Source: a virus
Length of the DNA: 64,000 nt
Strand: one strand, 5' to 3'
IMG/VR virus record: IMGVR_UViG_3300036886_000214
Location: 1-64,000 of that record
The notes below the pieces were generated by a model that was not told the DNA's origin, did not search any database, and saw only the letters and a list, made by a program, of their open reading frames with translations. Below, piece by piece: positions 1-64,000 of the stretch. Each line of letters opens with the position of its first letter. The stretch's first letter is position 1. The translations under genes were made by a program, and so were the position numbers.

Positions 1-63
1 TTCTTCTGTGGCAAAGATTTCGCCCTCTTTAAGCTTAGATTCTTTCTTTTCTGTCTCGCTCAT
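1..63 (-). CDS. Hypothetical protein, N-terminal fragment cut by window edge
   Basis: Only the first 21 codons are visible on the minus strand, starting at an ATG at 63. The visible residues are highly charged and rich in Lys and Glu (begins MSETEKKES). The start resembles that of the gene at 82-483 (MSDETEKEA), which lies directly upstream on the same strand, so the two may be tandem paralogues in one operon. No function can be assigned. Confidence 0.5.
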   Translation of the reverse strand, partial: MSETEKKESKLKEGEIFATEE

Positions 64-81
64 ATAAAACCTCGATGATAA

Positions 82-483
82 TTAATGCGCAACCTCATCC
101 GGATTTTTTCCATTTTTTAACTCATCCAGTCCATTGACAAGCTCTTCCCTCATGGTCTTCTGTACTTCCTTAAGCACTACTTCGCTAATCTTTTTGCAAA
201 CCATATCCGACCATTGTTCGGCCCCAGCGACCATTACAGGAGTAAATTTTGATTCAGAATCTATTTTCATGGCAGCAATACAAACTGTTTTAGTAGTTTG
301 TTTAAAAAAATCCCAATAAGCTTCGCCGATTGAGTTACTCAGCTTATCTATATGTTTATCTAATTTGGGTTGGGCCGCTTTTAGAATCGCATTAAACAGT
401 CTATTAGCCTCAACCATGTATTCCGTTGCTTCTATAGTCTCAGATTCTTCGTTTATAGCCTCTTTCTCTGTTTCATCACTCAT
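82..483 (-). CDS. Hypothetical acidic/helical protein
   Basis: A 133-residue protein with an acidic N-terminus (about residues 1-25) followed by a predicted mostly helical body. I do not recognise a family. No signal peptide or membrane segment is visible. It precedes the truncated gene at 1-63 on the minus strand, separated by about 20 bases. It is divergent from the plus-strand gene starting at 554. Confidence 0.6.
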   Translation of the reverse strand: MSDETEKEAINEESETIEATEYMVEANRLFNAILKAAQPKLDKHIDKLSNSIGEAYWDFFKQTTKTVCIAAMKIDSESKFTPVMVAGAEQWSDMVCKKISEVVLKEVQKTMREELVNGLDELKNGKNPDEVAH

Positions 484-516
484 ATATACCCCTCAGTTCC
501 AATCGCTTTAATTTGA

Positions 517-529
517 GGCTATGATAGCC
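517..529. promoter_or_regulatory. Palindrome in divergent intergenic region
   Basis: A perfect 6-bp inverted repeat with one central base (GGCTATGATAGCC) lies between the divergent genes at 483 and 554. It could be an operator. It is short and single, so this is weak evidence. Confidence 0.25.
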
Positions 530-553
530 GTTTTTAGGGGGAGGGTCTAGAGT

Positions 554-850
554 ATGTTTAGTTGTGTTGAAACAGGGTATTTAGTTTGTATATTTGGTTC
601 GACATTCTTTGGTAATGAAGTGTATAAAAATATCAACGAACGGGAACTAAAAGAGGTTCGAGAAGAGCTTGAGAGGGTAAAAAAAGAAAACCACCTCTTA
701 AAGTTTGGTTACGATAAAGAGATAGCCGATAATGACAGCCCACCCCACCTAATCCAAGCCCCGCCAATGCTACACCAATATGCTTTAGAGGAAACCAGAG
801 GCCAGCCGATCCCCCCTGATTATTCACCCCTAAATGAGAGGCCAAAATAG
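554..850 (+). CDS. Small membrane-anchored coiled-coil protein
   Basis: 98 residues. Residues 5-20 are hydrophobic and could be a short membrane anchor. Residues about 25-52 are a charged heptad-like coiled coil rich in Glu, Arg and Lys. The C-terminal third is Pro-rich. A single-TM-plus-coiled-coil plan is common in phage spanins or accessory membrane proteins, but no cysteine or lipobox pattern supports a spanin call. The purine-rich GGGGGAGGG just upstream is a plausible ribosome binding site. Confidence 0.5.
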   Translation: MFSCVETGYLVCIFGSTFFGNEVYKNINERELKEVREELERVKKENHLLKFGYDKEIADNDSPPHLIQAPPMLHQYALEETRGQPIPPDYSPLNERPK

Positions 851-890
851 GGCTGTATAAAGGATCAGCATAAATATTTATAAAAAGATG

Positions 891-919
891 TTGACAAGCA
901 TTCCTCGATCGAGTAATCT
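891..919 (+). promoter_or_regulatory. Sigma70 promoter of left accessory operon
   Basis: TTGACA at 891-896, a 17-base spacer and TAATCT at 914-919. It is 47 bases upstream of the first gene of a long run of overlapping plus-strand genes (966 to about 8335), and it is the only strong promoter seen for that run. Confidence 0.7.
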
Positions 920-965
920 ACAAATAAGAAGCAAATAGTTTTTATCAACAGAGGGGTAAACGAGC

Positions 966-1262
966 ATGAGACAGTACAACACGATTACAGAGATAAAGGA
1001 AGCAAACAAGGCTATTGGTCACCATTGGTTTTCAATAGGAACAAAAAGGTTTTTTGATTCTAAAGTGGAAAGCCGGGTTTTATATGGTCAATACTTTATT
1101 AGCTCAGAATCACTACCAGGCGCTAAAGCAAGACAATACAGTATTAGGAAAGCTTTGGAAAACGGCCAAATAGAAACAGTTGGTGAATTTCTATCTTTCG
1201 AAACTAAGAAGGATGCAATCGCGGTCTTAAAGGAAATGATTGTTGCACGCGGCTATTTTTAA
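966..1262 (+). CDS. DUF7447-like small phage protein
   Basis: 98 residues. The opening (YNTITEIKEANKAIGHHWFS) and the FFDSKVES/GQYFISSE stretch match, from memory, a small phage/prophage family of unknown function (DUF7447-like). It is the first gene of the left operon with a good ribosome binding site (AGGGG) before the ATG. Its leader shares 14 bases (TTTATCAACAGAGG, 941-954) with the leader of the next gene (1266-1279), suggesting duplication of the translation-initiation region. Confidence 0.7.
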   Translation: MRQYNTITEIKEANKAIGHHWFSIGTKRFFDSKVESRVLYGQYFISSESLPGAKARQYSIRKALENGQIETVGEFLSFETKKDAIAVLKEMIVARGYF

Positions 1263-1289
1263 CCATTTATCAACAGAGGAGTCCACGAA

Positions 1290-1475
1290 ATGAAAATGCT
1301 AATAAATTTGCAAGGGTTAAGATTCTTGCAAGGTATGCTAGAGGCGGAAATTAAACGTAATAAATTTGAGTTCTACGGGAATTCTAATTACAATCCGCAA
1401 GAAATAGCCACCGATATATTAAATGACGTAAAAGCAACTTTAAGAGCAGAGGAAAAACTAGGAGGTGTAAAATGA
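1290..1475 (+). CDS. Small hypothetical protein, paralogue of 1864-2034
   Basis: 61 residues, starting after GAGGAG. The C-terminal half (IATDILNDVKATLRAEEK) resembles the protein at 1864-2034 (IAYDILKKTTRELNK), and both carry an F.F...N/S pattern before it. They look like tandem paralogues flanking the gene at 1472-1867. The function is unknown. The stop overlaps the next start by 4 bases, as in the rest of this operon. Confidence 0.65.
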   Translation: MKMLINLQGLRFLQGMLEAEIKRNKFEFYGNSNYNPQEIATDILNDVKATLRAEEKLGGVK

Positions 1476-1867
1476 ACAGCATAGACAATTTTAAAAGAGC
1501 GATTGAGATTAATTATCTTAATAAATGTCAAACACTAAAACAGTTCATCCTAGAAACCTACGCCGATGAAATCCCCGATATAGCTGAACATGGCTGTCAG
1601 GGCGGCATGCATGGAATGATAACTTATTACGAAACAGGATTGCTTTATGATAAATTTGCTGACGATATTTGGATGACGATAAGCGATCACATTGAAGGAA
1701 TGGGTGAAACCGTTATGACATTTTTGGGCAATCCAAATTATGGTAATGATATTGTAATTACCGATAATGCAACATTTAAAAACTATATGTTGTGGGTGGC
1801 AGTTGAAATTACTTGTCAAAACATAATGTACGAAAGAGAAAACGAGAAAGAAGGAGGTGCAGAATGA
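1472..1867 (+). CDS. DUF7222-like phage protein
   Basis: 131 residues. The central block IAEHGCQGGMHGMITYYET followed by LYDKFADDIW resembles a phage-associated family of unknown function that I know as DUF7222; this match is from memory. No catalytic motif is recognised. It overlaps the neighbouring genes by 4 bases on both sides. Confidence 0.7.
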   Translation: MNSIDNFKRAIEINYLNKCQTLKQFILETYADEIPDIAEHGCQGGMHGMITYYETGLLYDKFADDIWMTISDHIEGMGETVMTFLGNPNYGNDIVITDNATFKNYMLWVAVEITCQNIMYERENEKEGGAE

Positions 1868-2034
1868 TATTATCAATCACAGAACTAGACTTTTTGAATC
1901 GGTATTTAATCGATGACTTAAACAATCGTGAGGATTTTAACTTCTGGTCCGGTTCAGAAGCTGCGAAAGATATCGCTTATGATATTTTAAAAAAGACGAC
2001 AAGAGAGTTAAATAAACAAGGGGGTGCAGAATGA
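1864..2034 (+). CDS. Small hypothetical protein, paralogue of 1290-1475
   Basis: 56 residues using the ATG at 1864, which overlaps the previous stop as ATGA and follows GGAGG. A longer upstream reading begins at 1813, but those residues are Arg-rich and lie inside the previous gene. The body (FNFWSGSEAAKDIAYDILKK) resembles the gene at 1290. Confidence 0.65.
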   Translation: MILSITELDFLNRYLIDDLNNREDFNFWSGSEAAKDIAYDILKKTTRELNKQGGAE

Positions 2035-2285
2035 AACCATTTACTATTAATCTTGAGATGGACGATAAAGAGGCGCAAGCATTAGTTGAAGCTTTAAATA
2101 TTTGTTTGGGCGATAAAATAGGAAGGAAAGAGTTTTCAGGCGAAACATTGCGACAACTATCTGCTTTATTCTTAGAGATGGATGTTTTAATGGACGCAGA
2201 ATATGGGCGAATTGATACCCATGTTAAAAACTGCTATGACCTGCGCGATAAGAGATTAGAGTCAATTAAGGGAGATACAGAATGA
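2031..2285 (+). CDS. Small hypothetical protein
   Basis: 84 residues, acidic and probably helical. ATGA overlap with the previous gene and 4-base overlap with the next. No family is recognised. Confidence 0.6.
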   Translation: MKPFTINLEMDDKEAQALVEALNICLGDKIGRKEFSGETLRQLSALFLEMDVLMDAEYGRIDTHVKNCYDLRDKRLESIKGDTE

Positions 2286-2749
2286 GCACAAAAGCCATGT
2301 TTAAATTTTATGACGAGTCCGACACCGTTTATATCTATAAATGGAGCAATGAAGTTAATCCCTGGAATGCCTTTAAAGAAATTAAAAAAACTTTTGAAAG
2401 TGAATATGCTTTTAAACTCCCAAGGTATGAAGCATATCAATTTTCAGCGGCATTTTTAATGGCTAATAGAAATACTGGGGAGATAAACCCAACGGGAGGG
2501 ACTAACTATAGAATAATGAGTGGCCCTGACTCTGATGCACATTGGTTATATGCTGTGTCTTGGAAGGGGGATTACTTATGGATAGAAGTTTTCTTGTTTG
2601 ATGAGGAAGTATTTAATGGCTGTTTTGGTCTTTTTGAAGAATGGCAATCAAAATATAAAAAAGAAGCTTACAAGATTGACACAGGAAGGCGAAAAAAACT
2701 TATGACTATCGATGAAATGAAAAACCTTTTAAAGGAGAGCACAGAATGA
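2282..2749 (+). CDS. Hypothetical protein
   Basis: 155 residues with a mixed alpha/beta look, rich in aromatic residues. Its plan (N-terminal strands, central FSAAFLMANRNTGE, then a W-rich block) loosely resembles the protein at 5183-5695 (SLASSFIAANRRRNDGG), so the two may be diverged paralogues. Function unknown. Confidence 0.65.
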   Translation: MSTKAMFKFYDESDTVYIYKWSNEVNPWNAFKEIKKTFESEYAFKLPRYEAYQFSAAFLMANRNTGEINPTGGTNYRIMSGPDSDAHWLYAVSWKGDYLWIEVFLFDEEVFNGCFGLFEEWQSKYKKEAYKIDTGRRKKLMTIDEMKNLLKESTE

Positions 2750-2922
2750 CAATCCACATTAACCTAACACTAACCGTTGCAGAGTGGGAATTTTTAATAA
2801 CCCTGCTTAATCAAGAGTTGGACGACATTGAAGAATATGACGAACTGGGAAGAGAGCATCTTAATAATATTTTTCTTGAAGTGTCTAATGGTTTCCAATT
2901 GGTCAGAGGGGGTGCAGCATGA
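2746..2922 (+). CDS. Small hypothetical protein
   Basis: 58 residues, ATGA overlap with the previous gene, preceded by AAGGAG. It begins MTIHINLTLTVAEWEFL and resembles the start of the 1864 and 1290 proteins (hydrophobic strand, then helix), so it may be a third member of that small family. Confidence 0.55.
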   Translation: MTIHINLTLTVAEWEFLITLLNQELDDIEEYDELGREHLNNIFLEVSNGFQLVRGGAA

Positions 2923-3062
2923 AAACCTACGAAGTCATTGACGGCAAAACTAAAAAGGTTGTTGGCCAATATATCAATATGCGCCGGGCAAGTCGGCGCG
3001 TTAATGAGCTTGACAATATTTACGGGTCTTACAGGTATTATTATAGGAGGATTGCCGCGTGA
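2919..3062 (+). CDS. Small basic phage protein
   Basis: 47 residues (MKTYEVIDGKTKKVVGQY, then a basic helix with RRASRRVNELDN and a Tyr-rich end). Overlaps the previous stop (ATGA) and the next GTG start (GTGA). The pattern is one I associate with widespread tiny phage proteins of unknown role. Confidence 0.6.
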   Translation: MKTYEVIDGKTKKVVGQYINMRRASRRVNELDNIYGSYRYYYRRIAA

Positions 3063-3244
3063 CGTATTACAAGGAACCTATAAGCGGTCGCACGCAGAGT
3101 AGCGAGGATTGGATTGTTTACTTTAAATCTCTTTATGGTTTGTATTATGGTGATTTACCTAATAAACCAAGTCTAGAAAAATACATAAAGCAATCGTTTG
3201 ATTATTTAAGGCTAGTTAATTCGAAAGAGGAACCGATAAAATGA
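3059..3244 (+). CDS. Small hypothetical protein (GTG start)
   Basis: 61 residues. The GTG start overlaps the upstream stop as GTGA and follows a TATAGGAGG ribosome site. Tyr-rich, no recognised domain. Confidence 0.55.
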   Translation: MTYYKEPISGRTQSSEDWIVYFKSLYGLYYGDLPNKPSLEKYIKQSFDYLRLVNSKEEPIK

Positions 3245-3498
3245 ACTTACCAAAATTTGTTATGACAAATACAGACAAAAAGATTATTGGACATGGGGAC
3301 GAAGACCCACCAGTTTTTTTTGATAGCTTAGACCTATCCGAGCAAGTGCCAGAGGGCATTGTTCATACCTGGCGACTTCGTAAAGTGGGTAAAAATCAAT
3401 TTTATGCCCTGGTTGATAAATGCGTCAACTGTAACCTTGAAGATATAATATGCGAATGCATTAAATGCCAGCTAAAGGAGATGCAAAAGGATGGGTAG
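3241..3498 (+). CDS. Small putative zinc-binding protein
   Basis: 85 residues. The C-terminal quarter carries CVNCNLEDIICECIKC, i.e. two CxxC pairs that could bind one zinc ion. The N-terminal part is beta-like with no recognised fold. Overlaps both neighbours. Confidence 0.6.
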   Translation: MNLPKFVMTNTDKKIIGHGDEDPPVFFDSLDLSEQVPEGIVHTWRLRKVGKNQFYALVDKCVNCNLEDIICECIKCQLKEMQKDG

Positions 3499-3775
3499 AA
3501 CGATTAAGGATTCGTACCGTTTGGAATTAGAGCTGGTCGCTAAAGGGGCTAGCCCCATTCGCTTTACTGAGCTTTCGTATTTATTAGAGCAGTTCGACGA
3601 AGACTTTAATTGGAATATGCCGGGTTTAATCGATGACTTGATAATATCATTAAATCGTCTGATAGCATTGGATTTTACGGTTGATACAGCAAGCAATAAG
3701 TTGTTTAATCGGCTTGCAAAACAATTGGATGAATTAAAGCATGAAAAGTTTGAGGAGGCCGAGAAATGCAAATAG
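3491..3775 (+). CDS. Small hypothetical helical protein
   Basis: 94 residues, predicted all-helical, starting inside the end of the upstream gene. No family recognised. Confidence 0.55.
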   Translation: MGRTIKDSYRLELELVAKGASPIRFTELSYLLEQFDEDFNWNMPGLIDDLIISLNRLIALDFTVDTASNKLFNRLAKQLDELKHEKFEEAEKCK

Positions 3776-4062
3776 TCCGCTATATACCAAACTATTTCGA
3801 TACTGAGACAAAGGTAATCAACGAGTTTAACACTCTTGAAGAATTGCGAGAAATTGAGTGGATAAAAACCACTTCAGAAATTCCCGATTTTAAATGCTTT
3901 TTGATTAAGGAAAGACAAGAGCCTGAAACGCATTCTACCCTACTGGCAATGTTTAAAAACGGGCACTGTTTCCCCATTGGATTCTTAACTGAGTTAGTGC
4001 CGGGTATGGAGGTGCTAAAAACATGGGCAAAAATTGAGCAAAAGAAAGGGGCCAAAGAATGA
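3766..4062 (+). CDS. Small hypothetical protein
   Basis: 98 residues with alternating hydrophobic strands (CFLIKE, HCFPIGFLTE). Preceded by GAGGAGG inside the end of the previous gene. No recognised domain. Confidence 0.6.
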   Translation: MQIVRYIPNYFDTETKVINEFNTLEELREIEWIKTTSEIPDFKCFLIKERQEPETHSTLLAMFKNGHCFPIGFLTELVPGMEVLKTWAKIEQKKGAKE

Positions 4063-4370
4063 CTAACCTAGAGAAGCTTTTGATAGAGGCCAATAAAAGG
4101 GAGCTGATTGTTTATTTGTCTATAAAGCATAGTTACGATAATACAACTAATGAACTTGTACCCTTTTTTAAAGTAGAAGTAACAAAAAATAACCAATTTT
4201 TGGGCTTCGTGACACAAGAAAGTTTTACAGCTAAATCGTTAACGATTGAAGAGGCAGCCCGCGAAGTAATTAATTTAATGCTAAAAGATTTGCAATACAA
4301 AAATAATCTGATAGCTAAAGAATTGAAAGATTTAATCACTACTATTGAGATGGAGAAAACGAATGACTAA
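4059..4370 (+). CDS. Small hypothetical protein
   Basis: 103 residues, beta-rich N-terminal half and Lys/Glu helical C-terminus. ATGA overlap with the previous gene. No recognised domain. Confidence 0.6.
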   Translation: MTNLEKLLIEANKRELIVYLSIKHSYDNTTNELVPFFKVEVTKNNQFLGFVTQESFTAKSLTIEEAAREVINLMLKDLQYKNNLIAKELKDLITTIEMEKTND

Positions 4371-4587
4371 GTACCTTTTGTACGGATATAACAACGGTCA
4401 ACGGCATAAAAAAGAGTTCTACGGCAGCTATAACGACGAAGAATCGGCACAAAGGGCCTTAAAGTGCTTGCAATATGAAGGGGTTAGGTATGATAATTAC
4501 TGTCTTAAGGATGACTACCACAAAGTCTTTGTTAAAAACGTTAAGGCAATTTTGCCATTTAATCGAGTTAGAGAGGGTTTGAGATGA
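4363..4587 (+). CDS. Small hypothetical protein
   Basis: 74 residues from the ATG at 4363 (MTKYLLYGYNNG). An in-frame upstream start at 4345 is less likely because this ATG overlaps the previous stop and fits the operon's coupling pattern. Tyr- and Lys-rich; function unknown. Confidence 0.55.
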   Translation: MTKYLLYGYNNGQRHKKEFYGSYNDEESAQRALKCLQYEGVRYDNYCLKDDYHKVFVKNVKAILPFNRVREGLR

Positions 4588-5186
4588 GTATTTTTTCAAG
4601 ATTGTTTTATTTAGATGAAGAACAGGACGCACTAGATTTTGAGTTTTTAAAGCATAAAAAAGACATTATGCTATTTATAGCCGAGCTTACCGGTGTTATT
4701 GAAATAGGGGCGAAAGAGGGCGAAGCGAATGCCGCTGAATCTCTTAGAGACATCTATAACACGATGGAAAATCACCCATCATCCAATTTAGTTGTTTCAC
4801 TCCTAAATAGACAAAGAGAAATTAACGATAAGTTTGGCGAATCAGATAAAATGAGCTTGGAAGATAGCTTATTAAAAGAAATGGAAATTAAATCAAGCAA
4901 TCAAGTGCATGGTGGCATTGCAAAAGCTCGAAAGAGCCGCCTAACAAAAGAAAAAAGCAAAAAGATTAAGAAGGTTTTAGAAGCCATTGCAAAAGCAAGC
5001 TTTAGCGAGAAAGCGAAGAAAGTTCCAAAGATAAAGAAATCTATCAAGAAGGATGTAAAGAAGCCTTTCCCTAAAAAGGCAGCCAAAATTAAACCTAAGC
5101 CCAAGGCTAAAAAAACGCCCATACAGAAGGTTATAAAAGAAATGAAGAGGGGCCTTAAATCTATCAAGAAAGGGGCTAAGAAATGA
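4584..5186 (+). CDS. Protein with basic Lys/Ala/Pro-rich histone-like tail
   Basis: 200 residues. The first about 115 are an ordinary mixed domain. The remainder is strongly basic, made of Lys, Ala and Pro repeats (for example KKAAKIKPKPKAKKTP), like the C-terminal tail of histone H1 or bacterial Hc1-type proteins. Such tails usually bind nucleic acid, so a DNA- or RNA-binding role is inferred. It is unusual among its short neighbours. Confidence 0.65.
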   Translation: MSIFSRLFYLDEEQDALDFEFLKHKKDIMLFIAELTGVIEIGAKEGEANAAESLRDIYNTMENHPSSNLVVSLLNRQREINDKFGESDKMSLEDSLLKEMEIKSSNQVHGGIAKARKSRLTKEKSKKIKKVLEAIAKASFSEKAKKVPKIKKSIKKDVKKPFPKKAAKIKPKPKAKKTPIQKVIKEMKRGLKSIKKGAKK

Positions 5187-5695
5187 GCACAAACGCCTTA
5201 ATTAGCTTTCTTGAGGTGGATGAAGGGGGACTTATTCCAGATGAATCCTTTACTCTCTATGTGCACTGTGACGGCTACCCAACTGGCATCGTCAGCATGA
5301 TTCAAAAGGCCATTAGCTTTACGGGTGACAAGAAAGATGCTTTTAGTTTGGCATCTTCTTTTATTGCCGCTAATCGACGTAGGAATGATGGAGGGAATAT
5401 AAGAGTTTTTCCCCAAGAAAAACCATTTGATAAGATGCTTACAATTGCAATTGAGTGGCATTATGAAATCTATAGAGAAAATCATGAATATTTTATCGAT
5501 GTTCATGCTTTACGCCTCAAAGAACCAACTGTCAATTGGTCGGGGCGCTTTTCCGATTTAATTTTGGCTGCAAGTTCTATTGAAGGGATGGCCAATGATA
5601 ATGCAGAAACCCATAACGAAGACAATCGGACCGCTGGACCAGGAGAAGAACGACCGGCTAAGAAGCCTTATAAATGGGTAGGGATATTGGGTTAA
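5183..5695 (+). CDS. Hypothetical protein
   Basis: 170 residues, beta-rich with a polar low-complexity C-terminus (Asn, Glu, Pro). Possibly a diverged paralogue of 2282-2749, since both share an ANR-type central helix. No known domain recognised. Confidence 0.6.
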   Translation: MSTNALISFLEVDEGGLIPDESFTLYVHCDGYPTGIVSMIQKAISFTGDKKDAFSLASSFIAANRRRNDGGNIRVFPQEKPFDKMLTIAIEWHYEIYRENHEYFIDVHALRLKEPTVNWSGRFSDLILAASSIEGMANDNAETHNEDNRTAGPGEERPAKKPYKWVGILG

Positions 5696-5697
5696 AT

Positions 5698-6000
5698 ATG
5701 GCCAAGACAAAGCGCGATAAAATGAGAAATAAGTTTAAGCGAATCCATCGGGAACAGAGAAAAGCCCAAGATATGCGCGAATATTTCAGGCTTCGCGCTG
5801 GTGAAGATGTTATGGCTTATGAAGTCAAAGCAGCTGCGGGGCAGATTATGAATGATCCAGCATGGTGGAATCATTTGTACGATATTGTCCCCGCAAGACG
5901 TAGGACAAAAGCCCTATTGGATAAAATTAAAAAGGTGCCTGCGGAGGCAGAAGAAATTATTTTCCCCGATTTTAAACGTCCTCACATTTATTATTGGTGA
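5698..6000 (+). CDS. Small basic hypothetical protein
   Basis: 100 residues from the ATG at 5698, two bases after the previous stop. An earlier in-frame start at 5674 lies inside the previous gene. The N-terminus is very basic (KTKRDKMRNKFKRIHREQRK), suggesting nucleic-acid contact. Confidence 0.55.
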   Translation: MAKTKRDKMRNKFKRIHREQRKAQDMREYFRLRAGEDVMAYEVKAAAGQIMNDPAWWNHLYDIVPARRRTKALLDKIKKVPAEAEEIIFPDFKRPHIYYW

Positions 6001-6003
6001 ATT

Positions 6004-6312
6004 ATGTACGAAATATGGGAAGTAAAGGAATTAGAGAAAGATAAGCTTTATGCACTTAAAGAGCTTTGGACGAAGCATAAGACAATACGAAACCTAATTT
6101 TTGATTTCTATTGGGCCGTTCGTATAACAGGAAGACCACGAGGAAATAAGTTCTTTGTTTATCTTGAAAAAGGACAGAAACTAAATGACCCGGAAAACCC
6201 TATAAGGCTTTCCCATTATCCTTATGATTCCTCAAATATTGCTTCGTTTTCTTGGATAGATGGTTTACAAATGCGGATTTTAGATGATTCATATAATCAA
6301 AAATTGTCCTAA
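6004..6312 (+). CDS. Small hypothetical protein
   Basis: 102 residues, aromatic and charged, beta-like. Its end overlaps the next start by 29 bases. No recognised domain. Confidence 0.55.
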   Translation: MYEIWEVKELEKDKLYALKELWTKHKTIRNLIFDFYWAVRITGRPRGNKFFVYLEKGQKLNDPENPIRLSHYPYDSSNIASFSWIDGLQMRILDDSYNQKLS

Positions 6313-6802
6313 GCATGGGCCTTTGACTATCACGCAATTAACCACCAGCGGTCGCTCCAAATCGGGTGCTATTTTTCGATGTAAACAATGTTTAAAAATA
6401 TCACACCAAAAGCATTGGGAGAGGCACAAAGAAAAAGTTAAACAAAAACAATTGGAATATAAAGAAAAAGACCCAGAAAAATATAGAGAAATTAAAAGAG
6501 CCTCAAATAAAAGATATGCTCATAAATATAGAAAAGCGAGTATACGAAATAAAATTTACAAAAAGTTAAACGTCGAACATATTAGAAAGCTTGAGAGAGA
6601 GCGAACCATTTTTTATGTTGAAAATTTGCCTCCCCCCTATATTCGTGATATATTGACCCGTCGAAGCAGCTTATCGGCGAAAGATATTCCCATCGATCTA
6701 GTGGAAATAAAAAGGGCATCAATGTTAATTAAGCGCATAGGGCTAGACGAGAGAAGGCAAAATAGGTTAAACCAATTAACAGAGGAGCGCAAAAATGTCT
6801 AA
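6284..6802 (+). CDS. Zinc-ribbon/basic-helix phage protein (copy 1 of 3)
   Basis: 172 residues. The N-terminus holds a zinc-knuckle pattern, CPKHGPLT then CKQC (about residues 8-36), followed by a long basic helix and a C-terminal block (YIRDILTRR, DIPIDLVEIKRASMLIKR). The same order of elements occurs in the proteins at 7076-7426 and 63755-64000. The fold recalls small HNH/endonuclease VII-like zinc proteins, but no catalytic histidine pair is clear. It is followed by a partner gene at 6795, and the pair is duplicated downstream. Confidence 0.65.
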   Translation: MIHIIKNCPKHGPLTITQLTTSGRSKSGAIFRCKQCLKISHQKHWERHKEKVKQKQLEYKEKDPEKYREIKRASNKRYAHKYRKASIRNKIYKKLNVEHIRKLERERTIFYVENLPPPYIRDILTRRSSLSAKDIPIDLVEIKRASMLIKRIGLDERRQNRLNQLTEERKNV

Positions 6803-7079
6803 GAATGCTAGCAAAATTAGTTGCATGTCGGATTTAAGGATCCATGCAGTTGAAACATTAAATCTTTTAAGAAACAAAGATATAGACACCATCGAGGCCG
6901 GGGTTACTGCAAAGGTTTATGATAGTATTATTAGCTCTTGTAAGGCTGAAATGGAGTACGCAAAACTCAAGGATTGTGAAGTAGACATAAAATTTCTAGA
7001 GGACGCACCTGAAGATAATCCGAAAACTTTAGAAAATACCCGACCATCTTTTGAAGTTAAAAGGTTAAATGATAAATGA
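6795..7079 (+). CDS. Partner protein of zinc-ribbon module (copy 1)
   Basis: 94 residues, all-helical. Shares with 7423-7683 the pattern (S/D)LR..A..T(L/I)..L followed by K.YD and an acidic end. Small phage proteins of this type are common and unassigned. Overlaps the upstream gene by 8 bases and the downstream gene by 4. Confidence 0.65.
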   Translation: MSKNASKISCMSDLRIHAVETLNLLRNKDIDTIEAGVTAKVYDSIISSCKAEMEYAKLKDCEVDIKFLEDAPEDNPKTLENTRPSFEVKRLNDK

Positions 7080-7426
7080 CAATTTTAAAAGTTTGTAAAA
7101 TACATGGACCATTAGAGATTGATAGTATTATACTTAGCCGAAAAAAAGATAGGCCAAATCCTAGCAAAGTGTGTCTTTTTTGCACCCGCGAGACCAATAG
7201 GAGAAACTGTAAGAATAGCAGAAACAGGCGTCCCGAAATATATAAGAAGAGAGACTCCGAAAGAAATAATTTATTAATGAGTACCTTAGATGATAGATAT
7301 TTAATCAGGCTAATTTGTAGCGATTCTAAATTGAATAAAAATGACATAACACCGGAAATTATAGCGTTTAAACGCGCTGCACTTTTACTAAAGCGAAAAT
7401 TAATGCATAGGAGCATAGAGCAATGA
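7076..7426 (+). CDS. Zinc-ribbon/basic-helix phage protein (copy 2 of 3)
   Basis: 116 residues. CKIHGPLE then CLFC (residues 7-37) form the zinc pattern, followed by an Arg/Lys/Asn-rich segment and a C-terminal DITPEIIAFKRAALLLKR that matches copy 1. It is shorter than copy 1 because the basic linker is contracted. Confidence 0.65.
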   Translation: MTILKVCKIHGPLEIDSIILSRKKDRPNPSKVCLFCTRETNRRNCKNSRNRRPEIYKKRDSERNNLLMSTLDDRYLIRLICSDSKLNKNDITPEIIAFKRAALLLKRKLMHRSIEQ

Positions 7427-7683
7427 CTAAGAAAATCAGCAACATCGATCAGTTAAGAGAAGATGCTTTAAGGACAATTGAGCGACTTGATAACGGCGAT
7501 ATTGTTGCAGAAGACGCTTCTACCAAATCTAAACTCTATGACAATGTGATGAACTCACTAAAACTTCAAATTTTTTATTCAAAGATTAAAGAGGAACGGC
7601 CTAATATTCCGTTTTTAAATACATGCCCCGTCATCGAAGGCAACCTAGTGGATAAGCCTATTAAGGAATTGGAGAAAAAATAA
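7423..7683 (+). CDS. Partner protein of zinc-ribbon module (copy 2)
   Basis: 86 residues, helical, begins MTKKISNIDQLREDALRTIE. Paralogue of the gene at 6795. ATGA overlap with the zinc-ribbon gene upstream, repeating the two-gene unit. Confidence 0.65.
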   Translation: MTKKISNIDQLREDALRTIERLDNGDIVAEDASTKSKLYDNVMNSLKLQIFYSKIKEERPNIPFLNTCPVIEGNLVDKPIKELEKK

Positions 7684-7685
7684 TA

Positions 7686-7991
7686 ATGTGGAAATTTACC
7701 CTTAACTATGTTTCATTAGCAATGATGGCTGGAGCAACTGCCTTTAATGTCTATGGCGCAATTAGAGGTCATCGAGCTTTTAAAAAATTGCAGGCTGCTG
7801 ATAACGAGTTAAGGCAGGAAGGCACACGTTTCCGAATGATGTGCAACATCATTAACCGCTTAGCAACTAAATCGCAGATTCAAGAAATTAATCGAGAATT
7901 GGAGGCGGTCAACTTATTAATAGATTCAACGATAGACAAAAGTCCTAAGCTTAAATTGGTAGAAAAAGATAATCAGAGGATGCATAGTTAA
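7686..7991 (+). CDS. Small membrane-anchored protein
   Basis: 101 residues. Residues about 6-25 form one hydrophobic segment that could span the membrane. The rest is a helical coiled-coil-like domain. No known family. Confidence 0.55.
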   Translation: MWKFTLNYVSLAMMAGATAFNVYGAIRGHRAFKKLQAADNELRQEGTRFRMMCNIINRLATKSQIQEINRELEAVNLLIDSTIDKSPKLKLVEKDNQRMHS

Positions 7992-8335
7992 TGGATCACC
8001 AAATTGCTCTTTTAGATTCCGAAGGATTTACATTTAATGCACCAAATAGATTTAGGAATCGTTCGCGTAAGCATGTTTACTGGTGTACTGACACCTTTAT
8101 TTTTGTGCCTAAAGAATATGATGAGCTTTTTAATTTTCAACAGCTAAACGATATGCTTGGCTCAACAGCGCTAATCCTAATAACTCCTTTTTGTAATGTC
8201 TGGGCCGATAAAAAGCCGTACGCGCCCGATTATTTTGCGCCAACAGTGGGCAATGTTTTACACGTATTAAAACTTCTTCAAGATTGGAGTAATGCCTTTC
8301 CCGAGGGAATATGGCGCATTACCGAGGCCCTCTAA
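7991..8335 (+). CDS. Hypothetical protein, last gene of left operon
   Basis: 114 residues, beta-rich, aromatic. Starts at the last base of the previous stop codon. Its 3' end overlaps the convergent gene at 8319-8525 by 17 bases. No family recognised. Confidence 0.6.
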   Translation: MDHQIALLDSEGFTFNAPNRFRNRSRKHVYWCTDTFIFVPKEYDELFNFQQLNDMLGSTALILITPFCNVWADKKPYAPDYFAPTVGNVLHVLKLLQDWSNAFPEGIWRITEAL

Positions 8336-8525
8336 TCTCTTTGTCCATTTCATGAAAATGTATTTGCTCTATTTCTAATTCTTTGCCATTGAAAAGAACA
8401 TCCGCAGAAAAGAGATAGCGTTTGCCTGGATTATCTTTTAAGAATTTAACGATGTTCTTAAACATAGAAAAATCTGAAAACTCCTTTTCAAGAAGGGGCA
8501 ATTTAAAACTAAAACGGTCCTTCAT
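8319..8525 (-). CDS. Small hypothetical protein, downstream of repressor
   Basis: 68 residues on the minus strand, 12 bases downstream of the repressor gene and so probably co-transcribed with it. Preceded by AAGGAG. It may be expressed in the lysogen by position, but its function is unknown. Confidence 0.55.
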   Translation of the reverse strand: MKDRFSFKLPLLEKEFSDFSMFKNIVKFLKDNPGKRYLFSADVLFNGKELEIEQIHFHEMDKEIRGPR

Positions 8526-8537
8526 ATAAATACTCCT

Positions 8538-8969
8538 TTATTTACTAAAAATATCTGGCCGAAGCATGTAGGGGGTAATTTTTCCATCGGATAATTCGCA
8601 AATCTTCTTTATGAGTCGTACCGGGCATTTTGTTTTACCGTTTATCACGCGGCTTAAAGAAGAAACGTTACTATCAAGCTCAGAAACCAAGTTACTTAAT
8701 GTTTTAAACCGTCTGATAAGAGGGATAAAAAAGGGAAGCTGAATATTGCTGAATTGTTTGGATATGTATTTCTCTGGAACTTTTAATGCAGATGCTTTTT
8801 CAAGAATTTTCACACAATCAGGGTGAATCAGACTTTTTGGCATACGCAACCAGTTTGATACCTGTTGCTGGTGTCTATTGCAAAGTCTGGCAATTTCTCC
8901 AATAGAGCCAATCTTTTTAAAAATTTGTTCTAATTCTTTTTTAGCTTTATGTTTTATCTTGTTTGCCAT
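8538..8969 (-). CDS. Two-HTH Cro/YdaS-like repressor
   Basis: 143 residues. Residues about 19-58 form a Cro/YdaS-type helix-turn-helix (GSIGEIARLCNRHQQQVSNW). Residues about 92-140 look like a second one (LSNLVSELDSNVSSLSRVIN). Two HTH units in one short protein with no protease or dimer domain suggest binding to an inverted repeat as a pseudo-dimer. It is transcribed away from the 9096 operon, with a strong divergent promoter and an inverted repeat between them, as in phage immunity regions. It is likely the lysogeny switch repressor or a Cro analogue. Confidence 0.7.
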   Translation of the reverse strand: MANKIKHKAKKELEQIFKKIGSIGEIARLCNRHQQQVSNWLRMPKSLIHPDCVKILEKASALKVPEKYISKQFSNIQLPFFIPLIRRFKTLSNLVSELDSNVSSLSRVINGKTKCPVRLIKKICELSDGKITPYMLRPDIFSK

Positions 8970-8982
8970 GCTAATCTCCCCT

Positions 8983-9020
8983 ATTTAAGTATGTCATCAT
9001 AATCGATAAATTACTTAAAT
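8983..9020. promoter_or_regulatory. Putative repressor operator (inverted repeat)
   Basis: ATTTAAGTA at 8983-8991 and its exact complement TACTTAAAT at 9012-9020 are separated by 20 bases. They lie just upstream of the repressor start and of the divergent -35 box. Position and symmetry fit an operator for the two-HTH repressor. Confidence 0.5.
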
Positions 9021-9033
9021 GCAATAAAATTTG

Positions 9034-9062
9034 TTGACAATAAGGAAAAGACTATTTATACT
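9034..9062 (+). promoter_or_regulatory. Sigma70 promoter divergent from repressor
   Basis: TTGACA at 9034-9039, 17-base spacer, TATACT at 9057-9062. It drives the three-gene operon starting at 9096. Confidence 0.75.
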
Positions 9063-9095
9063 AATAATGAGTCAATCAATAGAGGAGTAGAGTGT

Positions 9096-9287
9096 ATGTA
9101 CAATTTCGAACATTTTAAGAGAGGCAAAGATGAAGGTAGTTATTATAGGACATTGGAAATATGTCAATCTGAGCATGATTTGCTTGGGAAGTTAGTATCA
9201 CACTTCCATGATGTCCCAAATGGGCCGATTAACGTTACTAAAATCGACCCTTTAGGCTTACCACATTTAAAAGGAGAACGACAATGA
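9096..9287 (+). CDS. Small hypothetical protein, first divergent early gene
   Basis: 63 residues after a GAGGAG ribosome site whose leader resembles that of 966 and 1290. Its position opposite the repressor suggests an early lytic or Cro-like regulatory role, but no DNA-binding motif is visible. Confidence 0.6.
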   Translation: MYNFEHFKRGKDEGSYYRTLEICQSEHDLLGKLVSHFHDVPNGPINVTKIDPLGLPHLKGERQ

Positions 9288-9520
9288 ATGCGATTATCAT
9301 TGCTAATGACAATCTACCAGACAGAGATCAAATAATCAATTATTTAAATAAAAGAGCTGGCTGGATTAAGCAAAAGCAGATAGCAATAAGGCGTTATATC
9401 GGCCAAATAGGAGGTAAGAACGCACAAGATGCCAAGGATATTTTAGATGAGTCAATAGACTTATTTGAAGACCTGCATTATAGCTTTATTAGCTTACTTA
9501 CAGTGGAGGGGTTTTTATGA
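9284..9520 (+). CDS. Small hypothetical helical protein
   Basis: 78 residues, helical, ATGA overlap with both neighbours. No family recognised. Confidence 0.55.
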   Translation: MNAIIIANDNLPDRDQIINYLNKRAGWIKQKQIAIRRYIGQIGGKNAQDAKDILDESIDLFEDLHYSFISLLTVEGFL

Positions 9521-9705
9521 GTAAAAGCTCTAAATCCAATGTGGTTAATTTTTTAGATTATAGGCTTAAAAAGATACAAGCTCTTTTTCTTAGCAGAGAA
9601 ATGAGTGACAACATTTTGGATGAAATAAATGAACATAAAATCTTTAGGAATGAGATATTTAAAACTATAAAGGAGTTGACAAATAAAGAGAAAAAGGTAC
9701 AATAA
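9517..9705 (+). CDS. Small hypothetical protein
   Basis: 62 residues, basic at both ends. Starts with VVNFLDYRLKK, an amphipathic segment seen in some small phage proteins. Followed within 10 bases by a terminator hairpin, which closes this three-gene operon. Confidence 0.55.
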   Translation: MSKSSKSNVVNFLDYRLKKIQALFLSREMSDNILDEINEHKIFRNEIFKTIKELTNKEKKVQ

Positions 9706-9714
9706 AAACATTCG

Positions 9715-9742
9715 TGCCCATGCAGTTTATGGGCATTTTTTT
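9715..9742 (+). terminator. Rho-independent terminator
   Basis: 7-bp stem TGCCCAT/ATGGGCA with a 7-base loop, followed by seven T residues. Ends the 9096-9705 operon. Confidence 0.8.
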
Positions 9743-9768
9743 ATTAAATTTAATTCGGAGTGAATGAA

Positions 9769-10299
9769 ATGGGAATATTAAGACCAAGAACGTCAAAATT
9801 TGGTAATTTAAGCGAAAAACATGAGGAGGCACCTAAGAAAAGCTTAGGGGCATTTAGTATCGGTAAGAAAGTGGATGTCCAGACCCCAGGCTCTAAGCTA
9901 CTTAGAATAGAAGATTTTATATTGCATAATATGGGAAAATCCAGGCCAAGATATAATGGTCTCAAGCCCGATGCTATTTATAGAACCTTTTATAAATTTG
10001 AAAGCAAGCATCGATATAAGTTAATTATTAATATTGGAGTTACTATTATAGAAAGTTTAGGGTTCAAAAAGGGTGAAAAACCTCGCATGGTTCTTTGTCA
10101 TCATCCTGAAGATATAAAGATACTTCTATTATTTAAGTCAGATAATGGAAACGTATTGCAGCGTCAAGGAAAAAATACATGGACGCTTAATCTTTCATGG
10201 GATTGTCAATCTTCTTGGATTCCTTCTGATGATGAAATAAAGGAGAAAAAGGAAGTAGAATTTGAATTGTATGACAATGCTATTCAAATATATGCATGA
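9769..10299 (+). CDS. Hypothetical protein
   Basis: 176 residues from the ATG at 9769, which lies 8 bases after CGGAG. A GTG at 9760 is in frame but too close to that site. Basic N-terminus, then a beta-rich domain (YKLIINIGVTIIESLGFKKG). The latter looks like a small barrel or AbrB-like strand pattern, but I would not assign it. Sits immediately before the tRNA cluster. Confidence 0.6.
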   Translation: MGILRPRTSKFGNLSEKHEEAPKKSLGAFSIGKKVDVQTPGSKLLRIEDFILHNMGKSRPRYNGLKPDAIYRTFYKFESKHRYKLIINIGVTIIESLGFKKGEKPRMVLCHHPEDIKILLLFKSDNGNVLQRQGKNTWTLNLSWDCQSSWIPSDDEIKEKKEVEFELYDNAIQIYA

Positions 10300-10305
10300 A
10301 AAAAC

Positions 10306-10379
10306 TGTCCCATAGCTCAACGGTAGAGCAAGCGACCGATAATCGTTAGATGATAGTTCGATTCTATCTGGGACAACCA
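10306..10379 (+). tRNA. tRNA-Ile (GAT)
   Basis: Full cloverleaf: acceptor TGTCCCA/TGGGACA, D-arm GCTC/GAGC, anticodon arm AGCGA/TCGTT with loop CCGATAA (anticodon GAT at 10338-10340), T-arm GATAG/CTATC with loop TTCGATT, encoded CCA. Position 33 is C instead of the near-universal T, which may weaken function. Confidence 0.8.
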
Positions 10380-10382
10380 ATT

Positions 10383-10457
10383 TGTGGCGTAGCTCAATGG
10401 TAGAGCGAGCGGCTCATAACTGCTGGGTTCTTGGTTCGATTCCAAGCGTCACAACCA
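10383..10457 (+). tRNA. tRNA with CAT anticodon (Met or Ile2)
   Basis: Acceptor TGTGGCG/CGTCACA, D-arm GCTC/GAGC, anticodon arm AGCGG/CTGCT with loop CTCATAA, T-arm CTTGG/CCAAG with loop TTCGATT, encoded CCA. Elongator Met and lysidine-modified Ile2 cannot be separated by eye; the first acceptor pair is T-A, so an initiator with a mismatched 1-72 pair is unlikely. Confidence 0.85.
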
Positions 10458-10461
10458 TTTA

Positions 10462-10535
10462 TGTTGAACGTAGCTTAATTTTAAAGCCGAAGTGTTGTAG
10501 CATCGAGATACGGGTGCAAGTCCTGTCGTTCAGCA
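10462..10535 (+). ncRNA. tRNA-like RNA with extended acceptor, no CCA
   Basis: Ends pair over 9 bp (TGTTGAACG/CGTTCAGCA). D-arm GCTT/AAGC and T-arm ACGGG/CCTGT with loop TGCAAGT are clear. The anticodon region (CGAAGTGTTGTAGCATCG) does not make a standard 5-bp stem, although TTGTA would give a Thr TGT anticodon. No CCA; a T-tract follows. It resembles the RNA at 55312-55376, which has the same T-loop. Could be a decayed tRNA or a tRNA mimic. Confidence 0.5.
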
Positions 10536-10544
10536 CTTTTTTAT

Positions 10545-10666
10545 GGGAACGCGTAAAAGACATAAGACCTTGAACCAATGGGCGTATCCCGGTTCCCTCT
10601 TATGGTAATTACGATCTGATTCTAGATGATGAACGCTCTAGTGAAAACCTAGGGCCGTTCCCACCA
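10545..10666 (+). ncRNA. 122-nt tRNA-like RNA ending in CCA
   Basis: The ends pair perfectly (GGGAACG at 10545-10551 with CGTTCCC at 10656-10662) and are followed by ACCA, like a tRNA acceptor. A T-arm-like hairpin (CTCTAG/CTAGGG, loop TGAAAAC) sits just before the 3' strand. Between them is a long hairpin, 10561-10604, with outer stem CATAAGA/TCTTATG and inner GAACC/GGTTC. This is far too long for a standard tRNA. Options are an intron-containing or insertion-bearing tRNA, or a novel tRNA-like RNA. Confidence 0.45.
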
Positions 10667-10683
10667 TTTTATAAGGGGCGTTT

Positions 10684-11016
10684 ATGAAACTAGATAAATT
10701 TCATTGGCACGAAGCCATGGATAGGGTTTCGGTTGTTCAAGGAATTATTGAGCATACCTTGTCTTATCATGCGGTTTTTATAGAGAATCCAGCACTTGAG
10801 AGCAGGGTTGAAGCTATTCATGTATCGTTTCACGATTTGATTCAAGAGATTGCAGAATTAAAAGAGGCTTATAAATTTGAAGAAGAAGAAATAGAACATA
10901 CTGTTGGTTCAGGAAATTTTTTTAAAGACTTGGGCTTCGATAATCCTGAAGAAGAACAAAAAAAGGCAGATGAGGAGTTGGCCAAATTTAGAGTTGAGCT
11001 GTTAGAACAAAAATGA
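10684..11016 (+). CDS. Phage protein with HigA-like C-terminal tail
   Basis: 110 residues. Residues 1-65 (begins MKLDKFHWHEAMDRVSVVQ) resemble a common small phage helical protein. The tail (GSGNFFKDLGFDNPEEEQKK) resembles the opening segment of HigA-type XRE antitoxins, but the HTH that should follow is absent. It looks like a fusion or a truncated antitoxin remnant. RBS AAGGGG. ATGA overlap with the next gene. Confidence 0.6.
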   Translation: MKLDKFHWHEAMDRVSVVQGIIEHTLSYHAVFIENPALESRVEAIHVSFHDLIQEIAELKEAYKFEEEEIEHTVGSGNFFKDLGFDNPEEEQKKADEELAKFRVELLEQK

Positions 11017-11609
11017 CCAAAATCCACACCGACCATTGGATAGACGCACAAGTATTGACAAAGCGTCATCCATCAACCTTTTCAGCCCCTTCCCTTGAAG
11101 AGTTGGAAATGCTTTCTGTGGGTGATATTGCTAAGGTTGCTCGCGGAGATAATGAATTTAATGGAATTCGTTTTTGGACGGTCATTACCGAGATAGATGG
11201 CGATGAAATTATTGCCGAAGTAAATAATGATATTAAAGAATATCGATTTCAATATAACGCTGGGGATAAAGTCGCTTATCAAAAAAGGCATATTTACGCT
11301 TGTTATGAAAAATGGTTTATTGAAGATTATTTACGAGTCCCTCTAGCCCGAATTTACCAAAAGATTTGCTTGGGGTGTAATCAGATAGCCACCATTCAAT
11401 CTAAGAGAGAGATTCAATATTTCGAATATGATGTAGACAACAATATAAAAATGAAAGTTAGTTATCTGGAGTGCGATAATTGTAAGGAACAGTATGCTGA
11501 CCCTGAATTTGATTTTGAGAAGTATAAGAAACTGGCTGTCGAAGAATTAGAACAAAAGCTTAAAGCTGATCAAGAATTATTAGATAAGCTCAAAGATAAA
11601 CTACAATAA
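11013..11609 (+). CDS. Two-part protein with CxxC zinc pairs
   Basis: 198 residues. Residues about 26-90 (LEELEMLSVGDIAKVARGDN then RFWTVITEIDGDEIIAEVNN) resemble a DUF2314-like small beta barrel. Residues about 118-155 hold CLGC and CDNC, a probable zinc ribbon. The end is a Lys/Leu/Glu coiled coil. Function unknown. Located between a HigA-tail protein and CsrA. Confidence 0.6.
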   Translation: MTKIHTDHWIDAQVLTKRHPSTFSAPSLEELEMLSVGDIAKVARGDNEFNGIRFWTVITEIDGDEIIAEVNNDIKEYRFQYNAGDKVAYQKRHIYACYEKWFIEDYLRVPLARIYQKICLGCNQIATIQSKREIQYFEYDVDNNIKMKVSYLECDNCKEQYADPEFDFEKYKKLAVEELEQKLKADQELLDKLKDKLQ

Positions 11610-11630
11610 TAATTTAACCGGATAAATCAC

Positions 11631-11834
11631 ATGCTCATTCTAAACCGGGAGGTTGGACAATCCATTATTATTGATGGGGAAATTATTATTAAGGTTTTAA
11701 GCCTGTTTCCAAAATACGTTAGGATTGGCATTCAAGCACCCTCTCATATCAATATCATCCGGGATGAGGTTTTGAACAAGAGGCTCTGGATACCTCGTTA
11801 TTTGACAAACCAAGAAGATTCGGGTAAGATTTAA
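11631..11834 (+). CDS. csrA: CsrA-family RNA-binding regulator
   Basis: 67 residues, close to the normal CsrA length. MLILNREVG opens like CsrA MLILTRRVG. The core KYVRIGIQAP and the IIRDEV segment align with NQVRIGVNAP and VHREEI. The key RNA-contact residues Leu4, Arg6 and Arg44 are present, while Arg7 is Glu and the residues before Arg44 are Ile-Ile. CsrA dimers bind GGA in hairpin loops and usually block ribosome binding. The C-terminal helix region diverges. A phage-borne paralogue could retune host metabolism or phage late genes. Confidence 0.9.
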   Translation: MLILNREVGQSIIIDGEIIIKVLSLFPKYVRIGIQAPSHINIIRDEVLNKRLWIPRYLTNQEDSGKI

Positions 11835-11874
11835 ATTCTAGTCTCTGTACTAGTCATTCGAAACTCTGTTGATA

Positions 11875-11905
11875 TCCCGAGCCTAAAAAACTTGGGATTT
11901 TTTTT
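11875..11905 (+). terminator. Rho-independent terminator after csrA
   Basis: TCCCGAG/CTTGGGA stem (7 bp with one G-T pair) followed by eight T residues. Ends transcription from the csrA side, facing the minus-strand tRNA-Asn. Confidence 0.75.
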
Positions 11906-11908
11906 AAC

Positions 11909-11983
<75 letters not shown>

Positions 11984-12018
11984 ATAAAATAAATTTTAGC
12001 ATAGATTAATATTACCCC

Positions 12019-12046
12019 TTGACATATTTTCCTACGTTCGTATAAT
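12019..12046 (+). promoter_or_regulatory. Near-consensus promoter of parA
   Basis: TTGACA at 12019-12024, 16-base spacer, TATAAT at 12041-12046: perfect boxes. The spacer and -10 lie inside the left arm of the long inverted repeat, so a protein bound there would block transcription. Confidence 0.8.
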
Positions 12047-12075
12047 AATATTTTAATACGAACGTAGGAAAATAT
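12024..12075. repeat. Perfect 20-bp inverted repeat before parA (operator/centromere candidate)
   Basis: Left arm ATATTTTCCTACGTTCGTAT (12024-12043) and an exact complementary right arm (12056-12075) flank a 12-base AT-rich centre. The right arm ends directly at the parA ATG. The layout fits autorepression by the small partner protein, and the repeat could double as the partition site. Confidence 0.75.
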
Positions 12076-12729
12076 ATGAAAAGACAACAGAGAATCATTT
12101 CCCTTCTCAATCAGAAAGGTGGGGTGGGAAAATCAACGAATGCCATTAATATCGCATGTGGATTAGAGCAGAGAGGCAAAAAAGTAGCGATCATCGATGC
12201 TGACATTCAAGGGACCGCCTTAAAATGGCAAACGAAAGCATCTGAAAATCATGAATCACACCCTGTAGTTCACGGAATGACTGATATTGCCATTGAGCGA
12301 CAAATTAAAACACTTGATCCGGATATTGAATTTATTATAATTGATGGGTCACCAAGGGTTAACCAACTTACTACGAAAATAATTATCTTATCTGACTTAG
12401 TTTTAATTCCTGTGAGGCCCAGCCCAATAGATGTTTGGGCTACTGATGATATAGTGAGCATAGTAAAAGAAAGAAGGCTTGTAACGGATGGATTTCCAAA
12501 ATGCTCATTCTTGCTTTGTTGTGTTGTAAAAAATACTGTCTTATCAGAAAGCACAAAGCAAACTCTAGATGTGTTAGAAATCCCGCTTTTAGAAAGCTAT
12601 ACAACACAAAGACAAGCCTATATGCAGTGCTTAGATAAAGGGAAAAATATTTATTCTGATTTAAAAAATAGAAACTCAGCAAACGAAGTAGATTCAATCA
12701 TTAATGAAATCCTGGAGAAATATTTATGA
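12076..12729 (+). CDS. parA: ParA-type partition ATPase
   Basis: 217 residues, the size of small type Ib ParA/ParF proteins without an N-terminal HTH. Deviant Walker A KGGVGKST (residues 14-21), then [14 protein letters not shown] (about 38-51) and Walker B FIIIDGSP. These ATPases form nucleoid-bound gradients that segregate plasmids. The gene sits directly behind a perfect inverted repeat and is followed by a small basic partner gene with ATGA overlap, as in plasmid par operons. Start at the ATG at 12076 after AGGA. Confidence 0.88.
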
Positions 12730-12905
12730 GTAGACCCATGAACAAAGAACATCTGGCCGCTTTAAAGGAAGCAAGAAAAGAGCCGTCTAAGGGAACCCAT
12801 TTCGACGATATTCCCTTAAGGCTTTTAAAGAAGCTGAGGCTTCACTTAGCAGAGACAGGCCAGAAAAAACGTGAATGGTTGATAGAGTTACTTGACAAGC
12901 TTTAA
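12726..12905 (+). CDS. Small ParB-like partner (probable ribbon-helix-helix)
   Basis: 59 residues, basic. The C-terminal half ([20 protein letters not shown] then [10 protein letters not shown]) fits a ribbon-helix-helix DNA-binding unit. Such small RHH proteins are the usual centromere-binding partners of type Ib ParA and repress the par promoter. ATGA overlap with parA. Confidence 0.6.
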
Positions 12906-12961
12906 AGCATATTATAATATGAAAATATATTGCTAGGAACCTATGTAAATATTTACATAGG
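12892..12961 (+). promoter_or_regulatory. Promoter and perfect 22-bp palindrome
   Basis: TTGACA (12892-12897), 15-base spacer, TATAAT (12913-12918), then a perfect palindrome of half-site CCTATGTAAAT at 12940-12961. The palindrome lies between the promoter and the gene at 12976 and can act as an operator or form a hairpin in the leader. Confidence 0.6.
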
Positions 12962-12975
12962 AAAGGAGGGGAAAC

Positions 12976-13116
12976 ATGCAACTACAATGGGGCGATGCAA
13001 GTAACGAGGCAGCAATGGTCCTTAGCCACAATGAGGCTGGGCGGTTGATATGGCGTGAGCAAACAGAGGTAGAGAGGCTGGTTCAGGAAATGCTTGAGGA
13101 TGGTGACTTGGAATAG
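12976..13116 (+). CDS. Small hypothetical acidic protein
   Basis: 46 residues with a very strong ribosome site (AAAGGAGGGG). Acidic C-terminus (VQEMLEDGDLE). Its own promoter and operator-like palindrome suggest a tightly regulated product, for example an antitoxin or antirepressor, but there is no family match. Confidence 0.6.
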   Translation: MQLQWGDASNEAAMVLSHNEAGRLIWREQTEVERLVQEMLEDGDLE

Positions 13117-13274
13117 TTGCGACAGTGTCGCAAGAATTGGTATACGCATTCTTTGTTAACTAACATTTGTGGAACGCGTGGAACATTAAAGGTGTTTGCT
13201 TGTAGAACTGGCCTTTCCACGTGGAACATTATGGGTCTGTGTAGTAAGTACACACCCCGTGTTACTATGAAGCC
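13117..13274. promoter_or_regulatory. Intergenic region with several palindromes, parS-like core
   Basis: Contains TTGCGACA/TGTCGCAA (13117-13133), three copies of GTGGAAC (13169, 13178, 13221; two extended to GTGGAACATT), the palindrome TTCCACGTGGAA (13215-13226), and TGTGTA/TACACA (13238-13254). TTCCACGTGGAA shares the CACGTG core of chromosomal parS (TGTTTCACGTGAAACA). Dense symmetry next to par genes suggests a partition or replication control site. Confidence 0.5.
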
Positions 13275-13898
13275 ATGCTTACACAATATTCATCTTATAA
13301 AAAGCGAAAGAGACCAAATAGAGAGCAAGCCTTTTTTGAAAAGATTGCGAATCACATAAAAAAAGTTTTAAAAGATGGTAACGTTGCACGGCTTGTCGCA
13401 GACCAACAAAAATACAACATTGAGAAGCTTACTCTTAAAGTAGCTATCGAAAAAGACCGAAGTTCCATTCTATATCGCGTAATAGTAAGCTGCAAATCGT
13501 CAGACTCCTTAGATTGGCTGATTAAAAATATGTGGGTTAGTAGCTTCAGGGATGAAACTAAAAAACGTGATTATAGTGTGATAGATAGCTTATTGCTGCG
13601 CTTAGCCCAGATAGAATGGGATAAAGAACAAACCCCTGAAGAAAAAAACGAAAATTTTAAATTCCAAGCTTCGGCTGTCGAAAAAATCTATTTAATTCTA
13701 ACAAAAGTTCCAGAAATGGAAGAATATTTAGAATTACAACTAAAACTTCCTTATGCCAAAGATTTTTGGGAGTTTCATCGCTCTAAAGGCGAATTATCCT
13801 GCCTCGAGCACGAATCAGCAACAGTGGTCCGCATGGCTATAAATCTTTTTCATGCTAAGATAGAATCTTTAAAATCCTCTCGTAGCTCAGTCCAATAG
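13275..13898 (+). CDS. Hypothetical protein overlapping tRNA-Phe
   Basis: 207 residues, mostly helical and charged, no recognised domain. Its last codons lie inside the tRNA-Phe gene that starts at 13876, which is unusual and suggests the tRNA was inserted into, or evolved over, the 3' end. The position after a palindrome-rich region is compatible with a replication or copy-control role, but nothing in the sequence proves that. Confidence 0.55.
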   Translation: MLTQYSSYKKRKRPNREQAFFEKIANHIKKVLKDGNVARLVADQQKYNIEKLTLKVAIEKDRSSILYRVIVSCKSSDSLDWLIKNMWVSSFRDETKKRDYSVIDSLLLRLAQIEWDKEQTPEEKNENFKFQASAVEKIYLILTKVPEMEEYLELQLKLPYAKDFWEFHRSKGELSCLEHESATVVRMAINLFHAKIESLKSSRSSVQ

Positions 13899-13952
13899 AG
13901 CGACAGATTGAAGCTCTGTGCGTCATTGGTGCGAATCCATCCGGGAGGGCCA
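13876..13952 (+). tRNA. tRNA-Phe (GAA), divergent T-arm
   Basis: Acceptor CCTCTCG/CGGGAGG, D-arm GCTC/GAGC, anticodon arm ACAGA/TCTGT with loop TTGAAGC (GAA), encoded CCA. The T-stem has mismatches at its outer end and the loop is TGCGAAT, with G at position 55 instead of T. Confidence 0.8.
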
Positions 13953-13953
13953 T

Positions 13954-14029
13954 GCTCGTATAGCTCAGTTGGTAGAGCGTCAGTTTTGTAATCTGAATGT
14001 CGAGAGTTCGATTCTTTCTGCGAGCACCA
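13954..14029 (+). tRNA. tRNA-Thr (TGT)
   Basis: Acceptor GCTCGTA/TGCGAGC, D-arm GCTC/GAGC, anticodon loop TTTGTAA (TGT), T-loop TTCGATT, encoded CCA. One mismatch at the base of the anticodon stem. Confidence 0.88.
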
Positions 14030-14073
14030 TTTTTGTCGGCAATATGTATACACTTAGCCGACTTAGGAAACCT

Positions 14074-14376
14074 ATGAATATTACTCCACGCTTCATTAGA
14101 ATCCGCGACTGTGCCATTTACCTTGGTATGGATAGAAATCGCTTCAATGAAGAAGTTAGGCCCTATCTAACAGAAATTCCAATAGGAACCCAAGGGGTGG
14201 CATTTGATAGGGTTGAGCTTGATGAATTTGCAGATAAGTATAAAAAAGAGCATGGGAAGCCACCTAAAATTAAACAAAAGACTGATATAAAAATAATATC
14301 TCGTACGGCGGTAGAGAAAGATTTTGAAAAGGCTTTAGAAATGACAAAGCGAAAGACATTGACTAAATTTAAATAA
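14074..14376 (+). CDS. Excisionase-like DNA-binding protein
   Basis: 100 residues from the ATG at 14074 after AGGAAA. Residues about 6-50 (FIRIRDCAIYLGMDRNRFNE then TEIPIGTQGVAFDRVELDEF) fit the MerR/Xis-like winged-helix plan, in which a short HTH is followed by a wing and a DxxELDEF helix. Such proteins direct excision or act as AlpA-type activators. The upstream in-frame extension is only translated tRNA sequence and was discarded. Confidence 0.7.
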   Translation: MNITPRFIRIRDCAIYLGMDRNRFNEEVRPYLTEIPIGTQGVAFDRVELDEFADKYKKEHGKPPKIKQKTDIKIISRTAVEKDFEKALEMTKRKTLTKFK

Positions 14377-14435
14377 CTAAATACTATTGCCTTCGATTCC
14401 CATTGGATGCTGCCGGACGCCCGCTACAATGTTTA

Positions 14436-14945
14436 TCAACACTGGTGGGAATCACATAAATTCTTACGTTCATTTCGTATCCTAATTAAAGCCTCTGCTC
14501 GATCAAAAGGGAAGAGTTTTCTTATCGACGCAATCACTTCTTCTTCGGTCGCCTGAGGCTGCTCAATCAGCAAAATATTTGGATCTGGAATGTAAGGAAA
14601 GTTAGCCCCAACGCAAACTTTATAGAACTCCTGGCCTGAGCGGGGAGGATATTTAGAATATTCAGTTCTCATTGTTAGAACGGCATATAAGCCGTTGAAT
14701 AGGGAGCGCGGGAATAAATCAGAAATCCCAAACTTCCATCCCTCGATAATAAAAACCTTATCATTTTCATTAGCCCAAAAATGATGAAAACCCCCGAACG
14801 AGAGAGCTAACTTCCCAAAAATATAAGTGAGAATATAAAGCTGGTCTTCAGGTTCATAGGTATGAAACCGCTTTTCCTCAAAATATATCTTTGATAATGG
14901 TAACTCACTCAATTCTGGTAATTTGTGGTGGTACGGATGATCCAT
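14436..14945 (-). CDS. Replication-operon second protein (lambda P-like position)
   Basis: 169 residues from the ATG at 14945, placed 8 bases after GAGG. It overlaps the end of the initiator gene by 41 bases, as O and P often do. No Walker motif, so it is not a DnaC-type ATPase. By position it may be a helicase loader like lambda P or another replication accessory factor. The sequence itself is not recognised. Confidence 0.55.
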   Translation of the reverse strand: MDHPYHHKLPELSELPLSKIYFEEKRFHTYEPEDQLYILTYIFGKLALSFGGFHHFWANENDKVFIIEGWKFGISDLFPRSLFNGLYAVLTMRTEYSKYPPRSGQEFYKVCVGANFPYIPDPNILLIEQPQATEEEVIASIRKLFPFDRAEALIRIRNERKNLCDSHQC

Positions 14946-15981
14946 TTTCAATTCCTCTGTTTGTTAACTCAATTTTAGCTTTTTTTAACTCATCTTGTTC
15001 TTTCCAACGCTTTAAGAGCTCATCGTTACCCGACATTGCCACAGCAAGGGCGCTAGAAGCTCGCTCAGCGGGAGATCTATTCCCAGATGGCCTTGCGATA
15101 GGGGGGTTGTCTGAATGCCCCATAAAACGCTCTATATTCGGTGCATTACGAAAGATGAGCGCAATGGAGTCATAAAGCGTTCCCCTCTCGTTGTCACCCA
15201 TGTTCCAAGGAGTTCTACTGCACCCCAGAATCGCCTTGTTTAAATCAACTATCGTCCACCCATGTTTGAGAGCACGCTTGATGTAGCCGCTCCTATTGGC
15301 ATCCAATTTCGCATTAGGGTGGTTCATGGTCTTTTTCCAGAATTGGAAAACCTTTTCTACAAAGATGGGGTCGTCAGCCTTCAGCTTTTTTCTTTTAGGT
15401 GGCTTACTCAACTCTACATATATATCTCCGGAGGAGATAGTCTGTGTAGTAGTCTCTGTATATATACGTTCTGGTGTTATTGGCTCTACGTTCTGGTGTG
15501 AGAGGCTCTCACGTTCTGATGTGACAGGGTGGGTTGGAAACGTCGATATCTCTTTGATTTTACTAGGAATCGGCTCTAAAAACAGAACGTTACTTAGTAC
15601 AAGACCGTCGCTATTGATAATTCTGAATTCCATTGTAATTAAACCCAGCTTTACGAGCCTATGAATCGACTCAGAAGCCTGTCGTTTACTTATTCCAAAT
15701 TTGTTAGCTAATGAACTATAGTTTCTTTGTAATTTATCTGACCAAAACTTTTTCTTGTATGAAACAATTTCGCCAGTAGTTTCATCTCTAACCTCGCTCA
15801 AGCGATACCAGTAAATAATATCGGCCAAAATAACAATGCTTAGAAAGTCTACTTTCCCATTTGGAAACTTGATATTTTTATACCACGCATCAGGGACAAT
15901 ATTTCCAGTGAAACGCATTTCTGAGATTTGACGAACTGTGCTAGTTACATCACTTTCAACTGATAACATAAAATACTCCAT
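14905..15981 (-). CDS. Phage replication initiator, lambda O/DnaD-like
   Basis: 358 residues. Residues about 30-150 form a winged-helix block (ADIIYWYRLSEVRDETTGEI, LANKFGISKRQASESIHRLV, LGLITMEF) typical of phage replisome organisers. A later domain (about 205-290) has the spacing of a DnaD-like region (FWKKTMNHPNAKLDANRSGY). These proteins bind the phage origin and recruit helicase. It is divergent from the small RNA at 16048. Confidence 0.75.
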   Translation of the reverse strand: MEYFMLSVESDVTSTVRQISEMRFTGNIVPDAWYKNIKFPNGKVDFLSIVILADIIYWYRLSEVRDETTGEIVSYKKKFWSDKLQRNYSSLANKFGISKRQASESIHRLVKLGLITMEFRIINSDGLVLSNVLFLEPIPSKIKEISTFPTHPVTSERESLSHQNVEPITPERIYTETTTQTISSGDIYVELSKPPKRKKLKADDPIFVEKVFQFWKKTMNHPNAKLDANRSGYIKRALKHGWTIVDLNKAILGCSRTPWNMGDNERGTLYDSIALIFRNAPNIERFMGHSDNPPIARPSGNRSPAERASSALAVAMSGNDELLKRWKEQDELKKAKIELTNRGIENGSSVPPQITRIE

Positions 15982-16013
15982 ATATAAAATAAATTAAAAA
16001 AACTGCTGGTGGG

Positions 16014-16041
16014 TTGACAAGGAAGGCAACTATGGTAAAAT
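16014..16041 (+). promoter_or_regulatory. Sigma70 promoter of orphan small RNA
   Basis: TTGACA (16014-16019), 16-base spacer, TAAAAT (16036-16041). It points away from the replication gene and toward a short non-coding unit with its own terminator. Confidence 0.75.
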
Positions 16042-16047
16042 GGCTAT

Positions 16048-16185
16048 GCATACGAAAAAGCCTCTGTTTGAGTAAGCATCAAGTAGTAGGTAAGTACCGT
16101 ATTCATTTGATGAATCACCTTTGAATCTATCGCAGGGTCTAAAGGAATAAAAAGGCCGTTTTCTAATCAAATTCGGCCTTTTTTG
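16048..16185 (+). ncRNA. Putative regulatory small RNA (about 137 nt)
   Basis: Bounded by a near-consensus promoter and an intrinsic terminator, with no convincing ORF between. Internal hairpins: GGTAAGTACC near 16091 and ATTCATTTGATGAAT near 16110. The start coordinate is inferred from the -10 box. It lies between the replication operon and the recombination operon, so a role in replication timing or immunity is possible. Confidence 0.65.
16149..16185 (+). terminator. Rho-independent terminator of small RNA
   Basis: Stem AAAAAGGCCG/CGGCCTTTTT with a 15-base loop, ending in six T residues. Confidence 0.85.
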
Positions 16186-16306
16186 CATTTGGAAATCCTT
16201 TTCCCGACAATCCCTCGTCATCCTTAACGAGAAAAAGAATAATATCACAAAGATTGTAGATCCCCATAGCCTGAGTTCTTGTAAGCCAAAAGCGTTATTG
16301 TGTTAT

Positions 16307-16585
16307 TTAGGTTTCTAAGAAAACATCATCGTCCAGGAACCTCTGCCAATCGTCAGTAAGAATACCAACAACCAGGCTTTCAATCATTTCACCCATCAAA
16401 AAGCAAAGATGGTTTTCAAATTGATTGCAAAACCATTTTCGGTCTTCAAAGTCATTCAGGTTTAACCCGGAATCAAGGAGGATATAAATATAAAAAAACT
16501 TACAATGCTTTTTAATGCTTGATTGCAAATCCTTACATATTTTTAGGTAAATTTCTTCCGAGTGTTGTTCGTTAATCATTTTCAA
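16307..16585 (-). CDS. Small hypothetical protein
   Basis: 92 residues on the minus strand, helical, aromatic-rich, acidic C-terminus. It lies between the small RNA and the recombination operon. No family recognised. Confidence 0.55.
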   Translation of the reverse strand: MKMINEQHSEEIYLKICKDLQSSIKKHCKFFYIYILLDSGLNLNDFEDRKWFCNQFENHLCFLMGEMIESLVVGILTDDWQRFLDDDVFLET

Positions 16586-16591
16586 TCATCC

Positions 16592-16620
16592 TTGACTTAA
16601 AAAATGTAATCGATTAGAGT
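16592..16620 (+). promoter_or_regulatory. Probable promoter of recombination operon
   Basis: TTGACT (16592-16597), 17-base spacer, TAGAGT (16615-16620). Weaker match than other promoters here but well placed 71 bases before the exonuclease start. Confidence 0.45.
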
Positions 16621-16690
16621 ATACAGGCTAGTTAGTTATTAAATCTAGCCGTGAATCAAGGATTGATTCTCGTAATCACAAAGGACGTGT

Positions 16691-17575
16691 ATGTTAAACG
16701 AAGAGCAAAAAAAGCTAAGGCGTTCGGGTCTTGGCGGTTCAGATATCTCCACTCTCTTAGGGTTAAACCCTTATTCAAACCGGTTACAACTTTATCTCGA
16801 AAAGGTTGAAGGCTTAGAAATTGATTTGTCTGACAACGAAGCAATCGTTTGGGGAAATCTTTTAGAAGAGGCCATTGCTAATCGATATTCTGAAGTAACT
16901 GGTAAAGAGGTTTATAGTTCTAAAACAATCATTCATCCAAAATACCATTATTTTCTAGCAAACCCAGATGGGTTAATCCGAAATGAAAAGCGCGGTCTAG
17001 AAATTAAAAACGTTGGTATTAGAAACTCCCATCTATGGGGTGAATCAGGCTCTCAAACAATCCCTGAATATTATTACACCCAAGTTATGCATTACCTTTT
17101 TGTGATGGATTATGACTATTGGGATGTCGCTGTTTTAATTGGCGGCCAAGAATTAAGGATTTATACATTTGAAAGAGATAGGGAATTCGATCGGATAATC
17201 ATCGATGCTGGAACCCAATTCTGGAAAGAACACGTTGAGCCCAAAGTTCCACCCGATGCGGATTGGAATGCACCAAACTCTAAATCTATACTGAAGAATC
17301 TGTACGGAAAAACAGACGGAGAGGAAATTGATTTAGGTGATGAATTAGTTAAATGGCGCGATGTCTGGTTAGAAGCAAAAGAAATTTTAAAAAAATATCA
17401 TCAGGTGAGTGATGGGGCACAATCACATATATTAGCCAGCATGAGGAATTCTACGCTGGGAAAATTTTCAGACGGCTCTTCTTTCGTAAGAAAAGTCGTG
17501 AAGGTAAAGGAATACACAGTAGCGGCGTCTGAATATATCAACTTTAGTTTTAAGAAAGGAAGCACCAATGAATGA
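16691..17575 (+). CDS. YqaJ-type viral recombinase/exonuclease
   Basis: 294 residues. GLGGSDISTLLGLNPYSNR (about 13-31) is the classic YqaJ opening. NPDG (91-94) and LEIK (103-106) supply the D...ExK of the PD-(D/E)XK nuclease core; Tyr and Gln residues near 127-132 (YYYTQVMHYL) complete the family pattern. It digests 5' ends of double-stranded DNA to feed the annealing protein encoded next, overlapped by 8 bases. Confidence 0.88.
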   Translation: MLNEEQKKLRRSGLGGSDISTLLGLNPYSNRLQLYLEKVEGLEIDLSDNEAIVWGNLLEEAIANRYSEVTGKEVYSSKTIIHPKYHYFLANPDGLIRNEKRGLEIKNVGIRNSHLWGESGSQTIPEYYYTQVMHYLFVMDYDYWDVAVLIGGQELRIYTFERDREFDRIIIDAGTQFWKEHVEPKVPPDADWNAPNSKSILKNLYGKTDGEEIDLGDELVKWRDVWLEAKEILKKYHQVSDGAQSHILASMRNSTLGKFSDGSSFVRKVVKVKEYTVAASEYINFSFKKGSTNE

Positions 17576-18470
17576 AATGATTTCCATGGAACGGAAAGAA
17601 TTGCATGGCTTTATGGATTTTAGCAATCTAGAAAGAGCCATGCAATGCGCTAATATTTTGGCAGAATCAGATTTGGTTCCTGTAAAATATAAAAAGAAAG
17701 CCAATGATATTTTGGTTGCTATTCAAATGGGTAAGGAGCTGGGCCTTCAACCATTGCAATCTCTTAGAGAAATTAATGTGGTTAATGGAAAGCCATCCCT
17801 AGAAGCCGAGGCAATGTTAGCCCTCGTTAAATGCTCGCCTCAATATGAATATTGCCATGAGGCATTCAATCAAGAAACTGAAACAGCCTCGTGTACAATT
17901 AAAAGAAAAAACGAACCAGAATATATAGTTCTATTTTCTATGGCAGATGCTAAGAAAGCGGGACTGGCAAATAAGGCTGGCACATGGCAAACGCATCCCA
18001 AAAGAATGCTTATGCATCGAGCGCGTTCGTTTGCATTAAGAGATAAATTTCCGGATGTTATTCGTGGGTTATGCCTCCCAGAAGAAGCAAAAGAATCACC
18101 GCCAGAAAGGGACATAACGCCACAGTTTATTGCACAAGGATATGGTCATCCCATTAGCTTGGGCACGGGTGATGTTATTAAGGGAAAGTTAACACAATCA
18201 AGAATGCATACAGCTAATTCGGATATAAATGTCCTTATACTTCCAGGCAATGAACTTCCCACCGAAGATTGCCCCTCTCAAAATATTGAAACCAATGAAT
18301 CTGTAAGCTCAGACACCCTCGAAGAACTAGAATTGCTTACAACGAACCTGCAAGTAACTGACGAAGAGAAGGGCAAATGGCTTACAAAAGCAAAAGTCTC
18401 TGACTTAAGCCAATTGTCAGAAACCCAGGCAAACTTATTAATAGAAATGTTACTAAAAAGGATGGCTTAA
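17568..18470 (+). CDS. RecT-like single-strand annealing protein
   Basis: 300 residues. AIQMGKELGLQPLQSLREIN and VVNGKPSLEAEAMLALV, then RARSFALRDKFPDVIRGL, are characteristic of a RecT-like phage recombinase family. The C-terminal third is variable and acidic. Placed between a YqaJ exonuclease and an SSB-like protein, it forms a complete exonuclease/annealase/SSB recombination set. Confidence 0.8.
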   Translation: MNEMISMERKELHGFMDFSNLERAMQCANILAESDLVPVKYKKKANDILVAIQMGKELGLQPLQSLREINVVNGKPSLEAEAMLALVKCSPQYEYCHEAFNQETETASCTIKRKNEPEYIVLFSMADAKKAGLANKAGTWQTHPKRMLMHRARSFALRDKFPDVIRGLCLPEEAKESPPERDITPQFIAQGYGHPISLGTGDVIKGKLTQSRMHTANSDINVLILPGNELPTEDCPSQNIETNESVSSDTLEELELLTTNLQVTDEEKGKWLTKAKVSDLSQLSETQANLLIEMLLKRMA

Positions 18471-18471
18471 T

Positions 18472-18939
18472 ATGTTAGTAATGGATTACATTCCCGAAGA
18501 TGAGCTAGAAGTAAAGGTAACCCTTTTAAAACCAGGGCAAGCCGAATTTATTATCAAAGGCTTTCAGGACAAAGACCAACATCAATCTCCCATGGTCAAT
18601 AAAAAGGGTGAGAAAATGGTTAAGCTAGAGCTGATAGTGACTGATTCTCAGCAACAAAAAAGCATGGTTTACGATTATATAACTCAGTCCACTCAATGGA
18701 AACTCAAATCCCTCTCTGAGTCTATTGGGTGGCCGGAGTTATATTCTAAAGACAGTTCTGGAAAAATATCTTTTGACCCAAGCAAAGTCATCGGGATGAA
18801 TGGAGATTGCACTATCAAATTAAGCGCCAGTCCTGGATATAAAGATAAAACCGTTATTGATAAATATTTGAAGGCATCAAGCCCGAGAATGAATAGACAT
18901 CTTTTTCCAGATGATGGAAGTGATGACTTACCATTCTAA
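18472..18939 (+). CDS. Single-stranded DNA-binding protein (DUF669-like) with SSB tail
   Basis: 155 residues. A beta-rich body (about 10-125) in the style of phage DUF669/OB-fold ssDNA-binding proteins, then an acidic end finishing in DDLPF. That ending mimics the conserved acidic tip of SSB, which recruits host repair and replication proteins. Starts 1 base after the annealase stop; an alternative ATG lies at 18481. Overlaps the convergent nuclease gene by 4 bases. Confidence 0.75.
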   Translation: MLVMDYIPEDELEVKVTLLKPGQAEFIIKGFQDKDQHQSPMVNKKGEKMVKLELIVTDSQQQKSMVYDYITQSTQWKLKSLSESIGWPELYSKDSSGKISFDPSKVIGMNGDCTIKLSASPGYKDKTVIDKYLKASSPRMNRHLFPDDGSDDLPF

Positions 18940-19343
18940 AGAATGCGATGAACGGTTTCTCTTAAATACTCTCTGATATAATCAAAGGCTTCATGCCAGG
19001 TGTAAAAAGCCTGGCAGTCATATCCAGAATCCCGCATCTCGTCAAAGAAAATTACTTGATTTTCGGTAAGAACATTTCGCCCACACTTAAACTCAATCCA
19101 AGCACCAGCAAAAACGCGATTAGGTATAGCAACAAACACATCACTGACTCCACTTAACACTCCTTGTCTTTTTAGCGCTACGGCTTGTGAAATAGTTCTT
19201 TTTCCACCATTAGGTATATGAAAGCATCTTTTTCTAATCGTAGGATAACATGAAATGGCCTTAAAAAAAGCTTCTTGAATATCAGCTTCGCTTTCTTTGC
19301 GAATGCGTTTTTTGGCTGACTTTCTCGTGCGAAATTTGTGCAT
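18936..19343 (-). CDS. VRR-NUC domain nuclease
   Basis: 135 residues. HIPNGGKRT, LKRQGVLSGVSDVF and AWIEFKCGRNVLTENQ give the GVxDxx...ExK core of VRR-NUC nucleases (Asp near 68, Glu-Phe-Lys near 84-86). These are Holliday-junction or flap resolvase-like enzymes in phages. It is the last gene of the minus-strand late block and follows a fibre gene by 6 bases, so it may be expressed late for DNA processing before packaging. Confidence 0.85.
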   Translation of the reverse strand: MHKFRTRKSAKKRIRKESEADIQEAFFKAISCYPTIRKRCFHIPNGGKRTISQAVALKRQGVLSGVSDVFVAIPNRVFAGAWIEFKCGRNVLTENQVIFFDEMRDSGYDCQAFYTWHEAFDYIREYLRETVHRIL

Positions 19344-19349
19344 GTTAAA

Positions 19350-21002
19350 TTAAAGGCTAAATATAGCTACACAGACAATCGCATCTTGTCCACCACCCCC
19401 TGGGGCATTAGCGGATATGGTTGTTTCGGTAGTTGCTGGATTAGCATGAGAAACAATAACAAGACCTTGGGCTGTTCCTAAAACAACATAAGTAGCATTT
19501 GGCAATGGGTTTGTAAATAAAACTCTACTAACTCCTAAACCAACACGCACAACACTTCCTACATTATATTGACTTAAAATGACAGGATCACCAACTCCTC
19601 CGGTTGCATCATATCGTACCCAAGCTTTCGCAAGTCCTAAACCAGAAAATGAAAGATTTCCAGCCCCATCACTAATCATTGCTTGATTGGCTGCCGTAGC
19701 ATCAGCTAAAGGCAATGTCCAGGTTGTATTTCCAGCTAATGCACCCGCCTTTAACGCTACAAATTGTGTATTTCCAATATTATAAAATTTAGCCAAGTTT
19801 GCATTTTGAATGCCAAAGTTTTTTACTGATTGCGTTTCTCCGGTACCGTTAGGCTCAAAAAGAATTTGCCCATCAACATTTAAAGAACGAATTGTATTGG
19901 CAGGTACAGTTCCAGCTCCAATTTCAAGATTCTGAACGGTAATTGAAACAGCTCCGGTAATTGCATTTAAATCACTTATAATAACGCCTGAATTTTGAAT
20001 TGCACCACCCACCCCATTAAATCTTGCAATAGCCTTATCTGTACTGGGGCCGACAAAACTAACAACGTTGGCCCATCCAAGTTGTAATGCGCCATCTGTT
20101 TGTAAAACTTGACCCGCTGCACCATCCGCAATAGGTAGATTCCAAATGGTCCCTGTTACGCCCGCAGGAGATGTAAATCCAGCAAAGTTCGTATCTAATG
20201 GATTATAAAATCGTAAAACTTTTCCAGTCAATATATCAATATTAGAATTTGATTGAACTTCACCAGCACCATTGGGAGTAAAAATAATATTACCACCAGG
20301 GTTAGTAGTTGAAATAGTATTAGCTGCAATATGAATATTACCGATTGAAGCAGTATTAATGTTGACCAAATTTGGAGATAAAGCGATTACCGTATTGCCA
20401 GCAACACCGTCAGGATTGGTAACCAGTATGTTAATGCCCTGAACAATATTCCTTGTAGTCCATGCACCAGCCCCAGTTTTAACGAGATATCCCGGTGCTG
20501 CAACCGCAACAATTGCAGCCAAGTCAGCACCCAAATTAAACGTAAATGTTCCAACATTGACTATCGGCCCTCCTACTACAGTAATATCAGGAGAAAGAGA
20601 AATTGCATTTACTGAAGTCACTGCTGCAACCCCACCAGCAAATGGGACAGTTCTCCAGATGCCAAATACGAAGGTGTTATTTGTTAAATATAAATACCAA
20701 CTTGTTCCGGGATTAACGACGACTAAAACACCGCCAGTAAAATCAAGTACGGTAAATGCATTCGCTCCAATATTAGTAAAGAGCACATCTTGACCTGGAG
20801 AAACTTGTGTGGCATCAGGCAAGCTAACCGTTAGTCCTCCAACAGTCGCATTCACATCAATAATGCGTGCCATCACATTCGGGGAATCCTGAAAGGCTGT
20901 TGGCCAATTAAGAATAAGGTTTGCAAAAATGGTGTATTCTGCATATGATACTTCAGATGGTTGAACGGTTGAACCACCAAATATGTCTGTATATGAGGAC
21001 AT
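19350..21002 (-). CDS. Tail fibre-like protein
   Basis: 550 residues, low-complexity and rich in Gly, Ala, Asn, Val and Thr. It has a repeating strand pattern (GSGTFTFNLGADL-like units, AGQVLQTDGALQLGW, NQAMISDGAGNLSF) typical of trimeric fibres. The motif VTSVNAISLSPDITVVGGP recurs in variant form in the other fibre genes of this genome. It ends with a compact C-terminal domain. It overlaps the upstream ejection gene start by one base. The virion location is inferred. Confidence 0.7.
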   Translation of the reverse strand: MSSYTDIFGGSTVQPSEVSYAEYTIFANLILNWPTAFQDSPNVMARIIDVNATVGGLTVSLPDATQVSPGQDVLFTNIGANAFTVLDFTGGVLVVVNPGTSWYLYLTNNTFVFGIWRTVPFAGGVAAVTSVNAISLSPDITVVGGPIVNVGTFTFNLGADLAAIVAVAAPGYLVKTGAGAWTTRNIVQGINILVTNPDGVAGNTVIALSPNLVNINTASIGNIHIAANTISTTNPGGNIIFTPNGAGEVQSNSNIDILTGKVLRFYNPLDTNFAGFTSPAGVTGTIWNLPIADGAAGQVLQTDGALQLGWANVVSFVGPSTDKAIARFNGVGGAIQNSGVIISDLNAITGAVSITVQNLEIGAGTVPANTIRSLNVDGQILFEPNGTGETQSVKNFGIQNANLAKFYNIGNTQFVALKAGALAGNTTWTLPLADATAANQAMISDGAGNLSFSGLGLAKAWVRYDATGGVGDPVILSQYNVGSVVRVGLGVSRVLFTNPLPNATYVVLGTAQGLVIVSHANPATTETTISANAPGGGGQDAIVCVAIFSL

Positions 21003-23209
21003 TATTCTTTCTCCTTGGCCCTTTTGGCCTCTTGTTGTGCCGTAAATTTGATGGCATGTTGTTCCTTAACGCCCATTTTTATAAGTTTGTCTAAAATGGT
21101 TGAAGCTTGCTTTTCATTACCTTTTTGTCTTGCAAGAGCATATCTGCGCATTTCAGAAATGAAAGCAGGATTAGAGGCAAGCTTCGATGATAGATTAATG
21201 GTTGCCGCATGAGCGCCGGTGCCTAGAGCCGCAGCCCCAGGATTAGAAAATGTTAATAGCCCCAGAGCACCCAATGCAATTTTCTCAAGCTTTCCAATAT
21301 CAGCGGATGCAATGGCAGTTCCGCTAGTATTCAATAAATCTCTACCAGATTTCGAAAAGCTTTCTGAAATGGTTGCAATATCTTTAAGCTTTCCTACTTG
21401 TTCTTTTCCGAGCAGTTCAGTTAAGACCTCTAATTGCTTCTCGTTCTTGGTGGAAAAAATCTTGGCAAATTGACCGTGCTTTAAATCACCAGTTTCTAAT
21501 GTCCCCTGAATTGCCGAACCTAAAATTTCCCGAGCCTTTGCAGCCTTTAAATCATTAAATAATTGTTTTCCGTTTGGGGTTTCAGACGCAATTCTTCCAA
21601 TTTCCTGAATGCCTCGAACGGAATCCATTTGGGAAAAAGCTTCTCTTGGAGCTTGTCCATTAAGAAGGCTGTTTGCCATATCGCTTTTATAGATACCAAC
21701 ATCAATATCTTTCATGAATTTATTAGCACCACGCCATTTTTCAATAAATTCTTTGTTTCCAACACTTTCAATATCTTTATCTATGGCTTTAACTAATCCT
21801 TTAAGCCAGCCCTTAGCGCCAGTAACATTAGGGTCATGATTATAATCTTTCATTAAATTTGAGCGTAGTTTAATTAATCGGCTAACATGCTCGGGTGCTC
21901 TAAATCTAGATGCTTCTATTGACTGTCTGTTTAAATTAGAGGATCCGGGTCCAAGAGCGGCAAGCGTTCTTTCAATATCGGCTCTGGTTGCTAAATCCAT
22001 TCCTTCAGCAGCCGTATCTATAATACCCATCACATTTCTACCGGAAGTAGATAAATAGGGAGTATCGCCCAATTCTTTTGCGATATGATCCATTGCATTA
22101 GCAGTATGAGACGGAAAAACACTATCGCCCGGTCTTAATAATTGTTCTGCCTCAGTGTAAAGATTATTAGTTTGAACAGAAGCAGCTTGTCTTTCGCCCT
22201 TCAAATAATCCGCAAAATTATCCGATGCAGCTTTAGGGGTAACGCCAACCGAACCAAGCGATTCAACGCTCTGACGAACCTTGTTCATCATTTGCTCATT
22301 CGCTTCTTCGCCAATCTTCTTATAGGCTTGGCTAGTGAAAATGGATTTGTAAACATTGTTATGCAAAAAGTTGGCAACCGGATTGTTCATGCCTACATTG
22401 AATGGCAAATCAATCCCATATTTCTTTGCCGCTTCAAAAACCTTTGCGTCAGGTTTTGACAATGCAGATAAGGGTTTTGCAGCAGCCTTTATTCCCTGCT
22501 CTTTAATAGAATTCCAAAGATTCCCCTTAAGCTTTTGCTCAACAGCCGCTTTTCCGGCTTTTAAAGTAGAGCCTGCAACCTTCGGTCCCAATAATGCTTT
22601 CCCAAAATCTTCAGCGGTTCTAGCTAAACCACCCTGTTCTGTAACTGAAGGAGTCAGGTTAATAGTGCCAGAAGCAGCGGTAGCCATTCCAGCTTCTTTA
22701 GCAGCAAATTTTCCAAGGGCCTTAGCGCCGCCTTCAACCGCTTTTCCAGCACCAAGATAGGGAGGGGCGACAAATTGACCGGCACCATGTAAAAATTTTC
22801 CCGCAGTATCATATTCCCCTGGTTTTAATTCTTTTCCAGCAAGCTGATTGACAGCAGCAGGAAGCCTCTCGGATTCTGTAAATTTTGGTTCAATTTTTGT
22901 GCGTGTCTCAGGGTTTACTTTTAAATAATTCCCCTGTTGACCCGCTTTGTACATGGCTTGTCCTGCCATGTCTAAAAAGTTACCCGTTCCTTCGGCTAGG
23001 CCGTGCACGGCTTGTAGACCTCTTTCACCAAGGCTGAATTCTTTTTCTTCACCAGGCCCAATAAATTTCTTACCCATTTCCGATTGTTCTTCAATAGAAA
23101 CAGGCTTTTTTTGTCTAAGTGCAGCACGAATTTCATCCACATCGCTTTTAGGGCTTGGTTGAGTGCGAGAGGCCCTTAATGCTGCCCGAATTTCGTCGAC
23201 ATCATTCAT
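21002..23209 (-). CDS. Large internal virion/ejection protein
   Basis: 735 residues, mostly helical, Ala- and Lys-rich. The N-terminus repeats DVDEIRAALR twice (about residues 3-12 and 23-32). Internal hydrophobic Ala/Gly stretches near 650-685. Size, helicity and position after the tail-neck genes match podovirus DNA-ejection proteins such as P22 gp16/gp20, although sequence identity is not evident. Confidence 0.6.
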   Translation of the reverse strand: MNDVDEIRAALRASRTQPSPKSDVDEIRAALRQKKPVSIEEQSEMGKKFIGPGEEKEFSLGERGLQAVHGLAEGTGNFLDMAGQAMYKAGQQGNYLKVNPETRTKIEPKFTESERLPAAVNQLAGKELKPGEYDTAGKFLHGAGQFVAPPYLGAGKAVEGGAKALGKFAAKEAGMATAASGTINLTPSVTEQGGLARTAEDFGKALLGPKVAGSTLKAGKAAVEQKLKGNLWNSIKEQGIKAAAKPLSALSKPDAKVFEAAKKYGIDLPFNVGMNNPVANFLHNNVYKSIFTSQAYKKIGEEANEQMMNKVRQSVESLGSVGVTPKAASDNFADYLKGERQAASVQTNNLYTEAEQLLRPGDSVFPSHTANAMDHIAKELGDTPYLSTSGRNVMGIIDTAAEGMDLATRADIERTLAALGPGSSNLNRQSIEASRFRAPEHVSRLIKLRSNLMKDYNHDPNVTGAKGWLKGLVKAIDKDIESVGNKEFIEKWRGANKFMKDIDVGIYKSDMANSLLNGQAPREAFSQMDSVRGIQEIGRIASETPNGKQLFNDLKAAKAREILGSAIQGTLETGDLKHGQFAKIFSTKNEKQLEVLTELLGKEQVGKLKDIATISESFSKSGRDLLNTSGTAIASADIGKLEKIALGALGLLTFSNPGAAALGTGAHAATINLSSKLASNPAFISEMRRYALARQKGNEKQASTILDKLIKMGVKEQHAIKFTAQQEAKRAKEKE

Positions 23210-24408
23210 TAGAGAAGACCCTCAAGCCTCATGGCCTCAATAATGGCGTCATACGGTTTGTTAGCAAGTGCAGGGTGTTCTTGTTTGAATTGTTCAACCT
23301 TTGTTTGAATTTCGCCCTGACCGGATTCGGCAGCAGGAGTTTCTGGCGCGGGTGTTTCTCCCTCTAAGTCAGTAAAAACTGCATAACGATATTTTTTTGC
23401 GTCGGCATGTTTTTTGGCAACCTTCAAGCCCCTATCATATTCTTTGTCTAGCACATCCATCAGATAGTTAGCGGCTTCGGGTGTACTCCCAAGACTAGGC
23501 ATCGTATTGTTTATCATTTGCCTAAACATATCGGTGGTGCGACCCTTATAGGCTTTGGTCTCATTTTTAGCCAAGATAGATAATTCTTTATTTATTTCTT
23601 GTAATGCTGTTACGTCTTTTTTGTTTGCCTTTCCAAGCATATTGAGAAAAACCGTTGGTTTTTTATCAAATTCAGCCTGTGTCACCCTTGCTAAACTTGA
23701 ATAAAGGTTAGGGTTATCTTTAAAAATCTTTCTTAAACGTCCAACTGCGTCCTTGTTGTCTCTCAGCGGGGTGGCAGTAGAAGCTTTTTCATTATTCTCA
23801 TCGATATAAGTTTTTCTTAAATAATCATCCTTAATTTCGCTTAAAGGGATAGCATCCTCAGGTAGCTTTACGTTAGGAGGAGGCGGTGGAACTTTGCTTG
23901 TTGAATTTTCAGTAGCCTTAGCATCAATCTGAGCTTCCTTAAGCCGAAGCATTTCTTTTTGATAGGGGCTCATTTCCCCTTTACCTTGCGCTTTTATGCG
24001 AGCCAAATCGAAAGCATCTTGACGCTTTTGATTATGGGCATTAAGTTGTTGAGCTCTAGCTTGCTCTTCCTGATAAGCCTGTGCAGCAGGCATAAAGGAT
24101 TCATTAATCGCACCCAATTGATTATGCGCTTTGCTCTTGGACATGTTAGAAAAGAACTGCATAATTGCTAAGCCTTCAGCTCTACGCTTTTGAGCGTCGT
24201 TCATCTCAACAGATTCCATAGCAGCGCGACTACCCAATTGTAAAGGGCTGGCAGCTTGTTCTGGCGCTTCTTGAGCTTCTGGTTCAGCGGCTTGCGTTTG
24301 ATGAGCCATAGAAGGCATTTGGGGCATATAGCTGCCCATTCCAGGCAATCCACCTTGTTGACCTTGTGGTTGTAATCCTCCCAACCATTGCATTTTTAAT
24401 GGACCCAT
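23209..24408 (-). CDS. Putative internal virion/ejection protein
   Basis: 399 residues. Gln/Met/Pro-rich N-terminus (1-60), long helical centre, PPPPP linker near 175, acidic Pro/Glu-rich segment near 355-370. The next gene's start overlaps its stop by one base. Same module as 21002-26625; ejection role inferred from position. Confidence 0.55.
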   Translation of the reverse strand: MGPLKMQWLGGLQPQGQQGGLPGMGSYMPQMPSMAHQTQAAEPEAQEAPEQAASPLQLGSRAAMESVEMNDAQKRRAEGLAIMQFFSNMSKSKAHNQLGAINESFMPAAQAYQEEQARAQQLNAHNQKRQDAFDLARIKAQGKGEMSPYQKEMLRLKEAQIDAKATENSTSKVPPPPPNVKLPEDAIPLSEIKDDYLRKTYIDENNEKASTATPLRDNKDAVGRLRKIFKDNPNLYSSLARVTQAEFDKKPTVFLNMLGKANKKDVTALQEINKELSILAKNETKAYKGRTTDMFRQMINNTMPSLGSTPEAANYLMDVLDKEYDRGLKVAKKHADAKKYRYAVFTDLEGETPAPETPAAESGQGEIQTKVEQFKQEHPALANKPYDAIIEAMRLEGLL

Positions 24409-24409
24409 C

Positions 24410-25390
24410 CTAATGTCCTCGTTTTAAACTGAACTTACCGCCTACTTTTGGATGTCGAATCATGCTTGTTTGCATCATTGACATTGCGCCTAAACCTTTA
24501 GCTTTAGGTTTCTTAACGCTTGGCTTCTTAATTAAACCCCCTTGTTTATGGCCTCCATATGCTCGATTAGCGCCATATAAATTACCAGCGAGCGAGCTTA
24601 ATTGACTAACCACATTGGGTTGTGGTTGTCCTGATTCTCGATTAAATCCAAAACCAGATTGAGCGGGTTGGTATCCATGTATCATCCCAGCATGAGTATT
24701 CAGAGCTTCTCTGGGATGATTAACTTGACGCATGAAATCTTCATAACCGACATCCGCTTGTCTTTGATTAAATCCGCGCTGTCTTTCACCTTGTTGTTCT
24801 AAAGCAGAAATATCGGCTATGTTTCCGGCTTGTCTAGCGGTCCCGAGTTGAGACATATGGCGACCCGCTTGTAACGCTCTTTCTTGGTCAGAAGCATGTA
24901 ATTGCCCTGCTTGTTGATATCCAGAAGCAAGAGCCGCTTGTTGGCGTCCCAAGATATCATCCTGTAATTGTCGGGTAGCTTGGGTTAGTAATCGATGATG
25001 CTGAGTAGAGCCATGCTGTCCAAGACCCGCAAATTGGCCCGATAAAGCTGGAATAATGCGTTCATTTAATGTACGCGCACCTTCTTGCCCCATTCGGTTC
25101 ACTACTTGTTGCTGGTAAGGATTCATATATCGATTTACATTTTCAGGAAACCCTTGAGCCGCTTGATTAGTAAATCTTTCAGCACCTTGTAAATAAGGCA
25201 TATTAAGGCCGGTATTTCTTCCCAATTCATGGGCGCGATTCAAATCAGGATTAAAGGGTGCAATGCGAGAGCGATTGTAAGCTTGATAAGGCTCATTCAT
25301 TAATGATTCGGAACGTGCGCCTGCTCTTTGCCACAGATGACGAAACCAGGGTTCATTTTCTAAAAATTGCGAACCAAATTGATAGGGCAT
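24410..25390 (-). CDS. Putative internal virion protein
   Basis: 326 residues. Gln-, Arg- and Ala-rich helices (RFTNQAAQGFPENVNRYMNP, QATRQLQDDILGRQQAAL) and a basic C-terminus (KKPSVKKPKAKG). This composition is common in small podovirus ejection or internal core proteins. Flanked within 1-2 bases by its neighbours. Confidence 0.55.
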   Translation of the reverse strand: MPYQFGSQFLENEPWFRHLWQRAGARSESLMNEPYQAYNRSRIAPFNPDLNRAHELGRNTGLNMPYLQGAERFTNQAAQGFPENVNRYMNPYQQQVVNRMGQEGARTLNERIIPALSGQFAGLGQHGSTQHHRLLTQATRQLQDDILGRQQAALASGYQQAGQLHASDQERALQAGRHMSQLGTARQAGNIADISALEQQGERQRGFNQRQADVGYEDFMRQVNHPREALNTHAGMIHGYQPAQSGFGFNRESGQPQPNVVSQLSSLAGNLYGANRAYGGHKQGGLIKKPSVKKPKAKGLGAMSMMQTSMIRHPKVGGKFSLKRGH

Positions 25391-26625
25391 TATCTGGCTC
25401 CTCTTTGTTTCATATAATGTGATAATGATTTAGCTTTAGGAGGCAAGCCTTTGGGCTTAGAGCGTTGTTGACGGCGCACTTGATCGATTAAACCATAAAG
25501 CTTTTTAGCGCCTGCTTTATTGTTGCCATCACCCAAACCGGCAGTTACATCAGCAGGCATAACAAATTCGCCATCCGAAAGCATGGCGGGGATCTTGTCC
25601 GCTTGACCATCGGAATGGCCATCTAAATAACCGCCCTGTGCCATATAAACGGACTGAGGATTTACATCTTGAAAATGGTATTGTTCCTGGCCCAAATTAC
25701 TTGGTGCAAAAATATCTTCATCGAAATTTCTTCTAACGCGATTAAGGGGAGAAGCAGAAATTTCTTTTTCATTATGGGCGCGAATACCTGGCATATTGGC
25801 ATTAGCTGCCATCATTTCGGCATTTTGCCCAATCACATCATGCATTGGTGGTTCTTTGGGTATTTTTTGTTTTCCGGCTAGCGTACCTAACACAGCAGTT
25901 CCAAGAAGGGCATTGCTTAGCATTCCACCGCCCAATAATCCACCCAGTCCAGCACCACCACCGAGGCTACCCAACAATCCCTTGCCTCCTGCTCCAGCAG
26001 CGCCTTTGCCAACGCCTTGTAATGCAGAAAACGCCCCGGCTCTTCCAGATGCAGCTTGGGCCGCAGCCCCAGAAGCTCCAAGACCCAATGCTTGCGCACC
26101 ATAACCACCTGCGCCACCAATTGCGCCGCCTAATAGACCTCCCTTCAAAGGGTTTTTATTCGATAAAGCGCCTCCCAATGCGCCAGCAGCAGCAGCCCCG
26201 GCGGGCCCCGCAACCATAAATCCAGCAACAGCAGGAAGAACATTTAATAAAACTTTAGCAATTTTATTTTTTCTTAGCCCTCTAAAAGCCCTGCTAAACC
26301 AACCAAATTGTGGCAATCCCGTTTTAGGATTAATGTCACCACCAAAATGTTGTTGTAAAAACCGTGCTTCTTCGGGATTAATATGCGCTAAGATTTTATC
26401 GTCGCCTTCGCCATGGCCTTGTAATTGATGTGCCATTTGACTTAAGCCAACGCTGCCACCAGAAGCATATTGTGGCTTATTCATTTCATAGCTGGGCGAC
26501 TGACCCATGCTTGGTTGCATATAAGAAGATAGGCCCTGCATTGGCATGGGAACATCTTGTTGCATTCCGTTTGCAAATGATTGCTGATTAGACCCATATA
26601 ATGGGTATTGTTGCGATGAAAACAT
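25390..26625 (-). CDS. Gly/Ala-rich virion protein (tail-associated)
   Basis: 411 residues. Residues about 110-255 are extremely Gly/Ala/Leu-rich and hydrophobic (VAGFMVAGPAGAAAAGALGG), suitable for membrane insertion during DNA delivery. The C-terminal block AMLSDGEFVMPADVTAGLGD is a motif I associate with tail or internal virion proteins of many tailed phages. Confidence 0.6.
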   Translation of the reverse strand: MFSSQQYPLYGSNQQSFANGMQQDVPMPMQGLSSYMQPSMGQSPSYEMNKPQYASGGSVGLSQMAHQLQGHGEGDDKILAHINPEEARFLQQHFGGDINPKTGLPQFGWFSRAFRGLRKNKIAKVLLNVLPAVAGFMVAGPAGAAAAGALGGALSNKNPLKGGLLGGAIGGAGGYGAQALGLGASGAAAQAASGRAGAFSALQGVGKGAAGAGGKGLLGSLGGGAGLGGLLGGGMLSNALLGTAVLGTLAGKQKIPKEPPMHDVIGQNAEMMAANANMPGIRAHNEKEISASPLNRVRRNFDEDIFAPSNLGQEQYHFQDVNPQSVYMAQGGYLDGHSDGQADKIPAMLSDGEFVMPADVTAGLGDGNNKAGAKKLYGLIDQVRRQQRSKPKGLPPKAKSLSHYMKQRGAR

Positions 26626-26638
26626 GGCTCAAATCCTT

Positions 26639-26869
26639 TTAAGCGTTGTTAGCCATAGTATAGTAGACGTCAATTGCCCATGCATTCCAGTCATCGTAAA
26701 AGTTAGGGTTGGGCGCAGAAGCCTGTGCAAATGAGTTTTCTTGAACCAAAAAACTGCCCCATTCTTGCCAGTCATCATCATGGAAAATAATGGGAATATC
26801 ATCATCAGGAAAATCAATAATAAGTGATGCGGCCCATTCCAATAGGTTCGTATGTAAAGGCTGCATCAT
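26639..26869 (-). CDS. Small acidic hypothetical virion-block protein
   Basis: 76 residues, rich in Asp, Trp and Phe. ATGA overlap with the hub gene upstream. Chosen over the overlapping frame (26629-26817) because its composition and coupling fit better. Function unknown. Confidence 0.5.
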   Translation of the reverse strand: MMQPLHTNLLEWAASLIIDFPDDDIPIIFHDDDWQEWGSFLVQENSFAQASAPNPNFYDDWNAWAIDVYYTMANNA

Positions 26870-28410
26870 GGTCTATCATCACCTACTCTGAATAATAATA
26901 ATGTTTGGCCGAGTTCGTAAAAGCCACCCAGAGTATTAGATTCTACTTTTAAAGTCATAAAGCGCCGCTGTTCGGGCGTATCAATAAATTTTGTAGTCGC
27001 ATCGAAAACATAAGGAACACTCGGCTGTAATGGGCCTCTGGCATATTCTTGACCATTAACAGTTAGAGTTAAATCACCGCTTTGAATAAAGTCAGGTTCA
27101 ACACGATATAAATCAATCCACCTATCAATACCGGTCCAATTTCCGGTTGGCCCCACAGCAGCCCAAGCTATATCCCCGGTTTGAAAATAAGCATCAATCG
27201 GAGTTAATATCCCATCAATATTTTGGTCGTATCCTGTAGGAAATATTACGCCACCGAGATTTAAATCTTTTCCAGTTTCATGAACCCAAGCCGAATAAGG
27301 CCCAGCAAAGTTAATATCCCCATTATCCATCCAGATAGGTTCAGCAAAGACCTGTTCATAATAACCAGAAGCTCGCCTAACGGGAGTGTCATACCAAGTC
27401 TTTTCTCGAACATTAAATACAACGGCATGATTACATTCCAAGGAATTTCCTTTTGGGAAAAACCACCAAATTTCACCAAATTCTGGCAACTTGGCAGCCC
27501 AGACCTTTTGGCGCTGAGAATAGTTTAGATTCTGGAAAAAAAAATTCCGGTTCATGTCATTTTTTAGTTCTAGAACGACACCTTGATATAAAAAGAATCT
27601 ATCAATGCCAGCCCAGAAAAAAACGCCATCATATTCTATAACTGAACTACTTGAGAGAATGGAGCTTTCCCCTGCAATCGTATCAAAGGCAAATATAGGC
27701 TCAGGCGTTGATTGAACCAAAGTCATACGGATAAGGCTGTTCAGTGACCATAAAAGGCCGCCAGGGGAAGAATTACCCGCTCTAGTAGGCAATCCAAATA
27801 CTATTTTTTGAGCGGTTGGGCGAGCCGTGTTTTGAATGGTGGTGGGGTCATTGGCAAATGAAATATTAACCAACCCATCATTACCAAATGAAATTAGAAA
27901 TGGCCCAAGTACTAATATACCGCCAGAAACGCTCACACCAGTTGATGTTAGAGGGGCAACAGAATTTAAATCCCCAAAGTAAATCGGTCTTTCTACAGTA
28001 TTGGTAATATATGAAAGATTCGGTGCCGCATGTGCAATCAATTTAGTGGCCGCATTAACACGGTCATACATAATATCAAATTGCCAAATGTTATCTGCAT
28101 CTACTTGGAAACCTACAGGAGTCCTATCAACCAAAGGACCAGCGACAATACCATTTTGGTCTATGGGAAAATATTTTAAGGTCTCAAAATCGCCCAAGAA
28201 AACATTAAAGTTGGGGATGGCAGGAAATACAAATGTTTTTCTTACAATATTTGGTAAGGCTGTGAGAAGTCTGCGATAACCCCCCATCTTTCTAGGAAGA
28301 CCGCGTTGAAAACGATTCCATATACCATCAATATAATAATTACCTGCAAATTGAGTCCCATCTCGTTTAATGCCGGGTTGAGTAACAATGGGAAATAACT
28401 TACCCGCCAT
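26866..28410 (-). CDS. P22 gp10-like tail hub / packaged DNA stabilisation protein
   Basis: 514 residues. The start (FPIVTQPGIKRDGTQF then NRFQRGLPRKMGGY) and repeated WxxD/FxG propeller-like strands resemble P22 gp10-type tail hub proteins that close the portal channel after packaging. The neighbouring gp4-like adaptor and portal support this. No catalytic motif. Confidence 0.75.
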   Translation of the reverse strand: MAGKLFPIVTQPGIKRDGTQFAGNYYIDGIWNRFQRGLPRKMGGYRRLLTALPNIVRKTFVFPAIPNFNVFLGDFETLKYFPIDQNGIVAGPLVDRTPVGFQVDADNIWQFDIMYDRVNAATKLIAHAAPNLSYITNTVERPIYFGDLNSVAPLTSTGVSVSGGILVLGPFLISFGNDGLVNISFANDPTTIQNTARPTAQKIVFGLPTRAGNSSPGGLLWSLNSLIRMTLVQSTPEPIFAFDTIAGESSILSSSSVIEYDGVFFWAGIDRFFLYQGVVLELKNDMNRNFFFQNLNYSQRQKVWAAKLPEFGEIWWFFPKGNSLECNHAVVFNVREKTWYDTPVRRASGYYEQVFAEPIWMDNGDINFAGPYSAWVHETGKDLNLGGVIFPTGYDQNIDGILTPIDAYFQTGDIAWAAVGPTGNWTGIDRWIDLYRVEPDFIQSGDLTLTVNGQEYARGPLQPSVPYVFDATTKFIDTPEQRRFMTLKVESNTLGGFYELGQTLLLFRVGDDRP

Positions 28411-29051
28411 TAATCTGAACTCCGGTCACTCGTTCTGTCCATATAACGAAGTTGGTCTTGATTCTCAAGACTTGCAAGCGCTCTGTCATAGAGTTTTTCC
28501 CATACTGGGATACGCTCGTCATTCTTCAAGAAGGGAATGGCTTCTAAGAGGCAAGCATAAAGCAATAAATCAGGTGCATAATTCGTGAGCCAATTGGTTT
28601 GATTGGCAATAGTTAAGGGAGGGGGAAGCTCCAAAAATGCCATTTCAAATGGATAAGCAAGTGCGGGTGTTGGCGCGATTAAAAGGTGAGTATAAGAATA
28701 GTCGCAATAATACATCGGTGGATTGGCAACATTAAAAATAGTTGAATTAGGCCAATAAGAACGAACATATTCATAGGTTCTTAAATATAATTGATTGCGT
28801 GTGTTAAAATTAAAACCACTACCATAATTGAAAGTGATTGTTCTACGCCAGCGTCCCGGCTTTGGAATTACAGAGTCCCCGGCTGTAAAAGCATTAGTCA
28901 CATAACGTTCAAGACCAATGTTTTTGGACTCACGACAAATACGCTGCTCGGCCTGATAGATAAAATTGGGAATTTGCGCAATAAGAATGGCATCATATCG
29001 GTTAAGATAGTTTTCTAATTGCAAAACCAATGTATTGTACGTCATCGTCAT
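28410..29051 (-). CDS. Phage neck adaptor protein
   Basis: 213 residues. LENYLNRYDAILIAQIPNFI and AEQRICRE resemble the helical start of podovirus adaptor proteins (tail tubular A / gp11-like). The end holds a helix typical of adaptors (LLLYACLLEAIPFLKNDERI). It overlaps the hub gene start by one base. Confidence 0.7.
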   Translation of the reverse strand: MTMTYNTLVLQLENYLNRYDAILIAQIPNFIYQAEQRICRESKNIGLERYVTNAFTAGDSVIPKPGRWRRTITFNYGSGFNFNTRNQLYLRTYEYVRSYWPNSTIFNVANPPMYYCDYSYTHLLIAPTPALAYPFEMAFLELPPPLTIANQTNWLTNYAPDLLLYACLLEAIPFLKNDERIPVWEKLYDRALASLENQDQLRYMDRTSDRSSD

Positions 29052-29056
29052 GGTGA

Positions 29057-29356
29057 TTACCTGTCAATATTGTATCCAATGACCCAGTTAATCGGAGCAT
29101 CATTGACAGCCGTTAATCTTAAATAACGATTATCTGTAATCGACCAGGATAATGAACCTGGAAATCCAGATTGCATTGTTAAATTAATTACAGGCAAAGA
29201 AGTGATTGGATAGGCGTTAATGCCATCATTATAAACAGCTACTTGAGATGTTCCAAAGGCAGCAATCTGAGAATCTGTGGTCGTAGCACATACCCTCAAT
29301 GAAACCATTAAAGGATGATATTGTGATATCGGCACAGTTAATAATATTTGTTCCAT
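29057..29356 (-). CDS. Small beta-rich virion protein
   Basis: 99 residues. Its last third (GFPGSLSWSITDNRYLRLTA) resembles the extreme C-terminus of the 1277-residue fibre just upstream (SAGFTGTANWSIIGGTTLTL), so it may be a detached receptor- or trimerisation-domain copy. 12 bases separate the two genes. Confidence 0.6.
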   Translation of the reverse strand: MEQILLTVPISQYHPLMVSLRVCATTTDSQIAAFGTSQVAVYNDGINAYPITSLPVINLTMQSGFPGSLSWSITDNRYLRLTAVNDAPINWVIGYNIDR

Positions 29357-29368
29357 TTTTTCCTCCAG

Positions 29369-32300
29369 TTAAGCAGTCGTTGCCGTTGTGTAAAAATATT
29401 CAAAATTACATACCCATTGCACATTTGTAATGGGACTTGAAACAGTTAGTGTTAATGTGGTTCCACCAATAATTGACCAATTGGCAGTCCCCGTAAAACC
29501 GGCTGAGCCTGTAAAGGTAATCGCAGGAAAAGCACCAATGGCATTTGCACCAGGATTAAAAAATACGCCAGTTTGAGTATCTGCAAAACCTGCCGAGGTT
29601 CCATCTCTAGTTAATCCAAGTATTTGGACTTTCACTGAAACTGCTTGTGGATTTGAGCCAGCAGGATTTGCAACAATTTGTAAACCAATTCCATTTCCAC
29701 CAGTGGTTTGAACTAGATTTTGTCCCTTGAACATGTCACAGCCGGTATATCCATTTTGAATAGAATGTTGCTGCATGTTTCCGGCAAAATGTAATTGATT
29801 CAAGGGTGCGGTTATTCTGCCCAATCCCACATTAATTCCAGAGCTTCCTAAAACTATTGAGTTACTTGTTGACACTCTTGAGCCAAAGCCAATAGCGCAA
29901 GCATAAACTAAATTATTTACACTGGCATCGGCATGAGCACCAAGAAATATACAACCTGTATATTGAGTTTGTAGCTGTGCAGAGTTATAACCGATTGTCG
30001 TTGTAGCTGTGGAGTCAATAGTACTTCCTGAAGAAAGGGCCCCAGAACCTATGGTTACGTTAGAAGGACCTCGCAGGGTTTGTCCAGAATTAAATCCAAC
30101 ACAAACATTGTCCGAAGCAAATTGATTCTGAGTTCCAGAACCTGACCCCAGGTAAGTATTAAATGACCCATCAATTAATAAAGAACCAGAAATAAGCCCT
30201 ATTGCAGTATTGTAAGACCCCGATTGATTGGAAAATAGACTTTGCCAACCAAGCGATGTGCAATAGTTACCCGTTTGGTTGGCGGTTTGCGAAGAATGCC
30301 CTACAGCGGTGCACGCAATAGCATTACAATTTTTTAAAGCCTGAAAACCTACGGCAGTTCCAAGAATCGCTGATGAGCCTGACAACTGCATAGCTTGTGC
30401 GCCAAGAGCCGTCATTTCATCTGAAGTATTTAACGATAATGCAGCAGCACCAAGCGCAACGCAATTATTATAGGAAGCGCCAAATATACCGGCCGCCCAT
30501 CCAATAATTGTATTAAATGAAGAAGAACCCAATAGACCATTGGCCGCATTATATCCTATGGCCAAAGTTCCAGTCCCATTATCGAGATTTTCAAGGCAAT
30601 TAATTCCTATTCCTATGCACTGGGTTGCCGAAACGGATTGATTCATCGCATTATTTCCGATGGCGATATTTAAATTTGCAGTGCTCTTTTCAAGAGATCC
30701 GGTTCCTATAGCCATTGAATCCATTGAAGAAATAGTTAAAAATAAAGCGCCAGTACCATACGCAAGACAACGAATTGCAGTTTGTGCCGCTCTTAAAACC
30801 TCAAAGCCAACTCCTGTGTTATCAGTTCCAGTTGTAAGATTTGTCATTCCACCAATAGTAAAACCATGGTTGTCACCGCCTGTCATTGTGGCATTTCCAC
30901 CGGGTGTACCCATAAACAAGTTTTGAGTTACACCATGGGTATCTCTTAAAAACGTAGGGTTGCCAGGACTATAGAAACCCGTACCAGGAGAAACAATGCT
31001 TAAGACACCGAATGCATTGTTAAATAAAATTCCTACACCCAATGCAGATAATTCTTGAACATCAGGTCCATTTACACCAGATGATTTAGCTTTAACAACA
31101 AATTGACCGCTTCCTAGATTGTTCGATGCTGTTGTAGCTAATGCAAAAGCAGATGCAGCAGTTGCAGCGGCTCCAGTAGCAACTATTGTTGTAGCTGCAA
31201 GTCTTGCCTGAACGCCAACAAGAGGTGCATTAAGCGCTAAGTTAATAGCAGCAACTTGCCCTTGTAAAGCAGTAATTTGTCCCTGGATAGTAGTTATTTG
31301 ACCTTGAATAGTCGTAATCTGGCTTTGAACAGTTTGGAACGAAGCAACGGTAACGTAATCTATCCCAGGGACAGCACCAGTAAGAGTACCAGTACCACCA
31401 ATTTGAATTTTCTTGATTAAAACGCTGCCAGGAGGTGTTGGAATAGGAATTTGCGGTGCAATAATTAGCGAAAGATTTTGCGAATTAGGCAAATTCGCAT
31501 TTGCACTTCCAATAACATAAGTAGCATCTGCCGGGGCTCCGCCACCCGCACCAAAAGCAACCCATTGGGTTCCAGTGTATCCTTCAAAGGCGCTAACACT
31601 TAAATTGAATCGAAACATTCCGGGAAGAGCAAGAAGCGGTCTTTGCGCCTGTGAGCCGCGAGGAACTGTCACAGCACCATTAAGGGGAATAATAGGGTCG
31701 TTTGCAATAGATATGGTTGGACTTCCTAATGCACCATTACCATTAATAACGGTTATTTGACTTAAGGTACCCTGTATCGTTGATTGCGTATAAACGCCTG
31801 GACCAGTTCTCGTGACTAAGCCATTTGTAGCAGCTAAAGATAAACCTTGAAGCTCTGCATTTAAACCAATATTGATGACACCGGCGGCAACGATTGGATT
31901 AAATGGAGTCACATTAACTGTCAAGCCAGTACTTACCGAAGATGCACCTACAGAAATGACTGTCCCAGGAGGAACAATTCCAGAAAATAAATTTCTCCAT
32001 GCGCCATTAATATAAGCTTCGACTTGATTAGAGGTGGTGTTATACCGGATCATGCCATTATGAGGAAATAATGGATAATTTAATACATTGCCTATAGGCA
32101 AAGTAATACCGTGTGTACCAGGCATTATGGCATTATCTGCAATGGAAAATGTTGGGTTACCTAAAATTCCATCTAAATTTAAAATATTAATTTGGTTCGC
32201 TGTTGCTACTAAAGCACGATTTACATAAGTGCCTGTACCCGTTCTATATACACCCCCTAAGCCAAGATTTGGCCCAGCAGAGGATAATTGAGATAGACCC

Positions 32301-33202
32301 TGTAATTCGGCACCTAAATTAAAAGTAAACGTACCAGAGCCCGTTATTGGCGAGCCAGTAATAGTTAATCCGTGGCTTCCCCCAGGAACAACCGCAGCAA
32401 CCGAAGTAACGCTACCACCAGTACCTAATGATTGCCATAAACCATTTTGATATACATCGAAGGTATTTGTATCGAGGTTATAAATTATCATTCCGTTTTC
32501 AGAATCTAACAGATTTCGACTATCTGTATGCATACGGGAAATGAGTAAAGCGCCAACATCCGAGCTCAATTCTAAAAGTGCTGAAACGGTGGTGGGAGCT
32601 TTTTGTAATCCGTCAGTAATTAATACTGTGTGCTCATAGGGACTGCTAAAATCAGTAAAAAAACCCATTATTATTGAATCTGTATCTAAGCCATTATTGT
32701 GGGCTAATATTAATCCAACATCGGATTTGTAAGAAATAATATCTATTTCGCTTACCTCAGTAACGTTTAGTGATGTGAAACCAGCACCAAGAGGAGGTGG
32801 AACTAAAGCAATATTGACACCGCTATCTTGCAAGACTTTACCCGAAGCATCGGCAAAGGTAGCAATATTATTAGGAACGGCACCTGGCGGCCCAGTAACA
32901 TCACCATTTCCAGCGCCAAGCAAAATCCATGCGCCATTCTCATAAAGATTGAACATGTGGGTTGTTAGGTTATAGACAATCATGCCATCCGTAACAACCA
33001 TCGAATCACGTTCACCCTCAGTCAAACGAGATATTAACAACGCGCCGTTATCAGATTGAATTTCTAAAGAAGCGGAGACAGGAAACCCATCAACCTTAGT
33101 TAATTTAGGTGTAGAATCGGTTCCAGCATCGGGCGTATTAATCGTATCACCGATTAACACACCCGTTGTGAATGTAGTTGGCGAATTTAAATTTAATGCC
33201 AT
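29369..33202 (-). CDS. Giant modular tail fibre
   Basis: 1277 residues. An N-terminal attachment module (about 1-95: SPTTFTTGVLIGDTINTP, GALLISRLTEGERDSMV, DGMIVYNLTTHMFNLYENGA) is shared with the genes at 33223 and 37868. Two or three further copies of the YNLxTxxFxxYxNGxW unit follow. A coiled coil (ITTIQGQITTIQGQITALQG, about 620-650) precedes a long YadA-head-like repeat region of GVG/AIG/ALG turns (about 780-1110). The C-terminal domain is compact. Receptor binding is inferred. Confidence 0.75.
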   Translation of the reverse strand: MALNLNSPTTFTTGVLIGDTINTPDAGTDSTPKLTKVDGFPVSASLEIQSDNGALLISRLTEGERDSMVVTDGMIVYNLTTHMFNLYENGAWILLGAGNGDVTGPPGAVPNNIATFADASGKVLQDSGVNIALVPPPLGAGFTSLNVTEVSEIDIISYKSDVGLILAHNNGLDTDSIIMGFFTDFSSPYEHTVLITDGLQKAPTTVSALLELSSDVGALLISRMHTDSRNLLDSENGMIIYNLDTNTFDVYQNGLWQSLGTGGSVTSVAAVVPGGSHGLTITGSPITGSGTFTFNLGAELQGLSQLSSAGPNLGLGGVYRTGTGTYVNRALVATANQINILNLDGILGNPTFSIADNAIMPGTHGITLPIGNVLNYPLFPHNGMIRYNTTSNQVEAYINGAWRNLFSGIVPPGTVISVGASSVSTGLTVNVTPFNPIVAAGVINIGLNAELQGLSLAATNGLVTRTGPGVYTQSTIQGTLSQITVINGNGALGSPTISIANDPIIPLNGAVTVPRGSQAQRPLLALPGMFRFNLSVSAFEGYTGTQWVAFGAGGGAPADATYVIGSANANLPNSQNLSLIIAPQIPIPTPPGSVLIKKIQIGGTGTLTGAVPGIDYVTVASFQTVQSQITTIQGQITTIQGQITALQGQVAAINLALNAPLVGVQARLAATTIVATGAAATAASAFALATTASNNLGSGQFVVKAKSSGVNGPDVQELSALGVGILFNNAFGVLSIVSPGTGFYSPGNPTFLRDTHGVTQNLFMGTPGGNATMTGGDNHGFTIGGMTNLTTGTDNTGVGFEVLRAAQTAIRCLAYGTGALFLTISSMDSMAIGTGSLEKSTANLNIAIGNNAMNQSVSATQCIGIGINCLENLDNGTGTLAIGYNAANGLLGSSSFNTIIGWAAGIFGASYNNCVALGAAALSLNTSDEMTALGAQAMQLSGSSAILGTAVGFQALKNCNAIACTAVGHSSQTANQTGNYCTSLGWQSLFSNQSGSYNTAIGLISGSLLIDGSFNTYLGSGSGTQNQFASDNVCVGFNSGQTLRGPSNVTIGSGALSSGSTIDSTATTTIGYNSAQLQTQYTGCIFLGAHADASVNNLVYACAIGFGSRVSTSNSIVLGSSGINVGLGRITAPLNQLHFAGNMQQHSIQNGYTGCDMFKGQNLVQTTGGNGIGLQIVANPAGSNPQAVSVKVQILGLTRDGTSAGFADTQTGVFFNPGANAIGAFPAITFTGSAGFTGTANWSIIGGTTLTLTVSSPITNVQWVCNFEYFYTTATTA

Positions 33203-33222
33203 TTGTTACATCCTTGTAACGA

Positions 33223-34677
33223 TTAAAACGGTGCCAATACAGTCCTTGTTGTGCTTCCTTGATAGACCAATGCACCAGTATTATCAATATAGAGAATACC
33301 GAATCCGGCGGCTGGAGCCGCGGGATCAGCAGCACCATTGGTTTGCATCTTGATGGCACAATTACCACCCACTTGAAGCATATCTAATGCAAAAGCAGGC
33401 GAAGGTTGATTAATACCAACGTTGCAATTTAAGCCGAGCACCATTGAATTGCTTAAGGTTACTTGCGTACCTGCACCAATGGCGGTAGCATTTGTCAAAC
33501 CGGTAAGGGTTGCGTCAGCATTAGCGCCAAGAAGGGTACAGGATATATAACCGGCTCTTAAAGCCCCGGCATTTGCACCAACAGCAACAGTATTAGCATT
33601 AAGAATTCCATTCGCTAAAGTAAGCGAATGATACCCTAGAGCAGTGCAAGAGTTTCCAGTTTGTTCTGATAACATACTTCCTGCACCGATTGCAGTGTTG
33701 TCAGACGCAAGTACGCCATGAAGCGCATTCAATGCGCCTGCACCAAGGGCGGTTAGATTACCAGCGCTGGTATTAGCTTGCAAAGCGCCCGCGCCGACCC
33801 CAGTATTTTCTGAACCGGTATTGGCGGTTAGAACTAAAGCGCCGACTCCTGTATTATTGATTGCGATCGTATTGGCCGCTAAACATTGGAATCCGACTGC
33901 CGTGCAATCATTTGCTGTATTTAAAGTTAATGCTTGATGCCCTATAGCTACGCATTGAATTGCTCCAATAGCAGTAAATAAAGCTGCGGTTCCTATTGCT
34001 ATATTAGCGCTCGCATCTGAATTAAATAAAGCAGTAGCTCCAATAGCAATATTATTATTTTGAGTGGTTATAGAGATTCCGCTAGCTTGGCCCAATAACA
34101 CGTTGGTAGAGCCAGTACTTAAATTTGCACCTGCTTGAAATCCCAGCGTAGAATTTCCTACGCCCGTCGTTAAATTTTTCTGAGATTCTACGCCTATTCC
34201 AGTATTTGAATTTCCTGCAACAACCGCTAAAGGAGTATCTAGCCCTAAAAATAAGTTATTTGTAGTGCCAAATGTATCCACTAAATTCGTAAGCGTTGCA
34301 TTAGGCAAAGCAGCAGTAGGTTGAGTAATTACATAAAATGCATTACTAGGAGCACCAGCAACACCAGACTCAATAACCTGCCAAGCACCAGCTTGTCGCA
34401 TTAAGAATTCGCCCAAATCGGAACGGTAAATAATCATTCCATCTACAGAGAATGGATCTAAAGCAGCAAATTGGGGTGCATTTATTCTGGAGAGCAACAT
34501 AGCCCCTTTTGAAGATTGGATTTCAATACCAGCACAACAGGGTTGACCCGTTTGTGGTCCGGTGGGAACTTTAGTTAAAGTAGGCAAAATATCATTAGAA
34601 CCTTGCGGATTAGCGATAGTATCGCCTACCAGAAAGGCTGTAGTTAAAGTAGTAGGCGAAATAAAGTTAATGGTCAT
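33223..34677 (-). CDS. Modular tail fibre paralogue
   Basis: 484 residues from the ATG at 34677, which follows AGGGAGAG; a longer in-frame start at 34701 is less likely. The N-terminal module (SPTTLTTAFLVGDTIANPQG, GAMLLSRINAPQFAALDP) matches 29369 and 37868. The centre is YadA-head-like repeats (AIGATALFNSDASANIAIGT). Confidence 0.75.
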   Translation of the reverse strand: MTINFISPTTLTTAFLVGDTIANPQGSNDILPTLTKVPTGPQTGQPCCAGIEIQSSKGAMLLSRINAPQFAALDPFSVDGMIIYRSDLGEFLMRQAGAWQVIESGVAGAPSNAFYVITQPTAALPNATLTNLVDTFGTTNNLFLGLDTPLAVVAGNSNTGIGVESQKNLTTGVGNSTLGFQAGANLSTGSTNVLLGQASGISITTQNNNIAIGATALFNSDASANIAIGTAALFTAIGAIQCVAIGHQALTLNTANDCTAVGFQCLAANTIAINNTGVGALVLTANTGSENTGVGAGALQANTSAGNLTALGAGALNALHGVLASDNTAIGAGSMLSEQTGNSCTALGYHSLTLANGILNANTVAVGANAGALRAGYISCTLLGANADATLTGLTNATAIGAGTQVTLSNSMVLGLNCNVGINQPSPAFALDMLQVGGNCAIKMQTNGAADPAAPAAGFGILYIDNTGALVYQGSTTRTVLAPF

Positions 34678-34752
34678 AAATCTCTCCCTGAGATAATCCA
34701 AGCAAAATCCAATTGCTTAATGTATAAAAAAATTTAATTCAGCTCAAAGTGT

Positions 34753-34998
34753 TTAGGTTCCAAGATCATTCAAGGTTACGTTTCCGCTCTTGCTGTCTAT
34801 AATAGGATTAAACATTTTCAAAACGCCACTTTGATATTGAACAAAAACAACATTTAAAGTGGTGGGGTCAACCGATAAATCATTAAAATATGAAATATCC
34901 ACATAACCCGGATTAATAATAGTTCCAAAATCATCTGTCGTTGAAATATAAACTTCATTTCCACCTGGTCTTAAAAAATCAACTGATAAAATTCCCAT
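34753..34998 (-). CDS. Small beta-rich protein in fibre cluster
   Basis: 81 residues, beta-rich (VDFLRPGGNEVYISTTDDFG). Located between two fibre genes. It could be a fibre cap or chaperone, but that is only by position. Confidence 0.5.
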   Translation of the reverse strand: MGILSVDFLRPGGNEVYISTTDDFGTIINPGYVDISYFNDLSVDPTTLNVVFVQYQSGVLKMFNPIIDSKSGNVTLNDLGT

Positions 34999-35013
34999 AA
35001 ATTTGCTCCTATA

Positions 35014-36024
35014 TTAAATTACCCATTCAATGATTAATTGTCCTGTGACACCATCAGTCCCGGCAGATCCATTTCCACCCGCAGAACCCGTAACAGCTAA
35101 TAAACCTCCGCCGCCGCCGCCGCCTCCACCAAATCCACCAGCTCCTCCTGTAGGAACAGCGGTTGCTGATGGCGCATTTCCACCGTTTGCTCCGCTTGCG
35201 CCTCCATTTCCTCCATGGGTCGTTACTTGAGCATTAATATCTGTATCACCGCCCTGTACACCACCTCCAGCGCCGCCACCGCCGCCTCCACCTGCACCGC
35301 CTGCTGTACCACCAGAACCTAGTGATGCACTTAAACTAAAAGGACTTGTAGCTTGTCCATTTGCATCTCCAGTACTTCCTGTTCCTCCCGCATTGTTGGC
35401 GGTCCCACCGCTTCCACCAGGGCCACCAATTAATCCTAAAATACTTGTTCCTGATGTCCCGGCAGTTCCCGTAGTGCTTAAGCCACCAGCATGTCCAATT
35501 GCTCCACTTCCTCCACCAATCCATGTAACAAGACTGTGAAAAGAAGTCGAACCACCATCTGTACCTAAACTTCCATTTGTACCTGTAGCACCGGCAGCAT
35601 TGGCAACAGCTCCAAGTCCATGAGCACCACCTGTACCAGCAGCGCCAACTGTTATGTTATAGGTGTTTCCAGGAATAACCGTAAATCCCAAAACACTATA
35701 AGAAATGCATGAACCTCCTGGCCCACCGCCTCCGCCTCCACGAGCTGCGGTAGTAGTAGAACCACCGCCACCTCCGCTGCCGCCTGCACCACCACCAGAA
35801 CCCCCGCGACCTGATAAATTAATAACAGTAACGCCAGTGGGTGCCGTCCAAGTTCCATTAGAGGTAAATGTTTGAGATTGGAGAGTAGCTTTATTAGTTA
35901 CATTTAAACCGGTTGGAGTTGTGCTGTCATACACAGGAATTTGACCATCGGTTCCTGCTGGTAAAATTCCAAATTGATTATTTGAACCACTTCCAGATAC
36001 AATATCGCCTTTATTTATAGTCAT
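35014..36024 (-). CDS. Polyglycine tail fibre/adhesin
   Basis: 336 residues. After an N-terminal module (GILPAGTDGQIPVYDSTTPT), residues about 70-330 are dominated by runs of Gly with Ala and Ser (GGSGGGGGSTTTAARGGGGG). Long Gly tracts recall the polyglycine-II receptor-binding domain of T-even gp38-type adhesins. The C-terminus (VTGQLIIEWVI) is short and hydrophobic. Confidence 0.65.
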   Translation of the reverse strand: MTINKGDIVSGSGSNNQFGILPAGTDGQIPVYDSTTPTGLNVTNKATLQSQTFTSNGTWTAPTGVTVINLSGRGGSGGGAGGSGGGGGSTTTAARGGGGGGPGGSCISYSVLGFTVIPGNTYNITVGAAGTGGAHGLGAVANAAGATGTNGSLGTDGGSTSFHSLVTWIGGGSGAIGHAGGLSTTGTAGTSGTSILGLIGGPGGSGGTANNAGGTGSTGDANGQATSPFSLSASLGSGGTAGGAGGGGGGGAGGGVQGGDTDINAQVTTHGGNGGASGANGGNAPSATAVPTGGAGGFGGGGGGGGGLLAVTGSAGGNGSAGTDGVTGQLIIEWVI

Positions 36025-36034
36025 ATATTACCCC

Positions 36035-37252
36035 TTATGCTGGCTCAAATATTTCATAAGCCACAACACCCGCATCTGTATTAAGAAAAGATGTAATAAT
36101 AAATCCAACGCCTGGATTTCCTACCGCTCTTAAAGAACCAACAACTCCATTGTCTTGAGAGGTCAGAAAAATACGTGAATTCGCAGTGATTGATGTATTG
36201 GCGACCGTCACAGTTCCCGCAGCCAAAGTAGCAACACCTTGTTTTCCGTTCGCCGCTTCAGACACTAGGAGACCTTTGGATTTAAATGTTGCATTGCTAC
36301 CATCGAGGATACCGGCGGTGTGCCAGTCTAAATTAATAGTTACACCATTATTTGCATATAAACTTCTATTTCTAAAATCAAGAGAAATATTACCTGGGTA
36401 GTCGTAGAGCTGACGGAAAAATTGAGTGAAACTAATGGCTAAAGCGCCCGTTTCATCAATCAATTGCCTATTGTCCCAATCTAACGAAATAACAGATGAG
36501 CTATCGGTTAATGTCCTGTTAATGGTACTAGTTCCCCCATTGGCAACAGCAACTACGCCAGTGAGTGATATGTTGGGGGTTGCGCCTCCACTCGACGCTA
36601 ATGGAGAAGACGCTGTTACATTAGTAACGCCGCCAACAGAAGCAATGGAAGCCAACGATAGATTTCCTGCTCCATCGGTAGTCATTACATAGTTTGCAGG
36701 GGCATCAGAATTCGGAAATCTCAATAGCGCAGACCCTAAAAGTAAATGTCCGGTTCCTTTACCAGTTATTCTAAAATCAACATTTAGATCAGTTCCAGCC
36801 GGGAACATTCTAATTGGAGCGCCAGTGGCACTTGGCTGAACTAATATAGTATTAACAATAGTGCCGCCTGGATTTAGAATATTAAATAAATCGCCATTAC
36901 CTGCGCTGAAATTGTAGCCACCAATTCCCTGGGTTAAAAAACCACCACCAACATCGGTGTCAGAACCAAGGAATTTTATTAGGGGAAGATTGCCTGTTGA
37001 TGCTCCTTGAGCCGCGGGGAAATTTACAGTGGAGGCACCGCCATCTAAGATTTCGAATTGTGTGCCATTCAATGTGCCGAAAACGGTTTGAGTATTACTT
37101 GAGTAGTCTATTTTTACTGTTGTTCCGTTAGCGGAAAATACTTGTCTATTTTGCCAATCTGTTGATAAATTTGATGTGCCATCAATCAGTTGACGATTTA
37201 CACCATCAACTGACCCCTTAATAACATTATTGATAACTGTATTTGTAGTCAT
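36035..37252 (-). CDS. Tail fibre protein
   Basis: 405 residues, repeat-rich. Contains three to four copies of a unit with DxxNRQL/LDWDNRQL (WQNRQVF, LDWDNRQLID, LDFRNRSLYA). This unit resembles bacterial and phage shaft proteins. The C-terminal domain (ANSRIFLTSQDNG then GVVAYEIFEPA) resembles a known fibre-tip fold in phages, though I cannot name it with confidence. Confidence 0.65.
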   Translation of the reverse strand: MTTNTVINNVIKGSVDGVNRQLIDGTSNLSTDWQNRQVFSANGTTVKIDYSSNTQTVFGTLNGTQFEILDGGASTVNFPAAQGASTGNLPLIKFLGSDTDVGGGFLTQGIGGYNFSAGNGDLFNILNPGGTIVNTILVQPSATGAPIRMFPAGTDLNVDFRITGKGTGHLLLGSALLRFPNSDAPANYVMTTDGAGNLSLASIASVGGVTNVTASSPLASSGGATPNISLTGVVAVANGGTSTINRTLTDSSSVISLDWDNRQLIDETGALAISFTQFFRQLYDYPGNISLDFRNRSLYANNGVTINLDWHTAGILDGSNATFKSKGLLVSEAANGKQGVATLAAGTVTVANTSITANSRIFLTSQDNGVVGSLRAVGNPGVGFIITSFLNTDAGVVAYEIFEPA

Positions 37253-37264
37253 AAAGTTTAGCCT

Positions 37265-37855
37265 TTAAACAACAGTTAAATTACCAACCGCATCAGCCAC
37301 AGACCAAAGAGTTGAAGCTCCTGAAGTAATACATCTCAGGCCCACATTATCCCATTGGTTTGTTGAGGATAGACTACCAGCAACACCTACAGTGGTTGTT
37401 TGATTTCCAAATTGAATAGATTGGCTAGCATTTTGCGCGATTGTCCAACCTCCGGCGCCTTTACCCATAATTACAATTTCATCACCGACTGAAGCGGTTG
37501 CCGGAAGAGTTAAGGTTACTAATCCAGCGTTATTTGCTACATAACCATTGTTAACAGAAATTGCCTGAGAAGTACCAACGACGGTTGTCCAACCTAAACC
37601 ACCTGCCACAGCAGAAATGGTTAATGTACCAGCGCCAGTTGTAACCGAAATTCCAAGACCAGCAGATATGACAGTAGCGACAGGATCAACTCCAGTACTA
37701 CCAATTAACATTTGACCATTAGTTAATACAATTGGATTTACAGCCGATGCGCCTTCTCCAACTAAAATTCCGTGTGCAGTAGGACTTGCGACACCTAACC
37801 CCCCTTGTGTTGCTGAGAGAGGAAAGGGTGCATTGACTGCGTTATTTGTGGCCAT
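37265..37855 (-). CDS. Short tail fibre paralogue
   Basis: 196 residues. GILVGEGASAVNPIVLTNGQ and GLGISVTTGAGTLTI are common phage fibre repeats. The C-terminal domain (IQFGNQTTTVGVAGSLSS) is nearly the same as that of 37868-38500 (IQFGNQTTSVGIPGSIQS), showing exchange or duplication of the tip domain. Confidence 0.65.
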   Translation of the reverse strand: MATNNAVNAPFPLSATQGGLGVASPTAHGILVGEGASAVNPIVLTNGQMLIGSTGVDPVATVISAGLGISVTTGAGTLTISAVAGGLGWTTVVGTSQAISVNNGYVANNAGLVTLTLPATASVGDEIVIMGKGAGGWTIAQNASQSIQFGNQTTTVGVAGSLSSTNQWDNVGLRCITSGASTLWSVADAVGNLTVV

Positions 37856-37867
37856 GAATATACTCCT

Positions 37868-38500
37868 TTAGTTAATGATTAAATTTCCCATACAATCTAA
37901 AACAACAAAATTGATTATCGGTGTTCTGCAAATAATCTCTACTGCATCACCAATATTCTGAGATTGAATTGAGCCGGGTATGCCTACAGAGGTGGTTTGA
38001 TTTCCAAATTGAATTTGCTGCCCTGCTAATTGCTGAATAAGAAAATCACCTGCGCCAACTCTAACTACCTTAATAACATCGCCTGTATTCATTATAGCGG
38101 GCATCGTTAAAGTTGCTAATCCAGCCGAATTGACAAAGTAACCAGTATTGGGCGCCATGACAGTGCTGCCCGTAATTTCTACCCAATGAAATGACATGAT
38201 AAATGGACCGGCTGCAAATGCTAGCCAAGCCCCGGCTTGATAACCAAGAAATTGGTCATTGACGCTATCATAAAGCATCATGCCGTCTTCAGGATTTAAA
38301 GTGGCTGTTTCAGCGGGTGTTAATCTGGAGAGTAATAATGCGCCATCATTTCCTTGTATTTCAACGGCAGCCGAAACAACACCCTCGTCATTTATAGTTA
38401 AAACAGGAAGGTTATCAGGAGACCCACCACTATTATTCGTAGTGTCACCAACCAAAATGGCTGTCGTAAAAACAGTTGGTGAAATTAAATTTAGTGCCAT
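37868..38500 (-). CDS. Short tail fibre paralogue
   Basis: 210 residues. Its first about 95 residues are the attachment module shared with 33223 and 29369 (SPTVFTTAILVGDTTNNSGG, GALLLSRLTPAETATLNP). The remainder is the tip domain shared with 37265. It is a minimal fibre: anchor plus tip with no repeat shaft. Confidence 0.7.
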   Translation of the reverse strand: MALNLISPTVFTTAILVGDTTNNSGGSPDNLPVLTINDEGVVSAAVEIQGNDGALLLSRLTPAETATLNPEDGMMLYDSVNDQFLGYQAGAWLAFAAGPFIMSFHWVEITGSTVMAPNTGYFVNSAGLATLTMPAIMNTGDVIKVVRVGAGDFLIQQLAGQQIQFGNQTTSVGIPGSIQSQNIGDAVEIICRTPIINFVVLDCMGNLIIN

Positions 38501-38510
38501 ATATATATTC

Positions 38511-39296
38511 CTATGCGGGGATAGCCCAGGTTAAATTGCCAAGATTGTCAGAGGTTAAAAAATATCCAGGCCCAGGAGGAGGGGCTGAGGGTAAGGTATA
38601 AATACTATCTTGAGCTAAAGCATGAGGTGCCCTAAATGTGACGTTAAAATCATTAGCAAAATCATAAAAACTCAAAAGACTGCTAGCAAATATATATAAA
38701 TTAGCGTTTAATAAGATATTGTCGCTAGAGGTAATGCCATCAACATTCAATACCCCATTACAATCAATACCATCAAGACCAGTCATAATGTTTGCATCAC
38801 TGATAAGCACGCCTGAATTAAGGGTAAGAGTTCCTGTAGCGTTTCCCCAGCGTACGACTGCCGTATCAGTGCTGATTACCGGCCCCGTTATATTTCCATC
38901 ACCTAGACCAAAGTTCACCCATGCTGCTACATCAAATCCTTCATATCTATTAGAAGTGGTGTTAAATCGAATCATTCCATTTTCAGGGACTAATGGTCTT
39001 TGCACCATTGTTCCAAACGGTAACGTGATTGCCCCAACACCTAAACAGATTGGATTTTCTTCACACATCGAATTAATGCCGCCAGAAGTGGCAGTCATTG
39101 GAACAGTATCAAACATGATTAATTGACCAGCAGTTCGATCGAAATTCACCTTATCTGTGGCAATTGAAATAGGACTGGCTTGACCTAAACCATCCTGTAA
39201 TTGCTCTAAATTTGTCGTAAAACCTTGACCATTATTCGTGGTTGTTAAAAGGTCACCAAAGGTTTGTGACGGAGCTAAAAGTGTTAATTGCGTCAT
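38511..39296 (-). CDS. Tail fibre paralogue
   Basis: 261 residues. Contains the PLVPENGMIRFNTTSNRYEGF unit also seen inside the 1277-residue fibre, then a VVRWGNATGTLTLNSGVLIS repeat shared with 19350 (AIARFNGVGGAIQNSGVIIS). The C-terminus is a SAPPPGPGYFLTSDNLGN-type domain. Confidence 0.65.
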   Translation of the reverse strand: MTQLTLLAPSQTFGDLLTTTNNGQGFTTNLEQLQDGLGQASPISIATDKVNFDRTAGQLIMFDTVPMTATSGGINSMCEENPICLGVGAITLPFGTMVQRPLVPENGMIRFNTTSNRYEGFDVAAWVNFGLGDGNITGPVISTDTAVVRWGNATGTLTLNSGVLISDANIMTGLDGIDCNGVLNVDGITSSDNILLNANLYIFASSLLSFYDFANDFNVTFRAPHALAQDSIYTLPSAPPPGPGYFLTSDNLGNLTWAIPA

Positions 39297-39764
39297 TTAT
39301 CCTCCCCACCAAATATCATCAAGAGCCGCTCTACGTTCATCTTCTGGCAATGCAGGAACCCCATCAGGCCACGCTGGTTGAAATTCAAGATTTGTATTGT
39401 TCCCAATTAAATCGACCTGTGTAGTGGTGATGTATGAACCCCAAAAAGACCAATTAACGATTTCTAATTGTCCCCAAACTGGTGATTGAATATTCGACCA
39501 ATAAAAGAAAAGTGTTTGAGGCGGTCTTGGGTCTTTTAAAGGAACTGGATCGGGTTTTAATTGAGGTGGTCTAAATTGCTCTTGAGGCATATCAACCCAA
39601 GATTTTCCTACTATAAATCCAGTCCAGACCAAACGGTTTCCGCGCCATTCCATCTGTTTGACCATATCTTTTCGATTAAACACAAGCCCCGAATAATCAC
39701 AAATACCAAGACCAGTAGGATGATCGGGGTCAATTTTAACGTTTTTGCCATATTGAAACCTCAT
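39297..39764 (-). CDS. Phage structural protein, neck region
   Basis: 155 residues from the ATG at 39764. The first half (GICDYSGLVFNRKDMVKQME then NRLVWTGFIVGKSWVDMPQE) is a conserved pattern in tailed phages near the adaptor gene. The 3' end begins the fibre block. Function unknown; likely a virion component. Confidence 0.65.
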   Translation of the reverse strand: MRFQYGKNVKIDPDHPTGLGICDYSGLVFNRKDMVKQMEWRGNRLVWTGFIVGKSWVDMPQEQFRPPQLKPDPVPLKDPRPPQTLFFYWSNIQSPVWGQLEIVNWSFWGSYITTTQVDLIGNNTNLEFQPAWPDGVPALPEDERRAALDDIWWGG

Positions 39765-40819
39765 ACCGTTGTCCACCCTGATTCATATGAACCAAAAATC
39801 CGAAGTGGTACACGCTCAGCATCTTCTCTGGCAGCCATATCAAATGCATCACGATATTCTTCTTTAAGAAGCATTAAGCGTTCTTTATCAGGGGAATATT
39901 TGACTGCCAATCTAATAGCCAGTCCCGCAGTTAAAGCATCATAAAAACGTTGAGGAATTTCAGCCATATTAATTAATGAACCAATGTCCTGTAACATACG
40001 AACACGGGTATAAAACAAATTGTTATAAGGCTGAGTAGGCGTCGGCCAAATGTAGATATTTGGATTGATTTGTCGGTCAACCCAGAAGCTTGTAGGACGC
40101 CCGGTTTGTGCCTTATTAGGGATATCAATATAATCTGAACGGGAAATTCGAGTAATCGGGATATCCAACAAAGCAGTATTGAAATACAATTCTTGGATGT
40201 TTAAGGTCGCACCACCCGTTTCAATAATTCTAAAATATTGACCAAAAATGGGCACAGGAATCACAAACCAGGTATTGCTGCCTATAAGATATTGTTGTGC
40301 AGGGACAGAAAGAACAGTAAACCAATTGATATTATCATTAGAATATTGGAAGTTAAGAGTATAAGTTAGAGTAGCATTTGATTGCACACCAACCATAGCA
40401 ATTGCATATTGGATACCCGCACCGTAATTGTAAGCAATCCAACCATCTGGTGCGTTTTGAATACACGCGGTAGCAGAGTTTCCATCAAAAGCATTAGCAG
40501 CCACTCCTGAACTTGAAAGCGCAAGACCCCCTAATTGACGCTGAGAAGTACGAATAGTCGCTTCTAATACATCGCTGGTAGGAATCGGAAGTTGATAAGA
40601 GCTTTGGTTTGGAACAAGGTTTAACATGGATTGAGTAACAGTCCAAAGATTTAAACCACGGTTAATCCATTCTGATAGAATAAAATTAATGGAACGTTGA
40701 GCAGATGTGACTTGTAATCCAGTGACTACATCGGGCTTGATACCAGCACGTTCGAAAGCATCGGCAATCAGTTGATCGCTTTGGGATGTTCCAAATGTGT
40801 AAGTACTAGAAAAGCCCAT
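39761..40819 (-). CDS. gp4-like head-tail adaptor with inserted discoidin-like domain
   Basis: 352 residues. The N-terminal (QLIADAFERAGIKPDVVTGL, then INFILSEWINRGLNLWTV) and C-terminal parts (FYDALTAGLAIRLAVKYSPD) match P22 gp4-type adaptors. Between about residues 95 and 215 sits an extra beta domain (LGGLALSSSGVAANAFDGNS, then YFRIIETGGATLNIQELYF) with the look of an F5/8-type C (discoidin) carbohydrate-binding module. The adaptor is therefore split by an exposed binding domain. Confidence 0.75.
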   Translation of the reverse strand: MGFSSTYTFGTSQSDQLIADAFERAGIKPDVVTGLQVTSAQRSINFILSEWINRGLNLWTVTQSMLNLVPNQSSYQLPIPTSDVLEATIRTSQRQLGGLALSSSGVAANAFDGNSATACIQNAPDGWIAYNYGAGIQYAIAMVGVQSNATLTYTLNFQYSNDNINWFTVLSVPAQQYLIGSNTWFVIPVPIFGQYFRIIETGGATLNIQELYFNTALLDIPITRISRSDYIDIPNKAQTGRPTSFWVDRQINPNIYIWPTPTQPYNNLFYTRVRMLQDIGSLINMAEIPQRFYDALTAGLAIRLAVKYSPDKERLMLLKEEYRDAFDMAAREDAERVPLRIFGSYESGWTTV

Positions 40820-40834
40820 CTATTCATCCTATAT

Positions 40835-41032
40835 TTAACCTTTATGCTTAGAAAGACCCTTTAGGGTTTCAGCCAAATTAGCTCTTTTTCGCATAGTAGG
40901 ATTGCTAGAATGCTCTGCCTTTTCAAGCTTAGCTTCTGGTATTTTTTCACCTTCAGGAACATGAAGAGCCTTATGCAAAGCGCCCTTTTTCATGTGCATC
41001 TTTTGAATAAAATTCTTTTTAGCTCTACTCAT
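40835..41032 (-). CDS. Small basic virion-block protein
   Basis: 65 residues from the ATG at 41032, which overlaps the stop of the previous gene (ATGA). Lys-rich (SRAKKNFIQKMHMKKGALHK). Small Lys-rich proteins of this type occur next to capsid genes in many phages; the function is unknown. Confidence 0.6.
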   Translation of the reverse strand: MSRAKKNFIQKMHMKKGALHKALHVPEGEKIPEAKLEKAEHSSNPTMRKRANLAETLKGLSKHKG

Positions 41033-41652
41033 GAAGTTAATCCTTGTTGCAGATAGGTGACAGAAAGTGAACCCGTCCCCGCATTGTTTCTGACGGTGCA
41101 ATATTTAATGGGGAAATTGATAGAACCAAATTGATCAACAGCAGAACCAATCATAGCTGCAATAGGGCTAAAATTATCAACGGTAAATGTATCAACTAAT
41201 GACGCAAAAAATGTAAAGTCCACAGCCCCAGCAACTTCAACCTGAACGCTCAAATTGGCATTATTAGCATGAAAATCATATGTAAATGCTTTTACATAAC
41301 CAACGATACCAGTACCTACAGAGAAAGCAGCCGCCGCCCCACTGGCTGTTATAGAAGTAATTTGGTCATAAAGATTGACTGACTGTACAGTTGTGTTATT
41401 CGGACCTGCAAGAACTTCATTTACCGGTTGTCCCAAATAAGAACCAACAATAGTAAAGTTAACACCAGTCAAATTATTGACCGAGGTTATACTGATTGCT
41501 CTACTCAAAACATCCGAAATTACTGCAATCCCACCAGGCTGATTACCATAATAACCATTTAAATTAACCAGACCTGGCCCTGCTAATGTTTGTAGCAGGG
41601 CTATAGAATTATGAGATATTGCTGGCCAAAGTACGGTCTGTGGTCTTGCCAT
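41029..41652 (-). CDS. Virion structural protein
   Basis: 207 residues, beta-rich and hydrophobic (ISITSVNNLTGVNFTIVGSY). Fits a head or tail-tube component. Lies in the capsid-to-neck interval. No family name recognised. Confidence 0.6.
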   Translation of the reverse strand: MARPQTVLWPAISHNSIALLQTLAGPGLVNLNGYYGNQPGGIAVISDVLSRAISITSVNNLTGVNFTIVGSYLGQPVNEVLAGPNNTTVQSVNLYDQITSITASGAAAAFSVGTGIVGYVKAFTYDFHANNANLSVQVEVAGAVDFTFFASLVDTFTVDNFSPIAAMIGSAVDQFGSINFPIKYCTVRNNAGTGSLSVTYLQQGLTS

Positions 41653-41889
41653 TTAAACAACTTCTCCTACAAGAACAGGCTTTGTTTCAGCAGCTTCAGC
41701 TTGTTCAGGAGCCTTAAAAAGCCTTGCAGATTCAGTGTAAGCCTGGATTGCACCGCTAATGGTGGCAATGTTCGTCTTAGTGATTTTTTGACTTTCCTTA
41801 AGACGAAGCAACTGAACAGTTTGTGCATTTAGCTGCGTTTCCAATTCCTTAACCTTCTGTTCATACATTTCTACAACTTGATTACTCAT
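41653..41889 (-). CDS. Small coiled-coil protein
   Basis: 78 residues with a heptad-like N-terminus (VVEMYEQKVKELETQLNAQT). Directly downstream of the major capsid gene. Role unknown. Confidence 0.55.
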   Translation of the reverse strand: MSNQVVEMYEQKVKELETQLNAQTVQLLRLKESQKITKTNIATISGAIQAYTESARLFKAPEQAEAAETKPVLVGEVV

Positions 41890-41926
41890 AACGACTCCTA
41901 TCCATATTGTTAAACAAGATCCTTAA

Positions 41927-42835
41927 TTAGCCATGACTTCCGTAAACAGCGCGGAAGTTAGATACCCCGAAGGAATAACGTTCCGTTGCTTTAGCTTGAA
42001 GATTGTCGGTTATAAAATCAGAATAGATATCTGATTCAATCTTCTTTCTGACATAGTGCTTGAACCCATCATTGGCGTCGGTCAGTAAGAACCATGAATT
42101 AGCCCCATTAATTTGGGTCAAAAATTGGTTCGTTCTGTAGCCTTGGGGGACCGCAGAGACATTATAGATTGCTGAAATGTCATTATTTGCGGTGTTAGTT
42201 CTGAAAGCTGACGCAAGTAAGCGTTCTGCCACAAATTGGTTTTGCGGTGGAACAATTAACTTGGTCGGTTTTGTTTGAACAATCAAACCAGATTGAGATT
42301 TGAATTGTTGAATCGCAATAATTCCAGCTTCCAATGATGCTTCATTCAAGTCAGCAAAAATTGCTGGTCTGTTTGCAACAACACCGCCGTCAATTGGGTG
42401 AGTAGTACTGCAAAGAGCTTGTTGATCTCCTAATGGAAACGCAGGATTGAAGGCTTGATTGAGAACGCTTGCAGCGAGCACCTCTTTTGTTTGAGCCATT
42501 GAATCTCTTAACGCTTCTGCCATCATCGGAAACCTTGTTTTATAAAGGTTATCTTCGATCGCATTTTGTGTTATGAGAAAGCCTAACGAAATTGTGCGGT
42601 TAACATAATTTGTCGTGAAGCGTTGGCCCATGTTATCGATTGCAGTTGCAGCACCTTCCGCACGAATTTGCGCAAGACCCAACATCTTCATTTCGACTTC
42701 AATTTCTACAGCTTTATCAGAGTTGTAGCTTTTAAAGATTTCCGACCACTGCGATGGATACATCTGGCTAGAGCGCCAAACTGACGCTAAACCAGGACGC
42801 AAAAGTGACTGAATACTACCGGTATTTACGGGCAT
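41927..42835 (-). CDS. Major capsid protein (HK97 fold, Mu gpT-like)
   Basis: 302 residues. The opening GLASVWRSSQMYPSQWSEIF, the LGFLITQNAIEDNLY segment, the ALCSTTHP site and the P-loop-like LIVPPQNQFVAERLL match a Mu gpT-like/HK97-fold capsid family. It is shorter than the P22 coat. No protease is encoded beside it and a separate scaffold-like gene is present, so maturation may not involve cleavage. Preceded by a probable decoration protein. Confidence 0.8.
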   Translation of the reverse strand: MPVNTGSIQSLLRPGLASVWRSSQMYPSQWSEIFKSYNSDKAVEIEVEMKMLGLAQIRAEGAATAIDNMGQRFTTNYVNRTISLGFLITQNAIEDNLYKTRFPMMAEALRDSMAQTKEVLAASVLNQAFNPAFPLGDQQALCSTTHPIDGGVVANRPAIFADLNEASLEAGIIAIQQFKSQSGLIVQTKPTKLIVPPQNQFVAERLLASAFRTNTANNDISAIYNVSAVPQGYRTNQFLTQINGANSWFLLTDANDGFKHYVRKKIESDIYSDFITDNLQAKATERYSFGVSNFRAVYGSHG

Positions 42836-42888
42836 GTCTAATTCTCCCTAAGTGTCTAAATAAGTTAATTCCATTTAACTCGTTACGA

Positions 42889-43509
42889 TTAAGTACCAAC
42901 TGTACCTGTACCACCCTTGTAGTAGTCGTTGTTAATTACAACTTCGACATTGTTATAAGGGAAAGGAGCAGGTGGATTACCAAAAGGATCTAAATGATTG
43001 TTTGGGTCTGGGACTAATCGTAAAATCTTTACTTGCTTGGTAGCACCAACGCCAATAGTGGTTTGATCTAGCATCCAACCAGATTGACCGGAAGCAGTAT
43101 TTCCAGCTCCAGCAATCAAATCAGCGTTATTTAAAAGATCAACTTGTTGAACGCCTTGTGCTGAATTACCAACTTGTACGTTGTAAATTACATTAGCATC
43201 ATCAACAACAGCCGCTAAAACAGGAGCAGCATTCATGGTTACAGTATTTGCAGGCCAATAAGCAGCAAAAACAACAGTGCCCGTAGTAGTTGTATATTGA
43301 ACGCCATCAAGAACCCCAGTAATTGGGTTTCCAGCTCCAGCAGTAGCAATAATTATATAGCCTGCATCATTATAAACAGGATCACCTTGAAAAAGACTGG
43401 TGGCATAACCTGAAACAATATTGTATTGATTAGCTTGACCGTTCCAAAGCGCACCGCTTTGCAAACGAACAGGACGTAAACCCCAAGGGGCGTTAACTCC
43501 ATAACTCAT
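42889..43509 (-). CDS. Probable head decoration protein
   Basis: 206 residues, beta-rich. GLRPVRLQSGALWNGQANQY and SLFQGDPVYNDAGYI resemble capsid-decorating beta-tulip type proteins. It is the first gene after the strong internal promoter at 43713 and has a structured leader. It is followed by the major capsid gene. Confidence 0.65.
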   Translation of the reverse strand: MSYGVNAPWGLRPVRLQSGALWNGQANQYNIVSGYATSLFQGDPVYNDAGYIIIATAGAGNPITGVLDGVQYTTTTGTVVFAAYWPANTVTMNAAPVLAAVVDDANVIYNVQVGNSAQGVQQVDLLNNADLIAGAGNTASGQSGWMLDQTTIGVGATKQVKILRLVPDPNNHLDPFGNPPAPFPYNNVEVVINNDYYKGGTGTVGT

Positions 43510-43556
43510 GTGATATTCTCCGAAAAATCCGTTTAAGAAAAATAATGGGATAAGCC

Positions 43557-43650
43557 CTACCGAATTGAAAAGTACGGTACACTTTGAGAAGTTCGCAAAC
43601 GCGAGTGAGGAAAGTCTCTACCGAATTGATGACGTGGTACGGTACACCAC
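43557..43650 (-). ncRNA. Tandem H-type pseudoknot motifs in capsid-operon leader
   Basis: Read on the minus strand, two similar units occur: GTGGT-GTACCGT-ACCAC then CAATTCGGTAG, and AAAGT-GTACCGT-ACTTT then CAATTCGGTAG. In each, the loop TACCG can pair with the downstream CGGTA, giving a five-plus-five base-pair pseudoknot. The stems differ but keep pairing (compensatory changes), while loop and tail are conserved. Both lie in the 5' leader of the decoration and capsid genes. Confidence 0.65.
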
Positions 43651-43684
43651 ATAGCTAAACGCATCCATACGTCTAGCTAATTAA

Positions 43685-43713
43685 AGCATAAGAAGCATCT
43701 TTGATTTTGTCAA
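43685..43713 (-). promoter_or_regulatory. Sigma70 promoter of capsid operon
   Basis: Minus strand TTGACA (43713-43708), 17-base spacer, TATGCT (43690-43685). It directly follows the stop of the gene at 43715-44203, and gives a leader of roughly 165 bases. Confidence 0.75.
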
Positions 43714-43714
43714 A

Positions 43715-44203
43715 TCAGTCTTCTTTAAAATTTTGAACCTTTGAAATAGTAGTCTGGTTTTGGAATACGCGACCAGGTAAAACTGGATCATTCATTAGGT
43801 TTTCTTCACCAGGAATTGATTGCATGACCTTGTAGTTATAATTCCTAATGGTCTCTTGTTCAATTTTTCCATATTCTAAAGGCCGTTCACATAAAACTAA
43901 GCCACCTTCAAAGATAAAATTACTTTTATCGGTCTTGGGTCTCCAAGGCACCGTGGATTGAGTACGATGGGGATGTCTGCTTGCAGGAACAAATGTCCAC
44001 CCTTTATTTTGCATTTGAATAATGCGATGTTCATCAGGCTCGCCAAAAACGCTATCTCTAACCCAATAGTATTCAAAGCCATCACGAATTTCATTAGGTG
44101 GAATGTAGAACCTATCCTGAAACTCCATCCTTAGTGCTTGTTTGATACGTTCATCCCGACCATTGTTTGGGATTGGTTCATCATTACGATTCTTTCTTTC
44201 CAT
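43715..44203 (-). CDS. Conserved phage structural-block protein
   Basis: 162 residues. YYWVRDSVFGEPDEHRIIQM and GWTFVPASRHP are a pattern I associate with proteins encoded between scaffold and capsid in P22-like portal phages. Function unknown. Confidence 0.65.
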   Translation of the reverse strand: MERKNRNDEPIPNNGRDERIKQALRMEFQDRFYIPPNEIRDGFEYYWVRDSVFGEPDEHRIIQMQNKGWTFVPASRHPHRTQSTVPWRPKTDKSNFIFEGGLVLCERPLEYGKIEQETIRNYNYKVMQSIPGEENLMNDPVLPGRVFQNQTTISKVQNFKED

Positions 44204-44205
44204 GA

Positions 44206-45180
44206 TTATGCTTTTCCTTTCAGACGTTGGTTTTCCATATCCTTGACCTTAAAATCAAGAAATTCTGCTTCTGTTAACCCCATAGTAACTGCGAAGGCTT
44301 TTTCTTCTGAATTAAGGGATACGGTAGATTTAGAAGATTTGGCTCTTTGTGCGCCATTACCTACAGGCGCAACGGGTGTATTTGACTGCTTCATGTTTAG
44401 CGTCCTTGAATGGGTTGGTTGGGGGTCTGAATAAAATTCTGACCTGACATAATTATTAATATCGTCAAAATACTCTTTAGTACCGATTTTATCGGTTTGG
44501 CCTGTTCGTGCTAACTTTTTATCGTAGGCAGTGGCAAAACCCAATACTTCTTCATACATTTCAGGATCGAAATCATCACTATTTTGGTTAAACCAAGTGT
44601 TGTCTGACATCCATTTGGCCATGATTGGATTATCGATTTCTTCAGGCTCATAATCCTCGTTAACTTGTTGGACTTGAGATTGCTGTCCTCTATTAATTTG
44701 GGTTGGTTGACGATTGTCCTCATCAATTTGCTTTTGGCTCTTCCAAACATTTAATTGTTCAGCTTTAGCTGCAAGAAGAGCTAATTCGGCAGTCATCTCA
44801 GTCTGAACAGAAATATCACCGTCTTCCAAAGCTTTAGTCAGTTTCGATTTAGCCCTATCCATGTCTAATTGGACTGTTCTATCATATTGAGACATAGCAA
44901 TTTCACTAGATTTCTCAGCTATTTGCTTTTGTCTTGTAATTTCTTCTTCAAGCTGCCTAACCTTATGTTCTAATTCCTTACTCTTGCGCTTTTCCCGATT
45001 ATATTTAGTTTTTTCGGGAGTAGTAGTTCGGACTTGTTTAATCGGTTCTTCAACATCCGATGCTTCTTGTTCACCCTCAGATTCAGGTTCAACTGTTTCT
45101 TCCTCAGGTAAATCTGAACCAAAACCATCGTTTTCGACGACATCTAAGCCATTTGTGCCATTTTCTTCCAGCATATACAA
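44206..45180 (-). CDS. Scaffolding-like protein
   Basis: 324 residues. Very acidic N-terminus (1-45), central coiled coil (ELEHKVRQLEEEITRQKQIA), and a basic end (MENQRLKGKA). Acidic coiled-coil proteins placed between portal and capsid genes are usually scaffolds that guide head assembly. No protease domain is seen. Confidence 0.7.
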   Translation of the reverse strand: MYMLEENGTNGLDVVENDGFGSDLPEEETVEPESEGEQEASDVEEPIKQVRTTTPEKTKYNREKRKSKELEHKVRQLEEEITRQKQIAEKSSEIAMSQYDRTVQLDMDRAKSKLTKALEDGDISVQTEMTAELALLAAKAEQLNVWKSQKQIDEDNRQPTQINRGQQSQVQQVNEDYEPEEIDNPIMAKWMSDNTWFNQNSDDFDPEMYEEVLGFATAYDKKLARTGQTDKIGTKEYFDDINNYVRSEFYSDPQPTHSRTLNMKQSNTPVAPVGNGAQRAKSSKSTVSLNSEEKAFAVTMGLTEAEFLDFKVKDMENQRLKGKA

Positions 45181-45191
45181 TCCTTGTATAG

Positions 45192-45947
45192 TTAATCCCT
45201 AGTAACGTGTGTTGGGCATTCTACGGGCGTTAATACAGCCCATTCAGGAATCATTTGCACCGGCACACCCCGATAAATGACCTGTGTTCCTTCATTGCGA
45301 GGGAAGGCAATCCAATCGCCAACCCTACACCACGGACCTTTTTTAGCAGGTTTCATCCATCGACCAAAAATGGGTCTAATTAGACATCGGATGAACCAAT
45401 GTTCTTCATAGCGAGTGCCGGTATAACATTCTGGACCTTGTGAAAGGACCAAACCAGTACAGCTCTTAAATTTATCATTGGCAGTAACGGCATCTGGTAA
45501 ATAAATGTGTTTTGTAACGCCATTATTGTCAGTAAATGCTTTTAATTGATTCGGCCTTAAATAAACCTTAACGCACATATAATGACCGGACATTCGAGGG
45601 GGTTCAAAGCCTAAACTTTGATAGATGGTTTCTTTGGCTTCTTCTATTTCATCTTCTCTAACAAATCCGAAGAGGTTTTTGCGATTCTTTTTTCTATCTT
45701 CTCTGGTTGTAATAACTTCAACCATTTGGGGCATTTCATTTATAGAAGGATCGATTTCTGTTGCCAATTCATCAAATCCAATAGGGGGGGAGCTGGTCAT
45801 TGTTGCAATGTCTATGGAAGGAGTGACCGATTCTCCGATGATAGTGGAAGCATCAATCACCTTCCCATAATTGCTTCCAAATTGGTTTACAATCAAAGAT
45901 GGTTCAACATGAAGCCCCTTAGAAGGTCTCGTCGTTTTCTGTTTCAT
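45192..45947 (-). CDS. GroES-like co-chaperonin domain protein
   Basis: 251 residues from the ATG at 45947, which follows AAGGAGG; an in-frame extension to 45989 is unlikely. The C-terminal about 125 residues read like GroES: MCVKVYLRPNQL, then TGLVLSQGPE, then RVGDWIAFPRNEGTQVIYRG and VQMIPEWAVL, matching the GroES order of VGDxVxF...GTEV...EYLxLxEDDIL. The N-terminal half is unrelated. Phage GroES analogues such as T4 gp31 adapt GroEL to fold the capsid protein, which fits this place between portal and scaffold. Confidence 0.7.
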   Translation of the reverse strand: MKQKTTRPSKGLHVEPSLIVNQFGSNYGKVIDASTIIGESVTPSIDIATMTSSPPIGFDELATEIDPSINEMPQMVEVITTREDRKKNRKNLFGFVREDEIEEAKETIYQSLGFEPPRMSGHYMCVKVYLRPNQLKAFTDNNGVTKHIYLPDAVTANDKFKSCTGLVLSQGPECYTGTRYEEHWFIRCLIRPIFGRWMKPAKKGPWCRVGDWIAFPRNEGTQVIYRGVPVQMIPEWAVLTPVECPTHVTRD

Positions 45948-46167
45948 CTTCTGGCCTCCTTGCCAATTCGTTTGCTGGTTTCTCTTCAAAAACCTGCCTA
46001 AATAAATCCTTTATTAGGCTATCACATTCATCTATACCTGAAATCTTACCACAAATTAAACGATAATCCTCTATCGTTTTAGATGTGCCACTAGAAACTA
46101 GATTAGCATAAATATATCTACGTTCCCTAATTTTTTTTAGAGCCTGTTCGCAGAATCTATCTATCAC
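45919..46167 (-). CDS. Small phage protein
   Basis: 82 residues. IEDYRLICGKISGIDECDSL resembles small head-module proteins of phages. Overlaps the GroES-like gene by 29 bases and the upstream gene by 4. Confidence 0.6.
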   Translation of the reverse strand: MIDRFCEQALKKIRERRYIYANLVSSGTSKTIEDYRLICGKISGIDECDSLIKDLFRQVFEEKPANELARRPEDETENDETF

Positions 46168-46631
46168 TTCCCTTTGACTACCTTTTTATTAATGGGCAAG
46201 CCTTCTTTGGTAGCAACGCCATGTCTAATTTTTGCAACACCACCCGCTGCCATTTTAACCAAGCCACCCTTTTTATAGCAACTCACTTTACCACCGGCTT
46301 TCTTGGCCATAATAGGCTTTTGAGCTTTATCCATGTCTGCATCCATCTTAGCCATGCTTTCTTTCTTTTTAGTGCGTCCCTTCACGGCTTGTCGCAATAC
46401 AGAAGTCTTTTTAGCGGAACCACCTTTCTTTAGATGCAAATCATTGGCATGAGGCATCGCGGTGACAGCACCACCGGCTTTATATTTACGCATAGGAGTT
46501 TTGGAAGGGGCAGAAGCGCTCATTGGCTTTTCCATAGGAATGGTATGCATCTCACCATCAAATATTCGTTTTGCCTTTTCTCGCATTGCGTCATGACCCG
46601 CAAATCCAGGTTTGTAATTACTTTGTTCCAC
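46164..46631 (-). CDS. Lys/Gly/Ala-rich head-module protein
   Basis: 155 residues, basic, with low-complexity AGGAV, KKAGGK, KKGG repeats. Similar small basic Gly-rich proteins lie beside portal genes in other phages. Overlaps the portal stop by 14 bases. DNA binding inside the capsid is possible but unproven. Confidence 0.6.
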   Translation of the reverse strand: MEQSNYKPGFAGHDAMREKAKRIFDGEMHTIPMEKPMSASAPSKTPMRKYKAGGAVTAMPHANDLHLKKGGSAKKTSVLRQAVKGRTKKKESMAKMDADMDKAQKPIMAKKAGGKVSCYKKGGLVKMAAGGVAKIRHGVATKEGLPINKKVVKGK

Positions 46632-49053
46632 TTTTAGCTCTCCTTGCCTCTTGTTTACCCTTTAGTTCTTGAAGCTTTAAGGCGAATTCTTGCCTCAATT
46701 CTTCAAGTTCAATATCTGCTTCAACCTTATCCTCAGCCATTTCTTGCTGGATAGAATGTTTCTCCTGCTCGCCTTGATACTTAAGCATGGCTTTATAAGC
46801 CTCGGTTTCAGCTCTCAGCTTAGACTCTTCTTGTTTCATTATAGCGGCTTCTCTACGTGCTTCAATATCAGCCATCATCACTTCATTTGGATCTGGTGGC
46901 TTAGGATTGTTTTGTTGATGCTCTTGATGCAGCTGATCAGTAGCTTCTGCCGCTTTCATAGCAATATCATTCTGTAATTGCTGATCTTGTAATTGTTCCA
47001 AAGGAGGCATCTGTTGTTGCATAGCCACTTGCATTTGAAGAAGGTATTCGTAAGCCCTATGCGCATGAATATGCTCCATCATTTGGGGCTGCATATCAGG
47101 GTTTTGCTCTAAAAATTGAGTATGGACAATAATATGAGAGGCATGGTCTTGCCAAATGTCAGCCTTCATTGGCTTGTTTTCCAAGGCATTCATATTCTCG
47201 GTAATGGGGTCTAAGGCCAGGACGTCTTTTTCAGGTATCAACAAAGTATCAATATCGCTTACATTCATTGCAGAATACATACGATGATAAGCATTCTTCA
47301 TGTCATGCAATTCAGGCGCACTTTGGGCAAGACGTAAAATGGCCTCCGCTCTTAATATTCTTTGAGTGCTTGTGGTCAAATTAGGGTCTGAAGTAGGGAT
47401 AATCTTAATATTTTCATTAAAATCAGCGCTAGAAATCTGATGAACATTTCCCTGTGTTAAAAATTCATGAGGCTCCATGTAATCAGCAAATAGAGAGAAT
47501 ATCAGTTCTAATTCATGACCAAGAGACATATGCAATGAGCGCAAAACAGAGGATTGGACTTTATTTGCCACTTCAAGCATCGCTAAAGTGGTTCCAACGG
47601 GCGTTTCAGCATTAGATTCAGGAATTTGGGTATCAGCCGTGCCTGCGATTTGTTGTGTCTGTAATGCCAGTTCAGTTCTAAGTTCTTTTAATACTACAGA
47701 AGGCTCATTATAAGGCATGAGCATAATGGCATCTCGGATTGGCATTCCACCCGTTTCCACATCCCAGAATTCAGACGGACCAATGGCTTTTGTGTTGTTT
47801 TCTACCCTTAAACCCTTGGCTTTCAATCCACCCGGAAAATTTTTCAGGGTTCCGGCATCGACCAACTGGCGTAAGATAGACGTTAAAGCAATTGAATTAG
47901 AGCCTAATAATTGCGACAATCCAATGCCATATAAACCAAAGCCTGGTAAATAATTGTATTGAATAAAATATTCTATTCGATTAAAGAGTGGATCGCCTTC
48001 TTTCCAATTTCTTCTAATAGAGACAATCCTCTTATTGCTAACGCAGATGGTAACAATATAGGGGAGGGGCATACCATCTTTACTGGAATCCTTTCCTAAG
48101 TCCTCAAATCCTTTGAGATCTAAATCGGTATGCACCTCATAAAACTTAAACAATGATTTATTTTCTGAAGTAGGGGTAGAAATACCTTCGTTTTTCTTTA
48201 CTAATTTTGAGGTATCAGATGAATCCAAGTCCTCATCATCACTACGCGGCAATTCGGCGTCTCTATAGAACTCCGATTTTTGACGAAGCATGACCTCACG
48301 CTTGGTTAATTTTTCTACATGGGTCAGACGGTCAGAGCTTAAAATAGTACGACAAGTATTGTTGACAATAAAATCCTGTGGGTCAATGAATCTTGATTTT
48401 GGCATTCTTGTCATCGGGTCTGTGTAGACCTTTCTAAAAGCACACCCAACAATCCCTAAATACATTAATAGACGTTCTGAATCTGGATAATAATCTTTAT
48501 CTACCTTGGTCAAATAATGGTTAAGAAACTTCATAACCTTTTCGCCTTGTTCTTCTATTTCATCGGTAGACTTTCCATAAATTTCATAATTGGCTGGGCC
48601 TTTAGCGGGGAATAATTCAGCTCGTGCAGTTGACCAAAATCTTAATAGGGCGGTAGAAAGAGTGGAATCAAATGCTGAACAACATCTAGAAAAGGGATAA
48701 TCTCTGAATTCAGTGACCTTAAAGCCAAGGTAATCCATCCCCTTATTAAAGGCATTTTCCCATTCCTTCCGGGAATTTATATCTTGATCGATATCATCTA
48801 TTAGTCTGCCAGCTATTTTCTGTAAAGTGGAATCATTAATGTGTTCGGCAAGATTTTCGTTATGTTTTAATCGACGCTCTTCATCTTTTTCGGCTTCAAG
48901 TGCTTCATCAATGATTTCGAAAATAGAAGTTCCGTCAGGAGTTTCTTCTATTTTGTTAAATTTAGAGGTGCCTGGGGAAGAAGGCGCGGGCGATACGGCA
49001 CCACCAGATGCAAAATTATCTATATTAAAAAAATTAGAGCCCATTCCTGGCAT
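46618..49053 (-). CDS. Portal protein (P22 gp1-like)
   Basis: 811 residues, near the size of large P22-type portals. The clip/stem region (FRDYPFSRCCSAFDSTLSTA) and later helical part (ETPVGTTLAMLEVANKVQSS) match the P22-like portal family. A Gln-rich helical barrel-like C-terminus follows (about 650-811). Forms the dodecameric vertex for packaging and ejection. Its start lies behind a sigma70 promoter and a GGA-loop hairpin. Confidence 0.85.
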   Translation of the reverse strand: MPGMGSNFFNIDNFASGGAVSPAPSSPGTSKFNKIEETPDGTSIFEIIDEALEAEKDEERRLKHNENLAEHINDSTLQKIAGRLIDDIDQDINSRKEWENAFNKGMDYLGFKVTEFRDYPFSRCCSAFDSTLSTALLRFWSTARAELFPAKGPANYEIYGKSTDEIEEQGEKVMKFLNHYLTKVDKDYYPDSERLLMYLGIVGCAFRKVYTDPMTRMPKSRFIDPQDFIVNNTCRTILSSDRLTHVEKLTKREVMLRQKSEFYRDAELPRSDDEDLDSSDTSKLVKKNEGISTPTSENKSLFKFYEVHTDLDLKGFEDLGKDSSKDGMPLPYIVTICVSNKRIVSIRRNWKEGDPLFNRIEYFIQYNYLPGFGLYGIGLSQLLGSNSIALTSILRQLVDAGTLKNFPGGLKAKGLRVENNTKAIGPSEFWDVETGGMPIRDAIMLMPYNEPSVVLKELRTELALQTQQIAGTADTQIPESNAETPVGTTLAMLEVANKVQSSVLRSLHMSLGHELELIFSLFADYMEPHEFLTQGNVHQISSADFNENIKIIPTSDPNLTTSTQRILRAEAILRLAQSAPELHDMKNAYHRMYSAMNVSDIDTLLIPEKDVLALDPITENMNALENKPMKADIWQDHASHIIVHTQFLEQNPDMQPQMMEHIHAHRAYEYLLQMQVAMQQQMPPLEQLQDQQLQNDIAMKAAEATDQLHQEHQQNNPKPPDPNEVMMADIEARREAAIMKQEESKLRAETEAYKAMLKYQGEQEKHSIQQEMAEDKVEADIELEELRQEFALKLQELKGKQEARRAKSGTK

Positions 49054-49059
49054 TAGTAT

Positions 49060-49076
49060 TCAACAATCCGTGTTGA
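49060..49076 (-). promoter_or_regulatory. GGA-loop hairpin at portal ribosome-binding region (CsrA-site candidate)
   Basis: Minus strand TCAACA-CGGAT-TGTTGA: a 6-bp stem with GGA in a five-base loop, ending 6 bases before the portal ATG. The core ACACGGATTGT resembles the CsrA consensus ACARGGAUGU. There is no better Shine-Dalgarno, so the GGA is probably also the ribosome contact. Confidence 0.5.
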
Positions 49077-49124
49077 GATAAGAAGAGTGTATATTACAGA
49101 GCGAATTCTAACAACTCTTTAATC

Positions 49125-49153
49125 AATTTAGACTTGTCCGAGTTGTGTGTCAA
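49125..49153 (-). promoter_or_regulatory. Sigma70 promoter of late operon (portal onward)
   Basis: Minus strand TTGACA (49153-49148), 17-base spacer, TAAATT (49130-49125). Gives a leader of about 65 bases before the portal start. Confidence 0.7.
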
Positions 49154-49224
49154 ATATTCATATGGTATCTTTAGCCCTGAAGGTTTCGTTAAGGATGATG
49201 AAGCCAAAGTTTACAAGGATGATT

Positions 49225-49704
49225 ATGCTTACACCGATAAGTGCTCCTCTTTTGGAACATATCAATTTTGCGATCAAGAACCGAAAGAATAAAACTAAAG
49301 TCCTAAAAAACATATATAAAGAATACCAGATAACAGAGCTGAGTGACTTAACTGAGAAAGACGGGGATGAATTACTTCATATTTTGGATGAAGAGGCGTA
49401 CCATCTTTACCAATTTGATGAGCACGTCAAAAATAACCCCTCTAAATATCTAGAAATTCACAAATCCTATAAATATCGGGTGATTTCTAAAAAAATAAGC
49501 GTCAGCGTTTATTCGGTAAATGACAACAGCATCTTTCAACCACTCGAGACCATTGAAAAGCATTCTTACTTAGCAGTTGTGGTGATAGAACTCTTACCAT
49601 CGACAGAATCTTGTCATTATTTAAGCAAAATAAAGAATTTGGCCAACCTCATTAAGATATGTTCTTGGGCCAACGCAATCGATTTATTGGAAAAATTCAC
49701 CTAA
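49225..49704 (+). CDS. Hypothetical protein upstream of terminase
   Basis: 159 residues from the ATG at 49225, which has AGG 7 bases upstream. The open frame extends to a GTG at 49147, but those residues have an odd Met/Leu/Lys composition and another frame there (ending at 49290) reads more like protein. The rest (NNPSKYLEIHKSYKYRVISK) looks natural. No recognised family; by position it could be a packaging accessory protein. Confidence 0.5.
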   Translation: MLTPISAPLLEHINFAIKNRKNKTKVLKNIYKEYQITELSDLTEKDGDELLHILDEEAYHLYQFDEHVKNNPSKYLEIHKSYKYRVISKKISVSVYSVNDNSIFQPLETIEKHSYLAVVVIELLPSTESCHYLSKIKNLANLIKICSWANAIDLLEKFT

Positions 49705-49725
49705 TCATTCACGACAAGGATTGTC

Positions 49726-51321
49726 ATGATCGATACCAAAAAACAGCAAATAGAAATTGCTGAAGAATTGCTTTTGCGAGCGCAAGCAAAAGAAAGCTTC
49801 TATGAGTTCGTTAAGCAATCCTGGAGAGAAGTGGAAGGGGATAGGCCCTATATAGACAGTTGGCATATTAAAGCCTTCTGCGACCACCTAGAGGCAGTCA
49901 CAAGAGGCGAAGTAAGAAGGTTGTTAGTTAACCAACCACCTCGTTGTATGAAATCTACCTTACTTGCTGTAATGTGGCCAGCTTGGGTCTGGATAACCTA
50001 CCCAGAAAAACAATTCTTATTTGCCTCTTATGCATTACAGCTCTCCATCAGAGACTCAGTGAAATGCCGTCGATTAATCGAATCTACATGGTATCAATCG
50101 CGCTGGGGTGATGTTTATAAACTTTCAGGTGACCAAAATGCCAAGATGCGATTCGAAAACGATAAATCTGGAATCCGGCTTTCATCATCCATTGAAGGAT
50201 CCTCAACTGGCGAAGGTGGTGATTATATAATCGGGGACGATTTAAATAATGCAAAAGACGGTGAATCTGAAGTAACGAGAGATTCAACTAATGATTGGTT
50301 TGATAGAGTATTTTCAACACGATTAAATGACCCTAAAACTGGGTGCATCGTTATCCAACAACAAAGATTACATGCTTCTGACGTCTCAGGCCATATTATG
50401 GCTAATGACACCACGAATGTTTGGGTTAAATTCATATTGCCAATGGAATATGAAAAGGCACGACATTGCAAAACAATTCCACTTCCAGGAACTAACGGAA
50501 AACCTTGGCAAGACCCAAGAACAAAAGAAGGCGAACTACTTTGGCCAGATAGAATTGGACCGAAAGAACTTATAGATTTAAAGCAAAATCTTGGTTCTGA
50601 ATATGCCATTGCGGGACAATTGCAACAGAGACCAGCGCCTAGCGCGGGTGGAATTATAAAAAAGGCTCATTTTAAATGGTGGAAAAATTCACGACCACCT
50701 CAATTAGAGCATGTCATCCAAAGTTGGGACACCGCCCTTGAAGCTAATGAATCCAATTGTTATTCGGCTTGTACTACATGGGGTCTTTTTTTAGACAACA
50801 ATGCAATGATGAATATCATTTTATTGAGTCTCTGGAGGGGAAAATTAGAATATCCAGACCTAAGAAAAATGGCTCAGAGACTTTACGCCGATTATAGGGA
50901 TGATAATCTTTATACAACAATTAAGCCCGATGGAAATCATATCCCTGACGTAGTCTTAATTGAAGCAAAGGTTTCCGGAATATCCTTAGTACAAGATTTA
51001 ATGAGAGCCGGAATTGCAGCCATTCGTTTTGATCCGAATAGGTATGGGGACAAAATATTGAGGGTTAGGTCTGTTACCCATCTAATAGAATCGGGGAGGG
51101 TATGGCTGCCATCAAAACCACCTGATTATACAAAGTTAAGGAATTTTGCAGATGTTTTCATTGAAAATTGCGCAATATTTCCTAATGGGGATAGTAGAGA
51201 CGTTGTGGATACAATGACACAAGTATTACTTAGATTAAATGCAAGTGGTTGGTTGACCAATCCTTCGGACAGAGACACCAGAGACACGTCTATTGCGGCT
51301 CCATCCGAAGCATTTTATTAA
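49726..51321 (+). CDS. terL: Terminase large subunit
   Basis: 531 residues. Walker A variant PPRCMKST (71-78), Walker B DYIIGDDL (166-173). The C-terminal RNase H-like nuclease begins at QSWDTAL (about 325-331), and a later acidic site (VLIEAKVSG) fits the family. Terminase_6-type large subunits pump DNA into the head and cut it. It is on the plus strand, opposite the late block. The probable small subunit is displaced to 53042. Confidence 0.9.
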   Translation: MIDTKKQQIEIAEELLLRAQAKESFYEFVKQSWREVEGDRPYIDSWHIKAFCDHLEAVTRGEVRRLLVNQPPRCMKSTLLAVMWPAWVWITYPEKQFLFASYALQLSIRDSVKCRRLIESTWYQSRWGDVYKLSGDQNAKMRFENDKSGIRLSSSIEGSSTGEGGDYIIGDDLNNAKDGESEVTRDSTNDWFDRVFSTRLNDPKTGCIVIQQQRLHASDVSGHIMANDTTNVWVKFILPMEYEKARHCKTIPLPGTNGKPWQDPRTKEGELLWPDRIGPKELIDLKQNLGSEYAIAGQLQQRPAPSAGGIIKKAHFKWWKNSRPPQLEHVIQSWDTALEANESNCYSACTTWGLFLDNNAMMNIILLSLWRGKLEYPDLRKMAQRLYADYRDDNLYTTIKPDGNHIPDVVLIEAKVSGISLVQDLMRAGIAAIRFDPNRYGDKILRVRSVTHLIESGRVWLPSKPPDYTKLRNFADVFIENCAIFPNGDSRDVVDTMTQVLLRLNASGWLTNPSDRDTRDTSIAAPSEAFY

Positions 51322-51950
51322 AAATCGTGAACTAAACCTACACCCATTGTCCAGGTATCTAAGGGCTTGATCGTTTGCGCATGGATTTGGCTGGTAGAGC
51401 GATTGGCAAATTGCATAGTCTTAGTGTTTTCCCAGATAAGAGAACCGCGAATTTTCCAGCTTTCTGCCAAAGGAACATGGATACCAGCCATGGCGCGAGG
51501 CATCGATTTTTTATGTTTAAATTGATCAGATTTTGGTGTTTGGTTAGTATAATTGGCTCGAAGGAAGGAAACCCCGAAACCGGCCAACAACTCTAAGCCA
51601 GGATTATTAAAGATAGGTAAAAAACCTACAACATCTAAATGATGACCTTGATGCACTAATTCACTATTGGTTCTATCTTGTCTCTTTGTCTTGCCTTGAT
51701 GGTAACCGGTTTCAACCCCAAGAAATTCACCAAGTTTTAATCCTAAGAGCGCATGCTGAGAAAATAAATGTCGTTCATATAAATTAGCTCCAGAGTGGTC
51801 GTAATGCCCTGTGTAACGTTTTTGCATTTCGACACCCATATATGGCTTTAAGGTTGGGGAATCGATTATGGGCTCAGCATGAGCGTGTGAAACGAAAATA
51901 GCGATGATGCCTGCTGCTAAGGTTAAAAGATAAAATTTGATCTGATCCAT
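51318..51950 (-). CDS. Outer-membrane beta-barrel protein
   Basis: 210 residues from the ATG at 51950, 9 bases after GGAG. A signal peptide is clear (FYLLTLAAGIIAIFVSHAHA, cleavage likely after AHA). The rest alternates polar and hydrophobic residues in strand-length units and ends in Phe (GVGLVHDF), the usual outer-membrane barrel terminus. It resembles small OmpA/OmpX-like barrels of intracellular gammaproteobacteria. Likely a lysogenic conversion factor, for example receptor masking or host surface change. It overlaps the terminase 3' end by 4 bases. Confidence 0.75.
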   Translation of the reverse strand: MDQIKFYLLTLAAGIIAIFVSHAHAEPIIDSPTLKPYMGVEMQKRYTGHYDHSGANLYERHLFSQHALLGLKLGEFLGVETGYHQGKTKRQDRTNSELVHQGHHLDVVGFLPIFNNPGLELLAGFGVSFLRANYTNQTPKSDQFKHKKSMPRAMAGIHVPLAESWKIRGSLIWENTKTMQFANRSTSQIHAQTIKPLDTWTMGVGLVHDF

Positions 51951-52057
51951 TTGATTCAACTCCATTAGGTTTTAGAAAATTAACTTATTCAGCATAGAAC
52001 GATTTATAGACAAATTCAAGTTAATTGGTTATCTAATCGACTATTCATGGGGAATAT

Positions 52058-52082
52058 GAAAAAGGCCCCGGAAAGGGGCCAT
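52058..52082 (-). terminator. Rho-independent terminator
   Basis: GGCCCC/GGGGCC stem with a five-base loop. On the minus strand it is followed by five T residues, so it ends transcription of the gene at 52089-52634. Confidence 0.75.
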
Positions 52083-52088
52083 ATCGTG

Positions 52089-52634
52089 TTAATCTAGAAG
52101 GTCTGTGGTGGCGTTTACCACTTCAAGTTCAGCGTTAATTAAATGATTCTCGCCTGCATACAAGGCTATCATTTTGTCTCTTTGCTCTATATCAAAGTGC
52201 AATACCATCGTTAATTTAAAATCTGGCGCTCCTGCTACTGAATTTTTAGACAAACCGGTTTGAAGGTTCTTGGTTGAAAGACAAGACCAAGTTTTATGAT
52301 CGATTTTTGAGTATTCCCGTCGACGCCAAACCCATTCTGCAATCGATTTTGTCACATCTTTCTTGTCCATTGTGATTGTAACCATGGTTGCCAAATTAGT
52401 TTTCTGAATACGGCATAGTAAATCCACATTGTCTCTTGTTAAATCACAGGCAGCCTGAACCCATCCTTGAACAATTTCGGTGGTCTTTTCATTACTGCCA
52501 TATGCAGAAGGCTCATGCTCATAATTAACCGCATATTGATAAATCTTTTGCTGCAAATCAGCAATTTTTTCCTTATTTGCCACGATTTTCTTCATGGCGT
52601 GGATGATTTTCATATTTTTTGGGGCTTCGCTCAT
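52089..52634 (-). CDS. Conserved phage/prophage protein of unknown function
   Basis: 181 residues. ADLQQKIYQYAVNYEHEPSA, RIQKTNLATMVTITMDKKDV with SIAEWVWRRR, and a terminal ELEVVNATTDLLD form a pattern I have seen in conserved phage hypotheticals. Predicted helical. Monocistronic with its own terminator; flanked by an outer-membrane gene and a tRNA, so possibly a lysogen-expressed cargo gene. Confidence 0.65.
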   Translation of the reverse strand: MSEAPKNMKIIHAMKKIVANKEKIADLQQKIYQYAVNYEHEPSAYGSNEKTTEIVQGWVQAACDLTRDNVDLLCRIQKTNLATMVTITMDKKDVTKSIAEWVWRRREYSKIDHKTWSCLSTKNLQTGLSKNSVAGAPDFKLTMVLHFDIEQRDKMIALYAGENHLINAELEVVNATTDLLD

Positions 52635-53041
52635 ATGGATACTCCGTTAAAGTTAAAAAATGGTTGCCTGCGTAGGGAAGCCTAGAAAGTTCCGACCTTA
52701 ATATACAAACTTAACTTGTCCTAGGACATTCGTTTAGCTGTCTTGACCCTTGATTCTAAAAACTTTCTAAAATTAATACTTACTTACGTAAATCTTGCTT
52801 TCTTGAGTCTTAAGGGTTTTTCACCGTGACCGGGTGTTTGTTGAAATAGTGGGATTTGAACCCACGTCTTCCGGCTTAAGAGGCCAGCGAGCTAACCAGA
52901 CTGCTCTATATTTCAGTTATCAGCTTTCAAGGCTGTTGCAGATTTAAAGTCCCTGCCGACCGTATATTTCCTCGGTTTTATCTCCTAGCATCAACCGATT
53001 TCATGCTATCATTAGGATAATTGATAAGCAAGGAAGGATTC
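52635..53041. other. Intergenic region with tRNA-Lys and a palindrome
   Basis: Besides tRNA-Lys this stretch holds a perfect palindrome TGTCCTAGGACA (52717-52728), a possible operator for the divergent unit at 52634. No ORF is supported. Confidence 0.4.
52841..52915 (-). tRNA. tRNA-Lys (CTT)
   Basis: Minus strand: acceptor TGAAATA/TATTTCA, D-arm GAGC/GCTC, anticodon arm CTGGC/GCCGG with loop CTCTTAA (CTT), T-loop TTCAAAT. CCA is not encoded (ACAA follows). Confidence 0.88.
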
Positions 53042-53440
53042 ATGGAAGAGCCTCCAAAAATAGATTCTGTAGCGCCGGTTCCCCCAAAAAGGATCTATGG
53101 TAGGCCCATTCAAAAAGGAATGGTGCTTAACCCATCCGGTAGACCCAAAGATATAGGTAGGGTGCGTGAATTGGCCAAAGAATTCACGCGTGAGGCAATC
53201 GAAACCATCATAGATTTAATGCTTTGCCCGGAAGAAAAAGGCTCTGTAAGGCTTGCGGCGGCAGAAGCAATTCTCTCAAGAGGTTGGGGCAGGCCAGAAC
53301 AATCCCTTAACGTTACGCATAACGAAGTTCCCATTGAACAACGCACAACTTATGACCTCATTCGAATATTAGATGAATTAAAAGGTGAGGGGAGGGGCGA
53401 GCTTATAGAAGCGGAATTAATCGAAGATGCGAAAACCTAA
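53042..53440 (+). CDS. Probable terminase small subunit (DUF5681-like)
   Basis: 132 residues from the ATG at 53042 after AAGGAAGGA; a TTG at 53021 is in frame but unlikely. KGMVLNPSGRPKDIGRVREL is the DUF5681-like opening, and AAAEAILSRGWGRPEQSL is typical of small terminase-like proteins. The acidic C-terminus ends in EAELIEDAKT. It would bind pac DNA and hand it to TerL. Confidence 0.65.
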   Translation: MEEPPKIDSVAPVPPKRIYGRPIQKGMVLNPSGRPKDIGRVRELAKEFTREAIETIIDLMLCPEEKGSVRLAAAEAILSRGWGRPEQSLNVTHNEVPIEQRTTYDLIRILDELKGEGRGELIEAELIEDAKT

Positions 53441-53552
53441 AGAAAAATGTGAACGATGTCGGTTATTAATTTATTTAAAAAACTATTATAAAAAAAGAGC
53501 AAAAAGCAGATATTGGGCGTATTGGATTGAGAGAAATAATTGCGAATGTTAA
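53427..53552 (+). CDS. Tiny basic Cys-containing protein
   Basis: 41 residues (MRKPKEKCERCRLL, ending ERNNCEC). CxxC near the start and CxC at the end may bind zinc. It overlaps the end of the small terminase gene by 14 bases. Supported only by coupling and composition. Confidence 0.4.
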   Translation: MRKPKEKCERCRLLIYLKNYYKKRAKSRYWAYWIERNNCEC

Positions 53553-53626
53553 TTCCCGCATTCCCTCCATAGGGTGCTCGACGTCCATCACAGAAATCGT
53601 TACAATACGAAGGGCTTACAGGTTTA

Positions 53627-53674
53627 TTCCGTTAGAATCCAAATTAGGGTTCTTACGAATAGTGTAGAACGGAA
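53627..53674 (+). ncRNA. Possible structured leader before phosphoesterase
   Basis: TTCCGTT/AACGGAA (7 bp, 53627-53633 with 53668-53674) encloses a second hairpin AGAATCC/GGGTTCT (7 bp with one T-G, loop AAATTA). It lies 57 bases before the phosphoesterase ATG and may be a regulatory leader. Confidence 0.35.
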
Positions 53675-53731
53675 ATTTTGGGATAGCAAGAAATATTTGT
53701 TGTTATTTGGATTACTTTTTGAGGGTTTATT

Positions 53732-54592
53732 ATGCGATTGGCTTGGCTCACAGACATTCATTTGAACTTTTTAAACTATGCTCAAAGAACAGCTTTCTAC
53801 GATTTGATTCTGGAAAAAAATCCAGAGGCCATTTTAATTACGGGTGATATATCTGAAGCGCCAAAATTGAATGATGTTTTAGAAGAAATGGGTGATTACT
53901 TAAATGTTGGTATAAATAAAACTGGATATCATCGGCCTATTTATTTTGTCCTAGGAAATCACGATTTTTATCACAGCAGCATTAAGAGCGTGCGTGAAAA
54001 TATAATAGAAATAGCGGGCGGTTATCTTAAATATTTAAGAGATTCTTTGCCAGTTTATCTCACAAAATCTACAAGTCTAATAGGTATTGATTGCTTTGCT
54101 GACGGACGAGCAGGGAATTATCACACCACTAGAATCAGAATGAATGACCACAGTTTTATTGAAGAATTTAATCATGCGCGTATTTGTTCTAATAACGATT
54201 TACTAAAAGAAATGCAGGAACAATCTGAGGGTGATAATGCTGAGTTACTTTTAACAATGTATGCATTAAAACAAGGGGAAATGCCGAAAAATTTAATCAT
54301 TATGATGCACGTCCCACCCTTTGAAGAATGTTGTTTATATGGCAACAAGAAAAGCGACGCAGATTTCTTGCCCTTCTATTGCTCCGTAAAAACAGGGGAA
54401 ATACTTTTATCTATTGCAGAAAAACATCCTGAGACTAATTTCCTAGTCCTTTGCGGCCATACTCATAGCAAAGCGATTTATCAGCCCCTTCCAAATTTAA
54501 CCGTTAGGGTTGGTGAAGCTGAATATACAGAACCCAGGATTAATATGCTAGAAATTAAAGAAGATGGGGCAATAGTTTTCGACGATGAATAA
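53732..54592 (+). CDS. Calcineurin-like metallophosphoesterase
   Basis: 286 residues. Full metal-site motif set: TDIH (7-10), GDIS (38-41), GNHD (75-78), HVPP (193-196) and GHTH (242-245). These di-metal enzymes hydrolyse phosphomono- or diesters, including 2',3'-cyclic phosphates in some RNA repair systems; the substrate here is unknown. The stop overlaps the KptA start by 8 bases, so the two are translationally coupled and probably act together. Confidence 0.88.
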   Translation: MRLAWLTDIHLNFLNYAQRTAFYDLILEKNPEAILITGDISEAPKLNDVLEEMGDYLNVGINKTGYHRPIYFVLGNHDFYHSSIKSVRENIIEIAGGYLKYLRDSLPVYLTKSTSLIGIDCFADGRAGNYHTTRIRMNDHSFIEEFNHARICSNNDLLKEMQEQSEGDNAELLLTMYALKQGEMPKNLIIMMHVPPFEECCLYGNKKSDADFLPFYCSVKTGEILLSIAEKHPETNFLVLCGHTHSKAIYQPLPNLTVRVGEAEYTEPRINMLEIKEDGAIVFDDE

Positions 54593-55109
54593 AAAAGATG
54601 CTTCTAAAAAACTGTGTTGGTTGCTGCGTCATGCGCAACCTCTTTCGAAAGAAATTGACTCAGAAGGGTTTGTTTCAATTGCAAAACTTATAGAAATTTC
54701 AGAAATAACTTTAGAGCAAATAGACTCGATCGTCGAAGAAGACAAGAAAAATCGATATGAAATTAGAGGGGACCAAATTCGCGCTCGCTATGGACACAAT
54801 AAAGATTTTGATATTGTAAAGGTTTCAGCAAACCCGCCTCCTACAATATTCCACGGAACATCAAATGAAAATCTCGGAAATATTTTAAACTTTGGCTTGA
54901 TTCCCGGAGAAAGACGCCATGTTCACTTAACTACGCTTCGTCAATCTGCTTTAGAGGCCGGAAAAAGAAAATCAAAAATACCCATTATTCTCACGATCGA
55001 TTCAGAAAAAGCCTTTGAAAATGGAATTAGTTTCTATGAAGAAGAGGATTTTGTCTGGTTAGCTGATTACATCGCATCAAAATATATCATTGGAATATCA
55101 ACGTTTTAA
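54585..55109 (+). CDS. kptA: RNA 2'-phosphotransferase, KptA/Tpt1 family
   Basis: 174 residues, full family length. LRHAQP (14-19), EGFVSIAKL (27-35), KKNRYEI (54-60), IRARYGH (65-71), FHGT (89-92), RRHVHLTT (110-117) and FVWLAD (156-161) follow the Tpt1/KptA order. The family uses NAD+ to remove an internal RNA 2'-phosphate left by healing-and-sealing ligases. Some members also ADP-ribosylate nucleic acid ends. It sits 13 bases before a set of tRNA and tRNA-like genes and is overlapped with a phosphoesterase, which suggests RNA repair or tRNA maturation. Confidence 0.88.
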   Translation: MNKKDASKKLCWLLRHAQPLSKEIDSEGFVSIAKLIEISEITLEQIDSIVEEDKKNRYEIRGDQIRARYGHNKDFDIVKVSANPPPTIFHGTSNENLGNILNFGLIPGERRHVHLTTLRQSALEAGKRKSKIPIILTIDSEKAFENGISFYEEEDFVWLADYIASKYIIGISTF

Positions 55110-55122
55110 TATATAATAATAT

Positions 55123-55192
55123 GTGGCATCCCGTAGAATCCAATTCTATTGGTATTGACCCAATCTACCTCGGTGAGAGCCGGGGGTGCCGC
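55123..55192 (+). ncRNA. tRNA-like RNA, possible degenerate tRNA-Gln (TTG)
   Basis: Acceptor-like GTGGCAT/GTGCCGC (7 bp with two G-T), a hairpin TAGAAT/ATTCTA in the D-arm place, an anticodon-like arm ATTGG/CCAAT with loop TATTGAC (TTG), and a T-arm-like CCTCGG/CCGGGG. U33 and the TTC T-loop motif are missing and CCA is not encoded. Confidence 0.4.
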
Positions 55193-55194
55193 TT

Positions 55195-55278
55195 CGGTTT
55201 GTGGGTGATTGGATAAACCAGGAGACTGTAAATCTCCCGCCTCTGGCTTACTTGGTTCGATTCCAGGCTGACCGACCA
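55195..55278 (+). tRNA. tRNA-Tyr (GTA)
   Basis: Acceptor CGGTTTG/CTGACCG (one T-T mismatch), anticodon arm GGAGA/TCTCC with loop CTGTAAA (GTA), long variable arm GCC/GGC as in bacterial tRNA-Tyr, T-arm CTTGG/CCAGG with loop TTCGATT, encoded CCA. Confidence 0.88.
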
Positions 55279-55284
55279 GTTTAT

Positions 55285-55382
55285 GACAGCTTTATCCTGC
55301 TAATAACAGGAGACCAGTACCTCAATTAGTAGAGTACCGTTTATCGGGAGGCTGCGGGTGCAAGTCCCGTCTGGTTGCTGTC
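55285..55382 (+). ncRNA. 98-nt tRNA-like RNA with split acceptor helix
   Basis: Outer helix GACAGC/GCTGTC and inner helix GACCAG/CTGGTT are contiguous on the 3' side. On the 5' side they are separated by a hairpin that looks like an anticodon arm (TCCTG-CTAATAA-CAGGA). Inside lie a D-like CTC/GAG arm and a T-arm GCGGG/CCCGT with loop TGCAAGT, as in the RNA at 10462. No CCA. Not a standard tRNA. Confidence 0.4.
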
Positions 55383-55611
55383 ACTCCTTAATCACCAACT
55401 GCAATGCCTCTATAACTCCTCTAATTTCCTTTTTAGTAAGTGGTATTTTAATCATGGCATTCCCAACCTCTGGCGAGTTCGTCGCTTGGTAAGCTTTTAA
55501 TGCGTAACAAAGCTTATCCCCTACGAGACTATAATCTTTTGATGCAATTAAAAAGCCACGCGAACCGAATTCCACGCGAGTGGATTGGGGGGGTAATTGT
55601 CTGGACTTCAT
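55381..55611 (-). CDS. Small hypothetical protein
   Basis: 76 residues on the minus strand. Its stop codon touches the tRNA-like RNA end. No family recognised. Preceded by GAGGAAT. Confidence 0.5.
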   Translation of the reverse strand: MKSRQLPPQSTRVEFGSRGFLIASKDYSLVGDKLCYALKAYQATNSPEVGNAMIKIPLTKKEIRGVIEALQLVIKE

Positions 55612-55701
55612 GTAATATTCCTCTGTTTGAAATATGACTTACATTATTACGTTAATATGACTATACTATAACACATGATATAATCGGTCTAGGAGAATAA
55701 A

Positions 55702-55878
55702 ATGTTTAGCAGCGGCGAACTTTATCAAGATGCTTGGGGACGAATTTGGCCTTTTTTGCTGATATGTGTCGGAATTGTAGGGCTCATATTTTGTTTGGTT
55801 GCTACTAATATTCATATGCTAGGCAGAATCGAGGCGCTCGAAAAGGCTGCACAGCAATACTCTTCCTGTACAATATAA
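55702..55878 (+). CDS. Small single-pass membrane protein
   Basis: 58 residues with a strong AGGAGA site. Residues about 15-37 are hydrophobic (WPFLLICVGIVGLIFCLVAT), followed by a short helical tail. Size and topology are compatible with a holin or a small lysis/exclusion protein, but this is only topology. Confidence 0.55.
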   Translation: MFSSGELYQDAWGRIWPFLLICVGIVGLIFCLVATNIHMLGRIEALEKAAQQYSSCTI

Positions 55879-55887
55879 GAGAGCGAA

Positions 55888-56085
55888 ATGGAAAATAACG
55901 GTGTAATCCTAACCTTTATCTTTGTAATTCTAAAATTATGTGGTGTAATTTATTGGTCATGGTGGTGGGTATTTTGCCCACTTTGGCTTCCTATAGTTGC
56001 CGGAGCAATATTGTTTATATTTGCTTCAATTGTATGTTTCTCTTTGGAGTTATGGCGTGAGCTATTAAAGAGTAGGGATGCTTAA
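55888..56085 (+). CDS. Two-TM 'transmembrane Fragile-X-F'-like protein
   Basis: 65 residues, two membrane segments, with WSWWWVFCPLWLPIVAGA, a signature of a family annotated as transmembrane Fragile-X-F proteins in bacteria and phages. The role is unknown; a holin-type function is possible. Adjacent to another small membrane protein. Confidence 0.65.
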   Translation: MENNGVILTFIFVILKLCGVIYWSWWWVFCPLWLPIVAGAILFIFASIVCFSLELWRELLKSRDA

Positions 56086-56090
56086 AGTAT

Positions 56091-56267
56091 ATGCCTAAAG
56101 AATACAATATTTCTTTAACAAAACCAGAGCTAGAAGAGCTAATCGACAGCCTAGAAAAAGCCTGTAAGTATGATGATTTAGTGGACCTTCCTGATGATCA
56201 TATGCCTGGTGGGTGGCATAATAGATTCCATATTAGGCATAAATTGAATGAGGCATTGAATGGCTAA
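56091..56267 (+). CDS. Small hypothetical protein
   Basis: 58 residues, acidic (ELEELIDSLEKACKYDDLVD). Overlaps the next start by 8 bases. No family recognised. Confidence 0.5.
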   Translation: MPKEYNISLTKPELEELIDSLEKACKYDDLVDLPDDHMPGGWHNRFHIRHKLNEALNG

Positions 56268-56496
56268 CGAACTCCCGCTCTATTTCCAAATGCGCAACCG
56301 TCTGGCAAAGCATATTCGAGAATATATTACGATTGAAAAATGGCTTGAAGGAGGTGCAAATAGTTTGTGCCAGCAAGACCTTGATTTGCGCTTAAAGCAC
56401 GGTGAAATCAGCCAATTGGATTATGATTTATGTAGTTGGCATACCTTTAGGGAATGCGAAGAGCTGAATCGAGATATAAAACAAACCGAGTCTTAA
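56260..56496 (+). CDS. Small hypothetical helical protein
   Basis: 78 residues, helical, charged. Ends just before the DnaA-box region. No family recognised. Confidence 0.5.
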   Translation: MANELPLYFQMRNRLAKHIREYITIEKWLEGGANSLCQQDLDLRLKHGEISQLDYDLCSWHTFRECEELNRDIKQTES

Positions 56497-56505
56497 CCCT
56501 TCAAT

Positions 56506-56586
56506 TGTTCGGACGTCCGAACAGCTATATACTATCCACAATCTTATCCACTAATCTTGTGGATAACCTGTGTAAGGGGTGGATAA
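56506..56586. promoter_or_regulatory. DnaA-box cluster and 18-bp palindrome (possible origin)
   Basis: Perfect palindrome TGTTCGGACGTCCGAACA (56506-56523), then four DnaA-box-like sites: CTATCCACA (56532), TTATCCACT (56544), reverse TTATCCACA (56558-56566, exact) and reverse TTATCCACC (56578-56586). Four boxes in 55 bases is unlikely by chance and fits a replication origin or a DnaA-titrating site. Confidence 0.6.
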
Positions 56587-56644
56587 ATGGCCAGGGCTGA
56601 AAATATTGTAAGCATTTAGCCTTGGAAGTAAGGAGACAAAGACT

Positions 56645-56842
56645 ATGAGTCAATTAGATAAACCCGCAGAAAAGAGTATTGAATATTTGTTATCAACCAT
56701 TCTAAGAGTAGCTGCGCAAAAACAAGAAGCACAAGAATTTATTTATAAGGCTGACAAGGAAATAGACCAACTTAATAAGGTAATCGAACAATTGAGAGGG
56801 AAGAGTGTTGCCGTTCCGGTTTTGCTGAAGAGGGAGAGATAG
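56645..56842 (+). CDS. Small coiled-coil protein
   Basis: 65 residues, helical (KADKEIDQLNKVIEQLRGKS). First gene after the DnaA-box region, preceded by AAGGAGA. No family recognised. Confidence 0.55.
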   Translation: MSQLDKPAEKSIEYLLSTILRVAAQKQEAQEFIYKADKEIDQLNKVIEQLRGKSVAVPVLLKRER

Positions 56843-57315
56843 TGAGCTGTTTTTATTTAGCCGATATTAACTATGATTACATGCTAACTTGGGCTGCGAG
56901 ACATCAATACAAAGTATATCCTCAATCTTCCAGAAAATTGCCCGGGGTGAATGAAGAGGGTATATTAAAATTTAGCCTAGATAATCTAGATGCTTTAAAC
57001 TTTATTGGAAATGAGCTTAAAGAATGCAACTTTAGGCGCGTTAATGAATATTATGGTGAAAATAAAGAATGCTCTAAATATGTTTTTAAAGAATATCCCG
57101 GGGAAACGCTCGATGTTTGGGCTTATCAATTAGCGAGATGCTATAAATATCAAACAGAAGAAGAGTGTAATCGAATTGTAGATGCTTTTTTGGACACTAT
57201 TGAACATTATGCTGTTCTGAATGTGCTTGAAGCGAATGGGCTAAAAGATGCACCATGGGGCTTAATGGATGGGGAAGAGTGTTTTAGGCCATTAATATTA
57301 GGAGTTATCAAATGA
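56842..57315 (+). CDS. Hypothetical protein (GTG start)
   Basis: 157 residues. The GTG start overlaps the last base of the upstream stop. Rich in Cys, Tyr and Glu; mixed alpha/beta. No recognised domain. Confidence 0.55.
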   Translation: MSCFYLADINYDYMLTWAARHQYKVYPQSSRKLPGVNEEGILKFSLDNLDALNFIGNELKECNFRRVNEYYGENKECSKYVFKEYPGETLDVWAYQLARCYKYQTEEECNRIVDAFLDTIEHYAVLNVLEANGLKDAPWGLMDGEECFRPLILGVIK

Positions 57316-57518
57316 TAGACCACGAAGAAACTGAATGCCAAATGTGTGATGCGCCGTTTGAGACTCTGCCTACAGCACTTGGAGGCCGACTCGTTTGTGA
57401 TGTTTGCTTTTGTCTTGATAACACGGAAGAAAGCACCAATGATGTTGTCAGAAGAAAAGATTTGGTTGAGGCTGTGAGATTGATTTTGGATACGATTAGG
57501 GGCCTGAAGGAGGTCTAA
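57312..57518 (+). CDS. Small putative zinc-binding protein
   Basis: 68 residues. CQMC (9-12) and CDVC (29-32) form two CxxC pairs, a zinc-ribbon pattern, followed by an acidic helix. ATGA overlap with the previous gene. The 3' end overlaps the convergent gene at 57496. Confidence 0.6.
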   Translation: MIDHEETECQMCDAPFETLPTALGGRLVCDVCFCLDNTEESTNDVVRRKDLVEAVRLILDTIRGLKEV

Positions 57519-57771
57519 ATTCTTTTTCCTCAGAAGCTTTTTGGATTTTAAGTTTAGCTGCAATGGCATTTAACATCTCTAGTTCTGCTTTTTCAACCTC
57601 ATCATCGGATGACCCTTCTGAATCAGCATCATAGGATAAAGCTTCTTTGCAATGTTCATCAATTGAGCGAGTAATTAAAGAAACTAAAGATGGGACTGCC
57701 GAACTAAATTGCGGAAGGAAAGGAGGCGCGGAAGCTAAATTGCCTTCTATCTTAGGGTTTGGTGTGCTCAC
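57496..57771 (-). CDS. Small hypothetical protein
   Basis: 91 residues, acidic Ser/Asp/Glu segment in the middle. Last gene of the minus-strand small-protein operon (60366 to 57496). ATGA-type overlap with the gene upstream. Confidence 0.5.
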   Translation of the reverse strand: MSTPNPKIEGNLASAPPFLPQFSSAVPSLVSLITRSIDEHCKEALSYDADSEGSSDDEVEKAELEMLNAIAAKLKIQKASEEKEFRPPSGP

Positions 57772-58055
57772 AGCATTCTCCTCTCTTTAAAAATATCAAT
57801 TAATAAAATTGCTAAATCTGCCACTGCATAATCGCTTAAATAATCCCGATTAATATTTAACAATCTTTTTTGTTCTAAATAGGTACAGATGCAACGCTCT
57901 TCTAAGGATTCTTTACATTCTGCTAGCATTTTTTCTATATGCTCAGGGGTAGATTCAGCAGCTTCTAGCATTGTCTTAACTACTTCTAAATGAAGTTTGA
58001 CCATCTCATGATTGATTTGGTTCAGATTGTATTCATTAACAAGGCTCGTCGTCAT
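57768..58055 (-). CDS. Small hypothetical helical protein
   Basis: 95 residues, helical, with CICTYLEQKR in the middle. Overlaps the upstream gene by 20 bases. No family recognised. Confidence 0.5.
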   Translation of the reverse strand: MTTSLVNEYNLNQINHEMVKLHLEVVKTMLEAAESTPEHIEKMLAECKESLEERCICTYLEQKRLLNINRDYLSDYAVADLAILLIDIFKERRML

Positions 58056-58257
58056 TCTCGTCTCCCCAATTCATTTCCATAATTCTATCTGCTAATGCCG
58101 AAGACTTGTCGACACCCGCACATTTTCTTCTAATTAAAACGCCAGCGCAATATTTTATTAAGGCATGGAGCTCATCATCGTTGAGATTGGCATCGCGATC
58201 ATCTATGGCTAAGATGAGCTCTATTAAGGCAGATTTGGATTCTAAGGTTGATTTCAT
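58036..58257 (-). CDS. Small hypothetical helical protein
   Basis: 73 residues, acidic at both ends (NWGDENDDEPC). No recognised domain. Part of the same minus-strand operon. Confidence 0.5.
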   Translation of the reverse strand: MKSTLESKSALIELILAIDDRDANLNDDELHALIKYCAGVLIRRKCAGVDKSSALADRIMEMNWGDENDDEPC

Positions 58258-58311
58258 GTGGCGATTCTATCATGAGTTCCATTTTGGAACAGGTTGGGTT
58301 TTTGTACAGCT

Positions 58312-58545
58312 TCAGATAATTTCACGCTTCATTTCCTCTCCCCGATGTTCCTTTAGCTTTTCAATCAGAATCCCAATGAAATCACTCGCAGCGATTGGAA
58401 TCTCGCCAAAATATTCTTCTTTTTCATAACCGCCAAAAGTAATATAAAGCTGTGAAGGATAGCAACAGCCTGAACATTCACAATGATGCAGCTCTAGCCG
58501 ATATTTATCGCCTTCGATTTCAATTTCTAGGTTGGTGGTGGACAT
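58312..58545 (-). CDS. Small hypothetical protein with Cys cluster
   Basis: 77 residues from the ATG at 58545 after TTGGAG; an in-frame extension to 58587 overlaps the previous gene and is less likely. HHCECSGCCYP may bind metal. No family recognised. Confidence 0.55.
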   Translation of the reverse strand: MSTTNLEIEIEGDKYRLELHHCECSGCCYPSQLYITFGGYEKEEYFGEIPIAASDFIGILIEKLKEHRGEEMKREII

Positions 58546-58547
58546 GC

Positions 58548-59516
58548 TTACTCCAAAAGGGCCTTGAGTTTCTGAATGTTCTCCCATACCTCTTTGAAAC
58601 CGGATTCGCCTTTCCTGTGAGACAAAACAACATCAGCTCCAGCCATGGTTAGTTCTCTTATATCAATATACCAATGGTTTAAATCACCCTCCCCAGGGCA
58701 ACGAAGAGTCCATCCCTTTTGCTCGCACAATTCCCTCACTCGGGATTCATAGGGGCCAGCTCGCCAAAACAAATCACGAGCTTTCTTGGCTAGACGTAGA
58801 TCGTGCAAAGCAATTCCATAGTTTTCGAAATATAGAGCGCGGGGTCCGTCATCAGAAGTAATTTTAATTCGAGAAGTGACTTCGTTTGAAAGCGTTAATC
58901 CATTTTGCTCACAGAATTCTTGTAGTTCTTTTTTGGACTTGTCTTTCTCACTTAGCTTTAAGCCTATAAAGAGATGAGCACAAGCATCTTCTTTTGAGCC
59001 AACAAAAGAGCCGCTTTGCCATTCTTGAAGGTTGGAAAAGCCTATAGTGGGGATTTTTATGCCATTAGAAACGGAGACATACCCGCTCTTAAGTCCCCTA
59101 TCCCAAAAAGAAAAAATATAACTATTCTCTGCGCAATAGGCTTTGAGGGCGTCTTCGTGGGGTGTTGAGGGCTTAGGAGTTTGAGAGGGGGTCCAGCTCA
59201 AATTCAAGCATTTTAGAAGCGCTTCACATACATCTTCAGCAGTTCTGGCTTCGGTTCCTCCTATCCAACTAGAATCAGATTCTCTAAACCACTTGCCAGA
59301 CCATTTATGTTTCAAATAATCGTATTCAAGCCTAAATTTTATTCCCCGGAAATAACAGTAATCGGTTAATTGTTGTAAATAGGTTTTTTTTCCAAACATT
59401 TTAGCCTCCTTGGTTTGTTGATAGTCGAATTCTGCATCATGCAAAATCCAGTCGATTTCAGATTGAGTAAATCTTTTAGCTATATAATCGTTGAAGGATT
59501 TAGGATTCATAATCAA
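58548..59516 (-). CDS. Hypothetical protein with repeated units
   Basis: 322 residues. Three loosely similar segments each start with a helix containing (L/R)xx(Y/F)CE(Q/N)(N/K)G/S and continue into strands (LKAYCAENSYIFSFW, LQEFCEQNGLTLSNE, VRELCEQKGWTLRCP), indicating internal triplication. No enzyme motif. It overlaps the upstream gene by 17 bases. Confidence 0.55.
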   Translation of the reverse strand: MIMNPKSFNDYIAKRFTQSEIDWILHDAEFDYQQTKEAKMFGKKTYLQQLTDYCYFRGIKFRLEYDYLKHKWSGKWFRESDSSWIGGTEARTAEDVCEALLKCLNLSWTPSQTPKPSTPHEDALKAYCAENSYIFSFWDRGLKSGYVSVSNGIKIPTIGFSNLQEWQSGSFVGSKEDACAHLFIGLKLSEKDKSKKELQEFCEQNGLTLSNEVTSRIKITSDDGPRALYFENYGIALHDLRLAKKARDLFWRAGPYESRVRELCEQKGWTLRCPGEGDLNHWYIDIRELTMAGADVVLSHRKGESGFKEVWENIQKLKALLE

Positions 59517-59781
59517 TCAAAGCCTGTAATTTTTCAATCAGGGGATTCGAATAACCTTCATCATAAGTTTCAAAGCATTTTAGGCCGTAGATGATGTCTT
59601 CGATATCGCCTTTAGTAATAGAAAGGTGTCTCATTTCCCTAACGTCGTTATTCATTTTGATTGTCGTAAAGGCCTCAGCCAGAAGATATTGCGCCCTAAT
59701 ATTTTCCTCAGTCTTCTGTTGCTGCTCCTTCTCATTAGCCTCTAGAAGCTTTAAAGTCTCATCGCTGATTAGTGGTTTCAT
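59500..59781 (-). CDS. Small hypothetical helical protein
   Basis: 93 residues from the ATG at 59781 (MKPLISDETLKLLEANEKEQ). Upstream in-frame starts at 59823 and 59844 exist, and the choice is uncertain because no ribosome site is strong. No recognised domain. Confidence 0.45.
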   Translation of the reverse strand: MKPLISDETLKLLEANEKEQQQKTEENIRAQYLLAEAFTTIKMNNDVREMRHLSITKGDIEDIIYGLKCFETYDEGYSNPLIEKLQALIDYES

Positions 59782-59782
59782 T

Positions 59783-60154
59783 TTATTTTGAATTCCGTTG
59801 ATTTGTAATGCTTCGACATTCATTAAATTCCAATGAACCACCATAATAACCGTTGCTGCTATTTCTAAAGTCGATTGTGCAAGATCCTTTGCATGTGTTT
59901 AGGTCATAATTATAAACTTGAAGCCATTCGTGTTCTTCTTCTTGCCTTCCATCGATATCTTTTTCATCAACAGAAATAATGGTTTCACCAATCAGATTAT
60001 CCAAATCCTCAATGCTCTCAATCCAAGAGTAGCTACAACACTCTGCGTGGGCTTCGTAGTGAAGCTTTTCGCCATCAGAAGTATTGAATTCAATCCAGCA
60101 CTTATCTGGGTCGAGATTGAAGCCGGAGATGGTTTTTCCGATTAGTTGTTCCAT
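59783..60154 (-). CDS. DUF7448-like phage protein
   Basis: 123 residues. GKTISGFNLD, CCSYSWIESI, LIGETIISVDEKD and FRNSSNGYYGGSLEF match, from memory, a small phage protein family of unknown function (DUF7448-like). Confidence 0.65.
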   Translation of the reverse strand: MEQLIGKTISGFNLDPDKCWIEFNTSDGEKLHYEAHAECCSYSWIESIEDLDNLIGETIISVDEKDIDGRQEEEHEWLQVYNYDLNTCKGSCTIDFRNSSNGYYGGSLEFNECRSITNQRNSK

Positions 60155-60366
60155 AAACTATCTCTCAAACGTTTAAGTTTTAGATTTACAGCAAAGAAAC
60201 CAAATGTTAAAATGGCTATAAAATAAAGCGGGGCGTATCTACTAATATCCCCATAATTAATCAAATAGATTGCGGCCAATAAATACAAACAAGAAACGAT
60301 AAGAATGTTATCAACACTTTTAATTATTTCTGAAAAATTATGGTGGTTCATTTTTATTTGCCTCAA
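60142..60366 (-). CDS. Small two-TM membrane protein
   Basis: 74 residues with two hydrophobic segments (ILIVSCLYLLAAIYLINYG and LYFIAILTFGFFAVNL). First gene of the minus-strand small-protein operon. Function unknown. Confidence 0.55.
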   Translation of the reverse strand: MRQIKMNHHNFSEIIKSVDNILIVSCLYLLAAIYLINYGDISRYAPLYFIAILTFGFFAVNLKLKRLRDSLWNN

Positions 60367-60471
60367 TTAAAAAAGAAAGAGCCAACCATAACAACTGACT
60401 CTTTTAATTTGGAGATTCCAATCATGCCGATTGGAGAGGGTATGGTATAGAATTGGAGGGATGGGGTCAAG

Positions 60472-60526
60472 GGGGAAGCACCGGGGAAGCACCGGGGAAG
60501 CACCGGGGAAGCACCGGGGAAGTTGG
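60472..60526. repeat. Tandem 11-bp repeat
   Basis: GGGGAAGCACC repeated exactly four times from 60472, plus a partial fifth copy. It lies between two minus-strand genes. It could be an iteron set, a slipped-strand repeat or a binding array. Confidence 0.8.
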
Positions 60527-60538
60527 GATATTTGAGAG

Positions 60539-60805
60539 CTATTTTTCTGGCTTATAAATATCGCCGTGAATAGGATGAAGAAAGGGTTGAGAAAGGTGAT
60601 CGAGTTTTTGAAACTGGTCGAGCCAAGAATCTAAGTCTTCTTTGAGATATCTAACTGTGCGTCCGATTTTTATGAATTTTAGGGTAGGGATTTTTCCTTC
60701 TCTAGGGCCTTCGACGCGTGCATGGCGTAACCAAGATTCGCTCATGCCAATGTATATAGCGGCTTCAGAAGTAGTAAATGCTCTAGGGGGTAATTCGCTC
60801 TTCAT
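60539..60805 (-). CDS. AlpA/excisionase-like HTH protein
   Basis: 88 residues from the ATG at 60805. FTTSEAAIYIGMSESWLRHA, then IKIGRTVRYLKEDLDSWLDQ, is the standard HTH_17/AlpA layout. Such proteins act as Xis or as activators of an integrase. The recombinase gene lies upstream on the same strand, about 315 bases away. Confidence 0.8.
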   Translation of the reverse strand: MKSELPPRAFTTSEAAIYIGMSESWLRHARVEGPREGKIPTLKFIKIGRTVRYLKEDLDSWLDQFQKLDHLSQPFLHPIHGDIYKPEK

Positions 60806-61119
60806 GATAATGCTCAATGTGTAGGGTGGTGCAAGAATATGTTATTGGGGCTTTAGAAGTAAATAATTAATTATATGGTAGAAAAATGACTTAATACATA
60901 GCCCTATACCTGTATTCCTAATACCAATATTGAGATAAGGGGGAAGGTATATAAAAATTGTGGACTAAGTGAGAAAGTGGACTACGATTTCTAAATATTT
61001 TATGTGAGATGTGGGAGTGGGTAGATAGATATATTTCTTTCTGAAAAGGGGGGGTCGATGATGCATAGGTAGTCGCCCCACTACCATATAACTATATGAG
61101 TAAGTCGATTGAGTCTCTG
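60806..61119. other. Non-coding region upstream of excisionase-like gene
   Basis: No ORF supported. Two direct copies of GTGGACTA (60960 and 60977, 17 bases apart) and a small GTAGT/ACTAC hairpin near 61068 are visible. An attachment site next to the recombinase is possible here but no core can be shown. Confidence 0.3.
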
Positions 61120-61725
61120 TTAGTCTGGCCAGAAGCCGTCGAACCTGCCGGGAGACAGTGCGGTGTATAGTGCAGTGCTCTCTATACTCCTATGCCCTAG
61201 GTACTGTTGTATCGCTCTAGTGTCTGTCCCCTTACAAGCCAAGTAGTAACCGCACGCGTGACGCAGCATGTGCGGGTGTATGCTCATGCCTAGCTTAGCT
61301 ATATCGCCAGCCCTTGCGACTATCTGATGGACTGTGCGTATGGTCATTGGCGTACCAAGTTCAGTGATGAAGACGTAGGCATGGTCTGGGTGCTCACGCC
61401 TCAGTGCTCTCAGTGCTCTCAGTGTTGGCCCGTGTAGTGGGTGGTTGGTGCTTATACCACACTTAGAGCGGTTCACATGGATGGTGGCTTGCATGAAGTC
61501 TACTTGCGCCCACTTAAGCGCACAGGCTTCGGAAGCTCTCAGGCCATGCCTATACATGACTAGAATAAGCGTATCGTCTCTGTGGCCATTCCTGCCGGTA
61601 TTACGGGCAGCTTTGCGTAGGCTATCTACTTCATGGCTGGCTAGATGCTCGCGTGGTCTTGTAAGCTTATTGGTTGATCTTCGATACTTTACCATTACTT
61701 GAGCTTGGTCTATCTCTGTTGACAT
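61120..61725 (-). CDS. Compact tyrosine recombinase (FimB/XerC-like catalytic domain)
   Basis: 201 residues from the ATG at 61725, with GGGAG 8 bases upstream. All six catalytic residues are visible: Arg63 (GLRASE), Lys88, His152 and Arg155 (HMLRHACG), His178 (LGHRS), Tyr187 (STALYT). The protein lacks the N-terminal core- and arm-binding domains of phage integrases and has the size of FimB/FimE switches. It could resolve multimers, invert DNA or integrate. The surrounding DNA is visibly more GC-rich than the rest of the window, suggesting recent acquisition. Confidence 0.85.
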   Translation of the reverse strand: MSTEIDQAQVMVKYRRSTNKLTRPREHLASHEVDSLRKAARNTGRNGHRDDTLILVMYRHGLRASEACALKWAQVDFMQATIHVNRSKCGISTNHPLHGPTLRALRALRREHPDHAYVFITELGTPMTIRTVHQIVARAGDIAKLGMSIHPHMLRHACGYYLACKGTDTRAIQQYLGHRSIESTALYTALSPGRFDGFWPD

Positions 61726-61818
61726 TGGTTTGACTCCCATTATATCTAGATGTAGTAATGGGAACTTTACCATTAGTTGTAAGTAATGGCAATCTTATTT
61801 GATGGGATCTTGGGTGGT

Positions 61819-61884
61819 GCTCAGCCTGTTTTCGTGGGGTAATCTAAGGAACAGCCATTGCCCTTATAATCACACAGGCTGAGC
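61819..61884. repeat. 11-bp inverted repeat downstream of recombinase start
   Basis: GCTCAGCCTGT (61819-61829) and exact complement ACAGGCTGAGC (61874-61884), 44 bases apart, in the intergenic region upstream of the recombinase gene. Possible recombination or regulatory site. Confidence 0.4.
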
Positions 61885-61941
61885 GTGGTCAGGATATAGG
61901 CCGCTGGGGATTTAGGCAAGGGCTGGACAGGATGTGTTGTT

Positions 61942-62061
61942 TTGTGTAATTCTCCCCCCTTCCAGAGCCTATATGATAGTGGGAAGCTCTCAAGGGATGA
62001 TTTAGTAGCCATTAAGGGGTTATGTGATGACCTTCTAGTGGTGGAGGGCAATAAGCCATGA
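61942..62061 (+). CDS. Tiny hypothetical protein (TTG start)
   Basis: 39 residues ending LCDDLLVVEGNKP. The only usable start is TTG at 61942, 9 bases after AGGA. Its stop overlaps the next ATG (ATGA), as in the following genes, which supports it being real. Confidence 0.4.
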   Translation: MCNSPPFQSLYDSGKLSRDDLVAIKGLCDDLLVVEGNKP

Positions 62062-62162
62062 ACGACTATCACATATACCTACACCTAGAGCTAAGCATGA
62101 CTCTATACTTCATCCTTGGCATTCTTATTGGAACGTATTGTTACAGGGCGGTTAAGAAATGA
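62058..62162 (+). CDS. Tiny membrane protein
   Basis: 34 residues with one hydrophobic segment (LYFILGILIGTYC) and a basic end. ATGA overlap on both sides. Function unknown. Confidence 0.45.
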   Translation: MNDYHIYLHLELSMTLYFILGILIGTYCYRAVKK

Positions 62163-62416
62163 CCCCAGAGGAACAAATTGCGATTAACAAGAAGGTTTTA
62201 GAGCCGGGCCATATAATCCAGATAGTCACCCATGAAAACCCTATCTGGGTTGCTTCTCTCTTTATAGTGGATGAGGTTAAGTCTTGGGGTTGTCAGGCTT
62301 ATAGTCCCTCACCGGGTAAGGGTACTATATGGATGCGGTTTGACTGGAAGGAGTTTGTTATTGTGGGTGAGGCGGTCATGCTAGTAACGAAGGGCGAGGA
62401 AGGAGAGCAAGAGTGA
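62159..62416 (+). CDS. Small hypothetical protein
   Basis: 85 residues, beta-rich with Trp. ATGA overlap upstream and GTGA overlap downstream. No family recognised. Confidence 0.55.
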   Translation: MTPEEQIAINKKVLEPGHIIQIVTHENPIWVASLFIVDEVKSWGCQAYSPSPGKGTIWMRFDWKEFVIVGEAVMLVTKGEEGEQE

Positions 62417-62565
62417 TAGACACAACCGATATAGAGGGCTTTGTAAAACAAGCGATTGATCGAGTTATGGGTCTAGAAGATGGGGCGGGTTATAAGCCGA
62501 TAAGCCAGAAGGAAAGGGAAGCTTTAGAGGCTGAGATAAGGGGGTTTCTGGAGGGTGGAAAGTGA
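62413..62565 (+). CDS. Small hypothetical protein (GTG start)
   Basis: 50 residues, acidic helical (EREALEAEIRGFLEGGK). GTGA overlaps on both sides. No family recognised. Confidence 0.45.
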   Translation: MIDTTDIEGFVKQAIDRVMGLEDGAGYKPISQKEREALEAEIRGFLEGGK

Positions 62566-62783
62566 GCGGTGAGTTCGAGGGTTTGACAGAGAGTCCGTGT
62601 GATATTAATACCTCAGTGATTAAGAATAAGGAAACGGGCAAGAGGGCCGTTGTGATTCACCATGGGGAAATTGCGTGGCTTTTGTATCCAGAGCAAGCTA
62701 GGACATTGGTAAAGACCTTAAACGACCTTTTGTTAAAGATTGTAGAGTTGGACCAGGCTGAGAAGGGTTGGTCAATTCAGTGA
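62562..62783 (+). CDS. Small hypothetical protein (GTG start)
   Basis: 73 residues. The GTG overlaps the previous stop. Alpha/beta look; no recognised domain. Confidence 0.5.
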   Translation: MSGEFEGLTESPCDINTSVIKNKETGKRAVVIHHGEIAWLLYPEQARTLVKTLNDLLLKIVELDQAEKGWSIQ

Positions 62784-63043
62784 ATACAAAAGAAAATATA
62801 GAAGAAACTCTTAGAAATATAAAAAGTGGTATAGAAGTAAAGCGCGACTTAGAAGCTAGACTAACAAATGAAATAAATCTGAGTAATAATGACCCAACAA
62901 GAGATCTATATTTTCAAGATATAGACCGCGCACACGACCCCAAACTGACATTAGTGGCATCAATAAATAATATGAAAGGGATTATTGAAAGGGACGAAGC
63001 GTTGCTTGAGAGACTCAGACCAACCAGTAGATTGGCACGTTAG
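62780..63043 (+). CDS. Small hypothetical helical protein (GTG start)
   Basis: 87 residues from the GTG at 62780, which overlaps the previous stop as GTGA. Helical and charged. Last gene of this plus-strand operon. Confidence 0.5.
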   Translation: MNTKENIEETLRNIKSGIEVKRDLEARLTNEINLSNNDPTRDLYFQDIDRAHDPKLTLVASINNMKGIIERDEALLERLRPTSRLAR

Positions 63044-63083
63044 TAAATCCTCATACTATTTTGACCTTTTTCCTTGCATTACC

Positions 63084-63219
63084 TTGACAAGTCTACTATC
63101 TATATAGATAGGGGCTTTAGGCCCTATCTCTTAATTCCCCTTTCCGCCCCTGCCTGCCCCGGTTGGCTTCTCTCGGGAGAGAGAGACAAAGAGGGGGAAG
63201 GGAGAGAGAGGAAAGATAA
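63084..63219. promoter_or_regulatory. Structured, GGA-rich intergenic region
   Basis: Holds TTGACA (63084-63089), a perfect palindrome CTATCTATATAGATAG (63096-63111), a hairpin GATAGGG/CCCTATC, a hairpin TCTCTC/GAGAGA and a purine tract with several GGA. No good -10 spacing is seen. It may be a terminator region or a small RNA. Confidence 0.35.
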
Positions 63220-63408
63220 TTAGCCTTTAAGAGCAATAAGAATAAAAATAAGTACTGATAAAAGCACCCATAAAAAAACCATTTCCACAATCGATCGAAA
63301 AATCAAACCTATCGTGACTTTTTTTTCTTTAGAAAAAGAACGATGGATACTACCAATAAACAAAGCGAGACAAAAAGGGATAAATAGAAAGCCCATGATG
63401 CCGAGCAT
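63220..63408 (-). CDS. Small two-TM membrane protein
   Basis: 62 residues with two hydrophobic segments (GIMGFLFIPFCLALFIG and VEMVFLWVLLSVLIFILIAL) and a basic loop between. Starts within the stop of the gene at 63408-63581. Function unknown; topology fits a class II holin. Confidence 0.5.
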   Translation of the reverse strand: MLGIMGFLFIPFCLALFIGSIHRSFSKEKKVTIGLIFRSIVEMVFLWVLLSVLIFILIALKG

Positions 63409-63581
63409 TAATGATGAACCTTTTTGTTTAAAGCTTTCCTAATTTTGTTAGCAATTTCGGTATCGGTTCTGATTCGAAAAAGGACGGTTTTAAGGTCTTG
63501 AACTAATTCATTCCTAGTGGCATCGCCTAAAATTGTCTCCCAATATTCTTCGATTTCTAAGTGCGCCAGCTTCCTTTGCAT
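63408..63581 (-). CDS. Small hypothetical helical protein
   Basis: 57 residues (MQRKLAHLEIEEYWETILGD). Coupled to the membrane protein gene downstream by a one-base overlap. No family recognised. Confidence 0.45.
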   Translation of the reverse strand: MQRKLAHLEIEEYWETILGDATRNELVQDLKTVLFRIRTDTEIANKIRKALNKKVHH

Positions 63582-63754
63582 GATTACCTATCCTGTGTTG
63601 ATCCATGCATCGTATTTTACAAGAAAAGTATCTGAGTTTCCTAGGGGGAATTGCTATTTTATTATGTTATTATTTGGATTATTTTTAGGTCGCATACTTG
63701 CAGCTTAGTAAATCAGCTTAGATTAAGTTATAGCATAGACTTTGGGTAAGTGAA

Positions 63755-64000
63755 ATGGGATATCAGAAAAAGATAATAAAGGTCTGCAAGAAACATGGCC
63801 CTTTAACCAGAAAAGAAATAAGGAAAGAAGGCAAGAGCGGATTAAAGCGACAATTAGTTTGCAAGGCTTGTGGGAGAGAAAAGTCAAAAAGATATTATGA
63901 GAAGGGTAAACAAAAACCTCTAAGTGAGCAGAGGAAGAAAAAGGAACGCACAGACTTGAAAGATAGTTATGTAAGGGAACTTTTGTATCACTACACAAAC
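63755..64000 (+). CDS. Zinc-ribbon/basic-helix phage protein (copy 3, truncated by window)
   Basis: 82 codons visible, no stop before the edge. CKKHGPLTRKE then CKACGREKSKRYY repeats the zinc pattern of the genes at 6284 and 7076, followed by a basic linker and DSYVRELL. A third copy at the other end of the genome suggests an expanding family. Confidence 0.65.
   Translation, partial: MGYQKKIIKVCKKHGPLTRKEIRKEGKSGLKRQLVCKACGREKSKRYYEKGKQKPLSEQRKKKERTDLKDSYVRELLYHYTN

What the first reader, a model, noticed from the sequence alone, without database searches (positions are those of the whole stretch)
53732..55382. KptA/Tpt1 coupled to a phosphoesterase and followed by tRNA-like RNAs
A calcineurin-like phosphoesterase and an RNA 2'-phosphotransferase overlap by 8 bases and are followed after 13 bases by a tRNA-Tyr and two aberrant tRNA-like RNAs. 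KptA homologues remove 2'-phosphates made by yeast-type RNA sealing, and bacterial substrates are unclear. A coupled phosphoesterase could process cyclic or terminal phosphates. Together they could repair tRNAs cut by host anticodon nucleases, or mature unusual phage tRNAs. No ligase is visible in the window, so sealing would need a host enzyme or a gene outside it.
Basis: partly seen in the sequence, partly recalled or inferred. Interest (0 to 1): 0.78.

Follow-up and report, generated by a model that had tools for sequence, protein, structure and literature searches.

The report
Phage phosphoesterase–KptA pair beside tRNAs
A virus of bacteria carries, next to its tRNA-Tyr gene, two overlapping genes for enzymes expected to trim phosphate groups; one comes from a family that bacteria often keep beside tRNA-poisoning toxin genes, so the pair may help the virus keep tRNAs usable, but this exact pairing was found in no other genome searched.

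Summary
The gene pair is real: a class III metallophosphoesterase (MPE, 53732-54592) and a KptA/Tpt1 RNA 2'-phosphotransferase (54585-55109) overlap by 8 bases, both with intact active-site residues. tRNA-Tyr starts 85 bases, not 13, after kptA. Of the two "aberrant tRNAs", 55311-55378 is a degenerate tRNA; 55123-55192 is structured but matches no tRNA model. The pair is not conserved: the MPE is absent from 64 dereplicated viral kptA loci, and kptA from 88 MPE loci. Phage KptA as RNA repair is already in the literature; no ligase, kinase, 2H or macro gene was found in the window. The new result concerns the MPE. Relatives sit directly downstream of nucleotidyltransferase genes of three families: PADLOC candidate PDC-M21B, AbiEii and NTP_transf_8. 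M21B models onto MenT1/MenT3, toxins that extend tRNA 3' ends. Viral KptA also lies within 100 bp of a tRNA more often than expected (5 of 54 versus at most 1.0). Best reading: a phage tRNA-maintenance/counter-defence cassette built from two independent phosphate-removing enzymes, the MPE probably an eraser of nucleotidyltransferase-toxin products. Substrates are inferred, not shown.

The parts
53732..54592 (+). Class III metallophosphoesterase (MPE), 286 aa; relatives often lie directly downstream of PDC-M21B, AbiEii or NTP_transf_8 nucleotidyltransferase genes
   Evidence: Pfam PF00149; D8 H10 D39 N76 H77 H193 H243 H245 present and invariant in the family; model pLDDT 95, PptH Z 22.7
54585..55109 (+). 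KptA/Tpt1 RNA 2'-phosphotransferase, 174 aa; overlaps the MPE gene by 8 bases
   Evidence: PF01885 E 2.2e-33; aligned to CthTpt1 6e3a E 1.2e-28; tetrad R15 H16 R66 R110 and HGT 90-92
55123..55192 (+). Structured element starting 13 bases after kptA; hairpins closed by a terminal stem; no match to any tRNA model
   Evidence: z -3.0 on the + strand; no tRNA match at E<=5
55195..55278 (+). tRNA-Tyr(GTA), with encoded CCA
   Evidence: ARAGORN; Rfam tRNA 43.2 bits
55311..55378 (+). Degenerate tRNA with shortened anticodon arm, inside a TGACAGC/GCTGTCA inverted repeat (55284-55383)
   Evidence: Rfam tRNA 28.4 bits, E 5.5e-4
52840..52915 (-). tRNA-Lys(CTT), nearest tRNA upstream of the pair
   Evidence: ARAGORN; 68.1 bits

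Best explanation
The cluster is a phage tRNA-maintenance and probably counter-defence cassette made of two enzymes of separate origin, expressed together with a phage tRNA-Tyr. KptA (family membership shown, activity inferred) would transfer a 2'-phosphate from RNA, most likely tRNA, to NAD+. The MPE (fold and active site shown) belongs to a family that in many bacteria is the gene directly after nucleotidyltransferase genes resembling or belonging to the MenT/AbiEii toxin group (shown for three nucleotidyltransferase families). The inferred step is that such an MPE works as an eraser: a phosphodiesterase that removes what the nucleotidyltransferase adds to tRNA 3' ends, or otherwise quenches its product, and that the phage carries the eraser without the toxin so that tRNAs stay chargeable during infection.
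For: 8-base overlap and shared strand with tRNA-Tyr 85 bp on. Active-site residues intact in both proteins. MPE relatives directly follow M21A-M21B in 23 of 80 cellular loci (PADLOC PDC-M21), and 24 of 28 strong Legionellales M21B loci have an MPE or its remnant downstream. Independently the MPE overlaps AbiEii by 4 bp in L015 and NTP_transf_8 by 4 bp in L079, and follows a similar gene in L089. M21B model: best PDB match MenT1 Z 13.6, then MenT3. MenT toxins extend tRNA acceptor ends (PMC10435456). MenT3 toxicity is partly relieved by RNase PH (reported in PMC7725324). Enzymatic antitoxins that destroy a toxin's product exist beside toxSAS toxins (PMC11782079). The MPE resembles PptH (Z 22.7), a phosphodiesterase that opposes a transferase (PMC8557913). 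Another phage follows this MPE with an RNase_T-family exonuclease (L003). Viral kptA lies within 100 bp of a tRNA in 5 of 54 records versus at most 1.0 expected, P 0.003. The window MPE groups with the proteobacterial, mostly M21-linked MPEs.
Against: No substrate of either protein is known. The pair occurs in no other genome examined, so the functional link rests on one overlap. The MPE family also occurs away from nucleotidyltransferases (about 55 of 80 cellular loci), and the class III fold serves many substrates. The tree position of the window MPE is on a long branch with unstarred support. The 100-bp distance for the tRNA test was chosen after seeing the data; at 500 bp there is no enrichment. 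M21 is a defence candidate only, and M21B is rare in the class that most likely holds the host (2 of 289 Alphaproteobacteria). The most PADLOC-like M21 locus (L260) has no MPE nearby.
Confidence: 0.38

Rival explanations
1. One reading: the pair repairs tRNAs cut by host anticodon nucleases. The MPE opens 2',3'-cyclic phosphates, a host or unseen ligase seals, and KptA removes the junction 2'-phosphate.
For: Phage KptA has been proposed to clean 2'-phosphates left by metal-independent RNases, and calcineurin-like enzymes to resolve cyclic phosphates (PMC9503650, PMC7824862). KptA tetrad intact.
Against: No RNA ligase, polynucleotide kinase, 2H or macro domain found in the window. MPE and KptA do not co-occur elsewhere. 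The MPE's recurrent partners are nucleotidyltransferases, not ligases.
Confidence: 0.15
2. [quoted passage not shown]
For: Overlapping genes; KptA makes this product (PMC6333775); calcineurin-like enzymes were suggested for this step in sirtuin-based phage RNA-repair sets (PMC9503650).
Against: 31 of 33 MPE-bearing genomes have no KptA, and no viral kptA locus outside the window carries this MPE, so it is not the family's general role.
Confidence: 0.12
3. Two unrelated cargo genes that happen to abut: a general phosphodiesterase and a KptA acting on some other RNA 2'-phosphate, placed beside a tRNA by chance.
For: The pair occurs once; viral kptA neighbours are diverse, with no recurrent family; base composition matches the surroundings; seven tRNAs are scattered over the window; no promoter or terminator signal above shuffles.
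Against: The 8-base overlap suggests joint translation; MPE relatives recur beside nucleotidyltransferases; viral kptA is enriched beside tRNAs at short range.
Confidence: 0.28

Closest known systems
KptA/Tpt1 RNA 2'-phosphotransferase (CthTpt1, RslTpt1, E. coli KptA; phage G gp280)
   Same: Pfam family, Arg-His-Arg-Arg tetrad and HGT motif
   Different: At most about 41% identical to any phage homologue found; below NCBIfam equivalog cut-offs; paired with an MPE, unlike the others
PDC-M21 defence candidate (M21A winged-helix-like, M21B nucleotidyltransferase) with a downstream MPE in Legionellales
   Same: The MPE is homologous, about 40-44% identical
   Different: The phage has no M21A or M21B; KptA takes the neighbouring place
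AbiE / MenAT nucleotidyltransferase toxin-antitoxin systems
   Same: The MPE family is found directly after AbiEii (L015); M21B models onto MenT1
   Different: No AbiEii or AbiEi gene found in the window
PptH, phosphopantetheinyl hydrolase of M. tuberculosis
   Same: Closest solved fold, Z 22.7, rmsd 2.9 over 240 residues; a phosphodiesterase that opposes a transferase (PMC8557913)
   Different: 12% identity; substrate unlikely to be the same
Phage RNA-repair sets with KptA, 2H, macro and RNA ligase (PMC9503650)
   Same: KptA in a tRNA-encoding phage
   Different: None of the other components was found in the window

Membership tests
KptA/Tpt1 | PTS_2-RNA domain above Pfam gathering score | tested here: met
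   116.2 bits against 26
KptA/Tpt1 | Arg-His-Arg-Arg tetrad and HGT NAD motif | tested here: met
   R15 H16 R66 R110, HGT 90-92; the non-essential Lys is Gln64
KptA/Tpt1 | NAD-dependent removal of RNA 2'-phosphate | not testable with these tools
   needs an assay
Class III metallophosphoesterase | DxH, GD, GNHD, H, GHxH metal and phosphate motifs | tested here: met
   all invariant in 58 sequences; fold match Z 22.7
PDC-M21 system | M21A and M21B genes adjacent | tested here: not met
   no M21A or M21B in the window by tblastn, and no M21B by profile
AbiE system | AbiEi-AbiEii pair | tested here: not met
   no Pfam AbiEii or AbiEi match in the 66 non-structural ORFs scanned
Phage tRNA repair with end-healing and ligation (T4 Pnkp/Rnl1 type) | RNA ligase and polynucleotide kinase | tested here: not met
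   neither found in the window; the record is 64,444 bp and classed linear, so a fragment is possible
Conserved MPE-KptA operon | pair recurs in other genomes | tested here: not met
   0 of 64 dereplicated viral kptA loci and 0 of 88 MPE loci
tRNA gene (55123-55192) | match to the Rfam tRNA model | tested here: not met
   no tRNA hit at E<=5

The most novel reading that the evidence does not exclude
The MPE is an enzymatic antidote to MenT/AbiEii-type tRNA nucleotidyltransferase toxins. In bacteria it is the third gene of such systems; this phage has taken the antidote alone and teamed it with KptA and a tRNA gene to undo tRNA-directed immunity.
Probability: 0.25. Interest if true: 0.82.

Novelty: new variant of a known kind. 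Interest (0 to 1): 0.52.

Why it matters
Bacterial and phage KptA substrates are a long-standing riddle, and how cells undo tRNA 3'-end extension by MenT/AbiEii toxins is largely open. The recurrent gene order nucleotidyltransferase then MPE, found in three nucleotidyltransferase families, names a testable eraser, and this phage shows the eraser travelling without its toxin beside KptA and tRNAs. A simple co-expression rescue test would settle it.

Tried and rejected
Searched for close KptA relatives by single protein in viral contigs: none. A 12-sequence KptA alignment was too diverged to search with; smaller sets worked. Looked for kptA in MPE genomes (2 of 33), in 143 Legionellales (none above cut-off), in the order of G010 (2 of 36) and in Alphaproteobacteria (9 of 289). 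An intron-bearing tRNA at 55274-55378 (ARAGORN with introns, relaxed score) was considered as a KptA substrate and rejected: the relaxed hits on both strands overlap and conflict with each other. An exact pattern from the first tRNA-like element found no match in viral contigs. Promoter and terminator scans gave no more than shuffles. Other calcineurin-like enzymes within 4 kb of viral kptA were seen in only two loci, L183 and L213, of different families. Host: terminase relatives occur in 40 of 385 Alphaproteobacteria versus 4 of 369 Gammaproteobacteria, and the portal gave one weak hit in 143 Legionellales, so an alphaproteobacterial host is likelier but not shown.

Full report
What is there. 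The window is nearly all of a 64,444-base virus record, classed linear, with phage packaging genes, an integrase and ParA. At 53732-54592 lies a calcineurin-like metallophosphoesterase (MPE) and at 54585-55109 a KptA/Tpt1 protein; the genes overlap by 8 bases. tRNA-Tyr(GTA) follows at 55195-55278, 85 bases after the kptA stop. The stated 13 bases is the distance to a structured element at 55123-55192, which folds better than shuffles on the plus strand (z -3.0) but matches no tRNA model. A degenerate tRNA with a shortened anticodon arm lies at 55311-55378 (28.4 bits, E 5.5e-4). So one of the two 'aberrant tRNAs' is tRNA-derived.

KptA. The protein keeps the Arg-His-Arg-Arg tetrad (R15, H16, R66, R110) and the HGT motif, which are essential or NAD-contacting in CthTpt1 and its relatives (PMC6333775), so it is predicted active. 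Its closest phage homologues are about 41% identical. KptA acts on 2'-phosphates: Tpt1 removes the fungal splice-junction phosphate, and Tpt1/KptA homologues erase 2'-phosphouridine 47 from tRNA in E. coli (PMC9095486). Phage KptA as an RNA-repair enzyme has been proposed before (PMC9503650, PMC7824862).

Is the pair conserved? No. None of eight viral MPE records has KptA, none of 80 cellular MPE loci has KptA within about 6 kb, and 31 of 33 MPE-bearing genomes lack KptA altogether. Conversely, 64 dereplicated viral kptA loci contain no member of this MPE family (the strong hits listed there are to L138, which was fetched as an MPE locus and is not among the 64). Immediate neighbours of viral kptA show no recurrent Pfam family, and no metallophosphoesterase among the families shown. 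In phage G, kptA sits among NAD-salvage genes.

kptA and tRNAs. In 54 viral records for which all tRNAs were counted, kptA lies within 100 bp of a tRNA in five, against an upper-bound expectation of 1.0 (P 0.003); the excess fades with distance and is absent at 500 bp. The cut-off was chosen after seeing the data, so this is modest support.

The MPE's company. Among 80 cellular relatives, 23 lie immediately downstream of two conserved genes that match PADLOC PDC-M21A and PDC-M21B. Starting instead from M21B in 143 Legionellales genomes (51 positive), 24 of 28 strong loci have an MPE or a remnant next to it. Independently, the MPE overlaps an AbiEi-AbiEii pair by 4 bases in a Neptunochlamydia contig (L015), overlaps an NTP_transf_8 gene by 4 bases in L079, and follows a similar gene in L089. 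Three nucleotidyltransferase families in different phyla therefore share this downstream partner. M21B has the GG...DxD signature, a Thr two residues before the first Asp in 21 of 21 sequences, matching the spacing of the MenT auto-phosphorylation site (my reading of MenT3 S78/D80 and MenT1 T39/D41), and its model matches MenT1 (Z 13.6) and MenT3 best. MenT toxins add nucleotides to tRNA 3' ends (PMC10435456); AbiEii is their homologue (PMC11375011). In two other phages (L003, L007) this MPE is followed by an exonuclease-like gene, of the RNase_T family in L003.

Structure. The window MPE is modelled with pLDDT 95. The best solved match is PptH (Z 22.7), ahead of aq_1956, GpdQ, Rv0805 and Mre11. 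PptH is a phosphodiesterase, inactive on a monoester test substrate, that removes what a transferase adds (PMC8557913). This suits a writer-eraser idea but does not prove a substrate.

Mechanism. Shown: gene anatomy, intact active sites, the family's repeated place behind nucleotidyltransferases, no RNA ligase or AbiE gene among the non-structural ORFs scanned, and no M21 gene in the window. Inferred: joint expression, tRNA as common substrate, and the eraser role. Precedent for an enzymatic antitoxin exists with a small alarmone hydrolase beside the toxSAS toxin FaRel (PMC11782079), and MenT3 toxicity is partly relieved by RNase PH (reported in PMC7725324). An alternative within the family is that the MPE dephosphorylates the auto-phosphorylated toxin; a phage would gain nothing from that, which is why the eraser reading is preferred.

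Caveats. The tree places the window MPE among proteobacterial, mostly M21-linked members, but on a long branch without strong support. The host is unknown; terminase relatives are commoner in Alphaproteobacteria than Gammaproteobacteria, and M21B is rare in Alphaproteobacteria. KptA is absent from most candidate hosts, so the phage would probably bring its own.

Verdict. The link between this MPE family and tRNA-nucleotidyltransferase toxins is the part most worth testing.

Noticed in passing
L016:4720-6807 and similar loci (L015-L094, L097-L124): Three-gene cassette M21A-M21B-MPE in Legionellales; PADLOC has models for the first two genes, and none of its models matched the cassette's MPE.
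   Followed up: yes
L003:5001-6630, L007:5001-6769: In two phage contigs the MPE is followed by an exonuclease-like gene with a 'DFEATC' motif (RNase_T family by Pfam in L003), close to a ParA gene.
   Followed up: partly
window 55283-55384, minus strand: The reverse strand of the degenerate-tRNA region folds much better than shuffles (z -4.26), starting at the stop codon of the small minus-strand ORF 55381-55611.
   Followed up: no
window, small non-structural ORFs: A CsrA-family regulator (Pfam E 2e-16) and a YdaS-like protein are encoded in the window; the exact ORFs were not pinned down.
   Followed up: no
L021:4234-6550: Downstream of an alphaproteobacterial M21A-M21B-MPE cassette lie a SIR2_2-like gene (weak, below cut-off) and a short AbiEii-matching ORF, as in a defence island.
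   Followed up: no
L129:628-5338 (Bacillus phage G): kptA lies between nicotinate phosphoribosyltransferase, nicotinate nucleotide adenylyltransferase and NAD synthetase genes, i.e. in an NAD-salvage cluster.
   Followed up: no
viral kptA loci, alignment A5: One viral kptA neighbour is a Thg1 tRNA-His guanylyltransferase and two are NUDIX proteins.
   Followed up: no
window 10306-14029: Five further tRNAs (Ile, Met, Asn, Phe, Thr) lie apart from the kptA cluster.
   Followed up: no
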